A DNA stretch of 64,000 nucleotides, taken from contig NZ_VFOZ01000001.1 in the NCBI RefSeq assembly GCF_006716425.1, positions 124,001-188,000 of the forward strand, written 5' to 3'. Positions 1-64,000 of this stretch are shown here, in pieces. The number at the start of each line of letters is the position of its first letter. The stretch's first letter is position 1. The notes under the pieces were generated by a model, which was given only the letters and a program-made list of their open reading frames with translations, did not search any database and had not been told where the DNA came from. The position numbers and the translations under genes are program-made. Origin of the DNA: Actinoallomurus bryophytorum (GTDB lineage: Bacteria; Actinomycetota; Actinomycetes; Streptosporangiales; Streptosporangiaceae).

Positions 1-1057
1 CGAGGCAGTAGTGGACGCCGTGCCCGAACGCGAGGTGGGCGTTGTCGGTCCGGGTGACGTCCAGCCGGTCCGGATCGGCGAACCTGTCCGGGTCGCGGTC
101 CGCGACGGCCGTCGCGATCATGACGGTCGCACCCCGCGGGATGGTCACGCCGCCGATCTCCACGTCCTCGGTGGGGAACCTGACCACACCGGGGTTGACC
201 GGCCCGTCGTACCGCAGGAACTCCTCCACCGCGCCGGGCAGGAGCCCCGGGTCGTCACGCAGGAGCTTGAGCTGCCCCGGATGGGCGAGGAGCGCCGCGA
301 CACCGCCGGCGATGAGGTTGACCGTCGTGATGTAGCCGGCGACCAGCAGCAGGAAGGCCATCGCGACGAGCTCGTCCTCGTCGAGGCTGCCCTCCTCGTC
401 ACGCGCGGAGACGAGCGCGCCGAGCAGGTCGTCGGCCGGCCGCGCGCGCTTGGCCGCGATCAGCCCCTCGAGATAGCGCCACATCTCGTGCCAGGCATGG
501 TCCATCGCCTGCTTGTCGAAGTGGTCCGGATGCTGCGCGAGCATGACGTCGGTCCATTGCTGGAACCCCGAACGGTCCGCACCCGGCACCCCGAGGAGTT
601 CGCTGATGACGGTGACCGGCAGCGGCAACGCGAGGTCGGCGACCAGGTCGGCGGCGCCCGTGGGGATCACGGCGTCGAGCAGTCCGTCGGTGATCTCCTG
701 TACGCGCGGGCGCAGCGCCGCGACGCGGCGCGCGGTGAACGCCTTGGAGACGAGGCGGCGCAGCCGGGTGTGGTCGGGCGGCCCGACGCGGATCATGCTG
801 CGCAGGAACGATTCACGCTCGGTCGTCGGCAGCTGGTCCAGCAACCGGGTGTCGGCGGCGTCGCGCAGGTCGCTGCTGAGCCTTGGGTCCGACAGCGCGG
901 CGAGCCCGTCCTCGTACCGGGTGACCAGCCACGCCTCCACGCCACGGGAGGCGACCACCCGGCGTACGGGACCCTGGCCGCGCAGCGTCCGGTAGAAGGG
1001 AAAGGGATCCGCGACGAACGCCGGGTCGTCGTACGGGAAGACCGTCGGCTCACCCAC
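1..1057 (-). CDS. Cytochrome P450, 3' end outside window
   Basis: This is a bacterial soluble P450 monooxygenase; its substrate cannot be told from sequence. The minus-strand frame starts at a GTG at 1057 (VGEPTVFPYDDPAF) six bases after AGGAGG and runs off the window at base 1, giving 352 residues of an expected 400 or so. The heme-ligand loop FGHGVHYCL ends at the edge, with the Cys at residue 351. The ExxR pair is E279/R282 in EEFLRYD. The I-helix reads AGYITT at residues 240-245, where the family normally has an acidic residue before the first Thr (AGxE/DTT). No ferredoxin or ferredoxin reductase gene is adjacent. It lies in the same direction as metK, about 200 bases downstream and beyond metK's terminator. 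Confidence 0.9.
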   Translation of the reverse strand, partial: MGEPTVFPYDDPAFVADPFPFYRTLRGQGPVRRVVASRGVEAWLVTRYEDGLAALSDPRLSSDLRDAADTRLLDQLPTTERESFLRSMIRVGPPDHTRLRRLVSKAFTARRVAALRPRVQEITDGLLDAVIPTGAADLVADLALPLPVTVISELLGVPGADRSGFQQWTDVMLAQHPDHFDKQAMDHAWHEMWRYLEGLIAAKRARPADDLLGALVSARDEEGSLDEDELVAMAFLLLVAGYITTVNLIAGGVAALLAHPGQLKLLRDDPGLLPGAVEEFLRYDGPVNPGVVRFPTEDVEIGGVTIPRGATVMIATAVADRDPDRFADPDRLDVTRTDNAHLAFGHGVHYCL

Positions 1058-1215
1058 CGGGCACCTCCTGCGCACGTGGCGGGTGCCGCCGTGCGAGGCC
1101 CCCGCGCCGCTGACGGCGCCCGAGATCAGGTCGCCCCGGACGCACCGTGCCGGGCGATGACCCGGCATTACTCTCTGTGCCCGCCCGCACACGGCTCCAA
1201 GCTCCGGGGAACGCG

Positions 1216-1253
1216 GAAGGGCGGCCCCGGCCGACCGGCCGGGACCGCCCTTC
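1216..1253 (-). terminator. Terminator hairpin after metK
   Basis: A 17-base stem with one mismatch (GAAGGGCGG... pairing with ...CCGCCCTTC) encloses a 4-base loop. It begins 7 bases after the metK stop codon on the minus strand. There is no T-run, as is usual for actinomycete hairpin terminators. Confidence 0.8.
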
Positions 1254-1259
1254 GTGGAC

Positions 1260-2453
1260 TCAGAGGCCGGCGGCCTCGCGCAGCGAGTCGGCGCGGTGGG
1301 TGGTCTCCCACGAGAAGTCCGGCTCCTCGCGGCCGAAGTGGCCGTACGCGGCGGTCTGGGAGTAGATCGGGCGGAGCAGGTCGAGGTCGCGGATGATCGC
1401 GGCCGGCCGCAGGTCGAAGATCGACAGCACGGCCTCCTGGATCTTGGTCGTCGGGACCTTCTCGGTGCCGAAGGTCTCGATGAACAGGCCGACCGGGTGC
1501 GCCTTGCCGATCGCGTACGCGACCTGGGCCTCGCAGCGGTCGGCGAGCCCGGCGGCGACGACGGTCTTGGCGACCCAGCGCATGGCGTACGCGGCCGAGC
1601 GGTCGACCTTGGACGGGTCCTTGCCGGAGAACGCGCCGCCGCCGTGGCGGGCCATGCCGCCGTAGGTGTCGATGATGATCTTGCGGCCGGTGAGGCCCGC
1701 GTCGCCCATCGGGCCGCCGATCTCGAAGCGGCCGGTCGGGTTGACGAGCAGGCGGTAGCCGTCGGTGTCGATGTCGAGGTCGGCGATGACCGGGTCGACG
1801 ACGTGCTCCTTGATGTCCGGCGTCAGCAGGTCGCTCAGGCTGATGTCGGGAGCATGCTGGGAGGACACGACGACGGTGTCGAGGCGGACCGCACGGTCGC
1901 CGTCGTACTCGATGGTGACCTGGGTCTTGCCGTCGGGCCGCAGGTAGGGGACCACGCCGTTGTTGCGGACCGCGGACAGCCGCGCCGCCAGCCGGTGCGC
2001 CAACGTGATCGGCAGCGGCATCAGCTCCGGGGTCTCCCGGCAGGCGTAGCCGAACATCAGGCCCTGGTCGCCGGCGCCCTGGCGGTCGAGGTCGTCGACG
2101 CCCTCGCCCTCGCGGGTCTCGTACGCGTCGTCGACGCCCTGGGCGATGTCGGGCGACTGGGCGCCGATCGACACCGACACGCCGCACGAACGCCCGTCAA
2201 AGCCCTTGCTGGAGGAGTCGTAGCCGATGTCGAGGATCTTCTCCCGGATGACGCCGGGGATGTCCACGTACGTCTCGGTGGTGACCTCGCCGGCCACGTG
2301 CACCTGGCCAGTGGTGATCATGGTCTCGACGGCGACGCGGCTCTTGGCGTCGTCCTTCAGCATCGCGTCGAGGATCGCGTCGCTGATCTGGTCCGCGATC
2401 TTGTCCGGGTGACCCTCGGTCACGGATTCTGAAGTGAACAGGCGACGGGACAC
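1260..2453 (-). CDS. metK: S-adenosylmethionine synthase
   Basis: This enzyme makes S-adenosylmethionine from methionine and ATP in the cytoplasm. The 397-residue product has the family's full length. The N-terminal [20 protein letters not shown] carries the catalytic His and Asp region, and the P-loop-like [19 protein letters not shown] block is present in the C-terminal third. The GTG start at 2453 sits 9 bases after AAGGAG. It is the last gene of the mihF-gmk-rpoZ-coaBC-metK run and is followed by a strong hairpin. No SAM riboswitch is evident in the 115 bases between coaBC and metK. Confidence 0.98.
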
Positions 2454-2568
2454 GTGCGTGTACTCCTTGCAGCGGCTGCTGACTGACGTAGCAGAAATGG
2501 ACTTGCGTATGTCGGGGGCGAAGTCTAGCGAGAACGGGTCACGTCACGTCGAGGCGCATTGGCTCGAA

Positions 2569-3801
2569 TCAGACGAGACGGGCTGCGACCAGGTCCCAGA
2601 CTACGTCGGCCAAGGCGTCTTTGGACCCGCGCGGCACGTCGACGGCGGCCCCGTCTGCGGACAGGATGACGGCCGCGTTGTCCGGTGCGCCGAAGGTGAG
2701 ACGCTCCCCCACCTCGTTGACCACGAGCAGGTCGCAGCCCTTGCGCGCGAGCTTCTGCCGGCCGTTCTCGAGCACGTCGTTGGTCTCGGCGGCGAACCCG
2801 ACGACCACCTGGTGCCGTGCTCCCACGGCACGCGAGGCGCGTACGACCTCGGCGAGGATGTCGGGGTTCTCCACGAGGCGGATCGGGGCCGGCTCGGCAC
2901 CGGCCGTCTTCTTGATTTTCATGTCCTCGTAGCCGGACGGACGGAAGTCGGCCACCGCCGCGGCCATGACGACGGCGTCCGCGTCGGCCGCCGCCTTGAG
3001 CACCGCCTCGCGCATCTCGCGCGCCGATCCGACGGGGACGACGTCGGCGCCGGCCGGGTCGGGCAGCGCGACGTTCGCCGCGACGAGCGTGACGCGCGCG
3101 CCGCGGGCCAGCGCGGTACGCGCCAGGGCGTACCCCTGCAGCCCGGAGGAGCGGTTGCCGATGAACCGGACCGGGTCGATCGGCTCGCGGGTGCCGCCCG
3201 CCGAGACGACGACGTGGCGGCCGGTGAGGTCGCGCGCCGTGTTGGGGGCGCCGCGCGCGAGTGCGCGCCGGGCGGCGTCGAAGAGGGCCTCGGGGTCGGG
3301 CAGCCGGCCCTTGCCGGAGTCCGCGCCGGTGAGCCGCCCGACCGCGGGCTCGATGACGACGCAGCCGCGCTCCCGCAGCGTCGCGACGTTGGCCTGGGTG
3401 GCGGGGTGCTCCCACATCTCGGTGTGCATCGCGGGCGCGAACACGACCGGGCAGCGTGCGGTGAGAAGCGTGTTGGTCAGAAGGTCGTCGGCGATGCCGT
3501 GTGCGGCCTTGGCCAGCAGGTCGGCGGTCGCCGGGGCCACGAAGACCAGGTCGGCGCCCTGCCCGAGGCGTACGTGCGGCACCTGCGCGACGTCGGACCA
3601 GACCTCGGTGGTGACGGGCTCGCCGGACAGCGCCGCCCACGTCGGCTCACCGACGAAGCGCAGCGCGTCACGAGTGGGGATCACGCGGACCCGGTGACCC
3701 GACTCCGTCAGACGCCGCAGGAGCTCACAGACCTTGTACGCGGCGATGCCACCGCCGACGCCCAAGAGGACACGCGGCCCCTCATCGGTCGTGGTCGTCA
3801 T
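2569..3801 (-). CDS. coaBC: Bifunctional phosphopantothenoylcysteine decarboxylase / phosphopantothenate-cysteine ligase
   Basis: This protein carries out two successive steps of coenzyme A synthesis: it ligates cysteine to 4'-phosphopantothenate, then decarboxylates the product. The 410 residues comprise an N-terminal flavin-dependent CoaC domain (VLLGVGGGIAAYK near the start, PAMHTEMW substrate-recognition motif) and a C-terminal CoaB domain (VVSAGGTREPIDPVRFIGN, then the Lys-rich MKIKKTAG loop). The loop LTGADSGKGRL replaces the ACGD-type loop of E. coli, a common actinobacterial form. It is 77 bases downstream of rpoZ. No clear Shine-Dalgarno sequence precedes the ATG at 3801. Confidence 0.97.
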   Translation of the reverse strand: MTTTTDEGPRVLLGVGGGIAAYKVCELLRRLTESGHRVRVIPTRDALRFVGEPTWAALSGEPVTTEVWSDVAQVPHVRLGQGADLVFVAPATADLLAKAAHGIADDLLTNTLLTARCPVVFAPAMHTEMWEHPATQANVATLRERGCVVIEPAVGRLTGADSGKGRLPDPEALFDAARRALARGAPNTARDLTGRHVVVSAGGTREPIDPVRFIGNRSSGLQGYALARTALARGARVTLVAANVALPDPAGADVVPVGSAREMREAVLKAAADADAVVMAAAVADFRPSGYEDMKIKKTAGAEPAPIRLVENPDILAEVVRASRAVGARHQVVVGFAAETNDVLENGRQKLARKGCDLLVVNEVGERLTFGAPDNAAVILSADGAAVDVPRGSKDALADVVWDLVAARLV

Positions 3802-3878
3802 CGGCCACGAACGGCACGGACACGTACGGCACGAGCGCGGACGGCTCGGCGCGGCCCGTGCGGGTCACCGGGGAACAC

Positions 3879-4145
3879 TTAAACGCCTTCGATGGCCTCG
3901 GAGTTGAGCAGGCCCTCGCGGACCTCGCGCAGCGCGATGGACAGCGGCTTTTCCTGGACCTGGGTCTCCACGAGCGGGCCGACGTACTCGAGCAGGCCCT
4001 CGCCGAGCTGCGCGTAGTAGGCGTTGATCTGGCGGGCGCGCTTGGCCCCCATGATCACAAGGCTGTATTTGCTGTCAACGATCTTGAGCAGATCGTCGAT
4101 GGGCGGATTGGTGATGCCATCGGCACCGCCGGGGGCGTTTGCCAC
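3879..4145 (-). CDS. rpoZ: RNA polymerase omega subunit
   Basis: This small subunit helps assemble and stabilise the beta' subunit of RNA polymerase. The 88-residue product has the omega core [19 protein letters not shown] followed by GAKRARQIN, then a Glu-rich C-terminal half ([11 protein letters not shown]). It lies 11 bases after the gmk stop, in the conserved actinobacterial order gmk-rpoZ-coaBC-metK. Confidence 0.97.
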
Positions 4146-4156
4146 TCCCGCGCCTC

Positions 4157-4813
4157 TCAGTCGGAATCAGATGGGTGAACAGCCAGCAAGGATATCAGCT
4201 CGTAGCAGACGTCCTTGACTGAAGTGTTCACCAGGGTGAGATCGAACTCCTTCTCGGCCGCGAGCTCGGCCCGCGCGGTGGCGAGACGGCGTTCGATCAC
4301 GTCCGGCGGCTCGGTGCCCCGGCCGACGAGACGGCGCACGAGCTCCTCCCAGGACGGGGGCGCCAGGAAGACGAGCCGTGCGTCCCGCATGGACGCACGC
4401 ACCTGGCGAGCGCCCTGCAGGTCGATCTCCAGCAAAGCCGGCACGCCGGCGGCGAGGTGCTCGAGCACCGCTCGCCGCGGCGTACCGTAACGATTTCCCG
4501 CGAACTCGGCCCACTCGAGCAGTTCGTCCTCCGCAATGAGCCAATCGAACTCGGCGTCATCGGCGAAGAAGTAATGCACACCGTGGACTTCACCAGGACG
4601 CGGCGCACGGGTGGTCACCGAGACCGACAGCCACACTTGGGGGTGGGCTCGCCGGATCTCGGCGACAACCGTGCTCTTGCCGACGCCGGACGGTCCGGAA
4701 AGGACCGTCAGGCGCCTGGACGGGATGGAGCCGCCCGCCACTGATGCGGCGGAATCGGCCGCGGCGGCAGAGCCGCCGCGCCCGTCCGGCGCAAGTCGAT
4801 CAGCGATTTCCAC
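4157..4813 (-). CDS. gmk: Guanylate kinase
   Basis: This enzyme phosphorylates GMP (or dGMP) to GDP with ATP. The P-loop [13 protein letters not shown], the GMP-binding [17 protein letters not shown] and the downstream [15 protein letters not shown] are all intact. The start is uncertain. The open frame extends back to a TTG at 4858 inside mihF; I chose the GTG at 4813, which overlaps the mihF stop by 14 bases and gives 218 residues. A GTG at 4741 would give 194 residues, closer to the usual length. Any start leaves an Ala/Ser-rich N-terminal tail of variable length before the P-loop. Confidence 0.93.
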
Positions 4814-5126
4814 CGCCGCCGAACTCACGCTCCAGAGCGGCGCGCTGGTTGGCGCCAAGACCCCGCACGCGGCGGGACTCGGCGATACCGAGCCGCTCCA
4901 TGATCTGCTTAGCGCGAACCTTTCCGACGCCAGGCAGTGATTCCAGTAGTGCCGACACCTTCATCTTTCCGATTACGTCGTCGGCCTGACCATCTTTCAG
5001 AACCTCGGCAAGAGAGGTTCCACCGTGCTTCAGGCGGTCTTTGACCACGGCACGCTCTTTGCGGGCCTTGGCAGCCTTCTCCAGGGCTGCGGCGCGCTGT
5101 TCAGGGGTTAGGGGCGGAAGCGCCAC
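4800..5126 (-). CDS. mihF: Actinobacterial integration host factor (nucleoid protein)
   Basis: This small DNA-binding protein is unrelated to E. coli IHF and acts in nucleoid organisation and site-specific recombination in actinobacteria. The 108 residues show a basic N-terminal helix ([18 protein letters not shown]) and a helix-two-turn-helix DNA-binding part ([20 protein letters not shown] followed by RRVRGLG). The GTG start at 5126 follows GAGG by about 9 bases. It begins the mihF-gmk-rpoZ run, and upstream lies a long repeat-filled gap rather than pyrF directly. Confidence 0.95.
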
Positions 5127-5543
5127 GCCGGGTCACCTCGTGTTTCCACTCGATTGAGTCGGACGGCTCGGGAACCTAGCGAGTTCAGGGCCCATAAAGC
5201 AACGTGAAAGCCCGTTTAGCCCGTCATTAAATTGCAGATGTCACTCTATGAGCTGTCCTGAACACGCAGAGTACCCAATCAGGGGGGTTGCTTCACCCCG
5301 AACCGTACGACGGCCTGGCGTTTCTTGCGAGGGGCAAACGGCTCAGTCAAGACGAAACGGCGGCGAAGGGCGATCTGAGAGACACGTTTCGCCGCCGGAA
5401 GGCTCTTCTCGCCCGGGTAACGGCGCCGCGACACGCCGATCTAGCCCGAGCGAGCCACTTCCGGGCCTCCGGGAGGCTCTCCAGCCGCTCTCCGCGAGCG
5501 GATGTGTCGGCAGTTCGCACCCCGCCTGCTCGGCCCGCCCCGG
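5127..5543. other. Gene-free upstream region of mihF
   Basis: Roughly 420 bases hold no supportable gene. The AT-richer stretch at about 5175-5260 (ATTAAATTGCAG and surroundings) is the likeliest promoter region for mihF, but I could not assign -35/-10 elements with confidence. Confidence 0.5.
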
Positions 5544-5712
5544 TACGGCGGCGGGGTACGGCGGCGGGGTACGGCGGCGGGGTACGGCGGCGGGGTACGG
5601 CGGCGGGGTACGGCGGCGGGGTACGGCGGCGGGGTACGGCGGCGGGGTACGGCGGCGGGGTACGGCGGCGGGGTACGGCGGCGGGGTACGGCGGCGGGGT
5701 ACGGCGGCGGGG
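5544..5712. repeat. 13 perfect copies of a 13-bp tandem repeat
   Basis: The unit TACGGCGGCGGGG is repeated 13 times without a mismatch, and a partial copy starts at 5713. The unit length is not a multiple of three, so all frames stay open through it and give periodic 13-residue peptides; these are not genes. It abuts the 8-bp array that follows. Confidence 0.97.
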
Positions 5713-5715
5713 TAC

Positions 5716-6059
5716 GGCACTCCGGCACTCCGGCACTCCGGCACTCCGGCACTCCGGCACTCCGGCACTCCGGCACTCCGGCACTCCGGCACTCCGGCAC
5801 TCCGGCACTCCGGCACTCCGGCACTCCGGCACTCCGGCACTCCGGCACTCCGGCACTCCGGCACTCCGGCACTCCGGCACTCCGGCACTCCGGCACTCCG
5901 GCACTCCGGCACTCCGGCACTCCGGCACTCCGGCACTCCGGCACTCCGGCACTCCGGCACTCCGGCACTCCGGCACTCCGGCACTCCGGCACTCCGGCAC
6001 TCCGGCACTCCGGCACTCCGGCACTCCGGCACTCCGGCACTCCGGCACTCCGGCACTCC
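5716..6059. repeat. 43 perfect copies of an 8-bp tandem repeat
   Basis: The unit GGCACTCC is repeated 43 times with no visible mismatch over 344 bases, directly after the 13-bp array. Perfect identity over so many copies implies recent expansion or ongoing slippage. Copy number in the live genome may differ from this assembly. Confidence 0.97.
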
Positions 6060-6064
6060 GGCAC

Positions 6065-7356
6065 CGAAATGATGCTGCGGCGGACGGGGCCCTGACACGA
6101 GAACAGGCACATCCATCACGAATCGGCCCAATGGCGCCGCCGGCCGCCAAGGCGCACGAGCGCGAGTCGGAGCGAACGGCGGGCAATCGCCACGACTCTC
6201 CGAGCCCCACAGGCGGCGTTCGCGAACGCCGCATTCCGCGTGAAGCTCATAACTCCCCGGATTCCCACCCACGCGACCGCAGAGCGCGCCTGAAGGCCCC
6301 GGACGGTAGGACGTGGCTTCCGGGTCGTTAAGACCGTTCTGGAGGGACAGGCGCGCTCTGAGCCCGCAAAACGAGCGACCGTGGTTCCTTCCGCCCCGCC
6401 CTGACGCCGCCGAGGCAGCGCCACAACGGACAGATCACCACTCGAAGGCTCTAACCACCCAAACGCGACCGCCCGCGGCAACACCGCGCGTCCTCCATGG
6501 GTTCCGGCCGCGCGCCCTACGTGGGTTCCGAGTGGCCCGCCACGAGCCGAGCCCACCGACGACGGCACCCCAGGCGACCCACGCAGGGCTCCCGCCCTGT
6601 GCCCGGTGCGAGCCCGCCCACAGGACGGCACGGCGGGCGGCTCCGCGGACTCCAGATGACTCGCTACGGGCCTGGGCCCGCTGACGGTGACGGCACCCCA
6701 AGCAACCTCCACGCCGCCCCAGTGCGCCCACCACGGACCGAACCCCTCACGACGGCACGTGAGGGCCTCACGACGCACCCCGCACGAACCGAACCGCTCA
6801 CGACGGCACCACAGAGGGCCCGCGCGGACTCCAGACGGCTCGCATGGGCCGGGCCCACTCACGACGACGGCACCACAAGCGACCCACGCCGCCCCAGTGC
6901 GCTCACCACGGACCGAACCCCCCACGACGGCACCTGAGGGCCTCACGACGCACCACGAGCGGCCTACACGGCCTCCAGGTGGCCCAGACCGGATCACTCA
7001 CGACGCATCACGAGCGGCCCTCGCGGCTTCGGGGCTCGTCGTGCGCTGGTGAGGCTCGCCCGTCATTTCCTCGGCTGCGGCCGTGCCGACTGAGGTACAC
7101 GGGCCCGGCGCCTGCGAGCCGGTCAGCGGACCTGCTCAAGACGCGGCGGCCCAAGCACTTCAGCCCGCGGCACAGGCCCGGCCCGTACGGAGGCCGGGCA
7201 CGCCGTGACCATGTCACGACCCCCCTGACGATCCGCGCGCAGGTGCTCGTACCCCCAACGACCGGGCCCTGCTCCGGAACCTTGTACGGATCGCCGCCGG
7301 CATCCCGGCCGCCAAGGCGACGGCCCACGCAAAAAGCCCCGTACGGACGCGACCCG
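6065..7356. other. Gene-free, degenerate repeat region
   Basis: About 1.3 kb between the octamer array and pyrF contain no gene I can support. Open frames here have peptide composition typical of GC-rich shadow frames. Phrases such as CTCACGACGGCAC and ACCGAACC recur. Just past the pyrF stop the minus strand reads GGGGCTTTTTGCG, the only T-run nearby, which may mark the end of the pyr operon transcript. Confidence 0.6.
6641..6955. repeat. Diverged tandem duplication of about 180 bp
   Basis: The stretch starting near 6641 (CCGCGGACTCCAGA) reappears starting near 6820 (CGCGGACTCCAGA). Both copies continue through CACGCCGCCCCAGTGCGC and GAGGGCCTCACGACGCACC. I estimate the copies are nearly 90 percent alike. 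No coding content is apparent. Confidence 0.7.
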
Positions 7357-8055
7357 CTACGCGGCGCCGCCCGTGCGGCGCAGGGCAGCGGCGATGCCCG
7401 CCGCCGCCGCGCCCGGGTCCGGGGCGGCCGTGATGGGGCGGCCGATCACGAGGAGGTCGGCGCCAGCCGCCAGTGCCTGTTCCGGCGTCGCCACGCGTGC
7501 CTGGTCCTGGGTCGCCGCTCCGTGTGGGCGTACGCCCGGGGTGATCAAGATCACTTCTGGGCCCACCTCCGCCCGCACGGCCGCGGCCTCCATCGGGGAG
7601 CACACGAGTGCGCTCGCGCCCGCCTCCACCGCGAGGGCGGACAGGCGGCGCACCGCGTCGAGTGCGGGGCCCGCCAGGCCCAGGCTCGTCAGGTCCTCCT
7701 CCGCGAGCGACGTGAGAACCGTCACAGCGGCGATCCTGGTGTTCGGTGCCGCCTCGGCAGCCGCGCGGATCATGGCCGAGCCGCCGGCGGCGTGGACCGT
7801 GAGGTACGCGGGCTTGAGGCGGGAGACCGCGCGGGCCGCGCCGGCCACCGTCGCGGGGATGTCGTGCAGCTTCAGGTCCAGGAACACCTGGACCCCGCTG
7901 GCGCCGCGGACGCTCGCGACGACGTCCGGTCCGTACCGCAGGTAGAGCTCCAGCCCCACTTTGACCGTGCTGACGTGCGGAGTCACCAGGGTGGCCCAAC
8001 GAGCCGCCGTCTCGAGGTCCGGCGCGTCCAGGGCGACGGCGATGGGGGCTTTCAC
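7357..8055 (-). CDS. pyrF: Orotidine 5'-phosphate decarboxylase
   Basis: This enzyme catalyses the last step of UMP synthesis, decarboxylating OMP. The 232-residue TIM barrel has the catalytic FLDLKLHDIPATV motif and the phosphate-binding ITPGVRPHG near the C-terminus. The start is the GTG at 8055, whose GTGA overlaps the pyrD stop; the frame is open much further upstream but that part lies inside pyrD. It is the last gene of the pyr operon. Confidence 0.97.
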   Translation of the reverse strand: MKAPIAVALDAPDLETAARWATLVTPHVSTVKVGLELYLRYGPDVVASVRGASGVQVFLDLKLHDIPATVAGAARAVSRLKPAYLTVHAAGGSAMIRAAAEAAPNTRIAAVTVLTSLAEEDLTSLGLAGPALDAVRRLSALAVEAGASALVCSPMEAAAVRAEVGPEVILITPGVRPHGAATQDQARVATPEQALAAGADLLVIGRPITAAPDPGAAAAGIAAALRRTGGAA

Positions 8056-9050
8056 TGCAGAGTCTCCTGTTCCGTGGGCTCGGCCACGCCGACGTTGGGG
8101 TCGATGCGTCGCATCAGCGTGCCCGCGGGCTTGTGCGCCAACCCCACCGCGTCCGCGAGGTGGGAGATGCCGCGTTCGCGGAGCGCGGCGTCGAGCTCGC
8201 GCAGGATCCGTACGCACGCGGACGGGTCGTGGATGTTCGCCGTACCCACGGCGACGGCCGACGCGCCCGCCAGGACCAGCTCGAGCGCGTCCAGCCCGGT
8301 ACGTACGCCGCCGATCCCGATGATCGGCACCTCGGGCAGCGCCGCGTGCACCTGGTACACGCAGCGGACGGCCACCGGGCGGATCGCCGGGCCCGAGAGC
8401 CCGCCGGTGATCCCGGCCAGCCGGGGGCGGAACGTCGAGGTGTCCACGGCCATGCCGTGCAATGTGTTGATCATCGACAGGGCGTCGGCGCCCGCGTCCG
8501 CGCACGCCATGGCGACGCCGACCACGTCGGTGACGTCGGCCGACAGCTTGGCGAGTACGGGTACGCCGCGGCGCGTGTGGGCGCGCACGGCGCGTACGAC
8601 CTCCGCGGCGGCGGTCGGGTGGGCGGCGAACATCAGGCCGCGGTCCTCGACGTTCGGGCAGGCGGTGTTGATCTCGACCGCCGTCACTCCCGGCGCCGTC
8701 GCGAGACGGCCGGCGACCTCGGCGTACTCCTCGACGCTGTTCCCCGCGATGGAGACGATCGTGCGGGCCTGCTGCTCGTCGAGCCAGGGCAGGTCGCGGG
8801 CCAGGAAGGCGTCGATCCCCGGTCCCTGCAACCCGGTGGAGTTGAGCACGCCGCTCGGCGTCTCCGCGAGCCGGGGCGCGGGGCGTCCGGCGCGTGCCTC
8901 GGGGGTGATCGACGGGGTGACGAACGCGCCCAGCTTGGCGACGTCGAAGAAGCGCCCGAGCTCACGCCCGATGCCGGCGCAGCCGGCCGCCGTCATGATG
9001 GGGTTCGGCAGCGAGGCCGCGCCGATCCGGGTCCGCAGGTCGACGCTCAT
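8052..9050 (-). CDS. pyrD: Dihydroorotate dehydrogenase, class 1B catalytic subunit
   Basis: This flavoprotein oxidises dihydroorotate to orotate. In class 1B enzymes electrons pass to NAD through the PyrK subunit, whose gene lies just upstream here. The 332 residues include the FMN/substrate strand INTACPNV with the class 1 catalytic-loop Cys, LAKLSADVTD, and the glycine-rich IIGIGGVRTGLDALELVLAG phosphate-binding end. The ATG at 9050 follows AGGAGG with 4-base spacing. Its start overlaps the stop of a 23-codon micro-ORF, so translation is probably coupled to it. Confidence 0.96.
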   Translation of the reverse strand: MSVDLRTRIGAASLPNPIMTAAGCAGIGRELGRFFDVAKLGAFVTPSITPEARAGRPAPRLAETPSGVLNSTGLQGPGIDAFLARDLPWLDEQQARTIVSIAGNSVEEYAEVAGRLATAPGVTAVEINTACPNVEDRGLMFAAHPTAAAEVVRAVRAHTRRGVPVLAKLSADVTDVVGVAMACADAGADALSMINTLHGMAVDTSTFRPRLAGITGGLSGPAIRPVAVRCVYQVHAALPEVPIIGIGGVRTGLDALELVLAGASAVAVGTANIHDPSACVRILRELDAALRERGISHLADAVGLAHKPAGTLMRRIDPNVGVAEPTEQETLQ

Positions 9051-9118
9051 GAGTCCTCCTTCGTCGGAGGGGAGATCAGAGCGCTGTGTTCATTGATTCG
9101 CTCGCTCCGCTCACTCAT
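9047..9118 (-). CDS. Micro-ORF 3 of the pyrK-pyrD linker (23 aa)
   Basis: It encodes MSERSERI...PPTKEDS and ends in TGA that overlaps the pyrD ATG (ATGA). Its own ATG overlaps the stop of micro-ORF 2 in the same way. A purine-rich GGAGGAGGG precedes the start. Translation is not shown; the support is the repeated stop-start architecture. The N-terminus MSER matches the 14-aa ORF between pyrC and carA. Confidence 0.5.
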   Translation of the reverse strand: MSERSERINEHSALISPPTKEDS

Positions 9119-9174
9119 GAGCCCTCCTCCGTCGGAGGAGGGACCAGAGCGCCGTGTCGACTCAGGCCGCTCAT
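9115..9174 (-). CDS. Micro-ORF 2 of the pyrK-pyrD linker (19 aa)
   Basis: It encodes MSGLSRHGALVPPPTEEGS. The stop overlaps the start of micro-ORF 3 (ATGA), and its start overlaps the stop of micro-ORF 1. Each start is preceded by AGGAGGACTC-type Shine-Dalgarno sequence that is itself the 3' coding end of the previous micro-ORF (TEED/TEEG). Confidence 0.5.
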   Translation of the reverse strand: MSGLSRHGALVPPPTEEGS

Positions 9175-9272
9175 GAGTCCTCCTCCGTAGGAGGGGCGAC
9201 CAGGGCGCCGTGTTCACTCAGGCCGCTCATGGGCCCTCCAGTGGAGGCGCGACCGGAGCACCGCTCGCTCAT
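9171..9272 (-). CDS. Micro-ORF 1 of the pyrK-pyrD linker (33 or 19 aa)
   Basis: From the ATG at 9272 it encodes 33 residues beginning MSERCSGRASTGGP. An in-frame ATG at 9230 gives the 19-residue MSGLSEHGALVAPPTEEDS, nearly the same as micro-ORF 2. It starts 17 bases after the pyrK stop, behind a GGGGGG tract, and ends on the start of micro-ORF 2. It therefore bridges pyrK to the chain. Confidence 0.45.
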   Translation of the reverse strand: MSERCSGRASTGGPMSGLSEHGALVAPPTEEDS

Positions 9273-9289
9273 GAGTCCCCCCGAACGCC

Positions 9290-10162
9290 TCACGAGCGCT
9301 CTCCGAGCCGTAGGGCGCGCGGCGCGCCGAGTGCGTCGAACGGGATGGTCCCGACGTCGTCCCAGCGCACCCGCTCGCCGCGGAACACCGGGCCCTCCAC
9401 GCAGGTGCGCACCATGTGCGTGCCGCCGTCGTCGCCGATCACCGGGAGCACGCAGGCCATGCACACGCCCGTGCCGCAGGCCATCGGCTCCTCCACCGCC
9501 ACCTGCGCGGGAATGCCGTACCCCGTACAGGTACGGGTGACCGCGCGCAGTGTGTCGAGCGGGCCGCAGGCGTACACCACGTCGGCCTGTGCGTCCTCGA
9601 TCACGCCGGGCAGCAGGTCGCCGACCGAACCCGCGGAGCCGAGCGAGCCGTCCTCGGTCGCCACCGCGACGGAGTCGCCGGTACGCCGCGCGCCGCGGGC
9701 GCCGAGCACGTCGTCGGAGGTCGCCCCGCCGAGGACGAAGTGCAGCCGGCAGTCGCGCTGGCCGAGCACGGCGGCGAGCGGGAACAGCGCGGCGCTGCCG
9801 TGCGCCACCCCGAGCAGTACGCAGTTGACCGGGTCGCGCGGCAGCGGGAACGGACGCCCGAGCGGCCCCGCCACATCCACGATGTCGCGGGGGCGCAGCG
9901 CGGCCAGCCATTCGGTGCCCTTGCCGCGTACCGCGAAGACGATCTCGACGGTGCCGCCGTAGTCGGGCTTGACCTCGCGTACGGAGAAGCACCGGCGCAG
10001 CAGCATGCTGGACTGCTCGCCGCCGACCGCGACCGCCACGAACTGGCCCGGCCGGAAGCGTTCGGCCACGCCAGGGGCGACGAGCGTCATCGTCTGGTAG
10101 GTGCCGATGCGGCGCATCGTGAGGACGGTTCCCGGCACCTGCACCGGCGACGAGTCGGTCAC
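9290..10162 (-). CDS. pyrK: Dihydroorotate dehydrogenase electron-transfer subunit
   Basis: This FAD and [2Fe-2S] subunit passes electrons from class 1B PyrD to NAD. The GTG at 10162 follows GGAGGAGG and gives 290 residues; the frame stays open upstream but only inside carB. An FAD-binding RPGQFVAVAV motif lies in the first quarter. The iron-sulfur ligands are in the C-terminal part: CGTGVCMAC supplies three Cys and a fourth follows 14 residues later in MVRTC. It starts 14 bases after the carB stop. Streptomyces-type pyr operons usually lack pyrK here, so the pair fits an NAD-linked class 1B enzyme. Confidence 0.95.
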   Translation of the reverse strand: MTDSSPVQVPGTVLTMRRIGTYQTMTLVAPGVAERFRPGQFVAVAVGGEQSSMLLRRCFSVREVKPDYGGTVEIVFAVRGKGTEWLAALRPRDIVDVAGPLGRPFPLPRDPVNCVLLGVAHGSAALFPLAAVLGQRDCRLHFVLGGATSDDVLGARGARRTGDSVAVATEDGSLGSAGSVGDLLPGVIEDAQADVVYACGPLDTLRAVTRTCTGYGIPAQVAVEEPMACGTGVCMACVLPVIGDDGGTHMVRTCVEGPVFRGERVRWDDVGTIPFDALGAPRALRLGERS

Positions 10163-10175
10163 TCGCCTCCTCCGC

Positions 10176-13510
<3,335 letters not shown>

Positions 13511-13511
<1 letters not shown>

Positions 13512-13708
13512 CAGACGCCCCGTGCGGACGCGATCGCGGCGGCCAGGAGGGCCACCACGGTCAGGAGCGCCGCGGCGGCGGCGAGGAGGAGCGCGCGCGG
13601 GCTGGGCGCCTTGGCGCGCAGGACCGCGTCGTTGGGGTCGACCGGGACGTGGCCGTGCGACGTGGCGTCGGACGCGTGGTCGGCCTCGTGGCTGGAAACA
13701 TCGCTCAT
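13511..13708 (-). CDS. Small single-pass membrane protein between carA and carB
   Basis: I do not recognise this 65-residue protein. Its first 40 residues are polar and His/Asp-rich ([14 protein letters not shown]), followed by one strongly hydrophobic segment ([20 protein letters not shown]) and a short basic tail. Its ATG overlaps the carA stop (ATGA), and its stop overlaps the carB start, so it is probably translated in step with the two carbamoyl-phosphate synthase subunits. Streptomyces has a different membrane protein gene one junction away (between pyrC and carA). Confidence 0.75.
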
Positions 13709-14811
13709 CTGGTCATCAGCTCGCAGAAGGACTCGAAGAGGCCGGTGGCGTCGTGCGGGCCGGGCGCGGCCTCGGGGTGGTACTGGACGCTGAACGCGGG
13801 ACGGTCGAGCAGGCGGAGCCCCTCGACCACACCGTCGTTGAGGTCGACGTGGCTGACCTCGGCGCGGCCGTAGGGGGTCTCGAACGGCCCGTCGAGGGGC
13901 GCCTCCACGGCGAAGCCGTGGTTGTGGCTGGTGATGTGCACCCGGCCGGTGGCGCGGTCCTGCACGGGCTGGTTGACGCCGCGGTGGCCGAACCGCAGCT
14001 TGTAGGTGCCCAGGCCGAGCGCGCGGCCGAGCATCTGGTTGCCGAGGCAGATGCCGAAGACGGGCGTGCCCGCCTCCAGCACGCCCTTCATCGAGGTGAC
14101 CGCGTAGTCGCAGGCGGCCGGGTCGCCCGGCCCGTTGCTGTAGAAGACGCCGTCCGGCTCCAGCGCGAGGATCTCCTCGGTGGTGACCGTCGCGGGCAGG
14201 ACGTGCACCTCACAGCCGCGTTCGGCCATGCGGCGCGGCGTCATCGTCTTGATGCCGAGGTCCACGGCCGCGACGCGGTGCCGGACCTGCCCATCGGGGC
14301 GTACGACGTACGGCTCGGCGGTCGAGACCACGCGGGCCAGGTCGGCGCCGATCATGTCCGGGCTGGCCAGCACGCGCTCCAGGAGGGCGGCGGGCTCGGT
14401 CTCCGCGGTGCTGACGCCGGCCCGCATCGCGCCGCGGTCGCGCAGGTGCCGGGTGAGCGCGCGGGTGCCCTGTACGGCGATGCCGATGACGCCGTACGCG
14501 CGCAGCTCGTCCTCCAGGGAGCGTTCGGCCCGCCAGCTCGACGTGACGCGCGAGGGCTCGCGCAGGACGTATCCGGCGACCTGGACGCGCCCGGACTCGG
14601 CGTCCTCGTCGTTGACGCCGGTGTTGCCGATGTGCGGGGCGGTCATCGCGACGATCTGCCGGTGGTACGAGGGGTCGGTCAGGGTCTCCTGGTAGCCGGT
14701 CATGCCGGTGTTGAAGACCATCTCCCCGAACGCCTCGCCCTCGGCGCCGTACGCGGTGCCGTGGAAGGTGCGCCCGTCCTCCAGGACGAGCAGTGCCTGC
14801 TTGGCGGTCAC
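13705..14811 (-). CDS. carA: Carbamoyl-phosphate synthase small (glutaminase) subunit
   Basis: This subunit hydrolyses glutamine and feeds ammonia to CarB. The 368-residue product has the N-terminal [17 protein letters not shown] block and a class I amidotransferase domain with nucleophile Cys in [12 protein letters not shown] and the His/Glu pair in [12 protein letters not shown]. The GTG start at 14811 overlaps the stop of a 14-codon ORF (GTGA), with AAGGAGGGC just before it. Confidence 0.98.
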
Positions 14812-14852
14812 GCGCCCTCCTTCGCCGAGGGAGTTCCCACTCGCTCGCTCAT
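14808..14852 (-). CDS. 14-aa coupling ORF between pyrC and carA
   Basis: It encodes [14 protein letters not shown]. Its ATG overlaps the pyrC stop and its TGA overlaps the carA GTG, so a ribosome leaving pyrC could reinitiate twice to reach carA. The last codons (AAG GAG GGC) double as the carA Shine-Dalgarno sequence. The peptide echoes the MSER...PTKE pattern of the pyrK-pyrD micro-ORFs. Translation is inferred only from architecture. Confidence 0.5.
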
Positions 14853-16128
14853 ACCGGCTTGCCCTCCAGGACGGTCGGACGCCCGCGCAGGAACGTCGCC
14901 TGTACGCGTCCCGGCAGCTCGATCCCGGCGAACGGCGTGTTGCGGCTCCTGGACACGGAGGCGGCCGGGTCGATGACCGTACGCGCGCCAGGGTCGTACA
15001 GGGTCAGGTTGGCCGGCGCGCCCTCTTCGGGGAGGTGTCCCTGGCCGGCGAGCCGGCCGATGCGCGCGGGCCGTACGGACATGCGGTCGGCCAGGCCCGC
15101 CCAGTCGAGCAGCCCGGTGTCGACCATGGCGGCCTGGGCGACGGACAGGGCCGTCTCCAGCCCGATCATGCCCATCGCCGCGGGCGCCCACTCGGTCTCC
15201 TTCGCCTCGACCGGGTGGGGCGCGTGGTCGGTCGCGACGCAGTCGATGGTGCCGTCGGCGAGGGCCTCGCGGAGCACCTCGACGTCGGCCTTCGTACGGA
15301 GCGGCGGGTTGACCTTGTAGATCGGGTCGTAGGTCTCGGCGAGCTCGTCGGTGAGGAACAGGTGGTGCGGGGTGACCTCGGCGGTGATCTGCCAGCCCTT
15401 GCTCTTGGCCCACCGGAGGATCTCGACCGACCCGACCGTGGAGACGTGGCAGACGTGCAGGCGGGAGCCGACGTGCGCGGCGAGCAGGCAGTCGCGGGCG
15501 ATGATCGCCTCCTCGGCGACCGCGGGCCAGCCCGCCAGGCCGAGACGGCCGGAAACCTCGCCCTCGTTCATCTGCGCGTGCTCGGTCAGGCGCGGCTCCT
15601 GCGCGTGCTGGGCGACGACGCCGTCGAAGGCCTTGACGTACTCCAGCGCGCGGCGCATGAGCACCGCGTCGTCGACGCAGTGGCCGTCGTCGGAGAAGAC
15701 GCGCACGTGTGCGGCGGAGTCGGCCATGGCGCCGAGCTCGGCGAGCTTGTGGCCTTCGAGGCCGCGGGTGACGGCGCCGACCGGGTGCACGTCGCAGTGG
15801 CCGGCCTCGCGGCCGAGGCGCCAGACCTGCTCGACGACGCCGGCCGTGTCGGCGACGGGTTCGGTGTTGGCCATGGCGTGCACGGCGGTGAACCCGCCGG
15901 CGGCGGCCGCCCGCGTACCGGTCTCGACGGTCTCGGCGTCCTCACGGCCCGGCTCGCGCAGGTGCGTGTGCAGGTCGACCAGGCCGGGCAGCGCGATGAG
16001 CCCGTCGGCCTCGATCGTCTCCGCGCCCTTCGCGTCCAGGCCCGTGCCGATCGCGGCGATGACACCGCCGTCGATCAGGATGTCGCGCGGGTCCCCGCCG
16101 AGGATGCGGGCGCCCTTGATCAGGTACG

Positions 16129-16132
<4 letters not shown>
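14849..16132 (-). CDS. pyrC: Dihydroorotase
   Basis: This zinc amidohydrolase cyclises carbamoyl-aspartate to dihydroorotate. The ATG at 16132 overlaps the pyrB stop (ATGA) and gives 427 residues. Metal and substrate motifs are [10 protein letters not shown] near residue 60, YKVNPPLRT and [14 protein letters not shown]. The length and the HTHLREPG form mark a type I enzyme. The frame is open for another 116 codons upstream, but that part lies inside pyrB. Confidence 0.98.
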
Positions 16133-17700
<1,568 letters not shown>

Positions 17701-17834
17701 AAAGGATCGGCTAATTCACGGTAGCAGCACCGGGTGCGCGCGCCTCCACCCCGGTGTCACTTAAGTTTCCGCAGGTGAACACGGCCCCGCACTCGGCTCG
17801 GTTTCCCCGTAAAGTCATATGAGGCAGGGGTTTT

Positions 17835-17861
17835 CGCGTCTCCAGAGGCCCTGGAGACGCG
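17835..17861. repeat. Perfect 11-bp inverted repeat between pyrR and bldD
   Basis: CGCGTCTCCAG and its exact complement CTGGAGACGCG are separated by AGGCC. It lies about 65 bases upstream of the proposed bldD promoter and 170 bases upstream of pyrR. It could be a hairpin in a long pyr leader or an operator; the sequence does not decide. Confidence 0.7.
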
Positions 17862-17903
17862 ACTGTCAGCGATGACGGATTCGACCGCTTTTTTCCAATC
17901 GGC

Positions 17904-17932
17904 TTGACCTGGAGCGCTACCCGTTTTACCGT
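17904..17932 (+). promoter_or_regulatory. Candidate promoter of bldD
   Basis: TTGACC at 17904-17909 and TACCGT at 17927-17932 are separated by 17 bases. The implied transcript would carry a leader of about 160 bases before the bldD ATG. I did not find a convincing BldD self-binding palindrome in it. Confidence 0.5.
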
Positions 17933-18101
17933 CACTGTCCGTAACCATCCCAGGAGATGGACCCCTCGGCGGTCGGCCCCCCTTGGCCGGCTGAAAGTGC
18001 GCCCCATGACGCACGCGTTCCGGGGAGGCAGGGGTCAACGCCCCTTGGTCCCCTCCAGGGCCAACGTCGACGACGAGAAAGTGAGCCTGGGGGCCGCAAA
18101 G

Positions 18102-18596
18102 ATGCCGTCTGAATATGCAAAGGCTCTCGGCGCGAGACTTCGCGCCATCCGTACCCAGCAGGGCCTGTCCCTGCACGGTGTGGAAGAGAAATCACGTGGC
18201 CGCTGGAAGGCCGTCGTCGTGGGTTCGTACGAGCGGGGCGACCGCGCCGTCACCGTTCAGAAGCTGTCCGAGCTCGCCGAGTTCTACGGCGTGCCGGTGT
18301 CTGAGTTGCTACCCGGCGGAGCCGCGCCGAGTCCGCTCGGCCCGACGCCGAAGCTCGTCATCGACCTCGAGCGACTCCAGCAGCTTCCGAAGGACAAGGC
18401 CGGTCCACTCGCCCGCTACGCCGCGACGATCCAGAGCCAGCGGGGCGACTACAACGGGAAGGTCCTGTCCATCCGGCAGGAGGATCTCCGATCCCTGGCG
18501 GTGATCTACGACAAGTCACCGACAGAACTCACCGAAGAACTCATCGGCTGGGGTGTCCTCGATCCTGAGGCACGCCGCGCCGTGGAGGCTTTCTGA
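18102..18596 (+). CDS. bldD: BldD, master developmental transcription factor
   Basis: This DNA-binding repressor controls sporulation genes and is dimerised by cyclic di-GMP in Streptomyces. The ATG at 18102 (MPSEYAKALG) gives 164 residues, the family's size; the open frame upstream (from 17904) is leader. Residues 1-70 hold a helix-turn-helix of the XRE type (IRTQQGLSLHGVEEKSRGRW and VVGSYERGDRAVTV). The C-terminal domain carries the c-di-GMP signature RGD-(8)-RQED in RGDYNGKVLSIRQED. It is divergent from pyrR, the conserved actinobacterial arrangement. Confidence 0.97.
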   Translation: MPSEYAKALGARLRAIRTQQGLSLHGVEEKSRGRWKAVVVGSYERGDRAVTVQKLSELAEFYGVPVSELLPGGAAPSPLGPTPKLVIDLERLQQLPKDKAGPLARYAATIQSQRGDYNGKVLSIRQEDLRSLAVIYDKSPTELTEELIGWGVLDPEARRAVEAF

Positions 18597-18778
18597 TCTG
18601 ATCCACCGGGCGGTGCGGTGATTCGCGATTCTGAACCACTGCACCGCCGGGAGGACCGGACGAACGCCCCCTTGGTCTACCGGCCTGGCCACGGCCCGCC
18701 CACAGCGGACCCTGAGATGCCGTCGGTGCGGTCTGATCTGCCCTGAAGTCGGCGTCACACGCCCGCCGGTGAGTTCCG

Positions 18779-18950
18779 CCTGCCTCAACACCCGCGCCAC
18801 CCGCACACGGGCGAGGTCTCGTCCTGCCTCAAAGCTCGCACCACCCGCCCACGGCCGAGGCCCCGCCTGCCTCAAAGCCCGCACCACCCGCCCACGGCCG
18901 AGGCCCCGCCTGCCTCAAAGCCCGCACCACCCGCCCACAGCGGATCCCGT
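18779..18950. repeat. About four copies of a 43-bp tandem repeat
   Basis: Copies beginning CCTGCCTCAA lie at about 18779, 18823, 18866 and 18909. The unit continues AGCCCGCACCACCCGCCCAC. The first copy is the most diverged. Related single copies occur at 19016-19030 and 19057-19090. Confidence 0.85.
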
Positions 18951-18958
18951 GGTGCCGC

Positions 18959-19433
18959 CGGTGGGAACTGGTCTGCGATAAAACCGACATCGCCCGCCCG
19001 CCGATGGGGCCCCTCCTGCCTCAACGCCCGCACCATCTGCCCGCCAGCGAGATCCCGCCTATCTCAACGCCCGCAACACCCGCCCACAGCGGATCCCGTG
19101 GTGGCGCCCCTTCCGGTGGGTTCGCCGTGCTGGATCCCGGCGAGCGGGAGAGACGCGGGGTGACGGTGCGCGGGATCGAGCACCTCCAGCTCGCCCCCGA
19201 CGACATGAGACGGATGCTGCCGCGGGCGCTGTCCGAGGCCCCGGCGGGACGGATGCGGCCGGTGATCGGGCAGACGTTCCCGCTGGAACGCGCGGCCGAC
19301 GCACACAGGGCGATCGAGGCCCGCGCGGTCGTCGGAAGGACCCTCCTGGTGACCGGAGAAAACGAACGCGACAGCCGACGGCGGGAACTGGTCTGCGATA
19401 AAGCCGGCATCGCCCGCCAGCCGGTGGGGCCCC
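18959..19433. repeat. Pair of 55-bp direct repeats around a gene scrap
   Basis: GGGAACTGGTCTGCGATAAA and its 3' continuation occur at 18959-19013 and again at 19379-19433 with a few differences. A second shared phrase, CCCACAGCGGATCCCGTGGTG, ends at 18954 and 19104. The dehydrogenase scrap at 19115-19360 lies between copies. Confidence 0.8.
19115..19360 (+). pseudogene. C-terminal scrap of a zinc-type alcohol dehydrogenase / quinone oxidoreductase
   Basis: About 80 codons in one frame read like the end of a medium-chain reductase of the NADPH:quinone oxidoreductase kind: GGFAVLDPGERERRG, then GQTFPLERAADAHRAIEAR and VVGRTLLVTG. Neither the cofactor-binding Rossmann part nor a start codon is present, and repeat sequence abuts both sides. 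It is a relic and not expected to be functional. Confidence 0.75.
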
Positions 19434-19780
19434 GCCTGCCACAAAGCCCCCAACACCCGCCCACCGGCGAGATCCCACCTGCCACAAAGCCCGCATCGGC
19501 CGCCGCCGGCCCACGGCTGGCTTGACGTCGGCGAGGCAATCCGCTGCGCCGAGCGGCGTCGCCGTGTAATGGCGAGACCGCCTGAGTCCGGCCGGTGTTC
19601 GTATCTTCGTAGCGGCATTCGTGCGGTTGCCTTTGGCACGGGTCTTCGCCTGCCGGCTCATCTGCCAAGCCGAGTCCCTCTCGACCAGCCGAGTTCGCGC
19701 GCCGCCTAACCGGATCTATCGCCACCGGCGGGTCCCGCCTGCGCCGGGCGATTCCTCGCCCGCCGACCGGCCCGACTTCG

Positions 19781-19932
19781 CACGCCCATCACCATCGCGC
19801 GCCCATCACCGTCACGCGCCCATCACCGTCACGCGCCGATCTCCATCGCGCCCATCGGCGTCCCGTGCGCCATCGGCGTCCCGTGCCCATCGCTATCGCG
19901 CGCCCATCGGCGTCCCGTGCGCCATCGGCATG
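19781..19932. repeat. Imperfect 17-bp tandem repeat tract
   Basis: Units of the form CGCGCCCATCACCGTCA degrade rightwards into CGCCCATCGGCGTCCCG variants. About eight units are recognisable. Confidence 0.8.
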
Positions 19933-20775
19933 GCATGGCATTCACCAGATTGACGGCACTGGCAGGCGTTCCCACGGCCTGTGCGCGCAGTTCTCCAAGC
20001 TGCCCTACCGGCACCCGCCGAGCGGGACGGGCCGCCGCCGCTATGGCCGGCTCCCCCGATCTGGTCCCACCGGGTTGATAGCCGGCGAGTCCCGCCGCTT
20101 CGGGGGGAACCACGGCGGGACCCGCGGCCGGACCGATCGCTCCGGTGAAAACCGCCGGTCCGCCCGGAACACACCGGACATCCCGCAATGTCAGCACGTG
20201 CGTCCCAGGTACCACCGCCGCCCCGCCCAGCGCGCCCGGACGGGGCGGCGAGTCCCTGCAATTGATCGAGCTCTCGGCAAGCCGAAGCGATGACGTTCAC
20301 TCGCCCGATCTGGGCCGAGAGAACGCAAGGACAGCGCCACAGGTCACCAGCTCCGGCCCAGCGCGACCCGCTTGACCGCAGACTCCACCGGCGACAAGTC
20401 ATAAGCGACAACACCTGCCGCCGGGTCGCAGTTACGAGACCGTAACCGGCCCAGGCCGATCAGCCGCCCGCATCACCCCACTGGTCAACCGCCGCGCATC
20501 ACCCCACCGATCAGTCGCCACGCATGACCCCACCGATCAGGTCACCAGCCACCAGTCACCCGCAGCGCGACGAAGAAATCGTCTCCGATCGAGGCCAGCC
20601 CGATCGTGCCCGCCATGCTGGGCTGCTGCCTCAGGGCATGGATCAGCCGGTCGCCGGTCGCCGGTCGCCGGGTCAGGCCACGGCTGCCCGTCGCCCGGTC
20701 AGGCCACGGCCGCCGGCGAACCCGTAGGTCCAGACCCAGCGCCGCCGGGAGGGGCCGGCGGGCCGGCGTGGTGTC

Positions 20776-21225
20776 TCAGCCGGCGACGGGGAGCATCGGC
20801 TGGCTGTCGATGCCCAGAGTGGTCTCCACCAGCGCGACGAAGACCTCCGCGTCGTGGAGCAGGTCGTTGGCCTCGTGGGTGGTCACGGCGCGTGGGAGGC
20901 CGGCTTCGGCGGCCGCGCGTTTGCCCGCGCCCGCGGCGAAGAACGCCGCCCATTCGCGCAGGGCGGGCTCGACCTCCGGGAGGAGGACCCACACGCTGCG
21001 GGGTCTGCCTCGGCGGCTCGTTGCCGGGTCGCCACGTGCCGCGAGTACCGCGGCCGCGGCGCGTAGTGCGGCCAGGTGAGCCGCGACATAGCGCGACGCC
21101 GGCGCGGCGGACTCGGCCGCCTCGGCCAGGCCGTGCCGGGCCGTCTGCAACAGTGTGATCGCCGGCGGTGCCGGCCTGCGCCGTGGAACGGGGCGCAGAG
21201 GGACGGCCGTGGACCTTGCGGACAT
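20776..21225 (-). CDS. SAV_6107-type HEPN-domain protein, SOS-controlled
   Basis: The 149-residue helical protein matches the actinobacterial family annotated as SAV_6107 HEPN-domain proteins; its biochemical function is unknown. The recognisable core runs from LLQTARHGLAEAAES through ASRYVAAHLAALRAAAAVLA and VWVLLPEVEPALREWAAFF to THEANDLLHDAEVFVALVE. The ATG at 21225 follows GGAGG with 6-base spacing. Two LexA-type boxes lie around its promoter. Relatives are, to my recollection, often found beside mutagenic Y-family polymerase genes, but none is present here. Confidence 0.8.
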   Translation of the reverse strand: MSARSTAVPLRPVPRRRPAPPAITLLQTARHGLAEAAESAAPASRYVAAHLAALRAAAAVLAARGDPATSRRGRPRSVWVLLPEVEPALREWAAFFAAGAGKRAAAEAGLPRAVTTHEANDLLHDAEVFVALVETTLGIDSQPMLPVAG

Positions 21226-21387
21226 GGCGTGCCTCCTTCCGCTCGACGGGTCCCGGGACGAACCCGGGGACGGCGCGGGCGAAACGCTTCCCCTCGTCCC
21301 GCCCGGCCGCCGCATCTCGCATGGCATTGCGCTGCCCAGCGAGACGAACCCCTCCGGCGCGAACCCGCGAGAACCCGCACCCGAGAC

Positions 21388-21403
21388 TCGAACACAGGTT
21401 CGA
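21388..21403. promoter_or_regulatory. LexA (SOS) box, perfect
   Basis: TCGAACACAGGTTCGA fits the actinobacterial SOS palindrome TCGAAC-N4-GTTCGA in both half-sites. It lies just downstream of the -10 element of the minus-strand HEPN gene promoter, where bound LexA would block transcription. Confidence 0.85.
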
Positions 21404-21413
21404 GCGTGAGTCC

Positions 21414-21442
21414 AGTAAACCGGCACCACCGGCATTCGTCAA
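21414..21442 (-). promoter_or_regulatory. Promoter of the HEPN gene
   Basis: On the minus strand TTGACG (21442-21437) and TTTACT (21419-21414) are separated by 17 bases. The implied start lies near 21407, about 180 bases before the ATG, and overlaps the two LexA boxes on either side. Confidence 0.65.
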
Positions 21443-21451
21443 CATGTTCGA
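21436..21451. promoter_or_regulatory. Second, imperfect LexA-type box over the -35
   Basis: TCGTCAACATGTTCGA has one perfect half-site (GTTCGA) and one weak one (TCGTCA). Its centre is 48 bases from that of the perfect box, and it covers the -35 hexamer. It may be a low-affinity secondary site. Confidence 0.5.
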
Positions 21452-21581
21452 ATGAGGGCGTGTCTTCGCAGGTCAGAGGCGTCGAAAAACGAACACGCGG
21501 CGGCCATCGCCCGCGACCCGGCCCCACGCCGGCGCCGAACTCACGCGCCGGACCCGTACCGAACCCCCTAAGGTGTGGGCC

Positions 21582-22046
21582 ATGCATCCCAACACCGCGA
21601 ACGTCGCCGCGCGCCTGCGTGAGCTGGGTGCGGATGGCGAGGTACGCGAGCTGACCGAGGCCGTACCCACCGCGGTCGCCGCCGCCGCCCTCCTCGGCTG
21701 CGAGGTCGGGGCGATCGCGAACAGCCTGATCTTCGCCGCCGACGGCGAGCCCCTGCTCGTACTCACCAGCGGCGCGCACCGCGTCGACACCTCCAAGGTC
21801 GCCGAGCAGCTCGGCGTGGCGAAGGTCAAGCGCGCCGACCCCGACTTCGTACGCTCCGCCACCGGCCAGCCGATCGGCGGTGTCGCACCCGTGGGGCATC
21901 CGGCACCGATCCGTACGCTCGTGGACAAGTGGCTCGCCGGGCACGAGGTCGTCTGGGCGGCCGGGGGCCACCCGCACACGGTGTTCCCGACGTCGTACGA
22001 GGAGCTCGTCCGCATCACCGGCGGTACGCCCGCCGATGTCGAGTGA
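21582..22046 (+). CDS. YbaK/EbsC-family aminoacyl-tRNA deacylase-like protein
   Basis: Members of this family hydrolyse mischarged tRNAs such as Cys-tRNA(Pro) in trans. The ATG at 21582 follows AAGG by 8 bases (154 residues); a GTG three codons earlier is poorly placed. The fold markers are present: VGAIANSLIFAADGEPLLVL holds the conserved I-x-K-S-like strand with Asn-Ser instead of Lys-Ser, and GQPIGGVAPVGH is the typical G-x-GGVxP(x)G loop. The Asn in place of the usual Lys is worth noting for activity. Confidence 0.9.
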   Translation: MHPNTANVAARLRELGADGEVRELTEAVPTAVAAAALLGCEVGAIANSLIFAADGEPLLVLTSGAHRVDTSKVAEQLGVAKVKRADPDFVRSATGQPIGGVAPVGHPAPIRTLVDKWLAGHEVVWAAGGHPHTVFPTSYEELVRITGGTPADVE

Positions 22047-22053
22047 GCCCGGC

Positions 22054-23178
22054 TCAGTCGCGGTAGGGCCGGAACGCCGTACGGACCGCGTCGGTGAAGA
22101 CCAGCGGTGACTCCTGCGCGAGGAAATGCCCGCCTTCTTCCACGGTCGCGATCCGGGTCAGCCGGGGGTACGCCTGTCGTAGCCAGGACTCGGGGGGCAC
22201 CGGAAGTTCCGGCTCCCTCGTGACGAGGACCGACGCCGGGACGGAGACCACGTCATCGGCGCCCAGCGGCCCAGAGTCGACCGCGTACAGACGCACGGTG
22301 TTGCCGATCGCGCGGTTGGCCCAGTAGATCATCACGTTGGTGAGCAGGTCGTCGGCGGTGAGATTGTCGCGCGTGGCCGGATCGCTCCAGGTCAGGAACT
22401 TCTCCAGGATCCACGCTGCTAGCCCGATCGGCGAGTCGAGCAGCCCGTACGTGAGGATCTGCGGGCGCGTCGCCTGCACGTGGGCGTACGCGCCGCGCTC
22501 GCTCTCCCATCGGCGCTCGGCGGCCAGGTAGTCCTCGTCGGTGACGGCCCCGTGGGGCTTGAGCCAGTTCGCGGTCTGGATGGCCCGTACGGTGCCGGGG
22601 TGGCGCATGCCGAGGCGGTTGACCACGCCGCCGCCGATGTCATCGCCGTGCGCGACGTATCGGTCGTAGCCGAGCCGGTCGACCATCAGCCGGTCGAAGA
22701 GTCCGGCGATCATGACTCGGTCGAGGTGCCGATTCGCGCACTGCTCGGAGAACCCGTACCCGGGCATGGCCGGGATGACGACGTCGAAGGCGTCGTCCGG
22801 ATCCCCGCCGTACGCCGCCGGGTCGGTCAGGTGACCGAGCACGCCGAGGTACTCCACGAACGAGCTGGGCCAGCCGTTCGCCAGGAGGAGGGGCAGCGGA
22901 TTCGGGCCCTTGCCGCGAACGTGGATGAAGTGGATACCGATGTCGTCGATGGTCGTCCGGTAGTGCGGAGCCACCGCGTTGAGCCGGCGCTCCTGCGCCC
23001 GCCAGTCGTACCCGTCGCGCCAGTAGGCGACGAGGTCCTCGATGTCGGTGATCACCTTGACGCTCTCGCCACCGTCGAGGATCGGCGGTGACGGTATCCG
23101 GGTCCGCTCCAGGCGGGTGGCGAGGTCGTCGAGGACCTCGTCGGGGATCGCGATGCGGAAGGGCTCGATGAGGGACAT
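22054..23178 (-). CDS. Epoxide hydrolase-family alpha/beta hydrolase
   Basis: The 374 residues combine an N-terminal epoxide hydrolase (EHN) region (EPFRIAIPDEVLDDLATRLE) with an alpha/beta-hydrolase core. The expected nucleophile is the Asp in AHGDDIGGGVV and the catalytic His is in VEEGGHFLAQESP. The oxyanion motif reads NGWPSSFVEY, Asn replacing the usual His of HGWP. Substrate is unknown. A divergent CGNR-type regulator gene starts 84 bases away, which suggests local control. Confidence 0.92.
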   Translation of the reverse strand: MSLIEPFRIAIPDEVLDDLATRLERTRIPSPPILDGGESVKVITDIEDLVAYWRDGYDWRAQERRLNAVAPHYRTTIDDIGIHFIHVRGKGPNPLPLLLANGWPSSFVEYLGVLGHLTDPAAYGGDPDDAFDVVIPAMPGYGFSEQCANRHLDRVMIAGLFDRLMVDRLGYDRYVAHGDDIGGGVVNRLGMRHPGTVRAIQTANWLKPHGAVTDEDYLAAERRWESERGAYAHVQATRPQILTYGLLDSPIGLAAWILEKFLTWSDPATRDNLTADDLLTNVMIYWANRAIGNTVRLYAVDSGPLGADDVVSVPASVLVTREPELPVPPESWLRQAYPRLTRIATVEEGGHFLAQESPLVFTDAVRTAFRPYRD

Positions 23179-23207
23179 GACAACCTTCCTGTTCGTTACG
23201 GTCTAGG

Positions 23208-23236
23208 ACGCTATGCCTGTGACGGTTACGGGTCAA
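23208..23236 (-). promoter_or_regulatory. Promoter of the epoxide hydrolase gene
   Basis: On the minus strand TTGACC (23236-23231) and TAGCGT (23213-23208) are separated by exactly 17 bases, about 30 bases before the ATG at 23178. Confidence 0.65.
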
Positions 23237-23262
23237 GTCATTAGAGGTGTAACGTCTCGGGC

Positions 23263-23796
23263 ATGGGAGCCAGACCGTCCGCACCCGGTTCACTCGCGCT
23301 GGTGGAGGCGTTCCTGCGGACGCGGAACGAGGTCACGAAGGCCGCCGACCTGAACCTCTGGTGTGCGGCCCACCTTCTGCCAGGCGGGGTGAGCCCGCGC
23401 ACGTACGACCGGGCACTGCGGCTGCGCGAGTCGCTCCGCTCGCTGATGCTCGCCAACAACGGCGGCCCGCCCGATCAGGCGGCCGCGGACATGGTCAACG
23501 CCGAGATCGCCGCATGCGGCCTGCACCCGGAGATCACCCCGGACGGCTCACACCTGCGCTGGCCGGCGGCGGGCGGGTCATCCGGCGACCGCCTCCTGGC
23601 GCCGCTGCTCACCGCCGTGATCACCGCGATGACCGACGGCACCTGGCCACGCATGAAGGCCTGCGCCGCCGACGACTGCCATTACGCGTTCTACGACCAC
23701 ACCCGAAACCGCTCAGCCCGCTGGTGCGACGTCGCCGGCTGCGGCGTCAACGCCCGCATGCGCGCCTACCGGCGCCGCCAATCCACCGAGCCCTGA
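23263..23796 (+). CDS. ABATE/CGNR zinc-finger putative transcription regulator
   Basis: This 177-residue protein has an N-terminal ABATE-like helical domain (LALVEAFLRTRNEVTKAADL) and a C-terminal zinc ribbon with four Cys: CAADDC and WCDVAGC. The name-giving CGNR tetrad is altered to CGVN before the basic tail RMRAYRRR. No Shine-Dalgarno sequence is visible; TAACGT at 23250-23255 lies 7 bases before the ATG, so the mRNA is probably leaderless. It probably regulates the divergent hydrolase. Confidence 0.85.
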   Translation: MGARPSAPGSLALVEAFLRTRNEVTKAADLNLWCAAHLLPGGVSPRTYDRALRLRESLRSLMLANNGGPPDQAAADMVNAEIAACGLHPEITPDGSHLRWPAAGGSSGDRLLAPLLTAVITAMTDGTWPRMKACAADDCHYAFYDHTRNRSARWCDVAGCGVNARMRAYRRRQSTEP

Positions 23797-24354
23797 CCCG
23801 CGCGCCGTCCAGTCGCACCGGAAGCCGGGAACGGTGCCCATGGTCGGTCTCGGGCCGGTCGGTCTCGGGCCGGTCGGTCTCGGGCCGGTCGGTCTCGGGC
23901 CGGTCGGTCTCGGGCCGGTCGGTCTCGGGCCGGTCGGTCTCGGGCCGGTCGGTCTCGGGCCGGTCGGTCTCGGGCCGGTCGGTCTCGGGCCGGTCGGTCT
24001 CGGGCCGGTCGGTCTCGGGCCGGTCCGTCCCCGCCGGTCCGTCCCCGCCCGCCCTGGGGGCGCCAGCCCACTCCTATCCTTCCGACCTGCGGGTTTGCGG
24101 GGCAAGAGGTTCCGGGATGCTGTGGAAAACTCGCGCCGAGCCCAGGCCGGGGCGACCCGGCGCCTCGCGAGCTTCCGGCCCGCGGCGGCGGTGTTCTCGT
24201 GCGGCCGGGAGGCCAGGCGGTTTCGGTTAGCGGCTGCACCCCATGTGACGTGCGGTAGGACCGTAATTCGATGCGGATTCGGCCATGCAGACACGGGCGA
24301 CGCAGGGTGGTACAACGGTCACCTGAGGCTCGAGCGCACTCTCCGGAGCGGCCC
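23797..24354. other. Gene-free region with tandem array
   Basis: It contains the 15-bp array at 23842-24021, two 14-bp GGTCCGTCCCCGCC copies after it, and then about 300 bases with no gene or clear promoter that I can support. Confidence 0.6.
23842..24021. repeat. 12 perfect copies of a 15-bp tandem repeat
   Basis: The unit GGTCGGTCTCGGGCC is repeated 12 times with no mismatch, followed by two copies of a 14-bp relative. The unit is a multiple of three, so on the + strand it would encode repeated VGLGP, but no start, ribosome site or downstream family resemblance supports translation. Confidence 0.95.
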
Positions 24355-25431
24355 ATGGCTGGACAGGAAAATCTGCGTGCCGCCGCCGCGCGCGACAAGG
24401 ATTTCGTCGGCCTGGACATCGACGCGATGGCGCAGCTCATCCATCAGATGGGTGGCGCCTCCAATGCCATCTCCGCGTGGTTGCGTACCAACGGGACACT
24501 GCCCCCCAGCGTGCCGCGTACCGGGCTCCGTCAGGCCGCGGCCGTGCACACCTGGGTCAGCGGGCAGTCCGGGATGCTGACCAGGCGCCGCAACTACGCC
24601 ATCACCCACCTCAGCAAGGGCGGCCATCCGATGCCGCACGTCAGCGCGGGCGGGTTCGGCGGGGGGCGGCACCGTACGACGGCGGTGGGGGCTGGGCGGC
24701 ATACCGGCAACTTCGCGGACGTTCACGCGGCGTTGAAGGCCGGGGCCGCCGACGCGTCGGCCATTCGCACGGCGGGCGAGGCGCACCATCCCGTTCCGGC
24801 CGCGGTCTGGAAGCGACTGGCCGCCAACGCCGACGACCCCGACTACGCACATGGGATGTACGACCGGCTCGGGCCGGCCGGCACCGCGCGGCTGATCAAG
24901 GCGGCGCTGGCGGACAAGGCGCACCTGAAGACGGTCGAGACCTCGCTGGGCGTCGCCAGCCACCACATGACGATGAACGAGAAGTGGCTGCGCGAAATGC
25001 TCGACGAGGCACGCCGCGCCGGCGTACGCGACGATGCCGTGCACGTCCTGGCCCAGGCCGGCCTCGGCCATCGTGCACGGGTCGCGCTCGGCCACCTCGG
25101 CCTGACCGAGATGGTCGGCGCACACCCGGAGCCGCCCCGATCCGGCGGCGCGGAGACTCCCCCGCCTCAGCACCTGATCCCGGCACCGCGGCCGCCGCAC
25201 GAGGCGATGATCACGCCCGCGGCGGACGACCCCCACGCCGCCGTCGAGCTGTACTCCCGCCATCCCGAGACCCTTCACCGGGCGCTGGAGGGCTGGCCGC
25301 GTTCCGAGGCACTCGCCCGCCTGGTCACCCACGCCACCACCGCCCACGACGCCGACCCGGCCGCCGTACGGGCGAACGCCGAACGCCTCGCCGGCTTCCA
25401 TGCCACCCGCCCATCCGGAACCCCGGCGTGA
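24355..25431 (+). CDS. Hypothetical protein with WXG-like N-terminal region
   Basis: I do not recognise the family. The ATG at 24355 follows GGAG by 6 bases and gives 358 residues. The first 90 residues are helical (DAMAQLIHQMGGASNAISAW) and resemble the size of ESX/WXG domains. A Gly/His-rich linker (AGGFGGGRHRTTAVGAGRH) leads to a helical repeat-like region, and the C-terminal 100 residues are Pro/Ala/His-rich. There is no signal peptide. It leads a set of overlapping genes, the third of which is WXG100-like, so a role in a type VII-linked system is possible but not shown. Confidence 0.7.
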   Translation: MAGQENLRAAAARDKDFVGLDIDAMAQLIHQMGGASNAISAWLRTNGTLPPSVPRTGLRQAAAVHTWVSGQSGMLTRRRNYAITHLSKGGHPMPHVSAGGFGGGRHRTTAVGAGRHTGNFADVHAALKAGAADASAIRTAGEAHHPVPAAVWKRLAANADDPDYAHGMYDRLGPAGTARLIKAALADKAHLKTVETSLGVASHHMTMNEKWLREMLDEARRAGVRDDAVHVLAQAGLGHRARVALGHLGLTEMVGAHPEPPRSGGAETPPPQHLIPAPRPPHEAMITPAADDPHAAVELYSRHPETLHRALEGWPRSEALARLVTHATTAHDADPAAVRANAERLAGFHATRPSGTPA

Positions 25432-25550
25432 ACCCCGGCCCGACCGCTCCCGGCGAGCCGCGTTCCGACGCGCCGCCAGCGGGCGACGGCGAGAGATGGA
25501 GACCCGCCGGGGATCACCAGGCCGCGGGCGACGAGAAGACCCGCGTATGA
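25428..25550 (+). CDS. Small coupled ORF (40 aa), hypothetical
   Basis: Its GTG overlaps the stop of the 358-residue gene (GTGA), and its TGA overlaps the ATG of the WXG-like gene (ATGA). The product is Pro/Gly/Asp-rich (GPTAPGEPRSDAPPAGDG) and probably disordered. Support is the double overlap only; it may simply be a translational bridge. Confidence 0.4.
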   Translation: MNPGPTAPGEPRSDAPPAGDGERWRPAGDHQAAGDEKTRV

Positions 25551-25864
25551 GCACCTACCCGCCCTCGCCGGGCACGTTGCGGTCACCCTCCGACCCGCCA
25601 CCCGCCGGCGATACCCAGCGTCCCAATCCCGAATACGCCGACCTCTACCAGGCCTATCAGCGAGCGTTCGAGAGCGCCCACACGCTGGAGAAGGCGCTCG
25701 ACCCTCCCGTACGCACCGCCGGTGACGCCTGGGTCGGGCCCGCCGCTCGCGGCTGGCAGAACGATCTGGAGACACAGCGTGGCGAGCTGAAGAAGGCGGC
25801 GACGCAGATTCTGTGGGACATTTACGGCGCACTCTCGAAGGTTCCGCCGTTCATTCCCAAGTGA
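25547..25864 (+). CDS. WXG100-like small helical protein
   Basis: The 105-residue product has a Pro-rich head, then two predicted helices around a W-x-G-like turn (AGDAWVGPAARGWQNDL), the ESX/WXG100 pattern. It lacks an obvious C-terminal YxxxD/E secretion tag (tail SKVPPFIPK). It sits between the unrecognised 358-residue gene and a GNAT gene with 4-base overlaps. No EccC/EccD or other type VII machinery is in the window. Confidence 0.65.
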   Translation: MSTYPPSPGTLRSPSDPPPAGDTQRPNPEYADLYQAYQRAFESAHTLEKALDPPVRTAGDAWVGPAARGWQNDLETQRGELKKAATQILWDIYGALSKVPPFIPK

Positions 25865-26457
25865 GGCACGTGAGACCAGCATTCAGGGCACGCCGTGAGG
25901 CCGCGCCGCAGATTCGTGAGATCGACCGCCGCGGGTTCCTGCGACGTCTCGACGTACTCCTGGCCACGTACGAGGCGGCCATGCTCCCCCCGCCAGAGCA
26001 GATGCCCGGCCGGCACATGATCATGGAGCGGCACGCCGGCCATCCCGCGTTCCGTGCGTTCGTCGCGGAGCGTGGGCGGACCGTCGTGGGTTTCGGTTAT
26101 GGGTTCCACGGCGAGGCCGGGCAGTGGTGGCACGATGTCGTACGCGGCCAGCTCGGCAAGACCGGTGGGGATGCGCACGCCCGGCACTGGCTGGACGACA
26201 CCTGGGAGGTGGCCGAGCTGCACGTGCACCCGTCCGCGCAGGGGCGAGGGCTCGGCCGTGGGCTGATCACCTCACTGTGCGCCGACCGGCCCGAGCGTAC
26301 GGTCGTGCTGTCCACGCTCGACGCGCAGACCCCGGCCCGCAAGCTCTACGGCTCCCTGGGTCTGACCGACCTGATAACCGGCTTCCGGTTCCCCGGCGGC
26401 GGCCCCCTCTACGCCGTGATGGGCGCCGAGCTGCCGCTGAGCTCCAAGCGCGAGTAG
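25861..26457 (+). CDS. GNAT-family N-acetyltransferase
   Basis: This protein is a putative acetyltransferase with unknown target. The GTG at 25861 overlaps the previous stop (GTGA) and gives 198 residues; a GTG at 25870 is an alternative. The acetyl-CoA motif A is intact: VAELHVHPSAQGRGLGRGL with QGRGLG. The last codons and stop lie inside the 43-bp direct repeat shared with metF, which suggests its 3' end originally overlapped the metF 3' end convergently. Confidence 0.88.
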   Translation: MRHVRPAFRARREAAPQIREIDRRGFLRRLDVLLATYEAAMLPPPEQMPGRHMIMERHAGHPAFRAFVAERGRTVVGFGYGFHGEAGQWWHDVVRGQLGKTGGDAHARHWLDDTWEVAELHVHPSAQGRGLGRGLITSLCADRPERTVVLSTLDAQTPARKLYGSLGLTDLITGFRFPGGGPLYAVMGAELPLSSKRE

Positions 26458-26491
26458 ACCTCGCTCGTCGCCGTCGACTTGTTGAACGTGA
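26449..26491. repeat. Left attachment-site copy (putative attL)
   Basis: The sequence begins CGCGAGTAGACCTCGCTCG and ends TTGTTGAACGTGA, and is identical over 43 bases to 28506-28548. Similarity continues imperfectly for about 20 bases to its left (GAGCTCC... against GATCTCC...), consistent with two related versions of a metF end. Confidence 0.8.
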
Positions 26492-26618
26492 ACCGCGTCC
26501 GCCACCTGCGGCGCCCGGCGCCCGCTAGCCGCTGCCACGAGCAGTTGCCATTGGTCGTTGCCGGTCACCCCTGGCCTGGTCGCAGCCGGCACCGGCGTCT
26601 CGGCGAGCGGGCCGGTCT

Positions 26619-28193
26619 TCAGCGTGGGCTGAGTCCTTCGATCACCGCGCGCGGCAGGTAGCCGGACTCGACCCGCACCGGGATGCCTCGGTCGTGGGCG
26701 AGGCAGGCCAGTCCGAGCGCGTCGAAGGAGAGCTGCCCGTCCGGGTCGTCGATGCGGTCGCCCGCGCTGTAGTAGTCGCGGTAGAGGCCGAGAGCGTCGG
26801 CGAGGACGGCGTTGAAGCCGTCCGCGTCGTCATCGGCGATGCGCTCCAGCAGCCGGGCGCGGGGGTCGCGCAGGCACTCCCAGTGCTCGTCGCCGGAGGT
26901 CTTGGCCAGCGCCTTCCGCAGATGCGGACGCGGGTCCTGTCCGCGCAGGACGGCGTGGCACGCGTGCGCGTAGGAGTTCGTGTCCGGAATCGTGGAGTGA
27001 AGGTCGCCGGCGTTGAACGCGGCCAGGATCGCGATGTCCGCCTGCCTGCGGGACGTCCATGCCAGCGCGGCGGCCCGCGCGTAGGTCCAGTCGGAGGCGT
27101 CGCTGTTCGGCCCGGACGCGGGCAGTTCCGCGGTGCGTCCGCCCAGCGTGACGGCGATCGCAGTGCCGCGCGGGGCCGAAGCCAGCCGGAACGCCGACGC
27201 GAACGACTCGCTCGCCAGGACCAGCCCGTCGGTGTACACGGCGCTCTCGGCGCGCGGGTCCAGCACGGAGCGGAACGACAGCGCCATCATCATGTGCTCC
27301 CCGGGATCGGCCATCGCCGAGAACCGGTACTGGATGAGCACTTCCGGGTCGAACGCGAACTCCACCTTCCGTTCGGAACGCTTGCCGGCGTTCTCCAGCC
27401 AGCGGGCGGCGCGGTCGCCGTCGAAGCCGGGGCGGGCGATCGCGCCGTCCGCGCTCGGCTTCTTGGGCCCAGCGCGCGTGAACAGCCGCTCGGGAAGGTA
27501 GCCGGACTCGACCTCAATCGGCAGCTCGGTCTCGTGCGCGAGCGTGGCCATGGCCAGCGGTCCCCAGGCGATCAGGTCACGCGGGTACCTCCCGGCCCGC
27601 TCGCGGTGCTGCTCCAGCGTCGCGGCCAGAGCGGCGTTGAACGCGACGGCGTCGCCTTGGGCGATCGCGCGCAGCATCCGGCCCTCGGGGGAGTCCGGGT
27701 AGGTCTCGGCGGGCTGTTTCGCCCAGAAGGCGCGAAGGCCTTGAAGGTCGTCGTCCTCGGGCAGGGACTGGACCAGCGGGTAGAGGCCGAGCAGGACGTC
27801 GTCCTTCCCGACGGCGAGCGCCACCTGGTAGGCCCAGACCCAGTCGTGCACACTCAGGCTCTCGTCCCGCTCCTGCAGGAAGCCGAACCCGACGCCCAGG
27901 TAGTCGACGAAGGCGCGGACCTCCCCGCCGGCCGGGACGGTCCGGGCGCGCGCATAGTCCCGGTACAGCGACGCGGCCGAGGTCAGCGCGAGCCAGGTCT
28001 CCCGGGTCTCGACGCGCGGGTCGATCTCGACGGTGCGCGCCGCCGCGTAGTCCAGCAGCATGTCGGCGAGCATCTCGATGCCGAACGGGCCGCCGTTCTC
28101 GGCGAGCTTGGCGTCCCGGCCCAGCCGCTCGGGGACGGCCGCCAGGGCAAACGCGAGGGACTCTTCGGAAATGCTGTGACGATCAACGCGCAT
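26619..28193 (-). CDS. Imm49-like double-domain immunity protein
   Basis: The 524-residue protein contains two related halves, each ending in the Imm49-type tail: LAMATLAHETELPIEVESGY (about residue 205-240) and LGLACLAHDRGIPVRVESGY (near the C-terminus), both followed by LP. Imm49 proteins neutralise effectors of polymorphic toxin systems; single-domain members are about half this length, so this is a tandem fusion. No Shine-Dalgarno sequence is present: TACGAT sits 8 bases before the ATG at 28193, suggesting a leaderless mRNA. No toxin gene is adjacent, so it may be an orphan immunity gene carried by the decayed element. Confidence 0.65.
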   Translation of the reverse strand: MRVDRHSISEESLAFALAAVPERLGRDAKLAENGGPFGIEMLADMLLDYAAARTVEIDPRVETRETWLALTSAASLYRDYARARTVPAGGEVRAFVDYLGVGFGFLQERDESLSVHDWVWAYQVALAVGKDDVLLGLYPLVQSLPEDDDLQGLRAFWAKQPAETYPDSPEGRMLRAIAQGDAVAFNAALAATLEQHRERAGRYPRDLIAWGPLAMATLAHETELPIEVESGYLPERLFTRAGPKKPSADGAIARPGFDGDRAARWLENAGKRSERKVEFAFDPEVLIQYRFSAMADPGEHMMMALSFRSVLDPRAESAVYTDGLVLASESFASAFRLASAPRGTAIAVTLGGRTAELPASGPNSDASDWTYARAAALAWTSRRQADIAILAAFNAGDLHSTIPDTNSYAHACHAVLRGQDPRPHLRKALAKTSGDEHWECLRDPRARLLERIADDDADGFNAVLADALGLYRDYYSAGDRIDDPDGQLSFDALGLACLAHDRGIPVRVESGYLPRAVIEGLSPR

Positions 28194-28260
28194 GGGGCGT
28201 GATCGTAGCGACCGTCAGCAGTCCCGGCAGAAAAGGCATCAAGAAGCCCTCCGCTCGCCG

Positions 28261-28368
28261 GGTAGCGATCCGGATACCGGTCGAATCACTTTCGGGCAGT
28301 ACACGGAAAAATGGATCTCCGCCCAAACCACCGACGTAACGTCATGGACGACCACGGTTCGGCGTCAG
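28261..28368 (+). pseudogene. Scrap of a phage-type tyrosine integrase (core-binding domain)
   Basis: One frame reads GSDPDTGRITFGQYTEKWIS then AQTTDVTSWTTTVRRQ. This is the start of the SAM-like core-binding domain found in actinophage tyrosine integrases (RxTFGEYAExWL-type). Neither the N-terminal arm-binding part nor the catalytic R-H-x-x-R-Y domain remains. It lies 138 bases from the right 43-bp repeat, the usual place for an integrase gene beside its att site. Confidence 0.65.
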
Positions 28369-28462
28369 ACGGCCCAGGACTCGCAGGGAAGGTTCGGGCC
28401 GACGGTTCGCATGACCGCCGGCCCAGCCATCGCATGTGCCCGACTGGTGGCCTGAACAGCGC

Positions 28463-29377
28463 TTACGGCACCAACAGGTCGCGACGGCTCCCGCTGATCT
28501 CCAGACGCGAGTAGACCTCGCTCGTCGCCGTCGACTTGTTGAACGTGATGAAGTGGATCCCCGGCACGCCCTCGGCGAGCAGCCGGCGGCACAGCTGCAC
28601 GGCCTGGTCGATGCCGAGGCGGCGTACGGCCTCCGGGTCGTCGCCGACGGCCTCGAACCGCTCCGCCAGCTCCCGCGGGAACGGCGCCCCGGACAGCTGC
28701 TCCGAGCGTTCGATCGTGCTCAGCTGGGTGACCGGCATGATGCCCGGAATGATCGGTACGTCGCAGCCCAGGGCGGCGACGCGGTCGCGCAGCGTCAGGT
28801 AGTCCTCGGCGCGGAAGAACATCTGCGTGATCGCGTAGTCGGCTCCGGCCTCGCATTTGCGCACGAAGTAACGCGTGTCGCTCTCGATGTCCGGAGAACG
28901 CGGGTGTTTGTACGGGAACGCCGCCACCCCGACACTGAAGTCACCCGAGGACTTGATCAGCCGCACGACGTCCTCGGCGTACTCGACACCGGAGGGATGG
29001 CGCACCCACTCCCCCATCGGGTCGCCGGGCGGGTCACCGCGCAGGGCCAGCAGATCGCTGACGCCCGCCGCCGCGAACCTGCCGATGAGCTGGCGCAGCT
29101 CGGCGATCGAGTGGTTGACGGCGGTGAAGTGCGCGACGGGTGTGAGCGTCGTGTCGGTGGCGATCCGCTCGACGATGTCGATGGTGTGATCACGGTTGCC
29201 ACCGCCGGCGCCGTACGTCACGGACACGAAGGTCGGCTGCAGCACCTCGAGGCGCCTGATCGCCTGCCAGAGGTTGCGCGCCCCCTGCTCGGTCTTGGGA
29301 GGGAAGAACTCGAACGAGAACGTCGTCTTTCCGGCGGCGAGGACTTCTCGGATGGTTCGGGGGCGAGCGGCAGTCAT
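28463..29377 (-). CDS. metF: Methylenetetrahydrofolate reductase
   Basis: This flavoenzyme reduces methylene-THF to methyl-THF for methionine synthesis. The ATG at 29377 ([16 protein letters not shown]) gives 304 residues. [18 protein letters not shown] holds the catalytic Glu, and [11 protein letters not shown] is the folate/NADH loop. The final 14 residues after the repeat ([14 protein letters not shown]) are probably supplied by the inserted element. It is divergent from the polyprenyl synthase gene with 49 bases between starts, like the mycobacterial Rv2172c-Rv2173 pair. Confidence 0.95.
28506..28548. repeat. Right attachment-site copy (putative attR), inside metF
   Basis: The copy lies within the metF coding sequence about 14 codons before its stop; on the minus strand it encodes [13 protein letters not shown]. 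It is identical to 26449-26491. Confidence 0.8.
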
Positions 29378-29426
29378 GACCAACAGCGTAACGGGCCGGT
29401 ACGGGCGGACCACTAGTCTCAGGTTC

Positions 29427-30485
29427 GTGGTCGCAAGTCGAATACGCAAAGAGGTCGACGAGGCGCTGTACGCCTTCGTCGACCGCCAGCGCCCCCTGCT
29501 CGACGCCGTCTCCGGTGATCTGGCGCCGATGCTGGCCGCCCTCGACTCACTGCTCTCCGGCGGCAAACGGCTCCGTCCGGAGTTCTGCTACTGGGGCTGG
29601 CGTGGCTCAGGAGGCGAAGATCGCCCGGAGCTCTTCACCGCCGCGGCCTCGCTGGAGCTGCTGCAGGCCGGTGCGCTGATCCACGACGACGTCATGGACG
29701 GCAGCGACACGCGTCGCGGCCAGCCCGCGGCGCACCGGAGGTTCGAGGGGCTGCACGCCGAGTCCGGCTGGCGCGGATCCGCGGAGGCGTTCGGCGCCGG
29801 CGCGGCCATCCTGCTCGGCGATGTGTGCCTGACCTGGTGCGACGAGATGTTCCAGGGCAGCGGACTGCCTGATGAGGCGTTGCGGCGCGGCCGGCCGATC
29901 TTCGACCTGATGCGCACCGAGGTGATGTGCGGTCAGTATCTCGACATGCGCGGCCAGGCGCGGGGTCCCCTGGCGGGCCACGCGATGGTCGAGGAGGCCC
30001 TGCGGATCGTGCGCTTCAAGAGCGCGAAGTACACCATCGAGCGGCCGCTGCAGCTCGGTGCCGCGCTGGCCGGATCGGAGTCCGTGGCGGAGCTCTCGGC
30101 GTACGGGATGCCGCTCGGCATCGCGTTCCAGCTGCGCGATGACGTCCTCGGCGTCTTCGGCGACCCGGCGCAGACCGGCAAGCCGGCAGGCGATGACCTG
30201 CGCGAGGGCAAGCGGACGGTGCTCGTCGCGCTGACCCTGGAGCGGGCGACGACGGCGCAGGCGCAGACCGTGGAGACCCTGCTGGGCGACCCGGCGCTCG
30301 ACCTCGACGGGGTCGAGACGCTCCGCTCGATCATCGTGGCGACCGGCGCGCTGGACGCCTGCGAGAAGATGATCGACGGGTACACCGCGGACGCCGAGGC
30401 GGCACTGGCGGCCGCGCCCCTCGGCGCCGAGGGCCGCGAGGCGCTCTCGGGACTCACCGTCGTCGCGACGGCACGCACTGTTTGA
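29427..30485 (+). CDS. Polyprenyl (geranylgeranyl-type) diphosphate synthase
   Basis: This enzyme condenses isopentenyl diphosphate with allylic diphosphates. The GTG at 29427 ([14 protein letters not shown]) gives 352 residues. The first Asp-rich motif is [15 protein letters not shown] (DDxxD) and the second is [14 protein letters not shown] (DDxxG form). [14 protein letters not shown] is the IPP-binding block. By position next to metF it corresponds to mycobacterial idsA2; chain length cannot be fixed from sequence alone. Confidence 0.93.
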
Positions 30486-30550
30486 GCCGAAGGCGGGCAA
30501 TGTGACCGGCATGAGCGTTCGCCGGACATAACGATCATGCCGGGTTAAGA

Positions 30551-30772
30551 ATGAGGCATGACCGACCGAACGTCAGCATGAGCACCGGCACCAGCATGAG
30601 ACTGGACACCGGAGAGCAGAAGCACGTCACCGAGCGCGAGACCGCAGGTGTACGCACGCGTCCGGCCGCCCGCGCGCCTCGCTTGCGACGTAACCGCCGG
30701 CTGGTCCTCGCGCTGGCGTTGGTGATCCTGGCGGGGTTCCTGCTCGGCCTGGGCCTGCCGATCCACCAGTAG
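30551..30772 (+). CDS. Small single-pass membrane protein, hypothetical
   Basis: The 73-residue frame (possible starts ATG at 30551, 30578 or 30596) has a polar, Arg-rich head (RTRPAARAPRLRRNRR) and one hydrophobic segment LVLALALVILAGFLLGLGLP at the C-terminus. No family is recognised. Arg before the segment predicts an N-in orientation. Confidence 0.55.
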   Translation: MRHDRPNVSMSTGTSMRLDTGEQKHVTERETAGVRTRPAARAPRLRRNRRLVLALALVILAGFLLGLGLPIHQ

Positions 30773-30774
30773 CG

Positions 30775-30939
30775 TCACCAGTGGGGCGGGCGTTCCTCCA
30801 GAAGCCGGGCGTCCTCGTCCACCTGGCGCCACTCGCCCCATCCGGTGTCGGAGTCGTCCCGCGTCTGATCCGGCAGCACGTCCAGCTCGTCGTCGTCGGA
30901 GAGCTCGACGGGGCGCTCGTCGTCAGGATTGCCGATCAT
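30775..30939 (-). CDS. Small acidic conserved protein downstream of thiE
   Basis: The 54-residue product is rich in Asp and Glu (MIGNPDDERPVELSDDDELD) and contains DDSDTGWGEW and the C-terminal RPPHW. I recall similar DDxDxGWGE...PPHW peptides in many actinomycetes; their role is unknown. An in-frame ATG at 30948 is an alternative start. It follows the thiE stop by about 18 bases on the same strand. Confidence 0.7.
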   Translation of the reverse strand: MIGNPDDERPVELSDDDELDVLPDQTRDDSDTGWGEWRQVDEDARLLEERPPHW

Positions 30940-30957
30940 GGACACCATTGTCGCGCA

Positions 30958-31659
30958 TCAGGGTGTGTCTCCCGGGTGAACCGCGGGTGAAAATCGCTCG
31001 TGGCGCAGTCTCCGCGCGAAACCCGCCGCCGCCTCGCGCGGATCCTCGGCCTCGGTGATCGCGCGTACGACCACGACCCGGCTCGCCCCGGCGGCCAGCA
31101 CCTGGTCGAGGTTGTCCAGGCCGATGCCGCCGATCGCGAACCACGGCCGTGCGACCTTGCGGCCGGCCACGTACGAGAGCAGGCCGAGCCCCGGAGCCGG
31201 ACGGCCGGGCTTGGTCGGCGTCGGCCAGGTCGGACCGGTGGCGAAGTAGTCGACGCCGGGCTCGACCGCGGCGGCGGCCGCCTGCTCCTCCGAATGCGTT
31301 GACCGGCCGATGAGGATGTCCTCACCGACGATCGCGCGTGCCTTCCGTACCGGCAGGTCGTCCTGGCCCAGGTGCAGCACGTCGGCGCGTACGGCATGCG
31401 CGATGTCCGCGCGGTCGTTGACCGCGAGGAGCGCGCCGTACCGGTCGCACACGGCGCGGAAGACGGCGAGGTGCTCCAGCTCCTGGCGGGCCTCCAGGCC
31501 CTTCTGCCGGAGCTGGACGATGTCCACGCCGCCGCCCAGCGCCGCGTCGAGGAAGTCCTCCAGGTCGCCCTGGGCCTCACGCGCGTCGGTGCACAGGTAG
31601 AGACGTGCCCGGCCGAGCTTGGCCCGGAGGGCGACCGCCCGGTCAGTGGGAAGACGCAA
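30958..31659 (-). CDS. thiE: Thiamine-phosphate synthase
   Basis: This enzyme joins the thiazole and pyrimidine phosphates to give thiamine phosphate. The TTG at 31659 ([16 protein letters not shown]) follows GAGAGG by 8 bases, giving 233 residues. [21 protein letters not shown] and HLGQDDLPV are family motifs, and [15 protein letters not shown] is the phosphate-binding region. It lies apart from thiOSG, on the opposite strand, with two genes between, and shows no riboswitch of its own. Confidence 0.95.
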
Positions 31660-31698
31660 GCCGGAATCCTCTCCCCTGCCGGGCGGGACCGCCCGACC

Positions 31699-32076
31699 TC
31701 AAAGGGCGAGCGCCTGCGCGCGCCTGTTGATCTCCTTGACCCGGTGCTCGGCGAGAGCCTGCACCGGCGTCCCGGGCAGCGAGTCATCGGCGGTGAAGAG
31801 CCACCTCAGCGCCTCGGCCCGGCCGAAGCCGGCGTCCGCGAGCACGGTCAGCGTGCCCTGCAGGCCCTTCAGGGGCTGGCCCTCCTGGACGAACGCGGCG
31901 GGAACACTCAGCCCGCCCTCGCGCTGGACACCCAGCAGCTTGTGGTCCCGGAGGAGTTGCTTGACGCGCTTGAGATCCAAGCCGAGGCTCTCGGCCGTCT
32001 CAGGCAGGGTGAGCCACTCGCCCACCAGTGCGTCGGTCTGTCGGTCGATCTCGATTTCGGCAACGGTGTGCGTCAC
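31699..32076 (-). CDS. Rv2175c-family DNA-binding protein
   Basis: This 125-residue winged-helix protein belongs to the family of Mycobacterium tuberculosis Rv2175c, a DNA-binding substrate of the kinase PknL. Helix-turn-helix part: LTLPETAESLGLDLKRVKQL, then LLGVQREGGLSVPAAFV, and the C-terminal EALRWLFTADDSLPG. The GTG at 32076 is the chosen start; the frame extends upstream without support. A PASTA kinase gene lies 3.6 kb away, as a stretched version of the Rv2175c-pknL pair. Confidence 0.9.
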   Translation of the reverse strand: MTHTVAEIEIDRQTDALVGEWLTLPETAESLGLDLKRVKQLLRDHKLLGVQREGGLSVPAAFVQEGQPLKGLQGTLTVLADAGFGRAEALRWLFTADDSLPGTPVQALAEHRVKEINRRAQALAL

Positions 32077-32143
32077 GCATGCCTGCTTACCATCTTGTGC
32101 CCCATCTGAAACCTCATTTGTGGTCTCGACTCTGCCGGGTCGG

Positions 32144-33319
32144 TTAAGAGCCCGCGCGTACGGCCGCCTTGACGGCGACGGCCGGATCGGCGATCCGCGC
32201 GCCGTCGACGAAGGCGCCGGACGCGATGGCCCGCCGCCCTTGCAGCAGGTCACGCGGTCGATTGACGGTCAGGATACCGACCAGGCGGTCCCCGGCGAGC
32301 CAGCACACCGCCCATCCCCCGGACTCGGGATCGCCACGCCAGACCATCGCGTCGGCGATCGGGTGGTGGCCTGCGTACTGGACCATCCGCCCGAACTGCT
32401 CGGACCAGAAGTACGGCACGGCGTCGTAGGCACGTTCGCCGCCGAGGAGGTTGGCCGCGGCGACGTCGGGGGCGTTCAGGGCGGTGTCCCAGTGTTCGAC
32501 GCGCAGCCGCCGGCCGAACCGCGGTGACCACCACGCCGCGCAGTCACCGACCGCGTACACGCCGGGCCGTGTCGTACGCAGCCGCTCGTCGGCGACGACG
32601 CCGTTCTCCAGCGCGAGCCCGGACCCCTCCAGCCAGGCGGTCTCGGGCCGTACGCCGACGGCGGTCAGCACCACGTCGGCCTCGATCGAGCCTCCGCCGG
32701 CGAGCTCGAGGCCGCCGGGCCGGACCGAGGCGACCTTGAGGCCGTGGCGCAGCTCGACCCCCGCCTCGGCGTACCAGGCGGCGGTCCGCGAGCCGACCTC
32801 GGCGCCGATGGCGCCGGCGAGCGGCGCGTCGGCCGCCTCGACCACGGTCACCCGGCACCCGGCCGCGGTGGCCGCCGTCGCCACCTCGGCGCCGATCCAG
32901 CCCGCGCCGATGATGACCAGCCGGGCGCCCGTGCGCAGGCCGGCGCGGAGCGTACGGGCGTCGTCGATGGAGCGCAGGACGTGCTGGGGCCCGTCGCCCG
33001 GGAGGCGTATCGGGCTCGCGCCGGTCGCGATGACCAGTCCGTCGAACCCGAGCGGCCCCTCTGTCGTCTCCAGGTCCTCGCCCAGCCCGGTCGCGCTGCG
33101 GCCGAGCAGCAGCTCGCAGCCCAGTGCCTCCCAGTCGGCGGCGACCGTCGTGTCCCCCGTCTCACCCCTGAGCACGGCCTTGGACAGCGGCGGGCGGTCA
33201 TAGGGCGGGTACGGCTCGCCCGCGACGAGCGTGAGGCCGCCCGTGTGACCTTGGGCGCGAAGCGCCTCGGCGGTCCGCAGCCCGGCCAGGCCGCCCCCTA
33301 CGATGATCACGCGCTCCAT
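32144..33319 (-). CDS. FAD-dependent NAD(P)H oxidoreductase (ferredoxin-reductase type)
   Basis: The 391-residue flavoprotein has an N-terminal FAD Rossmann motif (RVIIVGGGLAGLRTAEAL), a second NAD(P)-binding motif (VIIGAGWIGAEVATAATAAG) and the C-terminal FAD block GVYAVGDCAAW. The organisation is that of rhodocoxin/putidaredoxin reductase-like proteins, which pass electrons to ferredoxins for P450s or dioxygenases. The ATG at 33319 is used. It is divergent from the TPP riboswitch and thiO. Confidence 0.9.
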   Translation of the reverse strand: MERVIIVGGGLAGLRTAEALRAQGHTGGLTLVAGEPYPPYDRPPLSKAVLRGETGDTTVAADWEALGCELLLGRSATGLGEDLETTEGPLGFDGLVIATGASPIRLPGDGPQHVLRSIDDARTLRAGLRTGARLVIIGAGWIGAEVATAATAAGCRVTVVEAADAPLAGAIGAEVGSRTAAWYAEAGVELRHGLKVASVRPGGLELAGGGSIEADVVLTAVGVRPETAWLEGSGLALENGVVADERLRTTRPGVYAVGDCAAWWSPRFGRRLRVEHWDTALNAPDVAAANLLGGERAYDAVPYFWSEQFGRMVQYAGHHPIADAMVWRGDPESGGWAVCWLAGDRLVGILTVNRPRDLLQGRRAIASGAFVDGARIADPAVAVKAAVRAGS

Positions 33320-33367
33320 GCACGCGACCTTAGGCGACACGCGAGGACGTAGGCTAGGAGACCGAAG

Positions 33368-33480
33368 CGCGGGAGTCCGGCATACCGGGCTGAGAGGGCG
33401 GCAGATGGGCCGCCGACCGCAAGAGCCCGGCATATCGCCGGGCTCTGGACCTGATCCGGATCATGCCGGCGAAGGGAGCG
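33368..33480 (+). promoter_or_regulatory. TPP riboswitch (THI box)
   Basis: The conserved elements appear in order: GGGAGTCC, CTGAGAGGG, and ACCTGATCCGGATCATGCCGGCGAAGGGA. The terminal GAAGGGAG also serves as the thiO Shine-Dalgarno sequence, 7 bases before the GTG, so ligand binding should block translation initiation. No terminator is seen. Confidence 0.97.
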
Positions 33481-33485
33481 CCAGA

Positions 33486-34598
33486 GTGGACGACGTGGTC
33501 ATCGTCGGTGGCGGTGTGATCGGGCTCGCGACGGCCTGGCGGTCACTCGGACGCGGTCTTCGCGTCACGGTCGCCGATCCCGAGCCCGCGACCAAGGCCT
33601 CCCACGTCGCCGCCGGGATGCTCACGCCGGTCAGCGAGCTCTCCTACGGCGAGGAGGCGCTGCTCCATCTGGGCCTCGCCTCACGGGACCGGTACTCCTC
33701 GTTCGTGGCGGAGCTGGAAGAGGTCTCCGGGCAGCGGACCGGCTACCGCGACGACGGCACTCTGAAGGTCGCCCTCGACGCCGACGACCTCGCCGTGGTC
33801 GACAAGCTGCGCAGATTCCAAGAATCACTCGGGATCCCCGCCGAGGCCCTCACCGGCCGTGAGTGCCGGCGGCTGGAGCCGATGCTCGCCCCGTCCGTAC
33901 GCGGCGGGCTGCTCGCGCCCGCCGACGGCTCCATCGACCCGCGGCGCCTGACGGCCGCGCTGCTGACGGCCGTCGAGCGGCTGGGCGGCACCCTCGTACG
34001 CGAGCGCGTCACGGAGGTGCTGACCGGGGACGGGCGCGCCACCGGCGTACGTCTCGAGAACGGCGGGGAGATCCACGCCGACCAGGTCGTCCTCGCCGCG
34101 GGGCCCTGGACCCAGGACGTCAAGGGCGTACCCCCGGGGCTGCTGCCGCCCGTACGCCCGGTCAAGGGCCAGGTCGTACGGCTGCGGAGCGCCACACCGA
34201 TCCTGGGCCGGTCCATCCGCGGTCTCGTACGCGGCTCGTCGGTGTACCTCGTCCCCCGTACCGACGGGGAGCTCGTCCTCGGTGCCACGCAGGAGGAGAT
34301 GGGCTTCGACACGACGGTCACGGCGGGCGGCCTGTGGGAGCTGCTGCGCGACGCCCGCGAGCTGGTGCCGGGCATCACCGAGCTGGAGTTCACCGAGGTC
34401 ACTGCCGGGCTGCGGCCCGGATCCCCGGACAACGCGCCGATCATGGGCGCGACGGCGATGCCGGGGCTGCTGCTCGCCACCGGGCACTTCCGCAACGGCG
34501 TGCTCTACACCCCGGTGACCGGCGACGCCATGGCCGAGCTGCTGGCGACCGGCGAGATGCCCGAGGTGGCTCGGCCGTTCTCACCCGGCCGGTTCTGA
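33486..34598 (+). CDS. thiO: Glycine oxidase ThiO
   Basis: This FAD enzyme oxidises glycine to iminoacetate for thiazole synthesis. The GTG at 33486 (VDDVVIVGGGVIGLATAW) gives 370 residues. The N-terminal FAD motif is GGGVIGL, with the family's HVAAGMLTPVSE loop and a C-terminal ATGHFRNGVLYTPVTGDAM. It is directly under the TPP riboswitch and is followed by thiS and thiG within 10 and 2 bases respectively. Confidence 0.96.
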   Translation: MDDVVIVGGGVIGLATAWRSLGRGLRVTVADPEPATKASHVAAGMLTPVSELSYGEEALLHLGLASRDRYSSFVAELEEVSGQRTGYRDDGTLKVALDADDLAVVDKLRRFQESLGIPAEALTGRECRRLEPMLAPSVRGGLLAPADGSIDPRRLTAALLTAVERLGGTLVRERVTEVLTGDGRATGVRLENGGEIHADQVVLAAGPWTQDVKGVPPGLLPPVRPVKGQVVRLRSATPILGRSIRGLVRGSSVYLVPRTDGELVLGATQEEMGFDTTVTAGGLWELLRDARELVPGITELEFTEVTAGLRPGSPDNAPIMGATAMPGLLLATGHFRNGVLYTPVTGDAMAELLATGEMPEVARPFSPGRF

Positions 34599-34607
34599 GA
34601 GGAGAGT

Positions 34608-35587
<980 letters not shown>

Positions 35588-35667
35588 TCTCGATCAGATC
35601 AAGGATCCATGCTTTCCCGTGGGCTGGCGGGGGCTTGGAGGTTTGAACCCGAATACACTCCCTCCTG

Positions 35668-37638
35668 ATGGATACGACGGTTGCGGACCCACTAGTCGGG
35701 CAGGTGCTCGACGGGCGCTACCGCGTCCAAGCGCGGATCGCCCAGGGCGGCATGGCCACGGTCTATGTCGGCCATGACACGAAGCTTGAGCGCACGGTGG
35801 CGCTCAAGGTCATGCACGCGAACCTCGTGGGAGACGCGGAGTTCGTCCGACGCTTCATCGCCGAGGCCAAGCACGCCGCGGCCCTGTCGCACCCCAGCGT
35901 GGTCGCGGTCTATGACCAGGGCACCGACAAGGGCTACGTGTTCCTCGCGATGGAGTACGTCCCCGGACGCACGCTGCGCGCCCTGCTGACCGAACGCGGC
36001 CGGCTCGGGCCACGTCAGGCGCTGGAGATCATGCAGCCGGTGCTCGCGGCGCTCGCGGCCGCGCACCGCGCCGGGATGGTCCACCGCGACGTGAAGCCCG
36101 AAAACGTGCTCCTCAACGCCGACGGGCGCATCAAGGTGGCCGACTTCGGCCTCGCACGTACGGAGTCGGCGAGCAAGCAGACCAAGACGGGCATGCTCAT
36201 CGGCACCGTCGGCTACCTCGCTCCCGAACAGGTCCTCTCGGGCGACGCGGACAGCCGCAGCGACGTGTACTCCGCGGGCATCATGCTGTTCGAGCTGCTG
36301 ACCGGACGCCAGCCCCACCAGGGCGGCACGCCGCTGTCCGTCGCGTACAAGCACGTGAACGAGGTCGTGCCGCTGCCCTCCAGCGTGATCCCGGGGCTGC
36401 CGCCCCAGATCGACGCGCTCGTGGCCAGCGCGACCAACCGCGACCCCGCCCGCCGTCCCTCCGACGCGGTGCACTTCCACACGGCCGCCGGCGAGGTCTA
36501 CCGGACCCTGCCGCGCGACATCGACGAGACGCTCGCGGACGTCACGCCGGTCACGGCCACCAACCCGACCACCCCCGCGCTGGCGGCCGCGTCCACGCCC
36601 GACAGCGCGACGCACACGTTCAACGCGGGCTCCGGGACCCAGATGCTGGGCCCGCACACGATGGCGATCGGGCACGGCGACCACCCTTCGCCGCCACCGC
36701 CTCCCGCGGGCCTGAAGGACCGCCTGCTGAGACCGCCGGGCCTGTACGGGGTGATCGCGGCCGCGGTCGTGGTCATCCTCCTGCTCGGCGGGCTGGTCTA
36801 CACCGTGACGGTCGGCAACACCGAGCACGTGCCCAAGCTCGTCGGCCTGTCCGAGGAGGACGCGCGGGTCCAGGCCGCCAAGGTCGGGCTCAAGGTCAAA
36901 CGCGGCGACTCGCGGTACGACGACAACGTCCCGAAGGACAAGGTCGCCGAAGTACAGCCCAAGGTCGGCACGGAGGTCAAGAAAGGCTCCCTGCTCACGC
37001 TGGTGTTCTCCAAGGGCAAGAAGCCCGTAGACGTACCCGACGTGCACGGCATCCCGCTCGACCAGGCCAAGCAGCGGCTGAAGAGCGCCGGCCTGCAGGC
37101 CGGCGACGAGGTGCAGCAGGAAAGCACCACGGTCCCGCGCGGCTACGTGATCAAGACCAAGCCCGCCGCCGGGCAGACCCAGAGCCCGGACGAACCGGTC
37201 ACGCTGGTCGTGAGCAGCGGCATCAAGATGCCGAACCTCGTCAACATGCGCCGCGACCAGGCCAACGCCGCCCTGACCAAGCTGGGCCTGAACGTCCAGT
37301 GGCAGGAGCAGGACCCGGCCCCGAACCAGCCCGAGAACACCGTGATCGCGCAGAACCCGCCGCCGGGTCAGCAGGTCAACAGCGGCTCCCCGGTCCAGCT
37401 GACGGTCACCAAGGGCCAGTGCCAGTGGTGGAACCCGTTCTGCAAGGACAACGACGGCGGACAGGGCGCGGTCCCGCAGGTCGTCGGCCAGCCGATCCCG
37501 CAGGCCAGGCAGCTGCTGCGGCAGAACGGCTTCCAGGTGAACGTGAGCGGCGGCCACGGCCGCGACATCGTCACCGGCCAGAACCCCCCGCCCGGCACCC
37601 CGCAGCCGCACGGCGCCACGATCACGATCTGGCACTAG
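35668..37638 (+). CDS. pknL: Ser/Thr protein kinase with four PASTA repeats
   Basis: This membrane kinase senses peptidoglycan fragments or lipid II through PASTA repeats and phosphorylates cytoplasmic targets. The 656 residues comprise a kinase domain (1-275: AQGGMATVY loop, catalytic Lys in ALKVM, HRDVKPENVLL, DFG, APE), a linker, one membrane segment (GVIAAAVVVILLLGGLVYTV, about 370-390) and four extracellular PASTA repeats from EHVPKLVGL to the end. The name follows gene neighbourhood (Rv2175c-like gene nearby). TACACT lies 8 bases before the ATG, so the mRNA is probably leaderless. Confidence 0.93.
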   Translation: MDTTVADPLVGQVLDGRYRVQARIAQGGMATVYVGHDTKLERTVALKVMHANLVGDAEFVRRFIAEAKHAAALSHPSVVAVYDQGTDKGYVFLAMEYVPGRTLRALLTERGRLGPRQALEIMQPVLAALAAAHRAGMVHRDVKPENVLLNADGRIKVADFGLARTESASKQTKTGMLIGTVGYLAPEQVLSGDADSRSDVYSAGIMLFELLTGRQPHQGGTPLSVAYKHVNEVVPLPSSVIPGLPPQIDALVASATNRDPARRPSDAVHFHTAAGEVYRTLPRDIDETLADVTPVTATNPTTPALAAASTPDSATHTFNAGSGTQMLGPHTMAIGHGDHPSPPPPPAGLKDRLLRPPGLYGVIAAAVVVILLLGGLVYTVTVGNTEHVPKLVGLSEEDARVQAAKVGLKVKRGDSRYDDNVPKDKVAEVQPKVGTEVKKGSLLTLVFSKGKKPVDVPDVHGIPLDQAKQRLKSAGLQAGDEVQQESTTVPRGYVIKTKPAAGQTQSPDEPVTLVVSSGIKMPNLVNMRRDQANAALTKLGLNVQWQEQDPAPNQPENTVIAQNPPPGQQVNSGSPVQLTVTKGQCQWWNPFCKDNDGGQGAVPQVVGQPIPQARQLLRQNGFQVNVSGGHGRDIVTGQNPPPGTPQPHGATITIWH

Positions 37639-37751
37639 CTGTACTGACCACGGAGGTTGGTGACGGCGACACGGGGCCGATGATCTTGTGCTGGGTGAGG
37701 GCCTTCTGGCTCGGTGTGGATTGCGACATCTACACCGACCAGGAAGCCCCT

Positions 37752-37918
37752 CATGCCGCACGCCGCACCGTAACGCACCCTTGAGCGAGACCGGGCGTCT
37801 ACGCCTGGCCCGTTGTGTCGTCGAAGACGGCTGGCCGCTACGACGGGCCGCCGAACGCTTCCAGGTCTCGGTCACCACCGCCCAGCGAGGGGCCAGCCGC
37901 TACCGCGCCTCGGGGTAG
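37752..37918 (+). pseudogene. IS481-type transposase N-terminal relic
   Basis: The start ATGCCGCACGCC at 37752 and the frame-shifted continuation HRNAPLSETGRLRLARCVVE, DGWPLRRAAERFQVSVTTAQ match the helix-turn-helix head of IS481-family transposases. The frame closes after about 50 residues and no DDE catalytic domain follows. It comes just downstream of the kinase gene. Confidence 0.75.
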
Positions 37919-37956
37919 GCCTGGGTGGTCTTGTACTTCGCCGGTAGGTCAGTGGG

Positions 37957-38560
37957 TCAAAGTCCGTTTGGCCGGCCGCCTTGTGAGCCACGGCGCAGTC
38001 GGCCGGCCTGCTGGTCACGGGGTTCGGGGATGGCCGCGGCGATACGGCGACGACGTAGGTGGGTGCGGATCACGCGGGGGCTGTAGCCCTTGCCTGCGAG
38101 CACGCGGATCGGCCGCCTCCATGCCCGTCCCGGCCGCTGCCGCGTGGATGCAGGTCCCGGCCATGACCTTTTCGGACATGGTGTAGTCGTTGCCATTGCC
38201 GCCGGTCAGCACGGCCGACAGGGGCCGACCATGACCCTCACACGCCAGATGGATCTTTGTTGTGGTCCCGCCCTGGGACCGGCCGAGAGCGTGATCGACT
38301 GGTTCGGCCTGCCCGGCCGGCGGTTCCGCCCCCTGTGCGGGAGGCCGCCTGGCGCCGGGCCCCGGCGAGCGCGTGATGTCCAGCGCGGCAACCGGCCGCA
38401 GGGCTCGGCGTGCTGATGAGCCCGCGCGATGGACGAATCCACCGGCACCTTCCTGGCCTCTGCCTGCCTGGCCCCCGCCCGGCAGCGCGCCGGCGCGTCT
38501 CCGGGCGTCACTGTCCGGCGCAGCCGTTGCCGACCGCTCAACCTGGGTGCGGCCCGGCCC
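37957..38560 (-). pseudogene. IS5-type transposase relic, frameshifted
   Basis: Pieces of one IS5-family transposase lie in different minus-strand frames: VPVDSSIARAHQHAEP (first catalytic Asp region), ALGRSQGGTTTKIHLACEGH with GRPLSAVLTGGNGNDYT, and VLAGKGYSPRVIRTHLRRRR with AAAIPEPRDQQAGRL. At least two frameshifts separate them and no full-length frame exists. Terminal inverted repeats were not identified. Confidence 0.8.
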
Positions 38561-39143
38561 CAGGTGATGGCGGTACGGCCGCCGTACCGAAGCGCGGCCG
38601 AGCCGATCCTGCCCCAGGTACGGATTCGGTACCCCGGCGACCGTCTTCAGGACTCCGGCTCCCCAGAGACCTCTGCCACCTGGGCAGCGTCTGGGGCCTC
38701 CTCGCCACGCCCGCAGCCCGGTCTGGTGGTCGTGGTGGAGATCCTGGTCGGCCGGACGGTGACAAGGCCGGACGGGCGTGCGGACGGTGCTCTGGACCTG
38801 CGTCGGCGGGTGCTGTGCGGAATCCGCGGTCCGGGCTGAGGCCCTCGCGTCCGGGCGCATGGCAGCCCGGGTGCCGATCGCGGCGCGGATTGTGTGGGAG
38901 ATCGGCGCGGCCCGGATGCCGTCGTGGCCGCTGCGGAGCAGGGGCGCCGCCCGGATGCCGTCGTGACGCTGTGGAGCAGCGGCACGGCCCAGATGCCGTC
39001 GTGACCCCTGTGGAGCTGGGACGCGGCCCCGCGTGCCATGCCTGCCCCCCGTCGGACACGGGCGCACCGTCCTGATCCCGGCGCGCCGGCGGCCGTCTCG
39101 TCTTCTCCACCTGGCACGGTGGGTCATTGACCCGGTGTACGAC
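38561..39143. other. Gene-free region with short repeats
   Basis: No gene is supportable. From about 38905 to 39030 the phrase CCGGATGCCGTCGTG with GGAGCAG/GGAGCTG recurs three times about 30-40 bases apart. The remainder shows nothing distinctive. Confidence 0.55.
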
Positions 39144-40007
39144 TCAGGTGTCGCGCAGCGCCTTGAGGGTCTCGATGTCGGCGCGGTGCGGGTCGGCGCT
39201 GCGGCCGGGCGTCTCGATCACCAACGGCACACCGCGGCTGACCGGGTGCCGGAACAGTTCGGCGAACGGCTCGGCTCCGATCTGTCCCGCGCCGATGCTC
39301 TCGTGCCGGTCTTTGGCCGAGCCGCAGGCGTCCTTGGAGTCGTTGGCGTGGATGAGCTTGAGCCGCCCCTCGCCGGCGGTGGCGGCCAGCGCCTCCAGGG
39401 TCTTGGCGACGCCGCCGGGTGCCGCGAGGTCATGGCCCGCCGCGAACGTGTGGCAGGTGTCGAGACACACCCCGGCCCGTGGGTGCCGGTCGAGGTTGTC
39501 CAGGTACGGCCCGAGGTCCTGCACGGTCGCGCACAGCATCGCGCCCTGTCCGGCCATCGGCTCCAGCAGGAGGTCCGGACCGTCGGCGGGGATCTCGTCG
39601 AGCAGCGGCAGCAAATGCTCGCGCACCTGCCGCATGGCGTCCTCGCGCGGCTGGGACACGGCCGAGCCGGTGTGCACCACCACACCACGCGCCCCGATCG
39701 CCGCACCGCGCGTCAGCGAGTGCCGGATCATGGCGATGGAGTTCGTGACCGTGTCCGGGTTGGGCGACCCGAGGTTGATCAGGTAGGGCGAGTGAACGAA
39801 CACCGGCATCCCGGTGTCCTCACTGTGCGCCCGCAGCCGCTCGTCCTCGGCAGGCTTCCCGACGGCCATCGCCCACCCGCGCGGGTTGCTGACGAAGACC
39901 TGGATCGCCTCCGCCCCGACCTGCGCCGCATAACGCAGCCCACCGGTGGCGAGCCCCCCGGCGACCGGCACATGCGCCCCGACGGGGCTCTTCAGCTCAA
40001 CACCCAT
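39144..40007 (-). CDS. nfo: Endonuclease IV (AP endonuclease)
   Basis: This zinc-dependent enzyme cleaves abasic sites in base-excision repair. The 287 residues carry the metal-ligand motifs CLDTCHTFAAGHDL and IHANDSKDACGS with DRHESIGAGQIG, plus the N-terminal SPVGAHVPVAGGL. Full length for the family. The gene stands alone on the minus strand between two repeat-rich gaps. Confidence 0.96.
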   Translation of the reverse strand: MGVELKSPVGAHVPVAGGLATGGLRYAAQVGAEAIQVFVSNPRGWAMAVGKPAEDERLRAHSEDTGMPVFVHSPYLINLGSPNPDTVTNSIAMIRHSLTRGAAIGARGVVVHTGSAVSQPREDAMRQVREHLLPLLDEIPADGPDLLLEPMAGQGAMLCATVQDLGPYLDNLDRHPRAGVCLDTCHTFAAGHDLAAPGGVAKTLEALAATAGEGRLKLIHANDSKDACGSAKDRHESIGAGQIGAEPFAELFRHPVSRGVPLVIETPGRSADPHRADIETLKALRDT

Positions 40008-40570
40008 GACCGAGCCAGCCTAGTGCCCACTCGGCCGCCGCCGACGACCGGCCCGAACGACCACCGGCTCAGCGAACGGACGGCACGGTGAAGGTCCTTG
40101 ATGGGCAGAATGCCGGGACCCCAACGACGCCGCGGGCGAACCGTTACGGCCGCCGCATACCCGGCCCCGGGCCTGGGCTCGGGCCCAGGCCCAGGCCCGC
40201 CTGGTGCGTAGCCACTGCACCAGGCGACGTGGGCGAGAACCCCGCCGATCGGTCCCCACCGATCGGTCCCGCCGATCGATCCCCACCGGTCCGTCCCCGC
40301 CGATCGATCCCCACCGGTCCGTCCCCACTGGTGTCCATCACGAACCAGACCGGGACGTGCCCGCCCGCGAGCTGGTCGTGCACTAGTCCCCGCCTGCCCT
40401 GGCGGGCATAGTCCGTTCTGGCGGACATAGGCCGTCCTGGCGCGCATGGACCGTCCTGGGACCGCAAGCGTCGACCATTCATCGACCGCCTCCCACTGAC
40501 CTCCGTGACCGCGCGTCGCCATGAGCGCGCACGGGTGAACGGACGAGGCTGGATAAACGTGTGTCATGCG

Positions 40571-40820
40571 GCACAAGCTCGGATGTCCTACGACGGCCGG
40601 GCCAGGGCGGACACGCGTTACGTCACGACACAAGCTCGCACGTACGACGGCCAGGCGAAGGCGGACAAGTGGCGCTGACCGCGCGGTCGCCTTGTCGATG
40701 GTCGCGGGCCCGGAGGCGGCGCTGGCCGAGGTGAAGCGCCTTGAGGATGAGGGACGGCTGGCCTGCGTCGCGGCACAAGCTCGCACGTACGGCGGCCGGG
40801 CCGCCGCGGACGCTCGAGAT
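40571..40820. repeat. Three copies of a 40-bp element around a gene scrap
   Basis: Copies beginning CACAAGCTCG and continuing TACGACGGCC...GCGGAC occur at about 40571, 40629 and 40774. The copies at 40629 and 40774 flank the sigma-factor scrap. Confidence 0.75.
40677..40764 (+). pseudogene. Scrap of an ECF-type sigma factor (C-terminal helical extension)
   Basis: About 30 codons read DRAVALSMVAGPEAALAEVK and RLEDEGRLA. This matches the N-R-A-V-A-L-x-x-V-x-G-P motif of the helical C-terminal region in SigJ/RpoE-like actinobacterial sigma factors. Repeat sequence replaces the expected continuation (YRYLxAxRADLLRRLG). Confidence 0.6.
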
Positions 40821-40993
40821 CGGTCTGGTCACCCACCCGGGGACCGGCACCGCAGGCCCACCGCTCACGCCGCTCCGGTCCCATGACAGCGGCGGGCCGG
40901 CCATCGAGCGCGCCGCGGTCGACAGGCGATCTTCGTACCCCGCCGATACCGGATCCGGCTCGGCCCCTGCCGGCACGACAGGCCCCGGGCATG

Positions 40994-41047
40994 AAAAAGG
41001 CCTGGGTGCCGCTGAACAACCCCCCGACCGTTCAGCAGCACCCAGGC
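40994..41047 (-). terminator. Rho-independent terminator of the symporter transcript
   Basis: GCCTGGGTGC... pairs with ...GCACCCAGGC in an 18-bp stem with one G-T mismatch and a 12-base loop (41000-41047). On the minus strand it is followed by TTTTT. It lies about 200 bases past the symporter stop. Confidence 0.8.
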
Positions 41048-41243
41048 GCCGCCGCCTGGCCTCCACCCCCCCGAGTCGGAGCCTGGCGGCCGTCCCGAGA
41101 ACGTTGCTGTGCCGAAACACTAGGGTCCCTGTGTCCACTGGCGAAACCCATAAGGCCCTCGCCTCGGTAAACGGTTAGTAGTCAGCGGTATGCGTTCGGT
41201 AATCGAAACGCGAGCGGTCGGTCCGGTGCGACGAACGGCGGCC

Positions 41244-42935
41244 TCACTCAGGGCGCTCCGGACTGACCTCCTCGGGTACGTGCATGCGCGCCATCGCCCG
41301 GTCCGTGTGGGCGGGTACGGTCGTGCGGGTCAGCAGTGAGACGCCGATCATCGCGGCGAACCCCAGCGGGACCGTGACGATGGCGGGCTGTTCGATGAGC
41401 ATGCCGAGCCAGCCGCTCCGCTGGCCGCCCAGGATCCGGGCGAGGCCCGCCGCGGCGGCCGGGCCGCCGCCGGCCACCACGCCCGCCACCGCGCCAGGCG
41501 GGGTCAGCCGCCACCACCACACGCCGAGGACCAGCAGCGGGCACAGGGACGACGCCGCGACGGCGAAGGCCAGCGTGATGAGGGCGGTCGACTGCGGCGC
41601 GCAGGTCAGCCATGCGAGGACCAGCGGCACCGCCATCGTGATCAGGGCGGATAACCGGAAGCCGCTCACGCCGCCGCCGAACCCCTGCGAGATGCTCCCG
41701 GACACGGCCACGACGACGCCGCAGGAGGTCGACGCGAACGCCGCGAACGCCCCGGTGGCGACGAGGATCGTCAGCAGGTCGCCCGCGAGCCCCGGCAGGA
41801 TGCGGTGCGGCAGCATGAGCAGCGTGGCGTCGGTCTCCCCGGTCATCAGCAGCTCGGGCGTGTAGAGCCGGCCCAGTGTGCCGAACAGGGCGGGGAACAG
41901 GTAGAACGCCGCCAGCATCAGGACCACGATGCTCGCCGTACGGCGCGCCGCCCGGCCGCAGGCGTTGGAGTAGAAGCGCACGACGAGATGCGGCAGGCCC
42001 ATCGTGCCCAGCAGCACGGCGAGCAGCACCGAGTAGGTCGCGGCGAGCGGATGGTTTCGCCCGCCCGAGAACGGCGTCGCCCACCGGTCGCCGCGCAGCA
42101 GCGTGAGGTGTGACGTGTGGGGCACCATGGCGCCGGCCGGGAACCGCAGCCGCGCTCCGGCGCGTACGCGATGGGTCCCCGCGCCCAGCCGTACCCGCTC
42201 ACCCCGGTGCCGCCGGCCGTCCAGAACGCCGTGTACGGCCACGTAGGCGGGCGCGGTGAGCTGGATCCCCGCGCTGGCCCCAGCGGTCACGGTCGTCGGC
42301 CGGTGGAAGTACGGCGCGCGTGCGGCGTCGGCGTCGTTCTGGAGCCGCCAAACGGCCAGGAAGATCAGGCCGGGCACCACCACGGCGATGAGCTTCAGCC
42401 AGAACTGGACGGCCTGCACCCCCGTGATGCTGCGCATGCCGCCTCCCAGCACGAGCGCGGCGACGGCGAGCACGACCACGACCCAGCCGGTCCACACGGG
42501 CAGGCCGCTTATTACCGAGAGTGTTACGCCGGCCCCCTGGAACTGCGGGAGCAGATAGAACCAGCCGATGATGACGACGCAGCCGCTGACGGCGTGGCGG
42601 ACCGGGCGCGAGTCGAGCCGCCATGCAGCGAAGTCCGACAGGGTGTACGCGCCCGAGCGGCGCAGAGGCGCCGTGACGAGCGTCAGCAGCACCACGTGTC
42701 CGGCGGCGGCGCCGATCGGCAGCCACAGCATGTCCGCGCCGTACGCGAGGACGAGACCGGCCATGCCCAGGAAGGCGGCCGCGGAGATGTACTCCCCGCT
42801 GATCGCCGAGGCGTTCCACCAGTGCGACACCTCGCGGGAGGCGGCGTACAGGTCCGAGGCGTGTGCGGGCCTGGTCCGCACGGACACGCCCACCAGGGAC
42901 ACGATGAGCAGCGCGAGCGCCACAGCGGTGATCAT
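41244..42935 (-). CDS. Sodium:solute symporter (cation/acetate symporter type)
   Basis: This 563-residue polytopic membrane protein has about 13 hydrophobic segments. SREVSHWWNASAISGEYISA then AAFLGMAG is the hallmark of the SSS acetate-permease branch (ActP-like). HHLVVRF-type sequence appears as LPHLVVRFYSNACG. A central loop (HGVLDGRRHRGERVRLGAGT) is unusually Arg-rich and may contain a sequence-frame anomaly of about 40 residues, since a symporter helix is expected there. The gene ends the LytS/LytTR-membrane protein-symporter cluster. Confidence 0.9.
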   Translation of the reverse strand: MITAVALALLIVSLVGVSVRTRPAHASDLYAASREVSHWWNASAISGEYISAAAFLGMAGLVLAYGADMLWLPIGAAAGHVVLLTLVTAPLRRSGAYTLSDFAAWRLDSRPVRHAVSGCVVIIGWFYLLPQFQGAGVTLSVISGLPVWTGWVVVVLAVAALVLGGGMRSITGVQAVQFWLKLIAVVVPGLIFLAVWRLQNDADAARAPYFHRPTTVTAGASAGIQLTAPAYVAVHGVLDGRRHRGERVRLGAGTHRVRAGARLRFPAGAMVPHTSHLTLLRGDRWATPFSGGRNHPLAATYSVLLAVLLGTMGLPHLVVRFYSNACGRAARRTASIVVLMLAAFYLFPALFGTLGRLYTPELLMTGETDATLLMLPHRILPGLAGDLLTILVATGAFAAFASTSCGVVVAVSGSISQGFGGGVSGFRLSALITMAVPLVLAWLTCAPQSTALITLAFAVAASSLCPLLVLGVWWWRLTPPGAVAGVVAGGGPAAAAGLARILGGQRSGWLGMLIEQPAIVTVPLGFAAMIGVSLLTRTTVPAHTDRAMARMHVPEEVSPERPE

Positions 42936-42972
42936 GAATGCTCCTCGTCGGAGCCCGGCGCCCCTGTTGGTC

Positions 42973-43311
42973 TCACTCGGGCCGTGCCGGTCCGGCGAAG
43001 GCGCGCTCGGCGCGCTCGGCGAGGCGTACGTGCCGGCGGGCGGCCACCACCCAGATGGGCTGGACGCCTCCGCAGAGGATCAGCCAGGGCAGTCGTATGC
43101 CCAGCAACCGCACGTGGGACAGTCCTGGGGCGAGGGCGAACAGCATCGGCAGGCCGGCGAGGAGCGCGAACACGATCGCGCTGGTTGCCAGTGCCAGCCG
43201 GGCCTGGGTTCGGATCAGGGACCTGACCTGCGCCGTGTATGGCTCGTAGCCCTCGTCGGGGGGTCTTCGGCGGCGGGCGCGGGAGACGGTTACGGTGACG
43301 CGCTGGGTCAT
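42973..43311 (-). CDS. Small membrane protein associated with the symporter
   Basis: The 112 residues include two hydrophobic segments (ALATSAIVFALLAGLPMLFA and LPWLILCGGVQPIWVVAA) with basic flanks. Its size and place before an SSS-type symporter mirror the YjcH/DUF485 partners of acetate permeases, but I see no decisive motif. It overlaps the response-regulator gene by 4 bases at its start. Confidence 0.8.
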   Translation of the reverse strand: MTQRVTVTVSRARRRRPPDEGYEPYTAQVRSLIRTQARLALATSAIVFALLAGLPMLFALAPGLSHVRLLGIRLPWLILCGGVQPIWVVAARRHVRLAERAERAFAGPARPE

Positions 43312-44066
43312 CTCGGGCCGCGGGCCTCCTGCCGGAATCGGCGGACGAGCAGGTCGCGGACCTCTCGCGTATGTCGGCGGCTCACCATCAGCGGCCGGTC
43401 ACCGACCTGGACGACCGCGCGTCCGTCGTCGAAGCGCAGCTCGTTGATGTGCGCGGCGGCGACCAGCGTGCTGCGGTGGATGCGGATGAAGCCGACCGGC
43501 CCCCATTTTTCGGCGAGGGCCGCCAGCGGCACCCGTACGAGGTAGCTGCCGTCGAGCGTGTGCAGCCGGACGTAGTCGCCGTGGGCCTGTGCGTGGGTCA
43601 CGCCCGCGAGCGGGATCAGGCGGGTGCGGCCGCCGAGCTCGACCGGGATCATCTCGTCGGGCTCGGGCTCGTCGGCCGCGGCGTCGCGGTGGACGGCGTG
43701 CTCGACGCGGCGTATGGCCTCGTTGAGGCGGCCGGGGTCGACCGGCTTGAGGAGATAGTCGACGGCGCCGAGCTCGAACGCGGTCACCGCGAACTCGTCG
43801 TGGGCGGTGACGAAGACGACCGCGGGCGGGTCGGCGAACCCGGTGACGAGGCGCGTGAAGTCGAGCCCGTCGAGGCCGGGCATCCGGATGTCGAGGAACA
43901 CCGCGTCGAGCCGGTCACCTTCGGTGATCATGCGGCCGAGGTCGCGCAGCGCCTCGGCGGCATCGGCCGCCGGGCGGACCATCTGCACACGAGGATGCCG
44001 GCGGAGGAGGTAGGTGAGCTCCTCGAGCGCCGGGGCCTCGTCGTCGGCGGCGAGCACGCGCAGCAT
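43308..44066 (-). CDS. LytTR-family response regulator
   Basis: The 252 residues contain a receiver domain (VLAADDEAPALEELTYLLRR; phosphoacceptor Asp in DAVFLDIRMPG; VTAHDEFAVTAFELGAVDYL with its Lys in LLKPVD) and a LytTR DNA-binding domain from about residue 145 (HAQAHGDYVRLHTLDGSYLV, FIRIHRSTLVA). It overlaps the membrane-protein gene and probably controls the downstream symporter. Confidence 0.95.
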   Translation of the reverse strand: MLRVLAADDEAPALEELTYLLRRHPRVQMVRPAADAAEALRDLGRMITEGDRLDAVFLDIRMPGLDGLDFTRLVTGFADPPAVVFVTAHDEFAVTAFELGAVDYLLKPVDPGRLNEAIRRVEHAVHRDAAADEPEPDEMIPVELGGRTRLIPLAGVTHAQAHGDYVRLHTLDGSYLVRVPLAALAEKWGPVGFIRIHRSTLVAAAHINELRFDDGRAVVQVGDRPLMVSRRHTREVRDLLVRRFRQEARGPR

Positions 44067-44128
44067 GGCAGGAGACTCCCCCTTTTACTCTCCGTATGCA
44101 ACTAATTTCACGGAGTGATACTCGACTC

Positions 44129-45328
44129 TTACCCATGGGATAGCCCCGTGTGGCATTTGGGCACTCTGAGACTGACCTTCATGCCGGCGCCGACCGCGGT
44201 CTCGATGACCAGGCCGTACTCCTCGCCGTAGACCTGACGCAGCCGGTCGTCCACGTTCAGCAGGCCGATGCCGTGCGACGGACCGCTGCCGTCACCCGAT
44301 TCGAGTAGGGCGCGAAGCTTGTCCGGGTCCATGCCGACGCCGTCGTCCTCGATGCTGATCGCCGCCTCGGCGCCGGCGTCGCGCGCGACGATCCGTACGT
44401 GGAAGCGCTGCATGCCGCACTCCATACCGTGGCGAATGGCGTTCTCCACCAGGGGCTGAAGCGACAGGAACGGGACGGCGACGGGTAGCACCTCGGGGGC
44501 GATCTCGACGCTGAACCGCAGGCGTTCCTCGCCGAAGCGCGCCCGCTCCAGGAGCAGGTAGCGGTCGATCGAGCGGAGCTCCTCGGCCAGCGTGGTGAAG
44601 TCGCGCGGGTTGCGGAAGGAGTAGCGGGCGAAGTCGGCGAAGTCGAGCACGAGCTCACGCGCCCGCTCGGGGTCGGTACGCACGAATGAGGCGATCGTGG
44701 TCAGCGAGTTGTAGACGAAGTGGGGGGAGATCTGGGCGCGCAGGGCGCGCATCTCCGCCTCCACCAGCCGGGCCTTGGAGGAGTCGAGCTCGGCGAGTTC
44801 GAGCTGCCCCGACATCCAGCGGGCCACCTCGCCGAGGATCCGCAGCCGCTGGAAACGCGCCCGGTCCCCGTACGCGGCGAGCGCACCCGCCACCCGGCCG
44901 TCGATCGTCAGCGGTGCGATCATGGCGACTCTGACCTGGCAGCGCGGGTCGCCGCACGGATCGAGGTCGCGCACGATCACCCGGGGCCGGCCGGCCGTCA
45001 TGACCGGCCCGGCGAGGCGGAGTGTCGAGTCGGAGTGGGCGATGCCGCCCTCCCAGACGAGCAGGCGTTCGGTGTCGGTGACCGCGAGGACCGGGACGCC
45101 GAGGAGCTCGCGCAGGTGCCGGACCGCCTTGCGGGCGGAGTCCTCGGTGAGGCCGGCCCGCAGCGAGGTGGAGGCGACGGAGACGGTGTGCAGAGCGGCG
45201 AACGTCGCCTCGTCGGCCAGCGCTCCGCGGCCCGTACGCTGCCGCATGGCGCACAGCGACCAGCCGGCGGCGCCGACGATCACGGCGGAGGCCGCAGCGA
45301 GCAGTGCGGTAGCGGAAGTCACGAGCAT
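44129..45328 (-). CDS. LytS-type sensor histidine kinase
   Basis: The ATG at 45328 (MLVTSATALLAAASAVIVGA) gives 399 residues and begins directly with one membrane segment; a GTG at 45355 adds nine residues. The frame runs on upstream through tandem repeats, which is not coding. A GAF-like sensor region (about 50-190, with Cys pair in DLDPCGDPRC) precedes the kinase: H-box ISPHFVYNSLTTIASFVR, N-box LSLQPLVENAIRHG, G-box IEDDGVGMD. It pairs with the LytTR regulator 62 bases downstream. The two Cys might bind a metal or sense redox; that is inference. Confidence 0.92.
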   Translation of the reverse strand: MLVTSATALLAAASAVIVGAAGWSLCAMRQRTGRGALADEATFAALHTVSVASTSLRAGLTEDSARKAVRHLRELLGVPVLAVTDTERLLVWEGGIAHSDSTLRLAGPVMTAGRPRVIVRDLDPCGDPRCQVRVAMIAPLTIDGRVAGALAAYGDRARFQRLRILGEVARWMSGQLELAELDSSKARLVEAEMRALRAQISPHFVYNSLTTIASFVRTDPERARELVLDFADFARYSFRNPRDFTTLAEELRSIDRYLLLERARFGEERLRFSVEIAPEVLPVAVPFLSLQPLVENAIRHGMECGMQRFHVRIVARDAGAEAAISIEDDGVGMDPDKLRALLESGDGSGPSHGIGLLNVDDRLRQVYGEEYGLVIETAVGAGMKVSLRVPKCHTGLSHG

Positions 45329-45829
45329 GACAGCAGACGGTAATGCCTCGGTCACGCATAGCGTGGGGCTTTGCGCTCTCCGGTCAATCATCTGCCCGTC
45401 ACCGGGGGCGTGCGTACCCTCACCGGGGCGCCACATCGAGACGCCGCGGCGCGGCCCGCGTACGGCACGCCGGCCGCGTACGGCACGCCGACCGGGGGCG
45501 GCACGCCGACCGGGGGCGGCACGCGGCCGGGGGGCGGCACGCCGACCGGGGGCGGCACGCGGCCGCGTACGGCACGTCGGCCGGGGGCGGTGGGCGGGCA
45601 CGTACGGCACGTCGGCCGGGGGCGGTGGGCGGGCACGTACGGCACGTCGGCCGGGGGCGGTGGGCGGGCACGTACGGCACGTCGGCCGGGGGCGGTGGGC
45701 GCGGCCGGCGCCGGCGTTGGGCCGTGAGTGCGACCTCGTCCGCCGCCGGGCCGTTCCTGTCCGGTGTTCCCCGCGATCGCCGGCGAAGGGTTGCCTCTCG
45801 CCGTTCCGGCGCCTGGAGTGCGCTGGCGC
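45329..45829. other. Gene-free region with tandem arrays
   Basis: It holds two adjacent repeat families (see 45461-45703). The start of the histidine-kinase transcript must lie here or within the repeats; I could not assign a promoter. Confidence 0.55.
45461..45703. repeat. Adjacent 18-bp and 35-bp tandem repeat arrays
   Basis: First, units of CACGCCGACCGGGGGCGG and variants run to about 45565. Then four copies of a 35-bp unit start at 45570, 45605, 45640 and 45675 (CGGCACGTCGGCCGGGGGCG and continuation). GTACGGCACG phrases link both families, suggesting one arose from the other. Confidence 0.9.
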
Positions 45830-46423
45830 TCAGGCGGGCGGGGTGTCCTCCTGGTAGGAGTAACGCTGCTCCAGCCAGGGATCGGCGACGTTGTGGTAGC
45901 CGCGTTCCTCCCAGAAGCCGCGCCGGTCGGCGACCAGGTACTCGATGGCGCGTAGCCACTTGACGCTCTTCCAGGCGTACAGGTGCGGCACGATCATGCG
46001 TACCGGCGCCCCGTGCTCCGCGGCGAGGCGTTCGCCGTCCCGGTGGGTGGCCAGCAGCGTGGTCTTGGCGAGGAAGTCCGATATCCGCAGGTTGGCGCTG
46101 TAGCCGTACTCCGCCCAGACCATGACGTGGGTGGCGTCGGGGGCCGGCGGGACGAGCCGGGCGAGCGTTGTCGCGAGGACGCCCTCCCAGCGGACGCCGC
46201 TGATGCTGAACTTCGTGACGCAGTGGAAGTCGGCCGTGACCCGGTCCCGCGGCATCGCGTCCCACCCGGCCCAGGTCCACCGGCCCTCACTCCCGGAGGC
46301 GGTGGCACCCTGCACCCGCAGGTCCCATCGTTCGGGACGGAACTTCGGCACCGGCCCGTAGTGCAGGACCGGCCAGCTTCGCGGGGCGTACTGCCCCGGC
46401 GGGAGTCGCCCGTCAGGAGCCAT
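45830..46423 (-). CDS. Sulfite-oxidase-like molybdopterin protein
   Basis: The 197-residue product consists of the molybdopterin-binding domain of the sulfite oxidase family only. The Mo-ligand Cys is in DFHCVTKFS, and VMVWAEYGYSANL and RMIVPHLYAWKSVKW are conserved structural motifs. It lacks a heme, dimerisation domain and any Tat signal, so it is probably cytoplasmic with an unknown substrate. ATG at 46423. It is divergent from the aroF leader. Confidence 0.9.
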   Translation of the reverse strand: MAPDGRLPPGQYAPRSWPVLHYGPVPKFRPERWDLRVQGATASGSEGRWTWAGWDAMPRDRVTADFHCVTKFSISGVRWEGVLATTLARLVPPAPDATHVMVWAEYGYSANLRISDFLAKTTLLATHRDGERLAAEHGAPVRMIVPHLYAWKSVKWLRAIEYLVADRRGFWEERGYHNVADPWLEQRYSYQEDTPPA

Positions 46424-46522
46424 CGCGTATCTCCGGGCGTTTCCTCATCGCGGGCCATCCTGCCACCCGCGTACGGGGCCGGCCGGGCGACCCCTCCGGC
46501 ACGCGCACCGCCCGGAATCGGC

Positions 46523-46528
46523 TACTCT
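46523..46528 (+). promoter_or_regulatory. -10 element of the aroF leader transcript
   Basis: TACTCT lies 7 bases before the leader GTG at 46536, so transcription would start at or within a base of that codon and the leader peptide would be leaderless. A matching -35 hexamer is not evident. Confidence 0.5.
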
Positions 46529-46535
46529 GTGCGGC

Positions 46536-46607
46536 GTGAGCAACGTCTTCTCCTTTAGCTATGGCGGGCCCGGGTCACGGGCGGCTGCCAGGAAGACGCT
46601 GCACTAA
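46536..46607 (+). CDS. aroF leader peptide (23 aa) with Phe/Tyr codons
   Basis: From the GTG at 46536 it encodes MSNVFSFSYGGPGSRAAARK and three more residues before TAA at 46607. Phe, Phe and Tyr codons cluster at positions 5, 7 and 9, just before the GGGCCCGGG segment that can pair with the downstream terminator arm. There is no Trp codon. The arrangement is that of a transcription-attenuation leader sensing aromatic amino acids. Confidence 0.65.
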   Translation: MSNVFSFSYGGPGSRAAARKTLH

Positions 46608-46620
46608 AGGCAACCGCTGA

Positions 46621-46654
46621 CGAATGCCCCGGGCCATTTGGCCCGGGGCATTCG
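46621..46654 (+). terminator. Attenuator terminator upstream of aroF
   Basis: A perfect 15-bp stem (CGAATGCCCCGGGCC with its complement) closes a 4-base loop (ATTT), followed by TCGTTTC. The 5' arm's CCCGGGCC can alternatively pair with GGCCCGGG in the leader peptide coding region at about 46566-46573. The latter can also form a GCCCG/CGGGC hairpin. These are the three pairings an attenuator needs. Confidence 0.75.
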
Positions 46655-46677
46655 TCGTTTCTGGAAGAGAGAGCAGC

Positions 46678-47700
46678 ATGGTCGTCGTCATGGCCGCCGA
46701 GGCCGATGAAGCAGATGTCCGGGCCGTCGTCACGCTCGTCGAGACGGCGGGCGGTGAGGCGTTCGTGAGCCGGGGCGTCAACCGTACGATCGTCGGCCTG
46801 GTGGGGGACGTGGAGCAGTTCGGCACGCTCAACCTGCGCGGGATGCGCGGGGTGGCCGACGTCGTACGGATCTCGGTCCCGTACAAGCTGGTCAGCCGTG
46901 AGAACCACCCGGACCGCTCGGTCGTACGCGTCGGCGGCGTGCCGATCGGACCGGGCACGATGACGCTGATCGCCGGGCCGTGCGCGGTGGAGACGCCGGA
47001 GCAGACGCTGGGGGCCGCGCAGATGGCCCAGGCCGCGGGCGCGACGCTGCTGCGCGGCGGGGCGTTCAAGCCGCGTACCTCTCCGTACGCCTTCCAGGGG
47101 CTGGGCGAGAAGGGCCTGCGGATCCTGGCCGACGTACGCGCGGAGACCGGCATGCCGATCGTCACGGAGGTCGTGGACGCGCACGACGTTGAACTGGTCT
47201 CCTCGTACGCCGACATGCTCCAGGTCGGTACGCGCAACATGCAGAACTTCGCCCTCCTCCAGGCGGTCGGCGGCGCCGGGAAACCGGTCATGCTCAAGCG
47301 CGGCTTCAACGCGACCATCGAGGAGTGGCTGATGGCGGCGGAGTACATCGCACAGCGCGGCAACCTCGACATCGTGCTGTGCGAGCGCGGCATCCGTACC
47401 TTCGAGAAGGCGACGCGGAACACCCTGGACATCTCGGCGGTACCGGTCGCGCAGCGGCTGTCGCACCTGCCGGTCATCATCGACCCGTCACATTCGGGCG
47501 GGCACCGGGAACTCGTCCTGCCTCTGACCCGGGCGGCCATCGCGGTCGGCGCCGACGGCGTGATCATCGACGTCCACCCGCACCCGGAGGCGGCCCTGTG
47601 CGACGGCCCGCAGGCGCTGGTCGACGGCGACCTGCGCGAACTGGCCAAGACGGTACGCGACCTCCCGCCGCTGGTGAACCGCACCCTGACGCGTGCCTGA
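46678..47700 (+). CDS. aroF: 3-deoxy-7-phosphoheptulonate synthase (DAHP synthase, type I-beta)
   Basis: This enzyme starts the shikimate pathway by condensing phosphoenolpyruvate and erythrose 4-phosphate. The ATG at 46678 gives 340 residues: an N-terminal ferredoxin-like regulatory domain (to about 75) and the TIM-barrel core with LIAGPCAVETPEQTL, RGGAFKPRTSPYAFQG, LKRGFNATIEEW and IDPSHSGGHRELV. It is the I-beta form (B. subtilis AroA-like), not the class II enzyme typical of mycobacteria. Its leader attenuator implies control by Phe/Tyr supply. Confidence 0.95.
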   Translation: MVVVMAAEADEADVRAVVTLVETAGGEAFVSRGVNRTIVGLVGDVEQFGTLNLRGMRGVADVVRISVPYKLVSRENHPDRSVVRVGGVPIGPGTMTLIAGPCAVETPEQTLGAAQMAQAAGATLLRGGAFKPRTSPYAFQGLGEKGLRILADVRAETGMPIVTEVVDAHDVELVSSYADMLQVGTRNMQNFALLQAVGGAGKPVMLKRGFNATIEEWLMAAEYIAQRGNLDIVLCERGIRTFEKATRNTLDISAVPVAQRLSHLPVIIDPSHSGGHRELVLPLTRAAIAVGADGVIIDVHPHPEAALCDGPQALVDGDLRELAKTVRDLPPLVNRTLTRA

Positions 47701-48406
47701 GTTATCCACACCGCCCCCGCCCGTCTTCCCCCGCCCCGCCCTGCGCTGGACAATATGAGTGGGGTCGGCCCCCAGGGCGGGCGGGGACCATGCGGGCAGG
47801 CACGCGGGCGGGGATGTGGGCGGGGATGTGGCGGGGTATCGGCAGTCGGTCTGGTGGTGGCGTTCGCGCTGGGCGAGTCGGCCAGGCCCGCTGGTCAACC
47901 GTTGACGCGCTCAGCCTGGTCGCGCTCGGGGTCGGTATCGCACCTGCGTCGGCGCGTCGCTCGGGGATGGCAGGGCCATACAAGGTTCAAGGACGGCAGG
48001 CTCTTCTAGACACCCCGACTACCGAGGCAAGGCTGGCCGCATGACGCCAGACATCGCATCACCGTTCTCACGCCGGCCGGGTCGACGCCTGGTCCATCGC
48101 CGGCCGCGCGCAGTGGAAACCGTGATCAGGCGCCTCGGCTTCGCCCGCTCCGCAGGCTGCACGAGGCTCGCGAACGACGACCGTTCGCCACGCTCGGGTG
48201 CCGGGCATTGGTCGGCGTGGTGTCAGGCGGCTAGGCTGCCCGCCATGGCGTACTTCACCGCTCAGCTCGGACCGCCCCGCTCCTGACCGGGGTCGCCCTT
48301 CCCCCGCCCGGCAGCCATGCCCGGCGTGGTCTCTGATGCCGTCCTGACAACGGCCGCGCGCCCCGGATTCGACGACCCTTCCGGTTCGAGTTCTGGAGCG
48401 TTCTCC
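47701..48406. other. Gene-free region after aroF
   Basis: No full gene is supportable in about 700 bases. A short GGGCGGGGATGT repeat lies at 47807-47830. A TTATCCACA at 47702-47710 resembles a DnaA box but stands alone. The right end holds a possible leaderless micro-ORF (see 48245). Confidence 0.55.
48245..48286 (+). CDS. Possible leaderless 13-aa ORF upstream of the EamA gene
   Basis: TTGGTC (48209) and TAGGCT (48232-48237) form a promoter-like pair with about 17-18 bases between. The ATG at 48245 falls at the expected transcription start. It encodes MAYFTAQLGPPRS. Support is positional only; it may be a regulatory leader for the transporter gene 120 bases downstream. Confidence 0.35.
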   Translation: MAYFTAQLGPPRS

Positions 48407-49321
48407 TTGACCAGTATGTCCATTGGTTCGACCACGCCCGTGCGCCGGTTCGGTGGCGGCGCCGACATCGTTCTCGCCGCGGCCCTCTGGGGCACCACCG
48501 GCACCGTACGCAGCTTCGTCCACGCGAGCCCCGTCGCGGTCGGTGCGGCGCGCCTCCTGATCGGCGGCGCGTTCCTGTTCGCCCTCGCGGTCCGTTCCGG
48601 CGGGCTGCGGCCGCTGGTCGCGGGCGGCCGGCGTACGCGACTGATCCTTCTCCTCGGCGCCGTCCTCGCCGCGATCTACCAGGTCGCGTTCTTCAGCGCG
48701 GTCGCACGTACGGGCGTCGCCACCGGAACCGTTGTCACGATCGGCAGCGGGCCGGTGTTCGCCGGACTGCTCTCCTGGCTGCTGCGGATGGGCACGCCGA
48801 CCCGCCGCTGGCTGCTCTCGACGGCCGGCGCGGTGGCGGGCTGCGCGGCGCTGACCGCCGGCGGCCACTCCGCCGGGGTCGAACCCGTCGGTATCGCACT
48901 CGCGCTGCTGTCCGGCTTCGGCTACGCGGCGTACGCCACCGTGGCCTCGGCACTGATCACCCGAGGGGAGGACAGCGGGGCGGTCGTCGGCGTCCTGTTC
49001 GGCGGCGCCGGGGTGCTGCTGCTCCCGGTACTGGCGCTGTACGGGCCGGGCTGGCTGCTCACGGGACGCGGTGCTGCGGCCTCGCTCTACCTCGGCCTGA
49101 TCACCACCGGCGTGGGTTACGTCCTGTACGGGCGCGGGCTGCGTACGACTCCGGTCGCCGCCGCCACGACACTGACCCTCGCCGAGCCAGCCGTCGCCGC
49201 CGTGCTCGGGCTGTTCGTCCTCGGGGAGCACCTGGGCGCGACCGCCCTCGGCGGCCTGGTTCTGCTGGTCATCAGCCTGCTCATCCTCGCTCTGCCCACG
49301 CGGAGATCATCGACCCGGTAA
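48407..49321 (+). CDS. EamA-family (DMT) transporter
   Basis: This 304-residue protein has ten hydrophobic segments in two repeated halves of the drug/metabolite transporter kind. Family features include AAALWGTTGTVRSFVHASPV near the start and LTLAEPAVAAVLGLFVLGE in the ninth-tenth helices. The TTG at 48407 follows GGAG by 8 bases; an ATG three codons later is the alternative. Substrate is unknown; relatives export amino acids or metabolites. Confidence 0.9.
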   Translation: MTSMSIGSTTPVRRFGGGADIVLAAALWGTTGTVRSFVHASPVAVGAARLLIGGAFLFALAVRSGGLRPLVAGGRRTRLILLLGAVLAAIYQVAFFSAVARTGVATGTVVTIGSGPVFAGLLSWLLRMGTPTRRWLLSTAGAVAGCAALTAGGHSAGVEPVGIALALLSGFGYAAYATVASALITRGEDSGAVVGVLFGGAGVLLLPVLALYGPGWLLTGRGAAASLYLGLITTGVGYVLYGRGLRTTPVAAATTLTLAEPAVAAVLGLFVLGEHLGATALGGLVLLVISLLILALPTRRSSTR

Positions 49322-49385
49322 GACCTCGCGCGGGGGGCGGTAAATGCCGCTCCCCGCCGAAAGGTTCCGGGGTGATAATCCCAAC

Positions 49386-49952
49386 ATGGGTTGGAGAGCG
49401 CGTCTTGAGCTGGCGCCCGCCGGGGTGCTGTTCGCGGTCAATTGCGTCATCGTCGGCGTGCTGGGGATTGCCAATTCGGACTACGAGGACCGGCCGATCA
49501 TCCGTGGGGTCGTCTTCGTCCTGATCATGGCTTCCTGGATAACCGGCGTCGGAGTCCTCGTTCGCCGCAGAGAGCAGCGCGTCGCCGGGGCCAGGGATCA
49601 TGATGACTGGACGGTGGTCGTCCGGGCGTTATGGACGGGAGACGCCCCGGCGAACACCTCGTTCGACAAGGGCCTGCAGACCTTGGCGATCAAGCGTTGG
49701 ACCGATGTCCGCCGTACACCCTGGTTGATCAGCGCGTTCACAGTGCTGGCCCTGATCGTGGCGATCGTTTCGCCCGGCATCGGCTCGATCGTGCTCACGT
49801 GCGCGTGTGGCCTGCTGAGCCTGTCGTTCTGGAGAGAACGCGCACAGCGCACCCCCCGGCTGGTCCGCCTGGAGGAAACGCTACGAAGCCGCTCGACCCA
49901 GCCGGGCCCCGGTCACGCCCCGGAGTCGCCGTACGACGGCCGGTGCTCCTGA
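49386..49952 (+). CDS. Hypothetical membrane protein
   Basis: I do not recognise this 188-residue protein. Two hydrophobic pairs are visible: APAGVLFAVNCVIVGVLGIA with VVFVLIMASWITGVGVLV near the N-terminus, and LISAFTVLALIVAIVSPGIG with SIVLTCACGLLSLSFW later, separated by a polar loop of about 60 residues. Four membrane segments are predicted. Its 3' end overlaps the convergent thiI gene by 40 bases. Confidence 0.75.
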   Translation: MGWRARLELAPAGVLFAVNCVIVGVLGIANSDYEDRPIIRGVVFVLIMASWITGVGVLVRRREQRVAGARDHDDWTVVVRALWTGDAPANTSFDKGLQTLAIKRWTDVRRTPWLISAFTVLALIVAIVSPGIGSIVLTCACGLLSLSFWRERAQRTPRLVRLEETLRSRSTQPGPGHAPESPYDGRCS

Positions 49953-51187
49953 AGGGTCGTGGCGAGCTGCTCGGCCATCTCCCCCGCGTCGAGGCGCTTC
50001 TCGATCTGGCGCAGATCATCGATCTTGGCGCGGGTCTCGGCACGCCGGGGCGTCAGGACGGTGCAGCAGTCCTCGTCCGGCAGCTCGGAGATGGCCAGCG
50101 TGTGGATGCCGCGGGCCTCGGCCATGATCTCGATCTTGTCCATGCCGATGAGCGGCCGCATGATCGGGAGCTCGACGGCGTCGTCGAGGGCCGTGATGTT
50201 CTGCAGGGTCTGGCTGCTCACCTGCCCCAGCGAGTCGCCGGTGATCAGGGCCGCGCCGCCGAGGTTGTGCGCGACGACCTCCGCGGTCTTCAGCATCAGG
50301 CGGCGCTGCGCGACGATCTGCAGGCGGTCGGCGCCGGAGGACTTGATCTGCTGCTGGGCCTTGCCGAACGGCACGACGAACAGCCGCGACCCGCCCTGGT
50401 ACTTGTCCAGCTCACGGACCAGCGCGTACGCCTTGTAGATCGACTCGGGGCCGGTGAACGGCATGCCGGAGAAGTGCAGGAAGTCGACCCGCAGGCCACG
50501 GCGCATCATCCGGTACGCGGCGACGGGCGAGTCGATGCCGCCGGACATCAGAACGAGGGCGCGCCCGCTCATGCCGACCGGCAGGCCGCCCGCGCCCGGC
50601 ATGCCGTCGGTGAAGACGAACACCTCGCGCTGGTCGACCTCGATGAAGACGGTGATGTCCGGGCGCTTGAGGTTGACCGGCAGGTCGTAACGCTCCTGGA
50701 CCTTGGTGCCGACGAGGATGTTCAGCTCCGAAGAGGTCATGGAGAAGCGCTTGTCGCGGCGGCGCGCACGGATCGCGAAGGCGCCCTTGCGCAGCAGTGC
50801 CGGGTGCTGGGCGACGAGGTCGAGCGAGGCCTGGACGGCGGCCTCGGGGTCCTTGGCCACCCGCCAGGCGCGGTGCACCCAGACGATGCCCATGACGTCG
50901 GTCATCCTGCGGGCCACCGCGTCCACGTCGGCGAGCTCGCCGCTCTCGGTACGGACGACGATGACGCCCTCGCGCTGCCAGACCTGGATCTTGATGCCGA
51001 GGCCCTTGACCGCGGCCCGGATGTTGTTCTGCAGCCGCCGCTCGAAGACCTCGCGGTTTTTGCCCTTGAGGACAAGCTCGCCCAGCTTGAGCAGCACACA
51101 CGGCTCACCCGTCACGGGTGAACGCGTGTCCTGGCTCTGCTCCGCACTCTCGCCGGCCCGCTCGGGCGCCGCGTCGAGCATCGGCAT
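49913..51187 (-). CDS. thiI: tRNA 4-thiouridine synthase ThiI
   Basis: This protein adenylates and thiolates U8 of tRNA and can feed sulfur to ThiS for thiazole synthesis. The 424 residues comprise an N-terminal ferredoxin-like/THUMP region (KLGELVLKGKNREVFERRL) and the PP-loop domain (VLMSGGIDSPVAAYRMMRRG). There is no C-terminal rhodanese domain, so the sulfur step needs a partner. A catalytic Cys candidate lies in DEDCCTVLTPR. GGAGG precedes the ATG. With thiE, thiO, thiS and thiG it completes a thiamine theme in the window. Confidence 0.95.
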   Translation of the reverse strand: MPMLDAAPERAGESAEQSQDTRSPVTGEPCVLLKLGELVLKGKNREVFERRLQNNIRAAVKGLGIKIQVWQREGVIVVRTESGELADVDAVARRMTDVMGIVWVHRAWRVAKDPEAAVQASLDLVAQHPALLRKGAFAIRARRRDKRFSMTSSELNILVGTKVQERYDLPVNLKRPDITVFIEVDQREVFVFTDGMPGAGGLPVGMSGRALVLMSGGIDSPVAAYRMMRRGLRVDFLHFSGMPFTGPESIYKAYALVRELDKYQGGSRLFVVPFGKAQQQIKSSGADRLQIVAQRRLMLKTAEVVAHNLGGAALITGDSLGQVSSQTLQNITALDDAVELPIMRPLIGMDKIEIMAEARGIHTLAISELPDEDCCTVLTPRRAETRAKIDDLRQIEKRLDAGEMAEQLATTLQEHRPSYGDSGA

Positions 51188-51252
51188 GGGTGGACCTCCT
51201 GCAGGGGAAAAACCGGGAAGGGGATGAACGCCTAGTGTCGCGCAAGAACTGC

Positions 51253-51277
51253 AACACCGCGACTCGGCCGCGGTGTT
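51253..51277 (-). terminator. Hairpin after the methyltransferase gene
   Basis: AACACCGCG pairs perfectly with CGCGGTGTT across a 7-base loop, 10 bases past the stop of the minus-strand methyltransferase gene. No T-run follows. Confidence 0.6.
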
Positions 51278-51287
51278 CCCCGCGACG

Positions 51288-51989
51288 TCACCGCTTCACG
51301 CACGTGTACGCCCCGTAGACGCCACCGCGGAAGGCGACCTGGACGATCTCGAACCCGGCGGCGTCGAGCATGGGCTCCAGCAGCCACCGGAAGGTGCTGA
51401 ACTCGGTGCGCAGGTGTTCGGCGAAGTCGTCCCGTGTGTAGCCCCGCGCGGGATCGGTCGCCGCTCCGTCGAGCCACCGCCCGATGACCTCGTCGGTCTC
51501 GCCCGGCTGGAAGTCGAAGATCAGGTCGCGCAGGCGCAGTACGCCGCCCGGCCGCAGGAGCCGGGCGGCACGCTCCAGCGCGACCGCCTTCCAGAAGTCC
51601 GGGAGCTGGTGCAGTGCGTTGCGCGTGCACACGGCGTCGGCCGGCGGTCCGGTGTGCTCGTAGGACAGGAACCCCGCGCGTACGCACTCGATGTTCGAGA
51701 GCCCGGCCCGCGCGGCCCGCTCACGAAGAACGTGCTGCATCGCGGGCGAGACGTCCACCGCCACCACGCGGCGGAACCCCGGTGCCGCGGCGAGGGTGAG
51801 CGTGCCCGTACCGGCACCGAGATCCACGAGCGTGCCGTCCAGACCGGCCAGCGCGGCGAGGTCTTCGTCGACGTCGATCCGGGCCCCCGCGTCGTATCCG
51901 GCCTTGCGGTCGTACGCGGCGACGAAGGCGGGATCGAGATGCTCCGCACCCGCGTACGAGAGCTCGTCGGGAACCCAGGATGCGTCCAT
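51288..51989 (-). CDS. Class I SAM-dependent methyltransferase
   Basis: The 233-residue product has the SAM-binding motif LVDLGAGTGTLTLAA, the second strand acidic region VVAVDVSPAMQHVL and the post-III RLLRPGGVLRLRDLIFDF block. Substrate is unknown. The ATG at 51989 (MDASWVPDELSYAGAEHLDP) is used; the frame extends slightly upstream without a good start. It stands between thiI and the MFS gene in the same direction. Confidence 0.9.
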   Translation of the reverse strand: MDASWVPDELSYAGAEHLDPAFVAAYDRKAGYDAGARIDVDEDLAALAGLDGTLVDLGAGTGTLTLAAAPGFRRVVAVDVSPAMQHVLRERAARAGLSNIECVRAGFLSYEHTGPPADAVCTRNALHQLPDFWKAVALERAARLLRPGGVLRLRDLIFDFQPGETDEVIGRWLDGAATDPARGYTRDDFAEHLRTEFSTFRWLLEPMLDAAGFEIVQVAFRGGVYGAYTCVKR

Positions 51990-52188
51990 GCCGCGATCCT
52001 GACATCCGCTGCCGGAGCCCGGCACCCGGTTTTCGGCGGCCGTCAGACGCCGGCCGGGATCGGGCGTCCGCTCTCGAGGGCGGACGGTCTGGGCGAGCAG
52101 GTCGCCCTTCGAGGGTGTCCGGCGCCGCCGTCCGCAGGAACCCCTCGAACGTAGCGCTGCGCCGCTCCAACGATCGCGCGCGAGGGCG

Positions 52189-53382
52189 TCAGCTCGTGAC
52201 GGGTTCCAAGGGGGCCTCCTCGGCGCGTGCCGGTCGCAGTCCCGGCCCGAGGAGCAGGGTCACCGCGACGGACGCCACCGCCATCGCGGTCATCGCGACG
52301 GCGGGCGAGCTCTGCTGGGCGACCGTTCCGGCGAGCGTGGCGCCGACCCCCTGCATGGCGAGCATGCCGGAGGAGTGCAGGCCGAGGGCCTGCCCGTGCA
52401 TGTCGTCCGGGGTCAGGGCCATCAGGCGCTCCTGGAGCAGCAGCGTCGCCGCGTAGCCGATCGAGGCGAGCACGACGGCCGCCACGGCGAGCGGTAGCGC
52501 CGGGTGCAGGATGAAGATCAGGTACGGCGCGGCGAGCAGGAGGCGCAGCGGCGCGCCCAGCCTCGTCCGCCAGTGCTGCGGGACGAACCGGCCGGTCAGC
52601 GTGTCGCCGATGAGCATGCCGAACGCCGCGAACGCGAACAGCAGACCCGCGTGCCGTGGCGAGTACGGGACGAAGAGCGACTCGCAGCCGACGATCAGCC
52701 CGTTGGGCACCCACAGGCCGGCGTAGACGTAGCGGCGGGACGGCCGCGACCACAGGCGCGCGTTGGTCCGCCACGTCTCGGTGACCGACGGGCGGCCGGT
52801 GGCGCGCGGCGGGCGCGAGCTGAGGCCGAACCGGGCGACGATCGCGGCGACCAGATAGAGGGCCGCACCCGCGAGCAACGTGCCGCGCGGGGACAGCACG
52901 GTCACGAGCACGCCGCCGGCCGCGAACCCGCAGATCTGCATGGCGCCGACCGACATGTTGAGCACGGAGCGGCCGAGCAGGTAGCCGTCGGCCGGGAGGA
53001 TCTCGCTGAGCAGCCCGTACCGCACGCCACCGGCCACCGACGCGACGAGCCCCTGGCCGAGGATGACGGCGAAGACGGCCCATACCGGCAGACCGGGCAG
53101 GGCCAGGACGACCGTGCTCAGGCCGAACGCGACCGCCATCGCGGTCGTCGCGGCCCGCGGCGGCAGCCGGTCGGCCGCCGACAGCAACGCCACCGCGCCG
53201 ATCAGCTGGGCGAACGAGGCGCCGAACATGCTCAGGGCCGACAGCAACGGCGACCGGGTGGCCGCGTAGACGAGCGTGCCGAGCGCGAGCCCGCTCACCG
53301 TCGACGCGGCCACCTGCAGGGAGACGGTCGCGAAGAGCGGCCGGAATTCCGGCACCCGGAACAGATCCCCGTATGTACGCAT
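52189..53382 (-). CDS. MFS transporter
   Basis: The 397 residues form about 12 hydrophobic segments in two halves. The major-facilitator pattern is seen in the loops (SAADRLPPRAATTAMAVAFG between helices 2 and 3, TGRFVPQHWRTRLGAPL in the second half). Its substrate is unknown; relatives export drugs. It is divergent from an ArsR-like regulator gene with 62 bases between them, which suggests the regulator controls it. Confidence 0.92.
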   Translation of the reverse strand: MRTYGDLFRVPEFRPLFATVSLQVAASTVSGLALGTLVYAATRSPLLSALSMFGASFAQLIGAVALLSAADRLPPRAATTAMAVAFGLSTVVLALPGLPVWAVFAVILGQGLVASVAGGVRYGLLSEILPADGYLLGRSVLNMSVGAMQICGFAAGGVLVTVLSPRGTLLAGAALYLVAAIVARFGLSSRPPRATGRPSVTETWRTNARLWSRPSRRYVYAGLWVPNGLIVGCESLFVPYSPRHAGLLFAFAAFGMLIGDTLTGRFVPQHWRTRLGAPLRLLLAAPYLIFILHPALPLAVAAVVLASIGYAATLLLQERLMALTPDDMHGQALGLHSSGMLAMQGVGATLAGTVAQQSSPAVAMTAMAVASVAVTLLLGPGLRPARAEEAPLEPVTS

Positions 53383-53444
53383 GGCACGGAATATCGCGTG
53401 GCGTGCCGTACGGCCGTTATTGTTTCGCGCGGAGGCGAAACCAC

Positions 53445-54422
53445 GTGGGACTCTGGCAGGTCAACGCGGACACACTGGCGGGCAGCAGGTTCGTGGTCTC
53501 GGCGTTGAACGAGACCATCTCCTCCCTCCGGGACCTGGAACGGAACACGGCCACCCACCCCGGCCGGCGCGTGTGGCTCGACGCCCACGTGCCGGCGTAC
53601 CGGGAGCGGCTGCGCGACGACCCGGTCACCGCGCTGCTGATGCGGGTGGGGCTGACCCGGCCCTGGAACGCGGACTTCCTCACGCCCACACCTCTGGCCG
53701 AGGGAGACACGCCCTTCGCCGAGGAGCTGACGCGGATCCGCGAGACACCGCCCGAGACGGCCCGCGCGGACCTGATGGTCTCCGCGGACGGGCCTCTCCC
53801 CGCCCTGCTGCGGCGCGACGACCTGCCCGCACGCGCCGCCGACCTGCTGGAGTGGGTGTGGACGGAGGCGGTGGAGCCCTACTGGTGGCGGCGCCGTCAG
53901 ATCCTGGAGGCCGACATCGTCGCGCGTACCCGGCAGCTGAGCCGGCACGGCTGGGCCGCGGCCCTGGACGACATGCGCCCGGGAATGCGCTGGCTGGGCG
54001 ACGGCCGCCTGCAGATCAACGTGCTCGACTATCCGCCGCGCGAGATCTCGGGGGCGCAGCTGCTCTTCGTGCCCGTCACGCCCGGGCGGGGCTGGGTCTC
54101 CTGGGAGGAGCCGCACCGGTACGCGGTGGTGTACCCGTGCTCGGGCGTCCTGGTGGACGCGGACCGCGCGCCGGCCCCCGACGCCCTGGGCCGGCTGCTC
54201 GGCCCGGCGCGGGCGAGCGTCCTGGTCCTGCTCGGGTCACCGAAGAGCACGACGCAGCTGGTGGCTCTGACCGGGCAGGGCCTGGGATCGGTGGGCCGCC
54301 ATCTGAAGGTGCTCCTGGACGCCCAGCTGATCCGCCGGCGCCGCGCGGGAAGATCCGTGCTGTACTACCGCACCACCGCCGGAGACGTCCTCATCGAAGC
54401 CCAGACCGAGCCGTCCCCCTGA
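53445..54422 (+). CDS. ArsR-type winged-helix regulator with a large N-terminal domain
   Basis: The GTG at 53445 follows GGAGG by 9 bases (325 residues). The first 230 residues form a sensor-like domain of the kind annotated DUF5937 (VGLWQVNADTLAGSRFVVSA). The C-terminal 70 residues are an ArsR helix-turn-helix: VLVLLGSPKSTTQLVALTGQ then GLGSVGRHLKVLLDAQLIRR and RRAGRSVLYYRT. It probably regulates the divergent MFS transporter. Confidence 0.9.
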   Translation: MGLWQVNADTLAGSRFVVSALNETISSLRDLERNTATHPGRRVWLDAHVPAYRERLRDDPVTALLMRVGLTRPWNADFLTPTPLAEGDTPFAEELTRIRETPPETARADLMVSADGPLPALLRRDDLPARAADLLEWVWTEAVEPYWWRRRQILEADIVARTRQLSRHGWAAALDDMRPGMRWLGDGRLQINVLDYPPREISGAQLLFVPVTPGRGWVSWEEPHRYAVVYPCSGVLVDADRAPAPDALGRLLGPARASVLVLLGSPKSTTQLVALTGQGLGSVGRHLKVLLDAQLIRRRRAGRSVLYYRTTAGDVLIEAQTEPSP

Positions 54423-54545
54423 GGGCGACGCCCGCACCGCGTCACTCGTCGAACGACTGTATCCCGCGCCCCAAGCCCAAGTGAGGTGCGGCGCTCTTGG
54501 TAGTCGACCACGTACAGAAGGTAAACGCCAACACCTCGAAAAGCC

Positions 54546-54572
54546 GAGGCCCCCGTCGACGACGGGGGCCTC
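54546..54572 (-). terminator. Terminator of pfkA
   Basis: GAGGCCCCCGTC and its exact complement flank a 3-base loop. On the minus strand it begins 17 bases after the pfkA stop and is followed by GGCTTTTCG. Confidence 0.85.
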
Positions 54573-54588
54573 GTTCGAGCGTGGGAGG

Positions 54589-55614
54589 TCAGCCGAAGAA
54601 GACCTCGGACTCGGTGTAGCGCTCCTCCGGGACGGTCTTGAGCTCGTCCGTGGCCGCGCTCAGGTCCACCCGGTGGATGTCGGTGCCCTTCAGGCCGACC
54701 ATCTTGCCGAAGTCGCCGTCGTGCACGGCGTCGATGGCGTGGAGGCCGAAGCGCGTGGCGAGTACGCGGTCGAAGGCGGTCGGGGTGCCGCCGCGCTGGA
54801 TGTGGCCGAGGACCGTCGTGCGGGCCTCCTTGCCGGTGCGCTTTTCGATCTCGGCGGCCAGGCGCTCGCCGATGCCGCCCAGGCGCACGTGGCCGAAGGC
54901 GTCCAGCTCCTGGTTCTCCGTCGCCATCTGGCCGTCGGCCGGGTGGGCGCCCTCGGCGACCACGATGATCGGGGCGTAGCGCGTCTTGAAGCGGCTCTCG
55001 ACGTAGCCGCAGACCTTCTCGATGTCGAAGGGGCGCTCGGGGATCAGGATCACGTTGGCGCCGGACGCCATGCCGGCGTGCAGGGCGATCCAGCCCGCGT
55101 GGCGGCCCATGACCTCGCAGATCAGCGCACGGTGGTGGGACTCGGCCGTGGTGTGCAGCCGGTCGATGGCCTCCATCGCGATGTTGACCGCGGTGTCGAA
55201 GCCGAACGTGTAGTCCGTGGCGTTGAGGTCGTTGTCGATCGTCTTCGGCACGCCGACCACGTTGACACCGCGGTCGTGCAGCTGCCGCGCCACGCCGAGG
55301 GTGTCCTCGCCGCCGATGGCGATGAGCGCGTCCACGCCCAGCCCGGCGAGGTTGTCCTTGATCCGCTCGACGCCACCCTCGATCTTGATCGGGTTGGTAC
55401 GCGACGAGCCGAGGATGGTGCCGCCGCGCGGCAGGATCCCGCGTACGGCCTGCACGTCCAGCGGCAGGGTGTCACCCTCCAGGGGACCCCGCCAGCCGTC
55501 ACGGAAGCCGATGAACTCGTATCCGTAGACCTGGACGCCCTTGCGGACCACTGCGCGGATGACGGCGTTCAGGCCGGGGCAGTCACCGCCGCCGGTCAGC
55601 ACTCCGACACGCAT
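54589..55614 (-). CDS. pfkA: 6-phosphofructokinase, probably pyrophosphate-dependent
   Basis: This enzyme phosphorylates fructose 6-phosphate. The ATG at 55614 (GGAGAAGGC before it) gives 341 residues. The phospho-donor loop is GGEDT at 101-105 and the partner loop PKTIDND at 123-129, so position 104 is Asp and 124 is Lys. In actinomycetes Asp104/Lys124 marks PPi-dependent enzymes such as that of Amycolatopsis methanolica, whereas ATP-dependent Streptomyces enzymes have Gly104 (GGEGT). A PPi-linked enzyme would be reversible. A DasR-like operator lies about 100 bases upstream. Confidence 0.93.
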   Translation of the reverse strand: MRVGVLTGGGDCPGLNAVIRAVVRKGVQVYGYEFIGFRDGWRGPLEGDTLPLDVQAVRGILPRGGTILGSSRTNPIKIEGGVERIKDNLAGLGVDALIAIGGEDTLGVARQLHDRGVNVVGVPKTIDNDLNATDYTFGFDTAVNIAMEAIDRLHTTAESHHRALICEVMGRHAGWIALHAGMASGANVILIPERPFDIEKVCGYVESRFKTRYAPIIVVAEGAHPADGQMATENQELDAFGHVRLGGIGERLAAEIEKRTGKEARTTVLGHIQRGGTPTAFDRVLATRFGLHAIDAVHDGDFGKMVGLKGTDIHRVDLSAATDELKTVPEERYTESEVFFG

Positions 55615-56196
55615 GCCTTCTCCTCTTCGAACCATCGGACTGACCCGACCAGACTAATGGCGCGGGCATGGTGGATGCGGCATCACGCGCAAGACACGAG
55701 CACACCGCGATTGGTCTAGACCATAGCGGATAAAACCAGGCCCGATCAGCCAGGTACGTATAGAACATCCTGACTTTTCACCCTATGAGGGTACGGCCCC
55801 GCGGGCTTCGGCGGGTGGTCACATCGAGGCCGCCCTGGCGTGACCTACGGCCCCGCCAGGGCTCCGGGCCCTCGCGCGCCGCGTACCGGCGGGTGGACAA
55901 TGATGACAAGGACCGCTTGACGACCCGTAAGACCACCTCCCGCCTCATCAGAAGTGTCGCCCGGAGACCGATCTGAGAGATGATGGTCATCTTCCCAACC
56001 CCGGGCCGTCCGCGCCCACGATCCGCACCCGCAACCTTTTGGTCAATCAGAGTTGTCCCGGCCGTAGGCTCATCGCGTGAGCGTCGGTCGACGGGAGTTC
56101 GAGGGGAGGCGCCATGGCGTTGACGCCGGGCGTCCGGCCTGAGGAGCAGGGCGCGTCACGCGGCCGCTCCGGCCGTGCACAAAAGGGGGCCGGACG
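55615..56196. other. Intergenic region between pfkA and the acidic membrane protein gene
   Basis: About 580 bases without a supportable gene hold the DasR-like site and probably the divergent promoters of pfkA and the 56197 gene. Open frames here are short and resemble nothing. Confidence 0.5.
55712..55723. promoter_or_regulatory. DasR-type operator (dre-like site)
   Basis: ATTGGTCTAGACCATAG contains TGGTCTAGACCA, the core of the GntR-family DasR palindrome that responds to glucosamine-6-phosphate in Streptomyces. It is 98 bases upstream of the pfkA start. No dasR gene is in the window. Confidence 0.7.
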
Positions 56197-56919
56197 GTGA
56201 GCAGGCGGGGCAACGGACTGACGGCGGACGCGTACGTCCCACTCGCCGACCTGACACCACAGCTCGCCGACGCCATGCTGGCCGCCCTGCGCGAGGCCGG
56301 CATCGCGGCGTACGCGGTCCCGGCACCCGGTGAGACCGGGGGTTACCTGGACGTACGCCTGCCGGAGGAGCCCACCGACCGCCTGTACGCCGACGCGAGC
56401 GCCAAGATGGCGGCCGAGGAGATCCTGGAGACACGGCTGCCCGAGCTACGGGCGGACTACGCGGCCTCCCGCGACGAGGACCAGATCTTCGCCGAGATCG
56501 TGGCCGCCTTCGACGCTCCCTCGGCCGACGGCGAGACGCCGTGGCCCGCCGAGGAGAACATCGACGAGACCCCCGAGGACGCGGCCGAGGACAAGGGCGA
56601 GGAGTCACCCGGCGACTCGGCGAGCGAGCTCATCCTCACGGCACGCGTGGTCAAGCCCGCCACCGATGACGAGGACGACGAGGAGCACTTCATCCCGCCT
56701 CCCCCGCCACCGCTGCCCAAGCCGGACGCTATGACGCGCTTCGCCTGGGTGGCGCTGCTCGGCGGCCCGCTCTACCTGGTGGCATCGGTCTTCCTCAACA
56801 GCGCCGTGCCCAGCTGGGCGGCGTTCGTCGCGGTGGCCGCCTTCATCGGCGGCTTCGTGGCGCTGGTGCTGCGCATGGGGGACGAGCCCCCGGAGGACGA
56901 CGACGGCGCGGTCGTCTAG
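56197..56919 (+). CDS. Conserved acidic membrane protein, hypothetical
   Basis: The GTG at 56197 follows an AGGGGG tract and gives 240 residues. Residues 1-110 are a globular acidic domain (LADLTPQLADAMLAALREAG). A Glu/Asp-rich, Pro-rich linker follows (DEDDEEHFIPPPPPPLP), then two membrane segments (WVALLGGPLYLVASVFLNSA and AFVAVAAFIGGFVALVL) and an acidic tail. It looks like a conserved actinomycete protein found near glucokinase and endo/exonuclease genes; function unknown. Confidence 0.85.
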   Translation: MSRRGNGLTADAYVPLADLTPQLADAMLAALREAGIAAYAVPAPGETGGYLDVRLPEEPTDRLYADASAKMAAEEILETRLPELRADYAASRDEDQIFAEIVAAFDAPSADGETPWPAEENIDETPEDAAEDKGEESPGDSASELILTARVVKPATDDEDDEEHFIPPPPPPLPKPDAMTRFAWVALLGGPLYLVASVFLNSAVPSWAAFVAVAAFIGGFVALVLRMGDEPPEDDDGAVV

Positions 56920-56934
56920 AAACGGGCCGCGCCC

Positions 56935-57636
56935 TCAGCGGACGCGGAGCTCGGCCAGGATCGGACGGTGGTCGGTCGCGTCCGGATAGTCGGCGAGGAG
57001 CTCGGGCTCGTCGGGTACCCCGCAGCTCAGCACCTCGATGCCGGGATCGGCGAAGACCCCGTCGATGCGGGTGCGCGGCGCGGACGAGCTGTACGTCGCG
57101 CCCTCGCCGGCCGGCGCGACCAGATAACCGTCCTGGAAGTGCTCGGCCAGGAAGTCCCATGCCGCGCCGCCGGGCTCCTCGTTGATGTCCCCGGCCAGCA
57201 CGACCGGCGCGTCGAAGCGCTCACGTGCGCGTTCGAGCTCCTTGACGATCTCCTCCGCGTGGCGGAGGCGCGGGCCGCCGAGCAGGTCGAGATGGACGCT
57301 GGCCACGACGAGCCGCACGCCGCCGACGTCGAACAGGCCCATGACCAGCCCGCGGCGGTGCAGGCCGGGCACCGACGACAGCAGGCGATGCCCGCGGTGC
57401 AGGAGCGCCGTACGCCGGCCGGCGTACAGCTCCAGCCCCGCGGGACGCCGGCGTACGGCCAGGCCCAGCGAGACCTCACGCGCCAGCCATCGCCGTTTGC
57501 GCAGCCAGAACGCGAACCGCGGCGCCTCCTGCACACAGACGACGTCCGGCTCCAGGCGATTGATCACCCGGGCCAGCGCCGCGCGGTCATCCCGCATCGA
57601 CCGGATGTTGTAGCTGAGCAGCCGGATCGTCGTCAT
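56935..57636 (-). CDS. Endonuclease/exonuclease/phosphatase family protein
   Basis: The 233-residue protein has the metal-dependent EEP fold markers: LLSYNIRSMRDDRAAL, VCVQEAP with the metal-ligand Glu, VVLAGDINEEPGG and TDHRPILAELR with the terminal Asp-His. It could be a DNase, phosphatase or phosphodiesterase. It ends 15 bases from the convergent membrane-protein gene and starts 18 bases after the glucokinase stop on the same strand. Confidence 0.93.
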   Translation of the reverse strand: MTTIRLLSYNIRSMRDDRAALARVINRLEPDVVCVQEAPRFAFWLRKRRWLAREVSLGLAVRRRPAGLELYAGRRTALLHRGHRLLSSVPGLHRRGLVMGLFDVGGVRLVVASVHLDLLGGPRLRHAEEIVKELERARERFDAPVVLAGDINEEPGGAAWDFLAEHFQDGYLVAPAGEGATYSSSAPRTRIDGVFADPGIEVLSCGVPDEPELLADYPDATDHRPILAELRVR

Positions 57637-57654
57637 CGAGGGGAACGAGGGGGC

Positions 57655-58602
57655 TCAGCGGAGTCGCGCGAGGTCCGCGGCGCCGACGATGCCGGCGTCC
57701 GGGCCAAGCTCGGCGATCCGAATGTCGGCGAAGACGCGGTGGCCGCGGCCGGTCAGGGCGTTCTCGAACGCCGCGCGTGCGGGGTCGAGCAGCAGGTCGC
57801 CGGCCTCCGAAAGGCCACCGCCGATGATGAACGCGCCCGGGTCGAGGATGGCGGCGAGGTCCGCCATTCCCTGTCCGACCCACGCCGCCACACTGCGGAA
57901 GCACTCCAGAGCCGCGGTGTCGCCGCCACGCGCCGCCTCGGTGATCTCCGGGCCGCTGATGCCCTCCGGTGAGCCGTCACCGAGCTCCAGCAGGCGCCCG
58001 GCCAGCGCCGGGGACACGCGAGCCAGCTCGCGTGCCTCGGCGACCAGGGCGTTGCCGGAGGCGTACTGCTCCCAGCAGCCGCGGTTGCCGCAGCCGCAGC
58101 GCCGCCCGTCCGGCACCACGCGGTAGTGACCGAACTCACCGCCGATGCCGAACCGGCCGCGGTACAGCTCACCGTCCATGATCAGGGCGCCGCCGATGCC
58201 GGTGCCCAGGGTGATCAGCGTGATGTGGTCCTCGCCGCGCCCGGCACCGAACTTGGCCTCGCCCCAGGCGGTGGCGTTGGCGTCGTTCTCGACGACCACC
58301 GGCAGGCCGACCTGGCTCTCCACCTTCTTCTTGATCGGCTCGTCGCGCCAGGCGAGGTTCGGCGCGAACAGCACGGTCGACCGGCTCTCGTCCACGAAAC
58401 CCGCGGCGCCGAGCCCGACGGCCTCGACCTCTTCGAACTTGCCCTTGAGGATGTCGACGACCTCGGCGATGACCGCGGCGGTCTCGTGCGGGCTGGTCGA
58501 GGGCGTCGGACGCCGGAGCTTCTCGACGATCCGGCCGTGGTCGTCGACCACTCCGGCGGCGACCTTCGTGCCGCCGACATCCACACCTATGGTCAGCGTC
58601 AT
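57655..58602 (-). CDS. glkA: ROK-family glucokinase
   Basis: This enzyme phosphorylates glucose with ATP and takes part in carbon catabolite control in Streptomyces. The 315 residues contain the ATP-binding GVDVGGTKVAAGVVD, catalytic ENDANATAWGE, and the ROK zinc motif CGCGNRGCWEQYAS. GTGIGGALI is the phosphate-binding loop. It is preceded by a DUF-type gene 12 bases upstream, the arrangement known around Streptomyces glkA. Confidence 0.96.
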   Translation of the reverse strand: MTLTIGVDVGGTKVAAGVVDDHGRIVEKLRRPTPSTSPHETAAVIAEVVDILKGKFEEVEAVGLGAAGFVDESRSTVLFAPNLAWRDEPIKKKVESQVGLPVVVENDANATAWGEAKFGAGRGEDHITLITLGTGIGGALIMDGELYRGRFGIGGEFGHYRVVPDGRRCGCGNRGCWEQYASGNALVAEARELARVSPALAGRLLELGDGSPEGISGPEITEAARGGDTAALECFRSVAAWVGQGMADLAAILDPGAFIIGGGLSEAGDLLLDPARAAFENALTGRGHRVFADIRIAELGPDAGIVGAADLARLR

Positions 58603-58614
58603 CGACGCGGCCCC

Positions 58615-58968
58615 CTAGTCGCTGTGCGGCCGGTCGCCGCCGTCGGCCGGCGTCTCGCCCGGCTCCTGGCGCGGCGTCCGCGTCCGCTCGAACCCCGCGA
58701 CCGCCTCGCGGACCGCCGCGAACAGCGACTCACCGGCCGACACGACGTGGCCGACGACGTCGGGCCCGGACGTACGGGAGGCCGCGATCGCCCGGCAGAC
58801 CGGGCAGTAGCGGCACTCGGGCGCGCCGGTCGCGATGTGCTCGCCCCAGGCGTCACTCGTCGCGTCGCTCCACACATCACCGGGTCCGGCGCCGCCGCTC
58901 ATCCGCTTACGCAACACCTCGGCGAGACGTACGGCTTCGAACAGCACCGATGCTGGCTGGTCACTCAT
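58615..58968 (-). CDS. Conserved hypothetical protein upstream of glucokinase (Cys-rich)
   Basis: The 117-residue product begins MSDQPASVLFEAVRLAEVLR and contains a CRYCPVCRA motif that could bind a metal. The rest is helical. I associate it with the DUF5304-like proteins next to actinomycete glucokinase genes, but cannot name a function. It lies 12 bases upstream of glkA on the same strand, so they are probably co-transcribed. Confidence 0.8.
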   Translation of the reverse strand: MSDQPASVLFEAVRLAEVLRKRMSGGAGPGDVWSDATSDAWGEHIATGAPECRYCPVCRAIAASRTSGPDVVGHVVSAGESLFAAVREAVAGFERTRTPRQEPGETPADGGDRPHSD

Positions 58969-59058
58969 GGGGTCATCATCTACCTAATCGTTCGGCGTGA
59001 AACGGTACCGCCCCGGAGGGGATGCGTGGCGCACACGTCCGAGTCTCGCTGGCATGGT

Positions 59059-59493
59059 CTAAGCCTCGACTCGGCGTTTCAGGCCTTTGAGCGCGGTCTC
59101 GATTATCCGCTTCTCTGCCTTACGCCGGACCATTCCGATCATCGGAATGCGCACGTCGACCGCGAGCTCGTAGGTCACCTCGGTGCTCCCATCGCCCGGG
59201 GCGAGGCGATATGCCCCGGTCATGCCGGTGAGCATCGTGCCGGCCTCGGCGAGGTTCCACTGCACCGCGTCATCGTCGGCCCAGTCGTAGGCCAGGACAT
59301 AGGTGTCCTTGATCGGCCCGGCCTCCAACGTGATCCGTACCTGCTCGGCCCGCCCGTCCTCGGCCGTGGAGACGACTTCGGCGGCGGTGATGCCCTCAGC
59401 CCATCCAGGGTATGCGGGAAAGTCCGCGATGACCGCCATCACCTCAGGTGCGGACGCGTTGATCGTGATGCTCGAGCTGGTGCGATCCGCCAT
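59059..59493 (-). CDS. SRPBCC (START-like) ligand-binding protein
   Basis: The 144 residues fit the polyketide-cyclase/START-like fold: TINASAPEVMAVIADFPAYP at the N-terminus and a long C-terminal helix (KAEKRIIETALKGLKRRVEA). Mycobacterial Rv2185c is a similar protein in a similar neighbourhood. It probably binds a lipid or other hydrophobic ligand. Confidence 0.9.
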   Translation of the reverse strand: MADRTSSSITINASAPEVMAVIADFPAYPGWAEGITAAEVVSTAEDGRAEQVRITLEAGPIKDTYVLAYDWADDDAVQWNLAEAGTMLTGMTGAYRLAPGDGSTEVTYELAVDVRIPMIGMVRRKAEKRIIETALKGLKRRVEA

Positions 59494-59574
59494 CGGCGGG
59501 CCTCCTTTCGTCGGGCGCAGTCGTGCGCTGTCTTCGGCCGGCCACAGTGCCGCGTGGTTCCGGGAGCGTATCCG

Positions 59575-60342
59575 CTACCACTCGAGGACGTAGGGAGCTC
59601 CGCGGGCGCGGAAGTGCCCGACGTTGACGCACTCGGTACGGCCGATGCGCGTCCGGCGTACGAGCGGCTGGTGGACGTGGCCGAACAGCACGTAGCGCGG
59701 CTGGGTCTCGTGGATCGCCGCCAGCACCGCCTCGCTCCCGCGCTCGAAACGCCGGGCCACGGTGTCATAGAGCAGCTCGGGCACGGCAGGCGGGATGTGG
59801 CAGCAGAGCACGTCGACCGAGCCGACCGCCGCCACCTTCGCGGCGTAGGTCTCGTCGTCGATCTCGTACGGGGTGCGGTAGCGCGTGCGCAGGCCGCCGC
59901 CGACGAAACCGAACGTCAGGCCGCCGATCTCGGCCGTCTCCCCGTCGAGCACCCGGTGGCCGTCGCGGAGGTTCTCCGCCCAAAGTTGCGGGATGTCGAC
60001 GTTGCCGTACGTGAGGTAGGCGGGGGTGGGCATCACGCCGAACAGCGCCTTGTACTGCCGGCGCACGGCCGCCTCGATGTGGGTGCGCGGCTCACCGTCC
60101 AGCGAGGCCCACAGCGCCTGGGAGAACTCCCGCGCCTCCTCGAAGCGCCGCTGGGTGCGCAGCGAGATGAACGTGTCGGCATGCCGCTCGCCGAACAGGT
60201 CCGCGAAGATCCCCTGACCGTGGTCGTCATAGTCGATGAACAGGATCAGATCCCCGAGGCACACGAGCGCGTCGGCTCCGTCACCGGCGGTGGCGAGCGC
60301 GTCCACCCGCCCATGTACGTCGCTCACCACATGAACCCGCAT
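59575..60342 (-). CDS. Metallophosphoesterase
   Basis: The calcineurin-like family motifs are visible: VVSDVHGRVDAL, LVCLGDLILF, YGNVD, CCHIPP and LFGHVHQPL, which supply the dinuclear metal ligands. The ATG at 60342 gives 255 residues; a TTG two codons upstream is an alternative. The substrate is not known. Confidence 0.93.
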   Translation of the reverse strand: MRVHVVSDVHGRVDALATAGDGADALVCLGDLILFIDYDDHGQGIFADLFGERHADTFISLRTQRRFEEAREFSQALWASLDGEPRTHIEAAVRRQYKALFGVMPTPAYLTYGNVDIPQLWAENLRDGHRVLDGETAEIGGLTFGFVGGGLRTRYRTPYEIDDETYAAKVAAVGSVDVLCCHIPPAVPELLYDTVARRFERGSEAVLAAIHETQPRYVLFGHVHQPLVRRTRIGRTECVNVGHFRARGAPYVLEW

Positions 60343-60387
60343 GCACAAACCCTATTCCGGACCTGCCGTGCTTCCGCGACACGGCGC

Positions 60388-61077
60388 TCAGAGGTACGGC
60401 GACGCGTCGACCAGCGTCCGCCACTCGCGTACCAGGCCGGCGTCCACCGCGTTCGTCCCGGAGACGCCCCGCCGACGTACGGCGACACCGACGTGGAACG
60501 CGTCCACCCCCGCGGCGGCGAGCACGGCCACGTGCTTACGCCGCAACCCGCCGCCCGCGAGCATCAGCGTCGCGCGAGAGGCGGCCCGCCGCAGCAGCGT
60601 CTCCATCCCGGCCTCCACGCCGCGCGGCGACCCGGCCGACAGGACGGCGTCCAGTCCGGGCAGGTCAGCGACGGTGAGCCATGCGTCGTCGGCGCACGCG
60701 GCGTTGTCCACGGCCCGGTGGAAGGTCCAGGGCAGCGGCGCGACCGCGTCGACGAGCTTCGTGGTCGCCGCGACGTCGACGGCGCCGGCCGAGTCGAGGA
60801 AGCCGAAGACGAAACCGTCCGCGCCGGCCGCCGCGTGCTCGGCGGCCGCCCGCCGCAGCCGGTCCAGCTCCGGGCCGGTCGTACGGAACCCGGTCTTGGC
60901 CCGCAGCATGACGCGCATCGGCAGCGACGTGGCGCGGCGCATTCCGGCGACGATCCGCGGGTCGGGCGAGAGTCCTCCCGCCCGTACGTCCGCCACGACC
61001 TCGACCCGGTCTGCGCCGCCGTCCTCGGCGGCCTCGACGTCGGCCACGGTCTGGGTGATCACCTCGAGCAGCGACAT
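60388..61077 (-). CDS. cutC: CutC-family protein
   Basis: The 229-residue TIM-barrel protein matches CutC, named for copper homeostasis in E. coli though its role is uncertain: LLEVITQTVADVEAAEDGGA, RVEVVADVRAGGLSPDPRI and FHRAVDNAACADDAWLTV. The ATG at 61077 is used. An upstream extension of the frame (15 codons) has no support. Confidence 0.9.
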   Translation of the reverse strand: MSLLEVITQTVADVEAAEDGGADRVEVVADVRAGGLSPDPRIVAGMRRATSLPMRVMLRAKTGFRTTGPELDRLRRAAAEHAAAGADGFVFGFLDSAGAVDVAATTKLVDAVAPLPWTFHRAVDNAACADDAWLTVADLPGLDAVLSAGSPRGVEAGMETLLRRAASRATLMLAGGGLRRKHVAVLAAAGVDAFHVGVAVRRRGVSGTNAVDAGLVREWRTLVDASPYL

Positions 61078-61347
61078 CTTCCTCCCCGGCTGGCCAACTG
61101 TTTTCACGGCGGACGAGCGCATTCTCGCGGCGCTGGAGAACGGTGCGGACCGGATTGACCTGGTCTTTGTCCGCGGTGGCGCCCTCCTGACCGCTCCTCT
61201 AGCATGACGCGGTCATGGTGAACGAGTGCCTTAACCGGTGATAAGAAGAAAAGCGAGACGCGTCACTCGCCGAACGCTACCGATCGGTAAGTGGAAGCGA
61301 TAACGTCCGTGCAGTCTTGGGACCCCGCCCCCGAAAGAGGAGAAGTC

Positions 61348-63126
61348 GTGCGTGAGTTCAGCGTTCCCGCGCAGGTGACGATCGCCGATTCGGCGAATCT
61401 GACCGAGACGCTCTTCTCCCGCGCCGCCGAAGAGCCCGACCGGACCGTGTTCCGCCGCAAGGACGGCTCGGGGTGGCTCGACATCAGCGCCCGCGCGTTC
61501 GGCGACGAGGTCGCCCGCGTCGCCGAGGGACTCGTCGCGGCCGGTGTCGAGCCGGGAGACCGGGTCGCGATCATGTCGCGCACCCGCTACGAGTGGACGG
61601 TCGCGGACTACGCGATCTGGACGGCGGGCGCGGTGGCCGTGCCCATCTACGAGACCTCCTCCGCCTCGCAGATCGAGTGGATCATCGGCGACTCCGGCGC
61701 GAAGGCGATGTTCGTCGAGAGCGACGAACACGAGAAGGCGGTGGCGTCCGTACGCGGCGAGCTGCCCGGCCTCGCGCACGTGTGGCGGATGGACGACCTT
61801 CCCTCCCGGCCGAGCGGAGAGACCGACGAGCCCGTCGGGGCGAGCCTGGACGAGCGGCGCGCGTCGCGTACGTCCGCGGACCTGGCGACGATCATCTACA
61901 CCTCGGGCACGACGGGCCGCCCCAAGGGGTGTGAGATCACCCACGGCAACCTGCTCTCGACGGCTCGCAACGTCGTCGAGGGCGCGCTCACGGAGGTGTT
62001 CAGCCTCGCCGACGGCTCCACCCTGCTGTTCCTCCCGCTCGCGCACGTCTTCGCGCGCCTGATCGAGGTCGGCTGCGTCGAGGCCGGGGTGACTCTGGGC
62101 CACACGCCGGACCTGACCGACCTCGTCGAGGACCTCGGATCGTTCCAGCCGACGTTCCTGCTGGCCGTCCCCCGTGTCTTCGAGAAGGTCTACAACGGCG
62201 CCGAGCAGAAGGCCGCGGCGGAGGGCAAGGGCAGGATCTTCCACCTCGCCGCCGACACCGCGATCGCCTACAGCCGGGCCGACTCCCCCGGTCTGGGGCT
62301 GCGGCTGAAGCACGCGGCGTTCGACAAGCTCGTCTACACCAAGCTGCGCGCGGCGGTCGGCGGGCGGGTGACGCACGCCGTGTCCGGCGGCGCCGCGCTC
62401 GGCGAGCGCCTCGGCCACTTCTTCAACGGCGTCGGGATCACCATCCTGGAGGGCTACGGCCTGACGGAGACGACCGCGCCGATCGCGGTCAACCTGCCGA
62501 GCGACAACCGCATCGGCGCCGTCGGCAAGCCGATCCCGGGCAGCACGGTGCGCATCGCCGACGACGGCGAGATCCTGACGAAGGGCCCGAACGTCTTCGC
62601 CGGCTACTGGCACAACGAGCAGGCCACCAAGGAGGCGGTGGAGGACGGCTGGTTCCACACCGGCGACATCGGCGAGCTGGACGACGACGGCTACCTCAGG
62701 ATCACCGGCCGCAAGAAGGAGCTCATCGTCACGGCGGGCGGCAAGAACGTCGCCCCGGGCCCGCTCGAGGACCGTCTGCGCGCCCATCCGCTGATCAGCC
62801 AGTGCCTGGTCGTCGGCGACGGACGCAAGTTCATCGGCTGCCTGATCACGCTGGACCCCGAGGCCCTCGGACCGTGGAAAGAACAGCACGGCAAGGGCTC
62901 GATGTCCACCGCCGAGCTGATCGAGGACCCCGACCTCGTCAAGGAGGTCGACGCCGCGGTGGCCGAGACCAACGCCTCGGTGTCACGGGCCGAGGCGATC
63001 AAGAAGTACCGCATCCTCGAGGCCGACTTCACCGAGGACACCGGTCACCTCACCCCGACCCTCAAGGTCAAGCGGAACCTCGTCGTCCGCGACTTCGAGG
63101 CGGAGATCGAGGCTCTCTACTCCTGA
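61348..63126 (+). CDS. Long-chain fatty acyl-CoA ligase (FadD15-like)
   Basis: This enzyme activates fatty acids through an acyl-adenylate to acyl-CoA. The GTG at 61348 follows AGGAG by 5 bases (592 residues). The AMP-binding motif is IIYTSGTTGRPKGCEITHGN; EGYGLTETTAPIAVNLPSDN and GWFHTGDIGELDDDGYLRIT are the later adenylation motifs. It corresponds by position to mycobacterial fadD15 (Rv2187), next to pimB' (Rv2188c), whose counterpart here is convergent and overlaps by 10 bases. Confidence 0.95.
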   Translation: MREFSVPAQVTIADSANLTETLFSRAAEEPDRTVFRRKDGSGWLDISARAFGDEVARVAEGLVAAGVEPGDRVAIMSRTRYEWTVADYAIWTAGAVAVPIYETSSASQIEWIIGDSGAKAMFVESDEHEKAVASVRGELPGLAHVWRMDDLPSRPSGETDEPVGASLDERRASRTSADLATIIYTSGTTGRPKGCEITHGNLLSTARNVVEGALTEVFSLADGSTLLFLPLAHVFARLIEVGCVEAGVTLGHTPDLTDLVEDLGSFQPTFLLAVPRVFEKVYNGAEQKAAAEGKGRIFHLAADTAIAYSRADSPGLGLRLKHAAFDKLVYTKLRAAVGGRVTHAVSGGAALGERLGHFFNGVGITILEGYGLTETTAPIAVNLPSDNRIGAVGKPIPGSTVRIADDGEILTKGPNVFAGYWHNEQATKEAVEDGWFHTGDIGELDDDGYLRITGRKKELIVTAGGKNVAPGPLEDRLRAHPLISQCLVVGDGRKFIGCLITLDPEALGPWKEQHGKGSMSTAELIEDPDLVKEVDAAVAETNASVSRAEAIKKYRILEADFTEDTGHLTPTLKVKRNLVVRDFEAEIEALYS

Positions 63127-64000
63127 CTCTCCAGGAGGGTCGCGAACCTCCGTGCCTGGACCGTCCAGCGCCACTCACGCTCGACCCACGAGCGGCCCTT
63201 GTCGCCCATCGCGGCCGCCCCCGCCGGGTTGCGCAGCAGCTCGATCACGGAGTCGGCGACCGCGGCGACGGAGCGACCGTCGATCACCAGGCCCGTCTCT
63301 CCGCGGAGGACGGCGTCGGGCGCGCCACCGGAGTCTCCGGCGATGACCGGCAGCCCGGTTGCGGACGCCTCGAGGTAGACGATGCCGAGCCCCTCGACGT
63401 CCAGGCCGCGCCGCCGGGTCCGGCAGGGCATGGCGAAGACGTCCCCGGCGTCGTAGTGCGCGGGGAGCTCCTCCCACGGCACGGTCCCGGTGATCCGTAC
63501 CGAGTCGGCCACGTCCAGCTCGGTCCGCAGCCGCTCCAGGGCCGGGCGGTACGGTCCGCCGCCGACGAGCAGCAGCGCCGCGTCCGGGATCGCCCGCCGC
63601 ACCCGTGGCCAGGCGTGGATCAGCGCGTCCTGGCCCTTGCGCGGCACCAGGCGCGAGACGCAGACGACGACCGGCCGGTCCGCAAGCCCGTGCCGGGCGC
63701 GGATCTCGGCGCCGCCCGCGCCTGCGCGGAAGACCGTCTCGTCCACGCCGGGGGCGAGCCGCCGCATCCGCGCGGCCGCGGCGGGTGACAGGCCCGCGGC
63801 GATCCGGCCACGGGTGTACTCCCCCAGGTACGTGAGGACGTCCGTGCCGTCGCCGATGCGGCGCAGCAACGCACGGGAGCCGGGCAGCGACGCCCAGCCC
63901 GCCTCGTGGCCGTGGGTGAGGCCGATGACGCGGCCGGCGCCGGCGCGACGCAGCCCGGGTGCGAGCAGGCCGAGCGGCGCCGCCGCACCGAACACGACCG
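63117..64000 (-). CDS. GT4 glycosyltransferase, PimB'-like, 5' end outside window
   Basis: The C-terminal 293 residues of a glycosyltransferase with the GT4 nucleotide-sugar motif: VCVSRLVPRKGQDALIHAWP and GDVFAMPCRTRRRGLDVEGL with GIVYLEASATGLPVIAGDSG. The last two are characteristic of PimB', the GDP-mannose-dependent mannosyltransferase that adds the second mannose to phosphatidylinositol mannosides. The frame is open to the window edge (the GTG at 63995 is an internal codon), so about 80-90 residues are missing. Confidence 0.88.
   Translation of the reverse strand, partial: VVFGAAAPLGLLAPGLRRAGAGRVIGLTHGHEAGWASLPGSRALLRRIGDGTDVLTYLGEYTRGRIAAGLSPAAAARMRRLAPGVDETVFRAGAGGAEIRARHGLADRPVVVCVSRLVPRKGQDALIHAWPRVRRAIPDAALLLVGGGPYRPALERLRTELDVADSVRITGTVPWEELPAHYDAGDVFAMPCRTRRRGLDVEGLGIVYLEASATGLPVIAGDSGGAPDAVLRGETGLVIDGRSVAAVADSVIELLRNPAGAAAMGDKGRSWVEREWRWTVQARRFATLLESQE

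Follow-up and report, generated by a model that had tools for sequence, protein, structure and literature searches.

A probable decayed integrative element with the remains of an AICE-type integrase where the 3' ends of metF and a GNAT gene overlap

Introduction

The question addressed here is how the 3' end of metF, the gene encoding methylenetetrahydrofolate reductase, came to be present twice, on either side of a short insert, in the genome of Actinoallomurus bryophytorum. The window analyzed is a stretch of 64,000 nucleotides (positions 124,001 to 188,000 of contig NZ_VFOZ01000001.1), and all coordinates refer to it. An earlier note, made from the letters of this DNA, had proposed a decayed integrative element at the end of metF, and that reading proves to be essentially right. 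We conclude, with a probability of about 0.93, that an element with an AICE-type integrase was inserted site-specifically into the 3' ends of metF and of a convergent GNAT gene, and that it later decayed. The host is a soil actinomycete.

Protein-coding genes had been regarded in that note as much rarer targets than tRNA genes. They are less rare than was thought, however, accounting for 14 of 51 sites in one Streptomyces survey (PMC9513070). The pSLS subfamily of AICE integrases does not target tRNA genes (PMC3218068).

Results and Discussion

The repeat and the empty site

The features of the locus are provided in Table 1. As noted earlier, the 43-bp direct repeat is exact, with the right copy ending metF, and it occurs at two places in the genome. 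The longest exact repeat in order-2 Markov versions of the window (n = 30) measures 16-21 nt. The 43-bp block forms part of a 62-nt repeat of 94% identity, and similarity does decay on one side only, as had been described: the four mismatches between the 62-mers all fall within the first 19 positions, an arrangement expected by chance with a frequency of 0.7%. An ordinary duplication of the metF-end segment, or a long target-site duplication, either of them arising without a site-specific recombinase, would be compatible with a direct repeat of 43-62 bp alone, but it predicts that such differences are randomly placed.

Table 1. Coordinates of the features at the metF/GNAT locus.
Feature	Position	Strand	Remarks
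GNAT gene, convergent with metF	25813..26457	+	start uncertain; stop inside 43-bp block
attL, left repeat copy	26430..26491	.	native end; with GNAT stop codon and minus-strand former metF C-terminus
Identical 43-bp block, left	26449..26491	.	
Insert left end	26492..26593	.	no alignment to any congener locus
Double Imm49 immunity-type gene	26619..28193	-	524 aa, open frame
Conserved -10-like box TACGAT	28202..28207	-	adjoins Imm49 start codon
Tyrosine integrase relic, N-terminal (SAM-like) region	28219..28365	+	E 2.2e-8, 55% over 38 aa; inner junction approximate
3' end of that integrase gene	28366..28380	+	same frame; stop codon lost
Terminator-like hairpin	28396..28424	+	as after integrase stop in relatives
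Element-supplied metF 3' end	28463..28505	-	13 residues and stop codon 28463-28465
metF, methylenetetrahydrofolate reductase	28463..29377	-	304 aa; MTHFR E 9.5e-102; TIGR00676
attR, right repeat copy	28487..28548	.	within metF 3' end
Identical 43-bp block, right	28506..28548	.	
Heptamer CTTGTTG	28535..28541	+	position 73 from metF stop; candidate crossover core; other copy 26478-26484

The site is empty in all seven congeners compared. In each of them metF and the GNAT gene overlap tail to tail, the segment from 26492 to 28486 is absent, and the att pattern gives a single match, which is the arrangement that the earlier note had proposed for an empty site. The congener alignments stop exactly at 26491 and restart at 28477-28489.

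The two repeat copies are hybrids of chromosome and element. Beyond the block, attL agrees with the native tail of the congeners at 50-54 of 62 nt, and its element side at 9-14 of 40. On the metF side of attR, 32-38 of 40 nt match the congeners, and on its element side 24-28 of 62. Congener similarity outside the block is thus confined to the GNAT side of the left copy and the metF side of the right copy, as is expected of attL and attR. The minus strand of the left copy does encode a metF C-terminus, and it is the native one, whereas the present end of metF has been rebuilt from element sequence, as the comparison of the repeat arms with the congeners bears out. The family match of metF stops at residue 292, the very start of the replaced tail, which is probably functional. 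The GNAT gene retains its own end because its stop codon lies in the 43-bp block. The tail beyond the repeat, which differs and is closed by a separate stop codon, also argues against a duplication.

From the congener comparison, the WXG-like genes that had been placed beside the cargo are ancestral flank rather than cargo, and they have no Pfam match; none was found for the neighboring ORFs at 24271-25431 and 25547-25864. No RNA families were found within 24000-31000. The att pattern had 0 matches in viral contigs, and the 62-nt right copy gave one weak match among phages, to a Burkholderia phage, and none among plasmids.

The integrase relic

The only genes found in the insert (2,057 bp, repeat to repeat) are the Imm49 gene and the integrase relic. 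The relic alone has no family match in Pfam, NCBIfam, or PHROGs, a point that favors duplication, and it has none among plasmids and phages. Its identification came via intact relatives: a 57-aa query matches 21 other genomes among the 341 of the family at E <= 0.01, 14 frames were read, and all four of those tested are integrases with both PF00589 and PF14659. The first ~45 residues of the relic are not recognizable. Weak matches from one of the comparisons were set aside because its reversed-sequence control reaches, among the matches listed, 1e-4 (L080, in a frame that includes upstream sequence) and 5e-4 (L084).

An internal deletion of ~300 codons has fused the N-terminal piece in frame to the 3' end of the gene, and positions 28366-28381 agree at 16/16 nt with L098 where its integrase gene ends (3' end). 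The right end thus consists of the integrase pieces, then the hairpin, and then the replacement metF tail. Accordingly, the scrap of tyrosine integrase that had been seen near the right copy finds its 5' piece, its 3' end, and its hairpin matched in intact relatives. The stretch at 28424-28456, considered as a second, collinear integrase piece in another frame, is instead spacer lying beyond the hairpin that follows the integrase end. With the integrase 3' end and the hairpin lying where the end of an element is expected, a duplication is in our judgment highly improbable.

If a circular molecule with a piece of metF had entered by a RecA-type single crossover over the short homology, the same flanking repeats would result, the relic then being incidental. 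Forty-three base pairs is short for homologous recombination, however, and both the layout and the spacing of the right end are those of relatives lodged in glutamine synthetase genes, such that this route, too, deserves very little credence.

Intact relatives at other protein-gene ends

Site-specific integration is further indicated by the intact relatives. The right flank could be read in five of these, of which four face the convergent 3' end of a glutamine synthetase gene and one a Smr-domain gene, and no tRNA was found in six loci. In both genomes tested, G207 and G277 (glutamine synthetase), the end of the target gene recurs, at distances of 20.7 and 22.4 kb. The G207 element encodes FtsK-gamma, Prim-Pol, and WhiB proteins. 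These two elements resemble the metF locus in integrase family, orientation to a convergent protein gene, duplicated end, right-end spacing, and heptamer, but differ from it in the lengths just given, in their full-length integrase frames, and in the target. The proposal of site-specific integration in a gene 3' end is therefore upheld by the empty site, the hybrid att arms, the relic, and two of two relatives in protein-gene ends.

The distance from integrase stop to target stop is 80 nt here and 80, 76, and 77 nt in three glutamine synthetase cases; it is 139 nt for the Smr gene and 113 nt for the L102 glutamine synthetase. Beside three intact relatives, the end of the glutamine synthetase gene likewise has the heptamer CTTGTTG starting at position 73 as counted from the stop; on the other strand it corresponds to Asn-Lys codons of the target. 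The heptamer is absent from the Smr gene and the L102 glutamine synthetase. It may represent the crossover core. A broader proposal is that the lineage forms a retargetable family, choosing the 3' ends of housekeeping-protein genes by CTTGTTG at position 73 and carrying a replacement tail of fixed length that keeps the target enzyme functional, and that at metF it chose an overlap of two genes and spared both. We regard this as doubtful.

The integrases to which the relic is homologous belong to elements that carry AICE genes, and on this account we class the element at this locus as a decayed member of an AICE-type lineage. The parent was presumably a full AICE. Neither an intact tyrosine nor an intact serine integrase is present in the insert, only both ends of the gene, and no replication protein (RepSA, RepAM, or Prim-Pol), FtsK/SpoIIIE-type transfer protein, or remaining excision gene was found there. 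Among intact relatives, L077 comes nearest to the relic, and it is 60% identical to the integrase of the Streptomyces sp. NBC_00562 plasmid NZ_CP107792.1. This plasmid of 18.4 kb has FtsK, Prim-Pol, NUDIX, HTH, and integrase genes and differs from the metF locus in being a circular record; by eye, no metF-like end is seen after its integrase.

In the course of events that we propose, an integrative element whose tyrosine integrase was of AICE type would have entered the overlapping metF/GNAT 3' ends by site-specific recombination, with the crossover inside the 43-bp block. The GNAT gene would have retained its own end, and metF would have gained the 3' end and stop codon of the element. Later deletions would have removed the central part of the integrase gene along with the remainder of the element, leaving behind attL, the double Imm49 gene, both integrase ends with the hairpin, and attR.

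Search for other insertions at metF

The DNA att pattern is found in 113 of the 341 genomes of the family, and only that of A. bryophytorum has it twice. A metF C-terminus profile has matches in 337 of the 341. Among family genomes with multiple matches, those followed comprise 7 of the 33 in genus g71 (including G154) and all 8 from elsewhere in the family. G154 apart, the second matches cover the whole profile in long frames or are weak at profile positions 2-30, and a match to the tail only (30-45) occurs in the A. bryophytorum genome alone. In a sample of the class, 255 of 296 genomes match the profile. Nineteen other genomes of this sample have two matches, and all were followed. In 18 of them the second match spans nearly the full profile, lies in a frame of 291-1171 aa, and is probably a paralogue; that of G429 is a contig-edge overlap (186 bp at 98.9%). 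Short divergent metF copies may escape, since the profile search scores only the top candidates per genome. Intact elements with the same integrase family, for which a search at the end of metF had been suggested, were found at the 3' ends of other protein genes but, among the genomes followed, not at metF itself, which counts against the proposed explanation.

Decayed AICEs of such a kind have already been published. Those at a glycosyltransferase gene in Streptomyces, as described in PMC9513070, likewise show flanking direct repeats, a truncated integrase, remaining cargo, a protein-coding target, and empty sites in related strains. They differ in the target gene and in that an intact counterpart was found there at the shared site, whereas here both integrase ends are kept with the middle deleted, and it is the double Imm49 gene that remains. 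Neither metF nor glutamine synthetase was found by title as an integration site among the papers listed, nor was metF found there as a target. The word metF is absent from the main text of PMC12884075, PMC3218068, and PMC9513070, the supplementary tables of which may list it. With the present locus metF joins the protein genes that provide attachment sites at their 3' ends, and it is tied to an integrase lineage that also faces glutamine synthetase and Smr-domain genes. It provides a worked case of overlapping convergent genes that both have complete ends after insertion, and such gene ends might be used as landing sites in actinomycete genetics.

The double Imm49 gene

Imm49 is an all-alpha family linked to Tox-REase-1 and Tox-REase-6, according to Zhang et al. 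2012 (PMC3482391). The 524-aa protein matches its profile (PF15575) with an E-value of 4.9e-47 and a score of 160.8 bits, above the curated cut-off of 30.1, but is unlike the family in having the domain end twice in one protein. The C-terminal half corresponds to almost the entire domain (positions 15-216 of the 217 in the profile), and the N-terminal half to the last third only (143-217); over 81 aa, the two halves share 38% identity. The two Imm49-type ends described earlier are hence confirmed by profile search. The leaderless start claimed with them is supported, though not proven, by the box TACGAT or TACCAT, which precedes the ATG by 8 nt in 5/5 loci compared.

The earlier note had also made this toxin-immunity gene the cargo of the element. 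The family membership holds, but a tie to such elements elsewhere does not: within 10-19 kb around Imm49 relatives no such integrase was found in 9 genomes examined of 10 (G272 left out). The assignment as cargo is tentative for this reason. The Imm49 gene of G003, considered as another copy of the element, has neither such an integrase nor a tRNA in 19 kb, and the att pattern occurs there only at metF. Possibly, then, the element was as described above and the gene landed in its relic later, never having been cargo. The nine contexts are in keeping with a late arrival, as is the stretch shared with G003, which spans 26594 to 28231, inside the att sites, and ends approximately at the start of the relic. 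Among the repeats listed, however, none of at least 18 nt bounds the gene alone, and cargo in such elements is commonly situated at the end distal to the integrase. We consider a late arrival somewhat unlikely, and cargo of the decayed element the preferred assignment.

No toxin was recognized in the neighboring ORFs tested, and the gene may still protect against a nuclease-type toxin. For the same genome pair, the dS of the Imm49 gene is 0.082 versus 0.478 for metF. On the strength of this far lower value the Imm49 gene is judged to be horizontally exchanged, and it has stayed open while the surrounding element decayed.

Integration site at the 3' end of metF

The earlier note had claimed a perfect 43-bp direct repeat whose left copy still encodes a plausible C-terminus of metF, and both statements hold. 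The repeat is exact, sits within a longer one (62 nt, 94% identity), and occurs at two places in the 9.47-Mb genome. The longest exact repeats in random sequence of the same kind (30 order-2 Markov windows) measured 16-21 nt. Further long exact repeats are present in the window, the first among those listed sitting in a tandem array. The left copy encodes the native metF tail and contains the GNAT stop. The right copy provides metF with a new tail of 13 residues and its own stop, and the MTHFR profile match stops where this new tail starts, at residue 292 in a protein of 304. Over its first 19 positions, the new tail matches the congeners' tails (14-17 nt) as closely as the native tail does (13-18 nt).

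Beyond the block, the left and right copies match the congeners' native tail at 50-54 and 24-28 of 62 nt, respectively. On the other side, which is the metF side in the congeners, the values are 9-14 and 32-38 of 40 nt. These reciprocal arm matches display the pattern of attL and attR sites. An empty site had been anticipated in related genomes, and indeed all seven congeners compared lack the insert, with metF ending inside the convergent GNAT gene. In each, the GNAT-side alignment to the window ends exactly at 26491, and the metF-side alignment restarts at 28477-28489.

Positions of features in the window and in related loci
Feature	Position	Description
Adjoining perfect tandem arrays	5542-6064	13-bp unit x13.6 and 8-bp unit CGGCACTC x43.8
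Tandem array	23842-24029	15-bp unit x12.5 at 99%, directly ahead of the conserved ORF at 24271
Two ORFs	24271-25864	same place kept in congeners; no Pfam match, WXG100-like by eye
Left repeat copy	26430-26491	GNAT side
Double Imm49 gene	26619-28193 (-)	
Right repeat copy	28487-28548	metF 3' end
HTH genes (L123)	G277:C1:1730832-1734672	76-aa gene x3, ~1.8 kb apart, 358-aa gene between copies
Circular 'plasmid' (L124)	NZ_CP107792.1	18.4 kb, Streptomyces sp. NBC_00562
Two double Imm49 genes in tandem	L093:6001-9110 and L132	Actinomadura rupiterrae; proteins with 64% and 46% identity to the window protein

The integrase relic and its relatives

The scrap beside metF, claimed to derive from a tyrosine integrase, gave no match by itself in the family profile searches and was identified through its relatives. 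A 57-aa query matched 22 of the 341 family genomes at E<=0.01, its own counted, and the best match elsewhere (E 2.2e-8) lies within a 427-aa frame. Fourteen of the other matching frames were inspected; the four tested for domains are all tyrosine integrases with a SAM-like domain. The last codons of the integrase are present in the window in the same frame as the scrap, and its 3' end is identical to that of L098, a relative, at 16 of 16 nt. A hairpin then follows, similar to the one that L077, L098, L100, and L101 have behind their integrase stop codons. Approximately 300 codons are absent between the N-terminal scrap and the 3' end, and about 45 codons at the start of the gene cannot be recognised.

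Six relative loci were fetched; in one the contig stops 32 nt past the integrase, and right flanks were taken from the other five. The integrase faces a convergent glutamine synthetase in L098, L100, L101, and L102, and an Smr-domain gene in L099. None of the six loci contains a tRNA. Two genomes were searched for a duplicate of the glutamine synthetase end, and both contain one: G207 (84 nt at 94%, 20.7 kb start to start) and G277 (83 nt at 98%, 22.4 kb). The two copies in each encode the same protein tail, the differences being silent. The mismatches in G207 leave only a 21-nt exact run, beside the boundary, which points to this run as the probable site of crossover. The G207 element encodes FtsK-gamma, Prim-Pol, and WhiB proteins, and in L098 a DUF3631 protein and an HTH_17 protein stand in a row with the integrase. 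The replication modules of AICEs, a class of actinomycete integrative elements, include DUF3631 and Prim-Pol (PMC3218068). The triplicate HTH genes of L123 adjoin the integrase of the bounded G277 element; the triplication may be genuine or an artefact of assembly. The L124 'plasmid' resembles an excised AICE.

The distance from integrase stop to target stop is 80 nt for metF, lost stop counted, and 80, 76, 77, 139, and 113 nt for L098, L100, L101, L099, and L102, respectively. Counted from the target stop, the heptamer CTTGTTG begins at position 73 in metF and in the L098, L100, and L101 targets; in L099 and L102, the first 140 nt of the target do not contain it. If the three glutamine synthetases represent one target, as their likeness suggests, the heptamer match counts as one independent coincidence. 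In a test chosen after the match was seen, 229 of 50,000 random window pieces gave a 7-nt run at that offset, give or take 2 nt. CTTGTTG occurs in metF of five of the seven congeners.

A Streptomyces survey counts 36 tRNA, 14 protein-coding, and one intergenic insertion sites, and describes decayed AICEs at a glycosyltransferase gene that retain cargo and a truncated integrase along with two direct repeats (PMC9513070). The vast majority of AICEs are reported to target tRNA genes, the pSLS subfamily excepted (PMC3218068), and genomic islands are said frequently to restore the genes into which they insert (PMC12884075). The window element is therefore another member of an already described class of decayed AICE-like insertions. 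Its metF target was not found as such in the literature searched.

The double Imm49 gene

The remaining gene encodes a double Imm49 protein by both profile and half-versus-half comparison, as the earlier note had supposed. A promoter-like box adjoining its ATG is kept in five of five loci. Strong relatives (E<=1e-60) occur in 11 of the 341 family genomes, its own counted, and in two of eight within the genus. The copy in the congener G003 lies at a different locus, with 94.4% DNA identity over 1,638 nt and a dN/dS of 0.58. Measured against G003, synonymous divergence is 0.082 for the Imm49 gene and 0.478 for metF; against Actinomadura sp. 6K520, the Imm49 gene stands at 0.152. The gene thus moves horizontally, and its reading frame is still open. 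No integrases of the relic's type were found in the fetched 10-19 kb around Imm49 at 10 loci from nine of the ten other genomes (all but G272, with one genome supplying two loci), in a flank search that recovered its positive controls.
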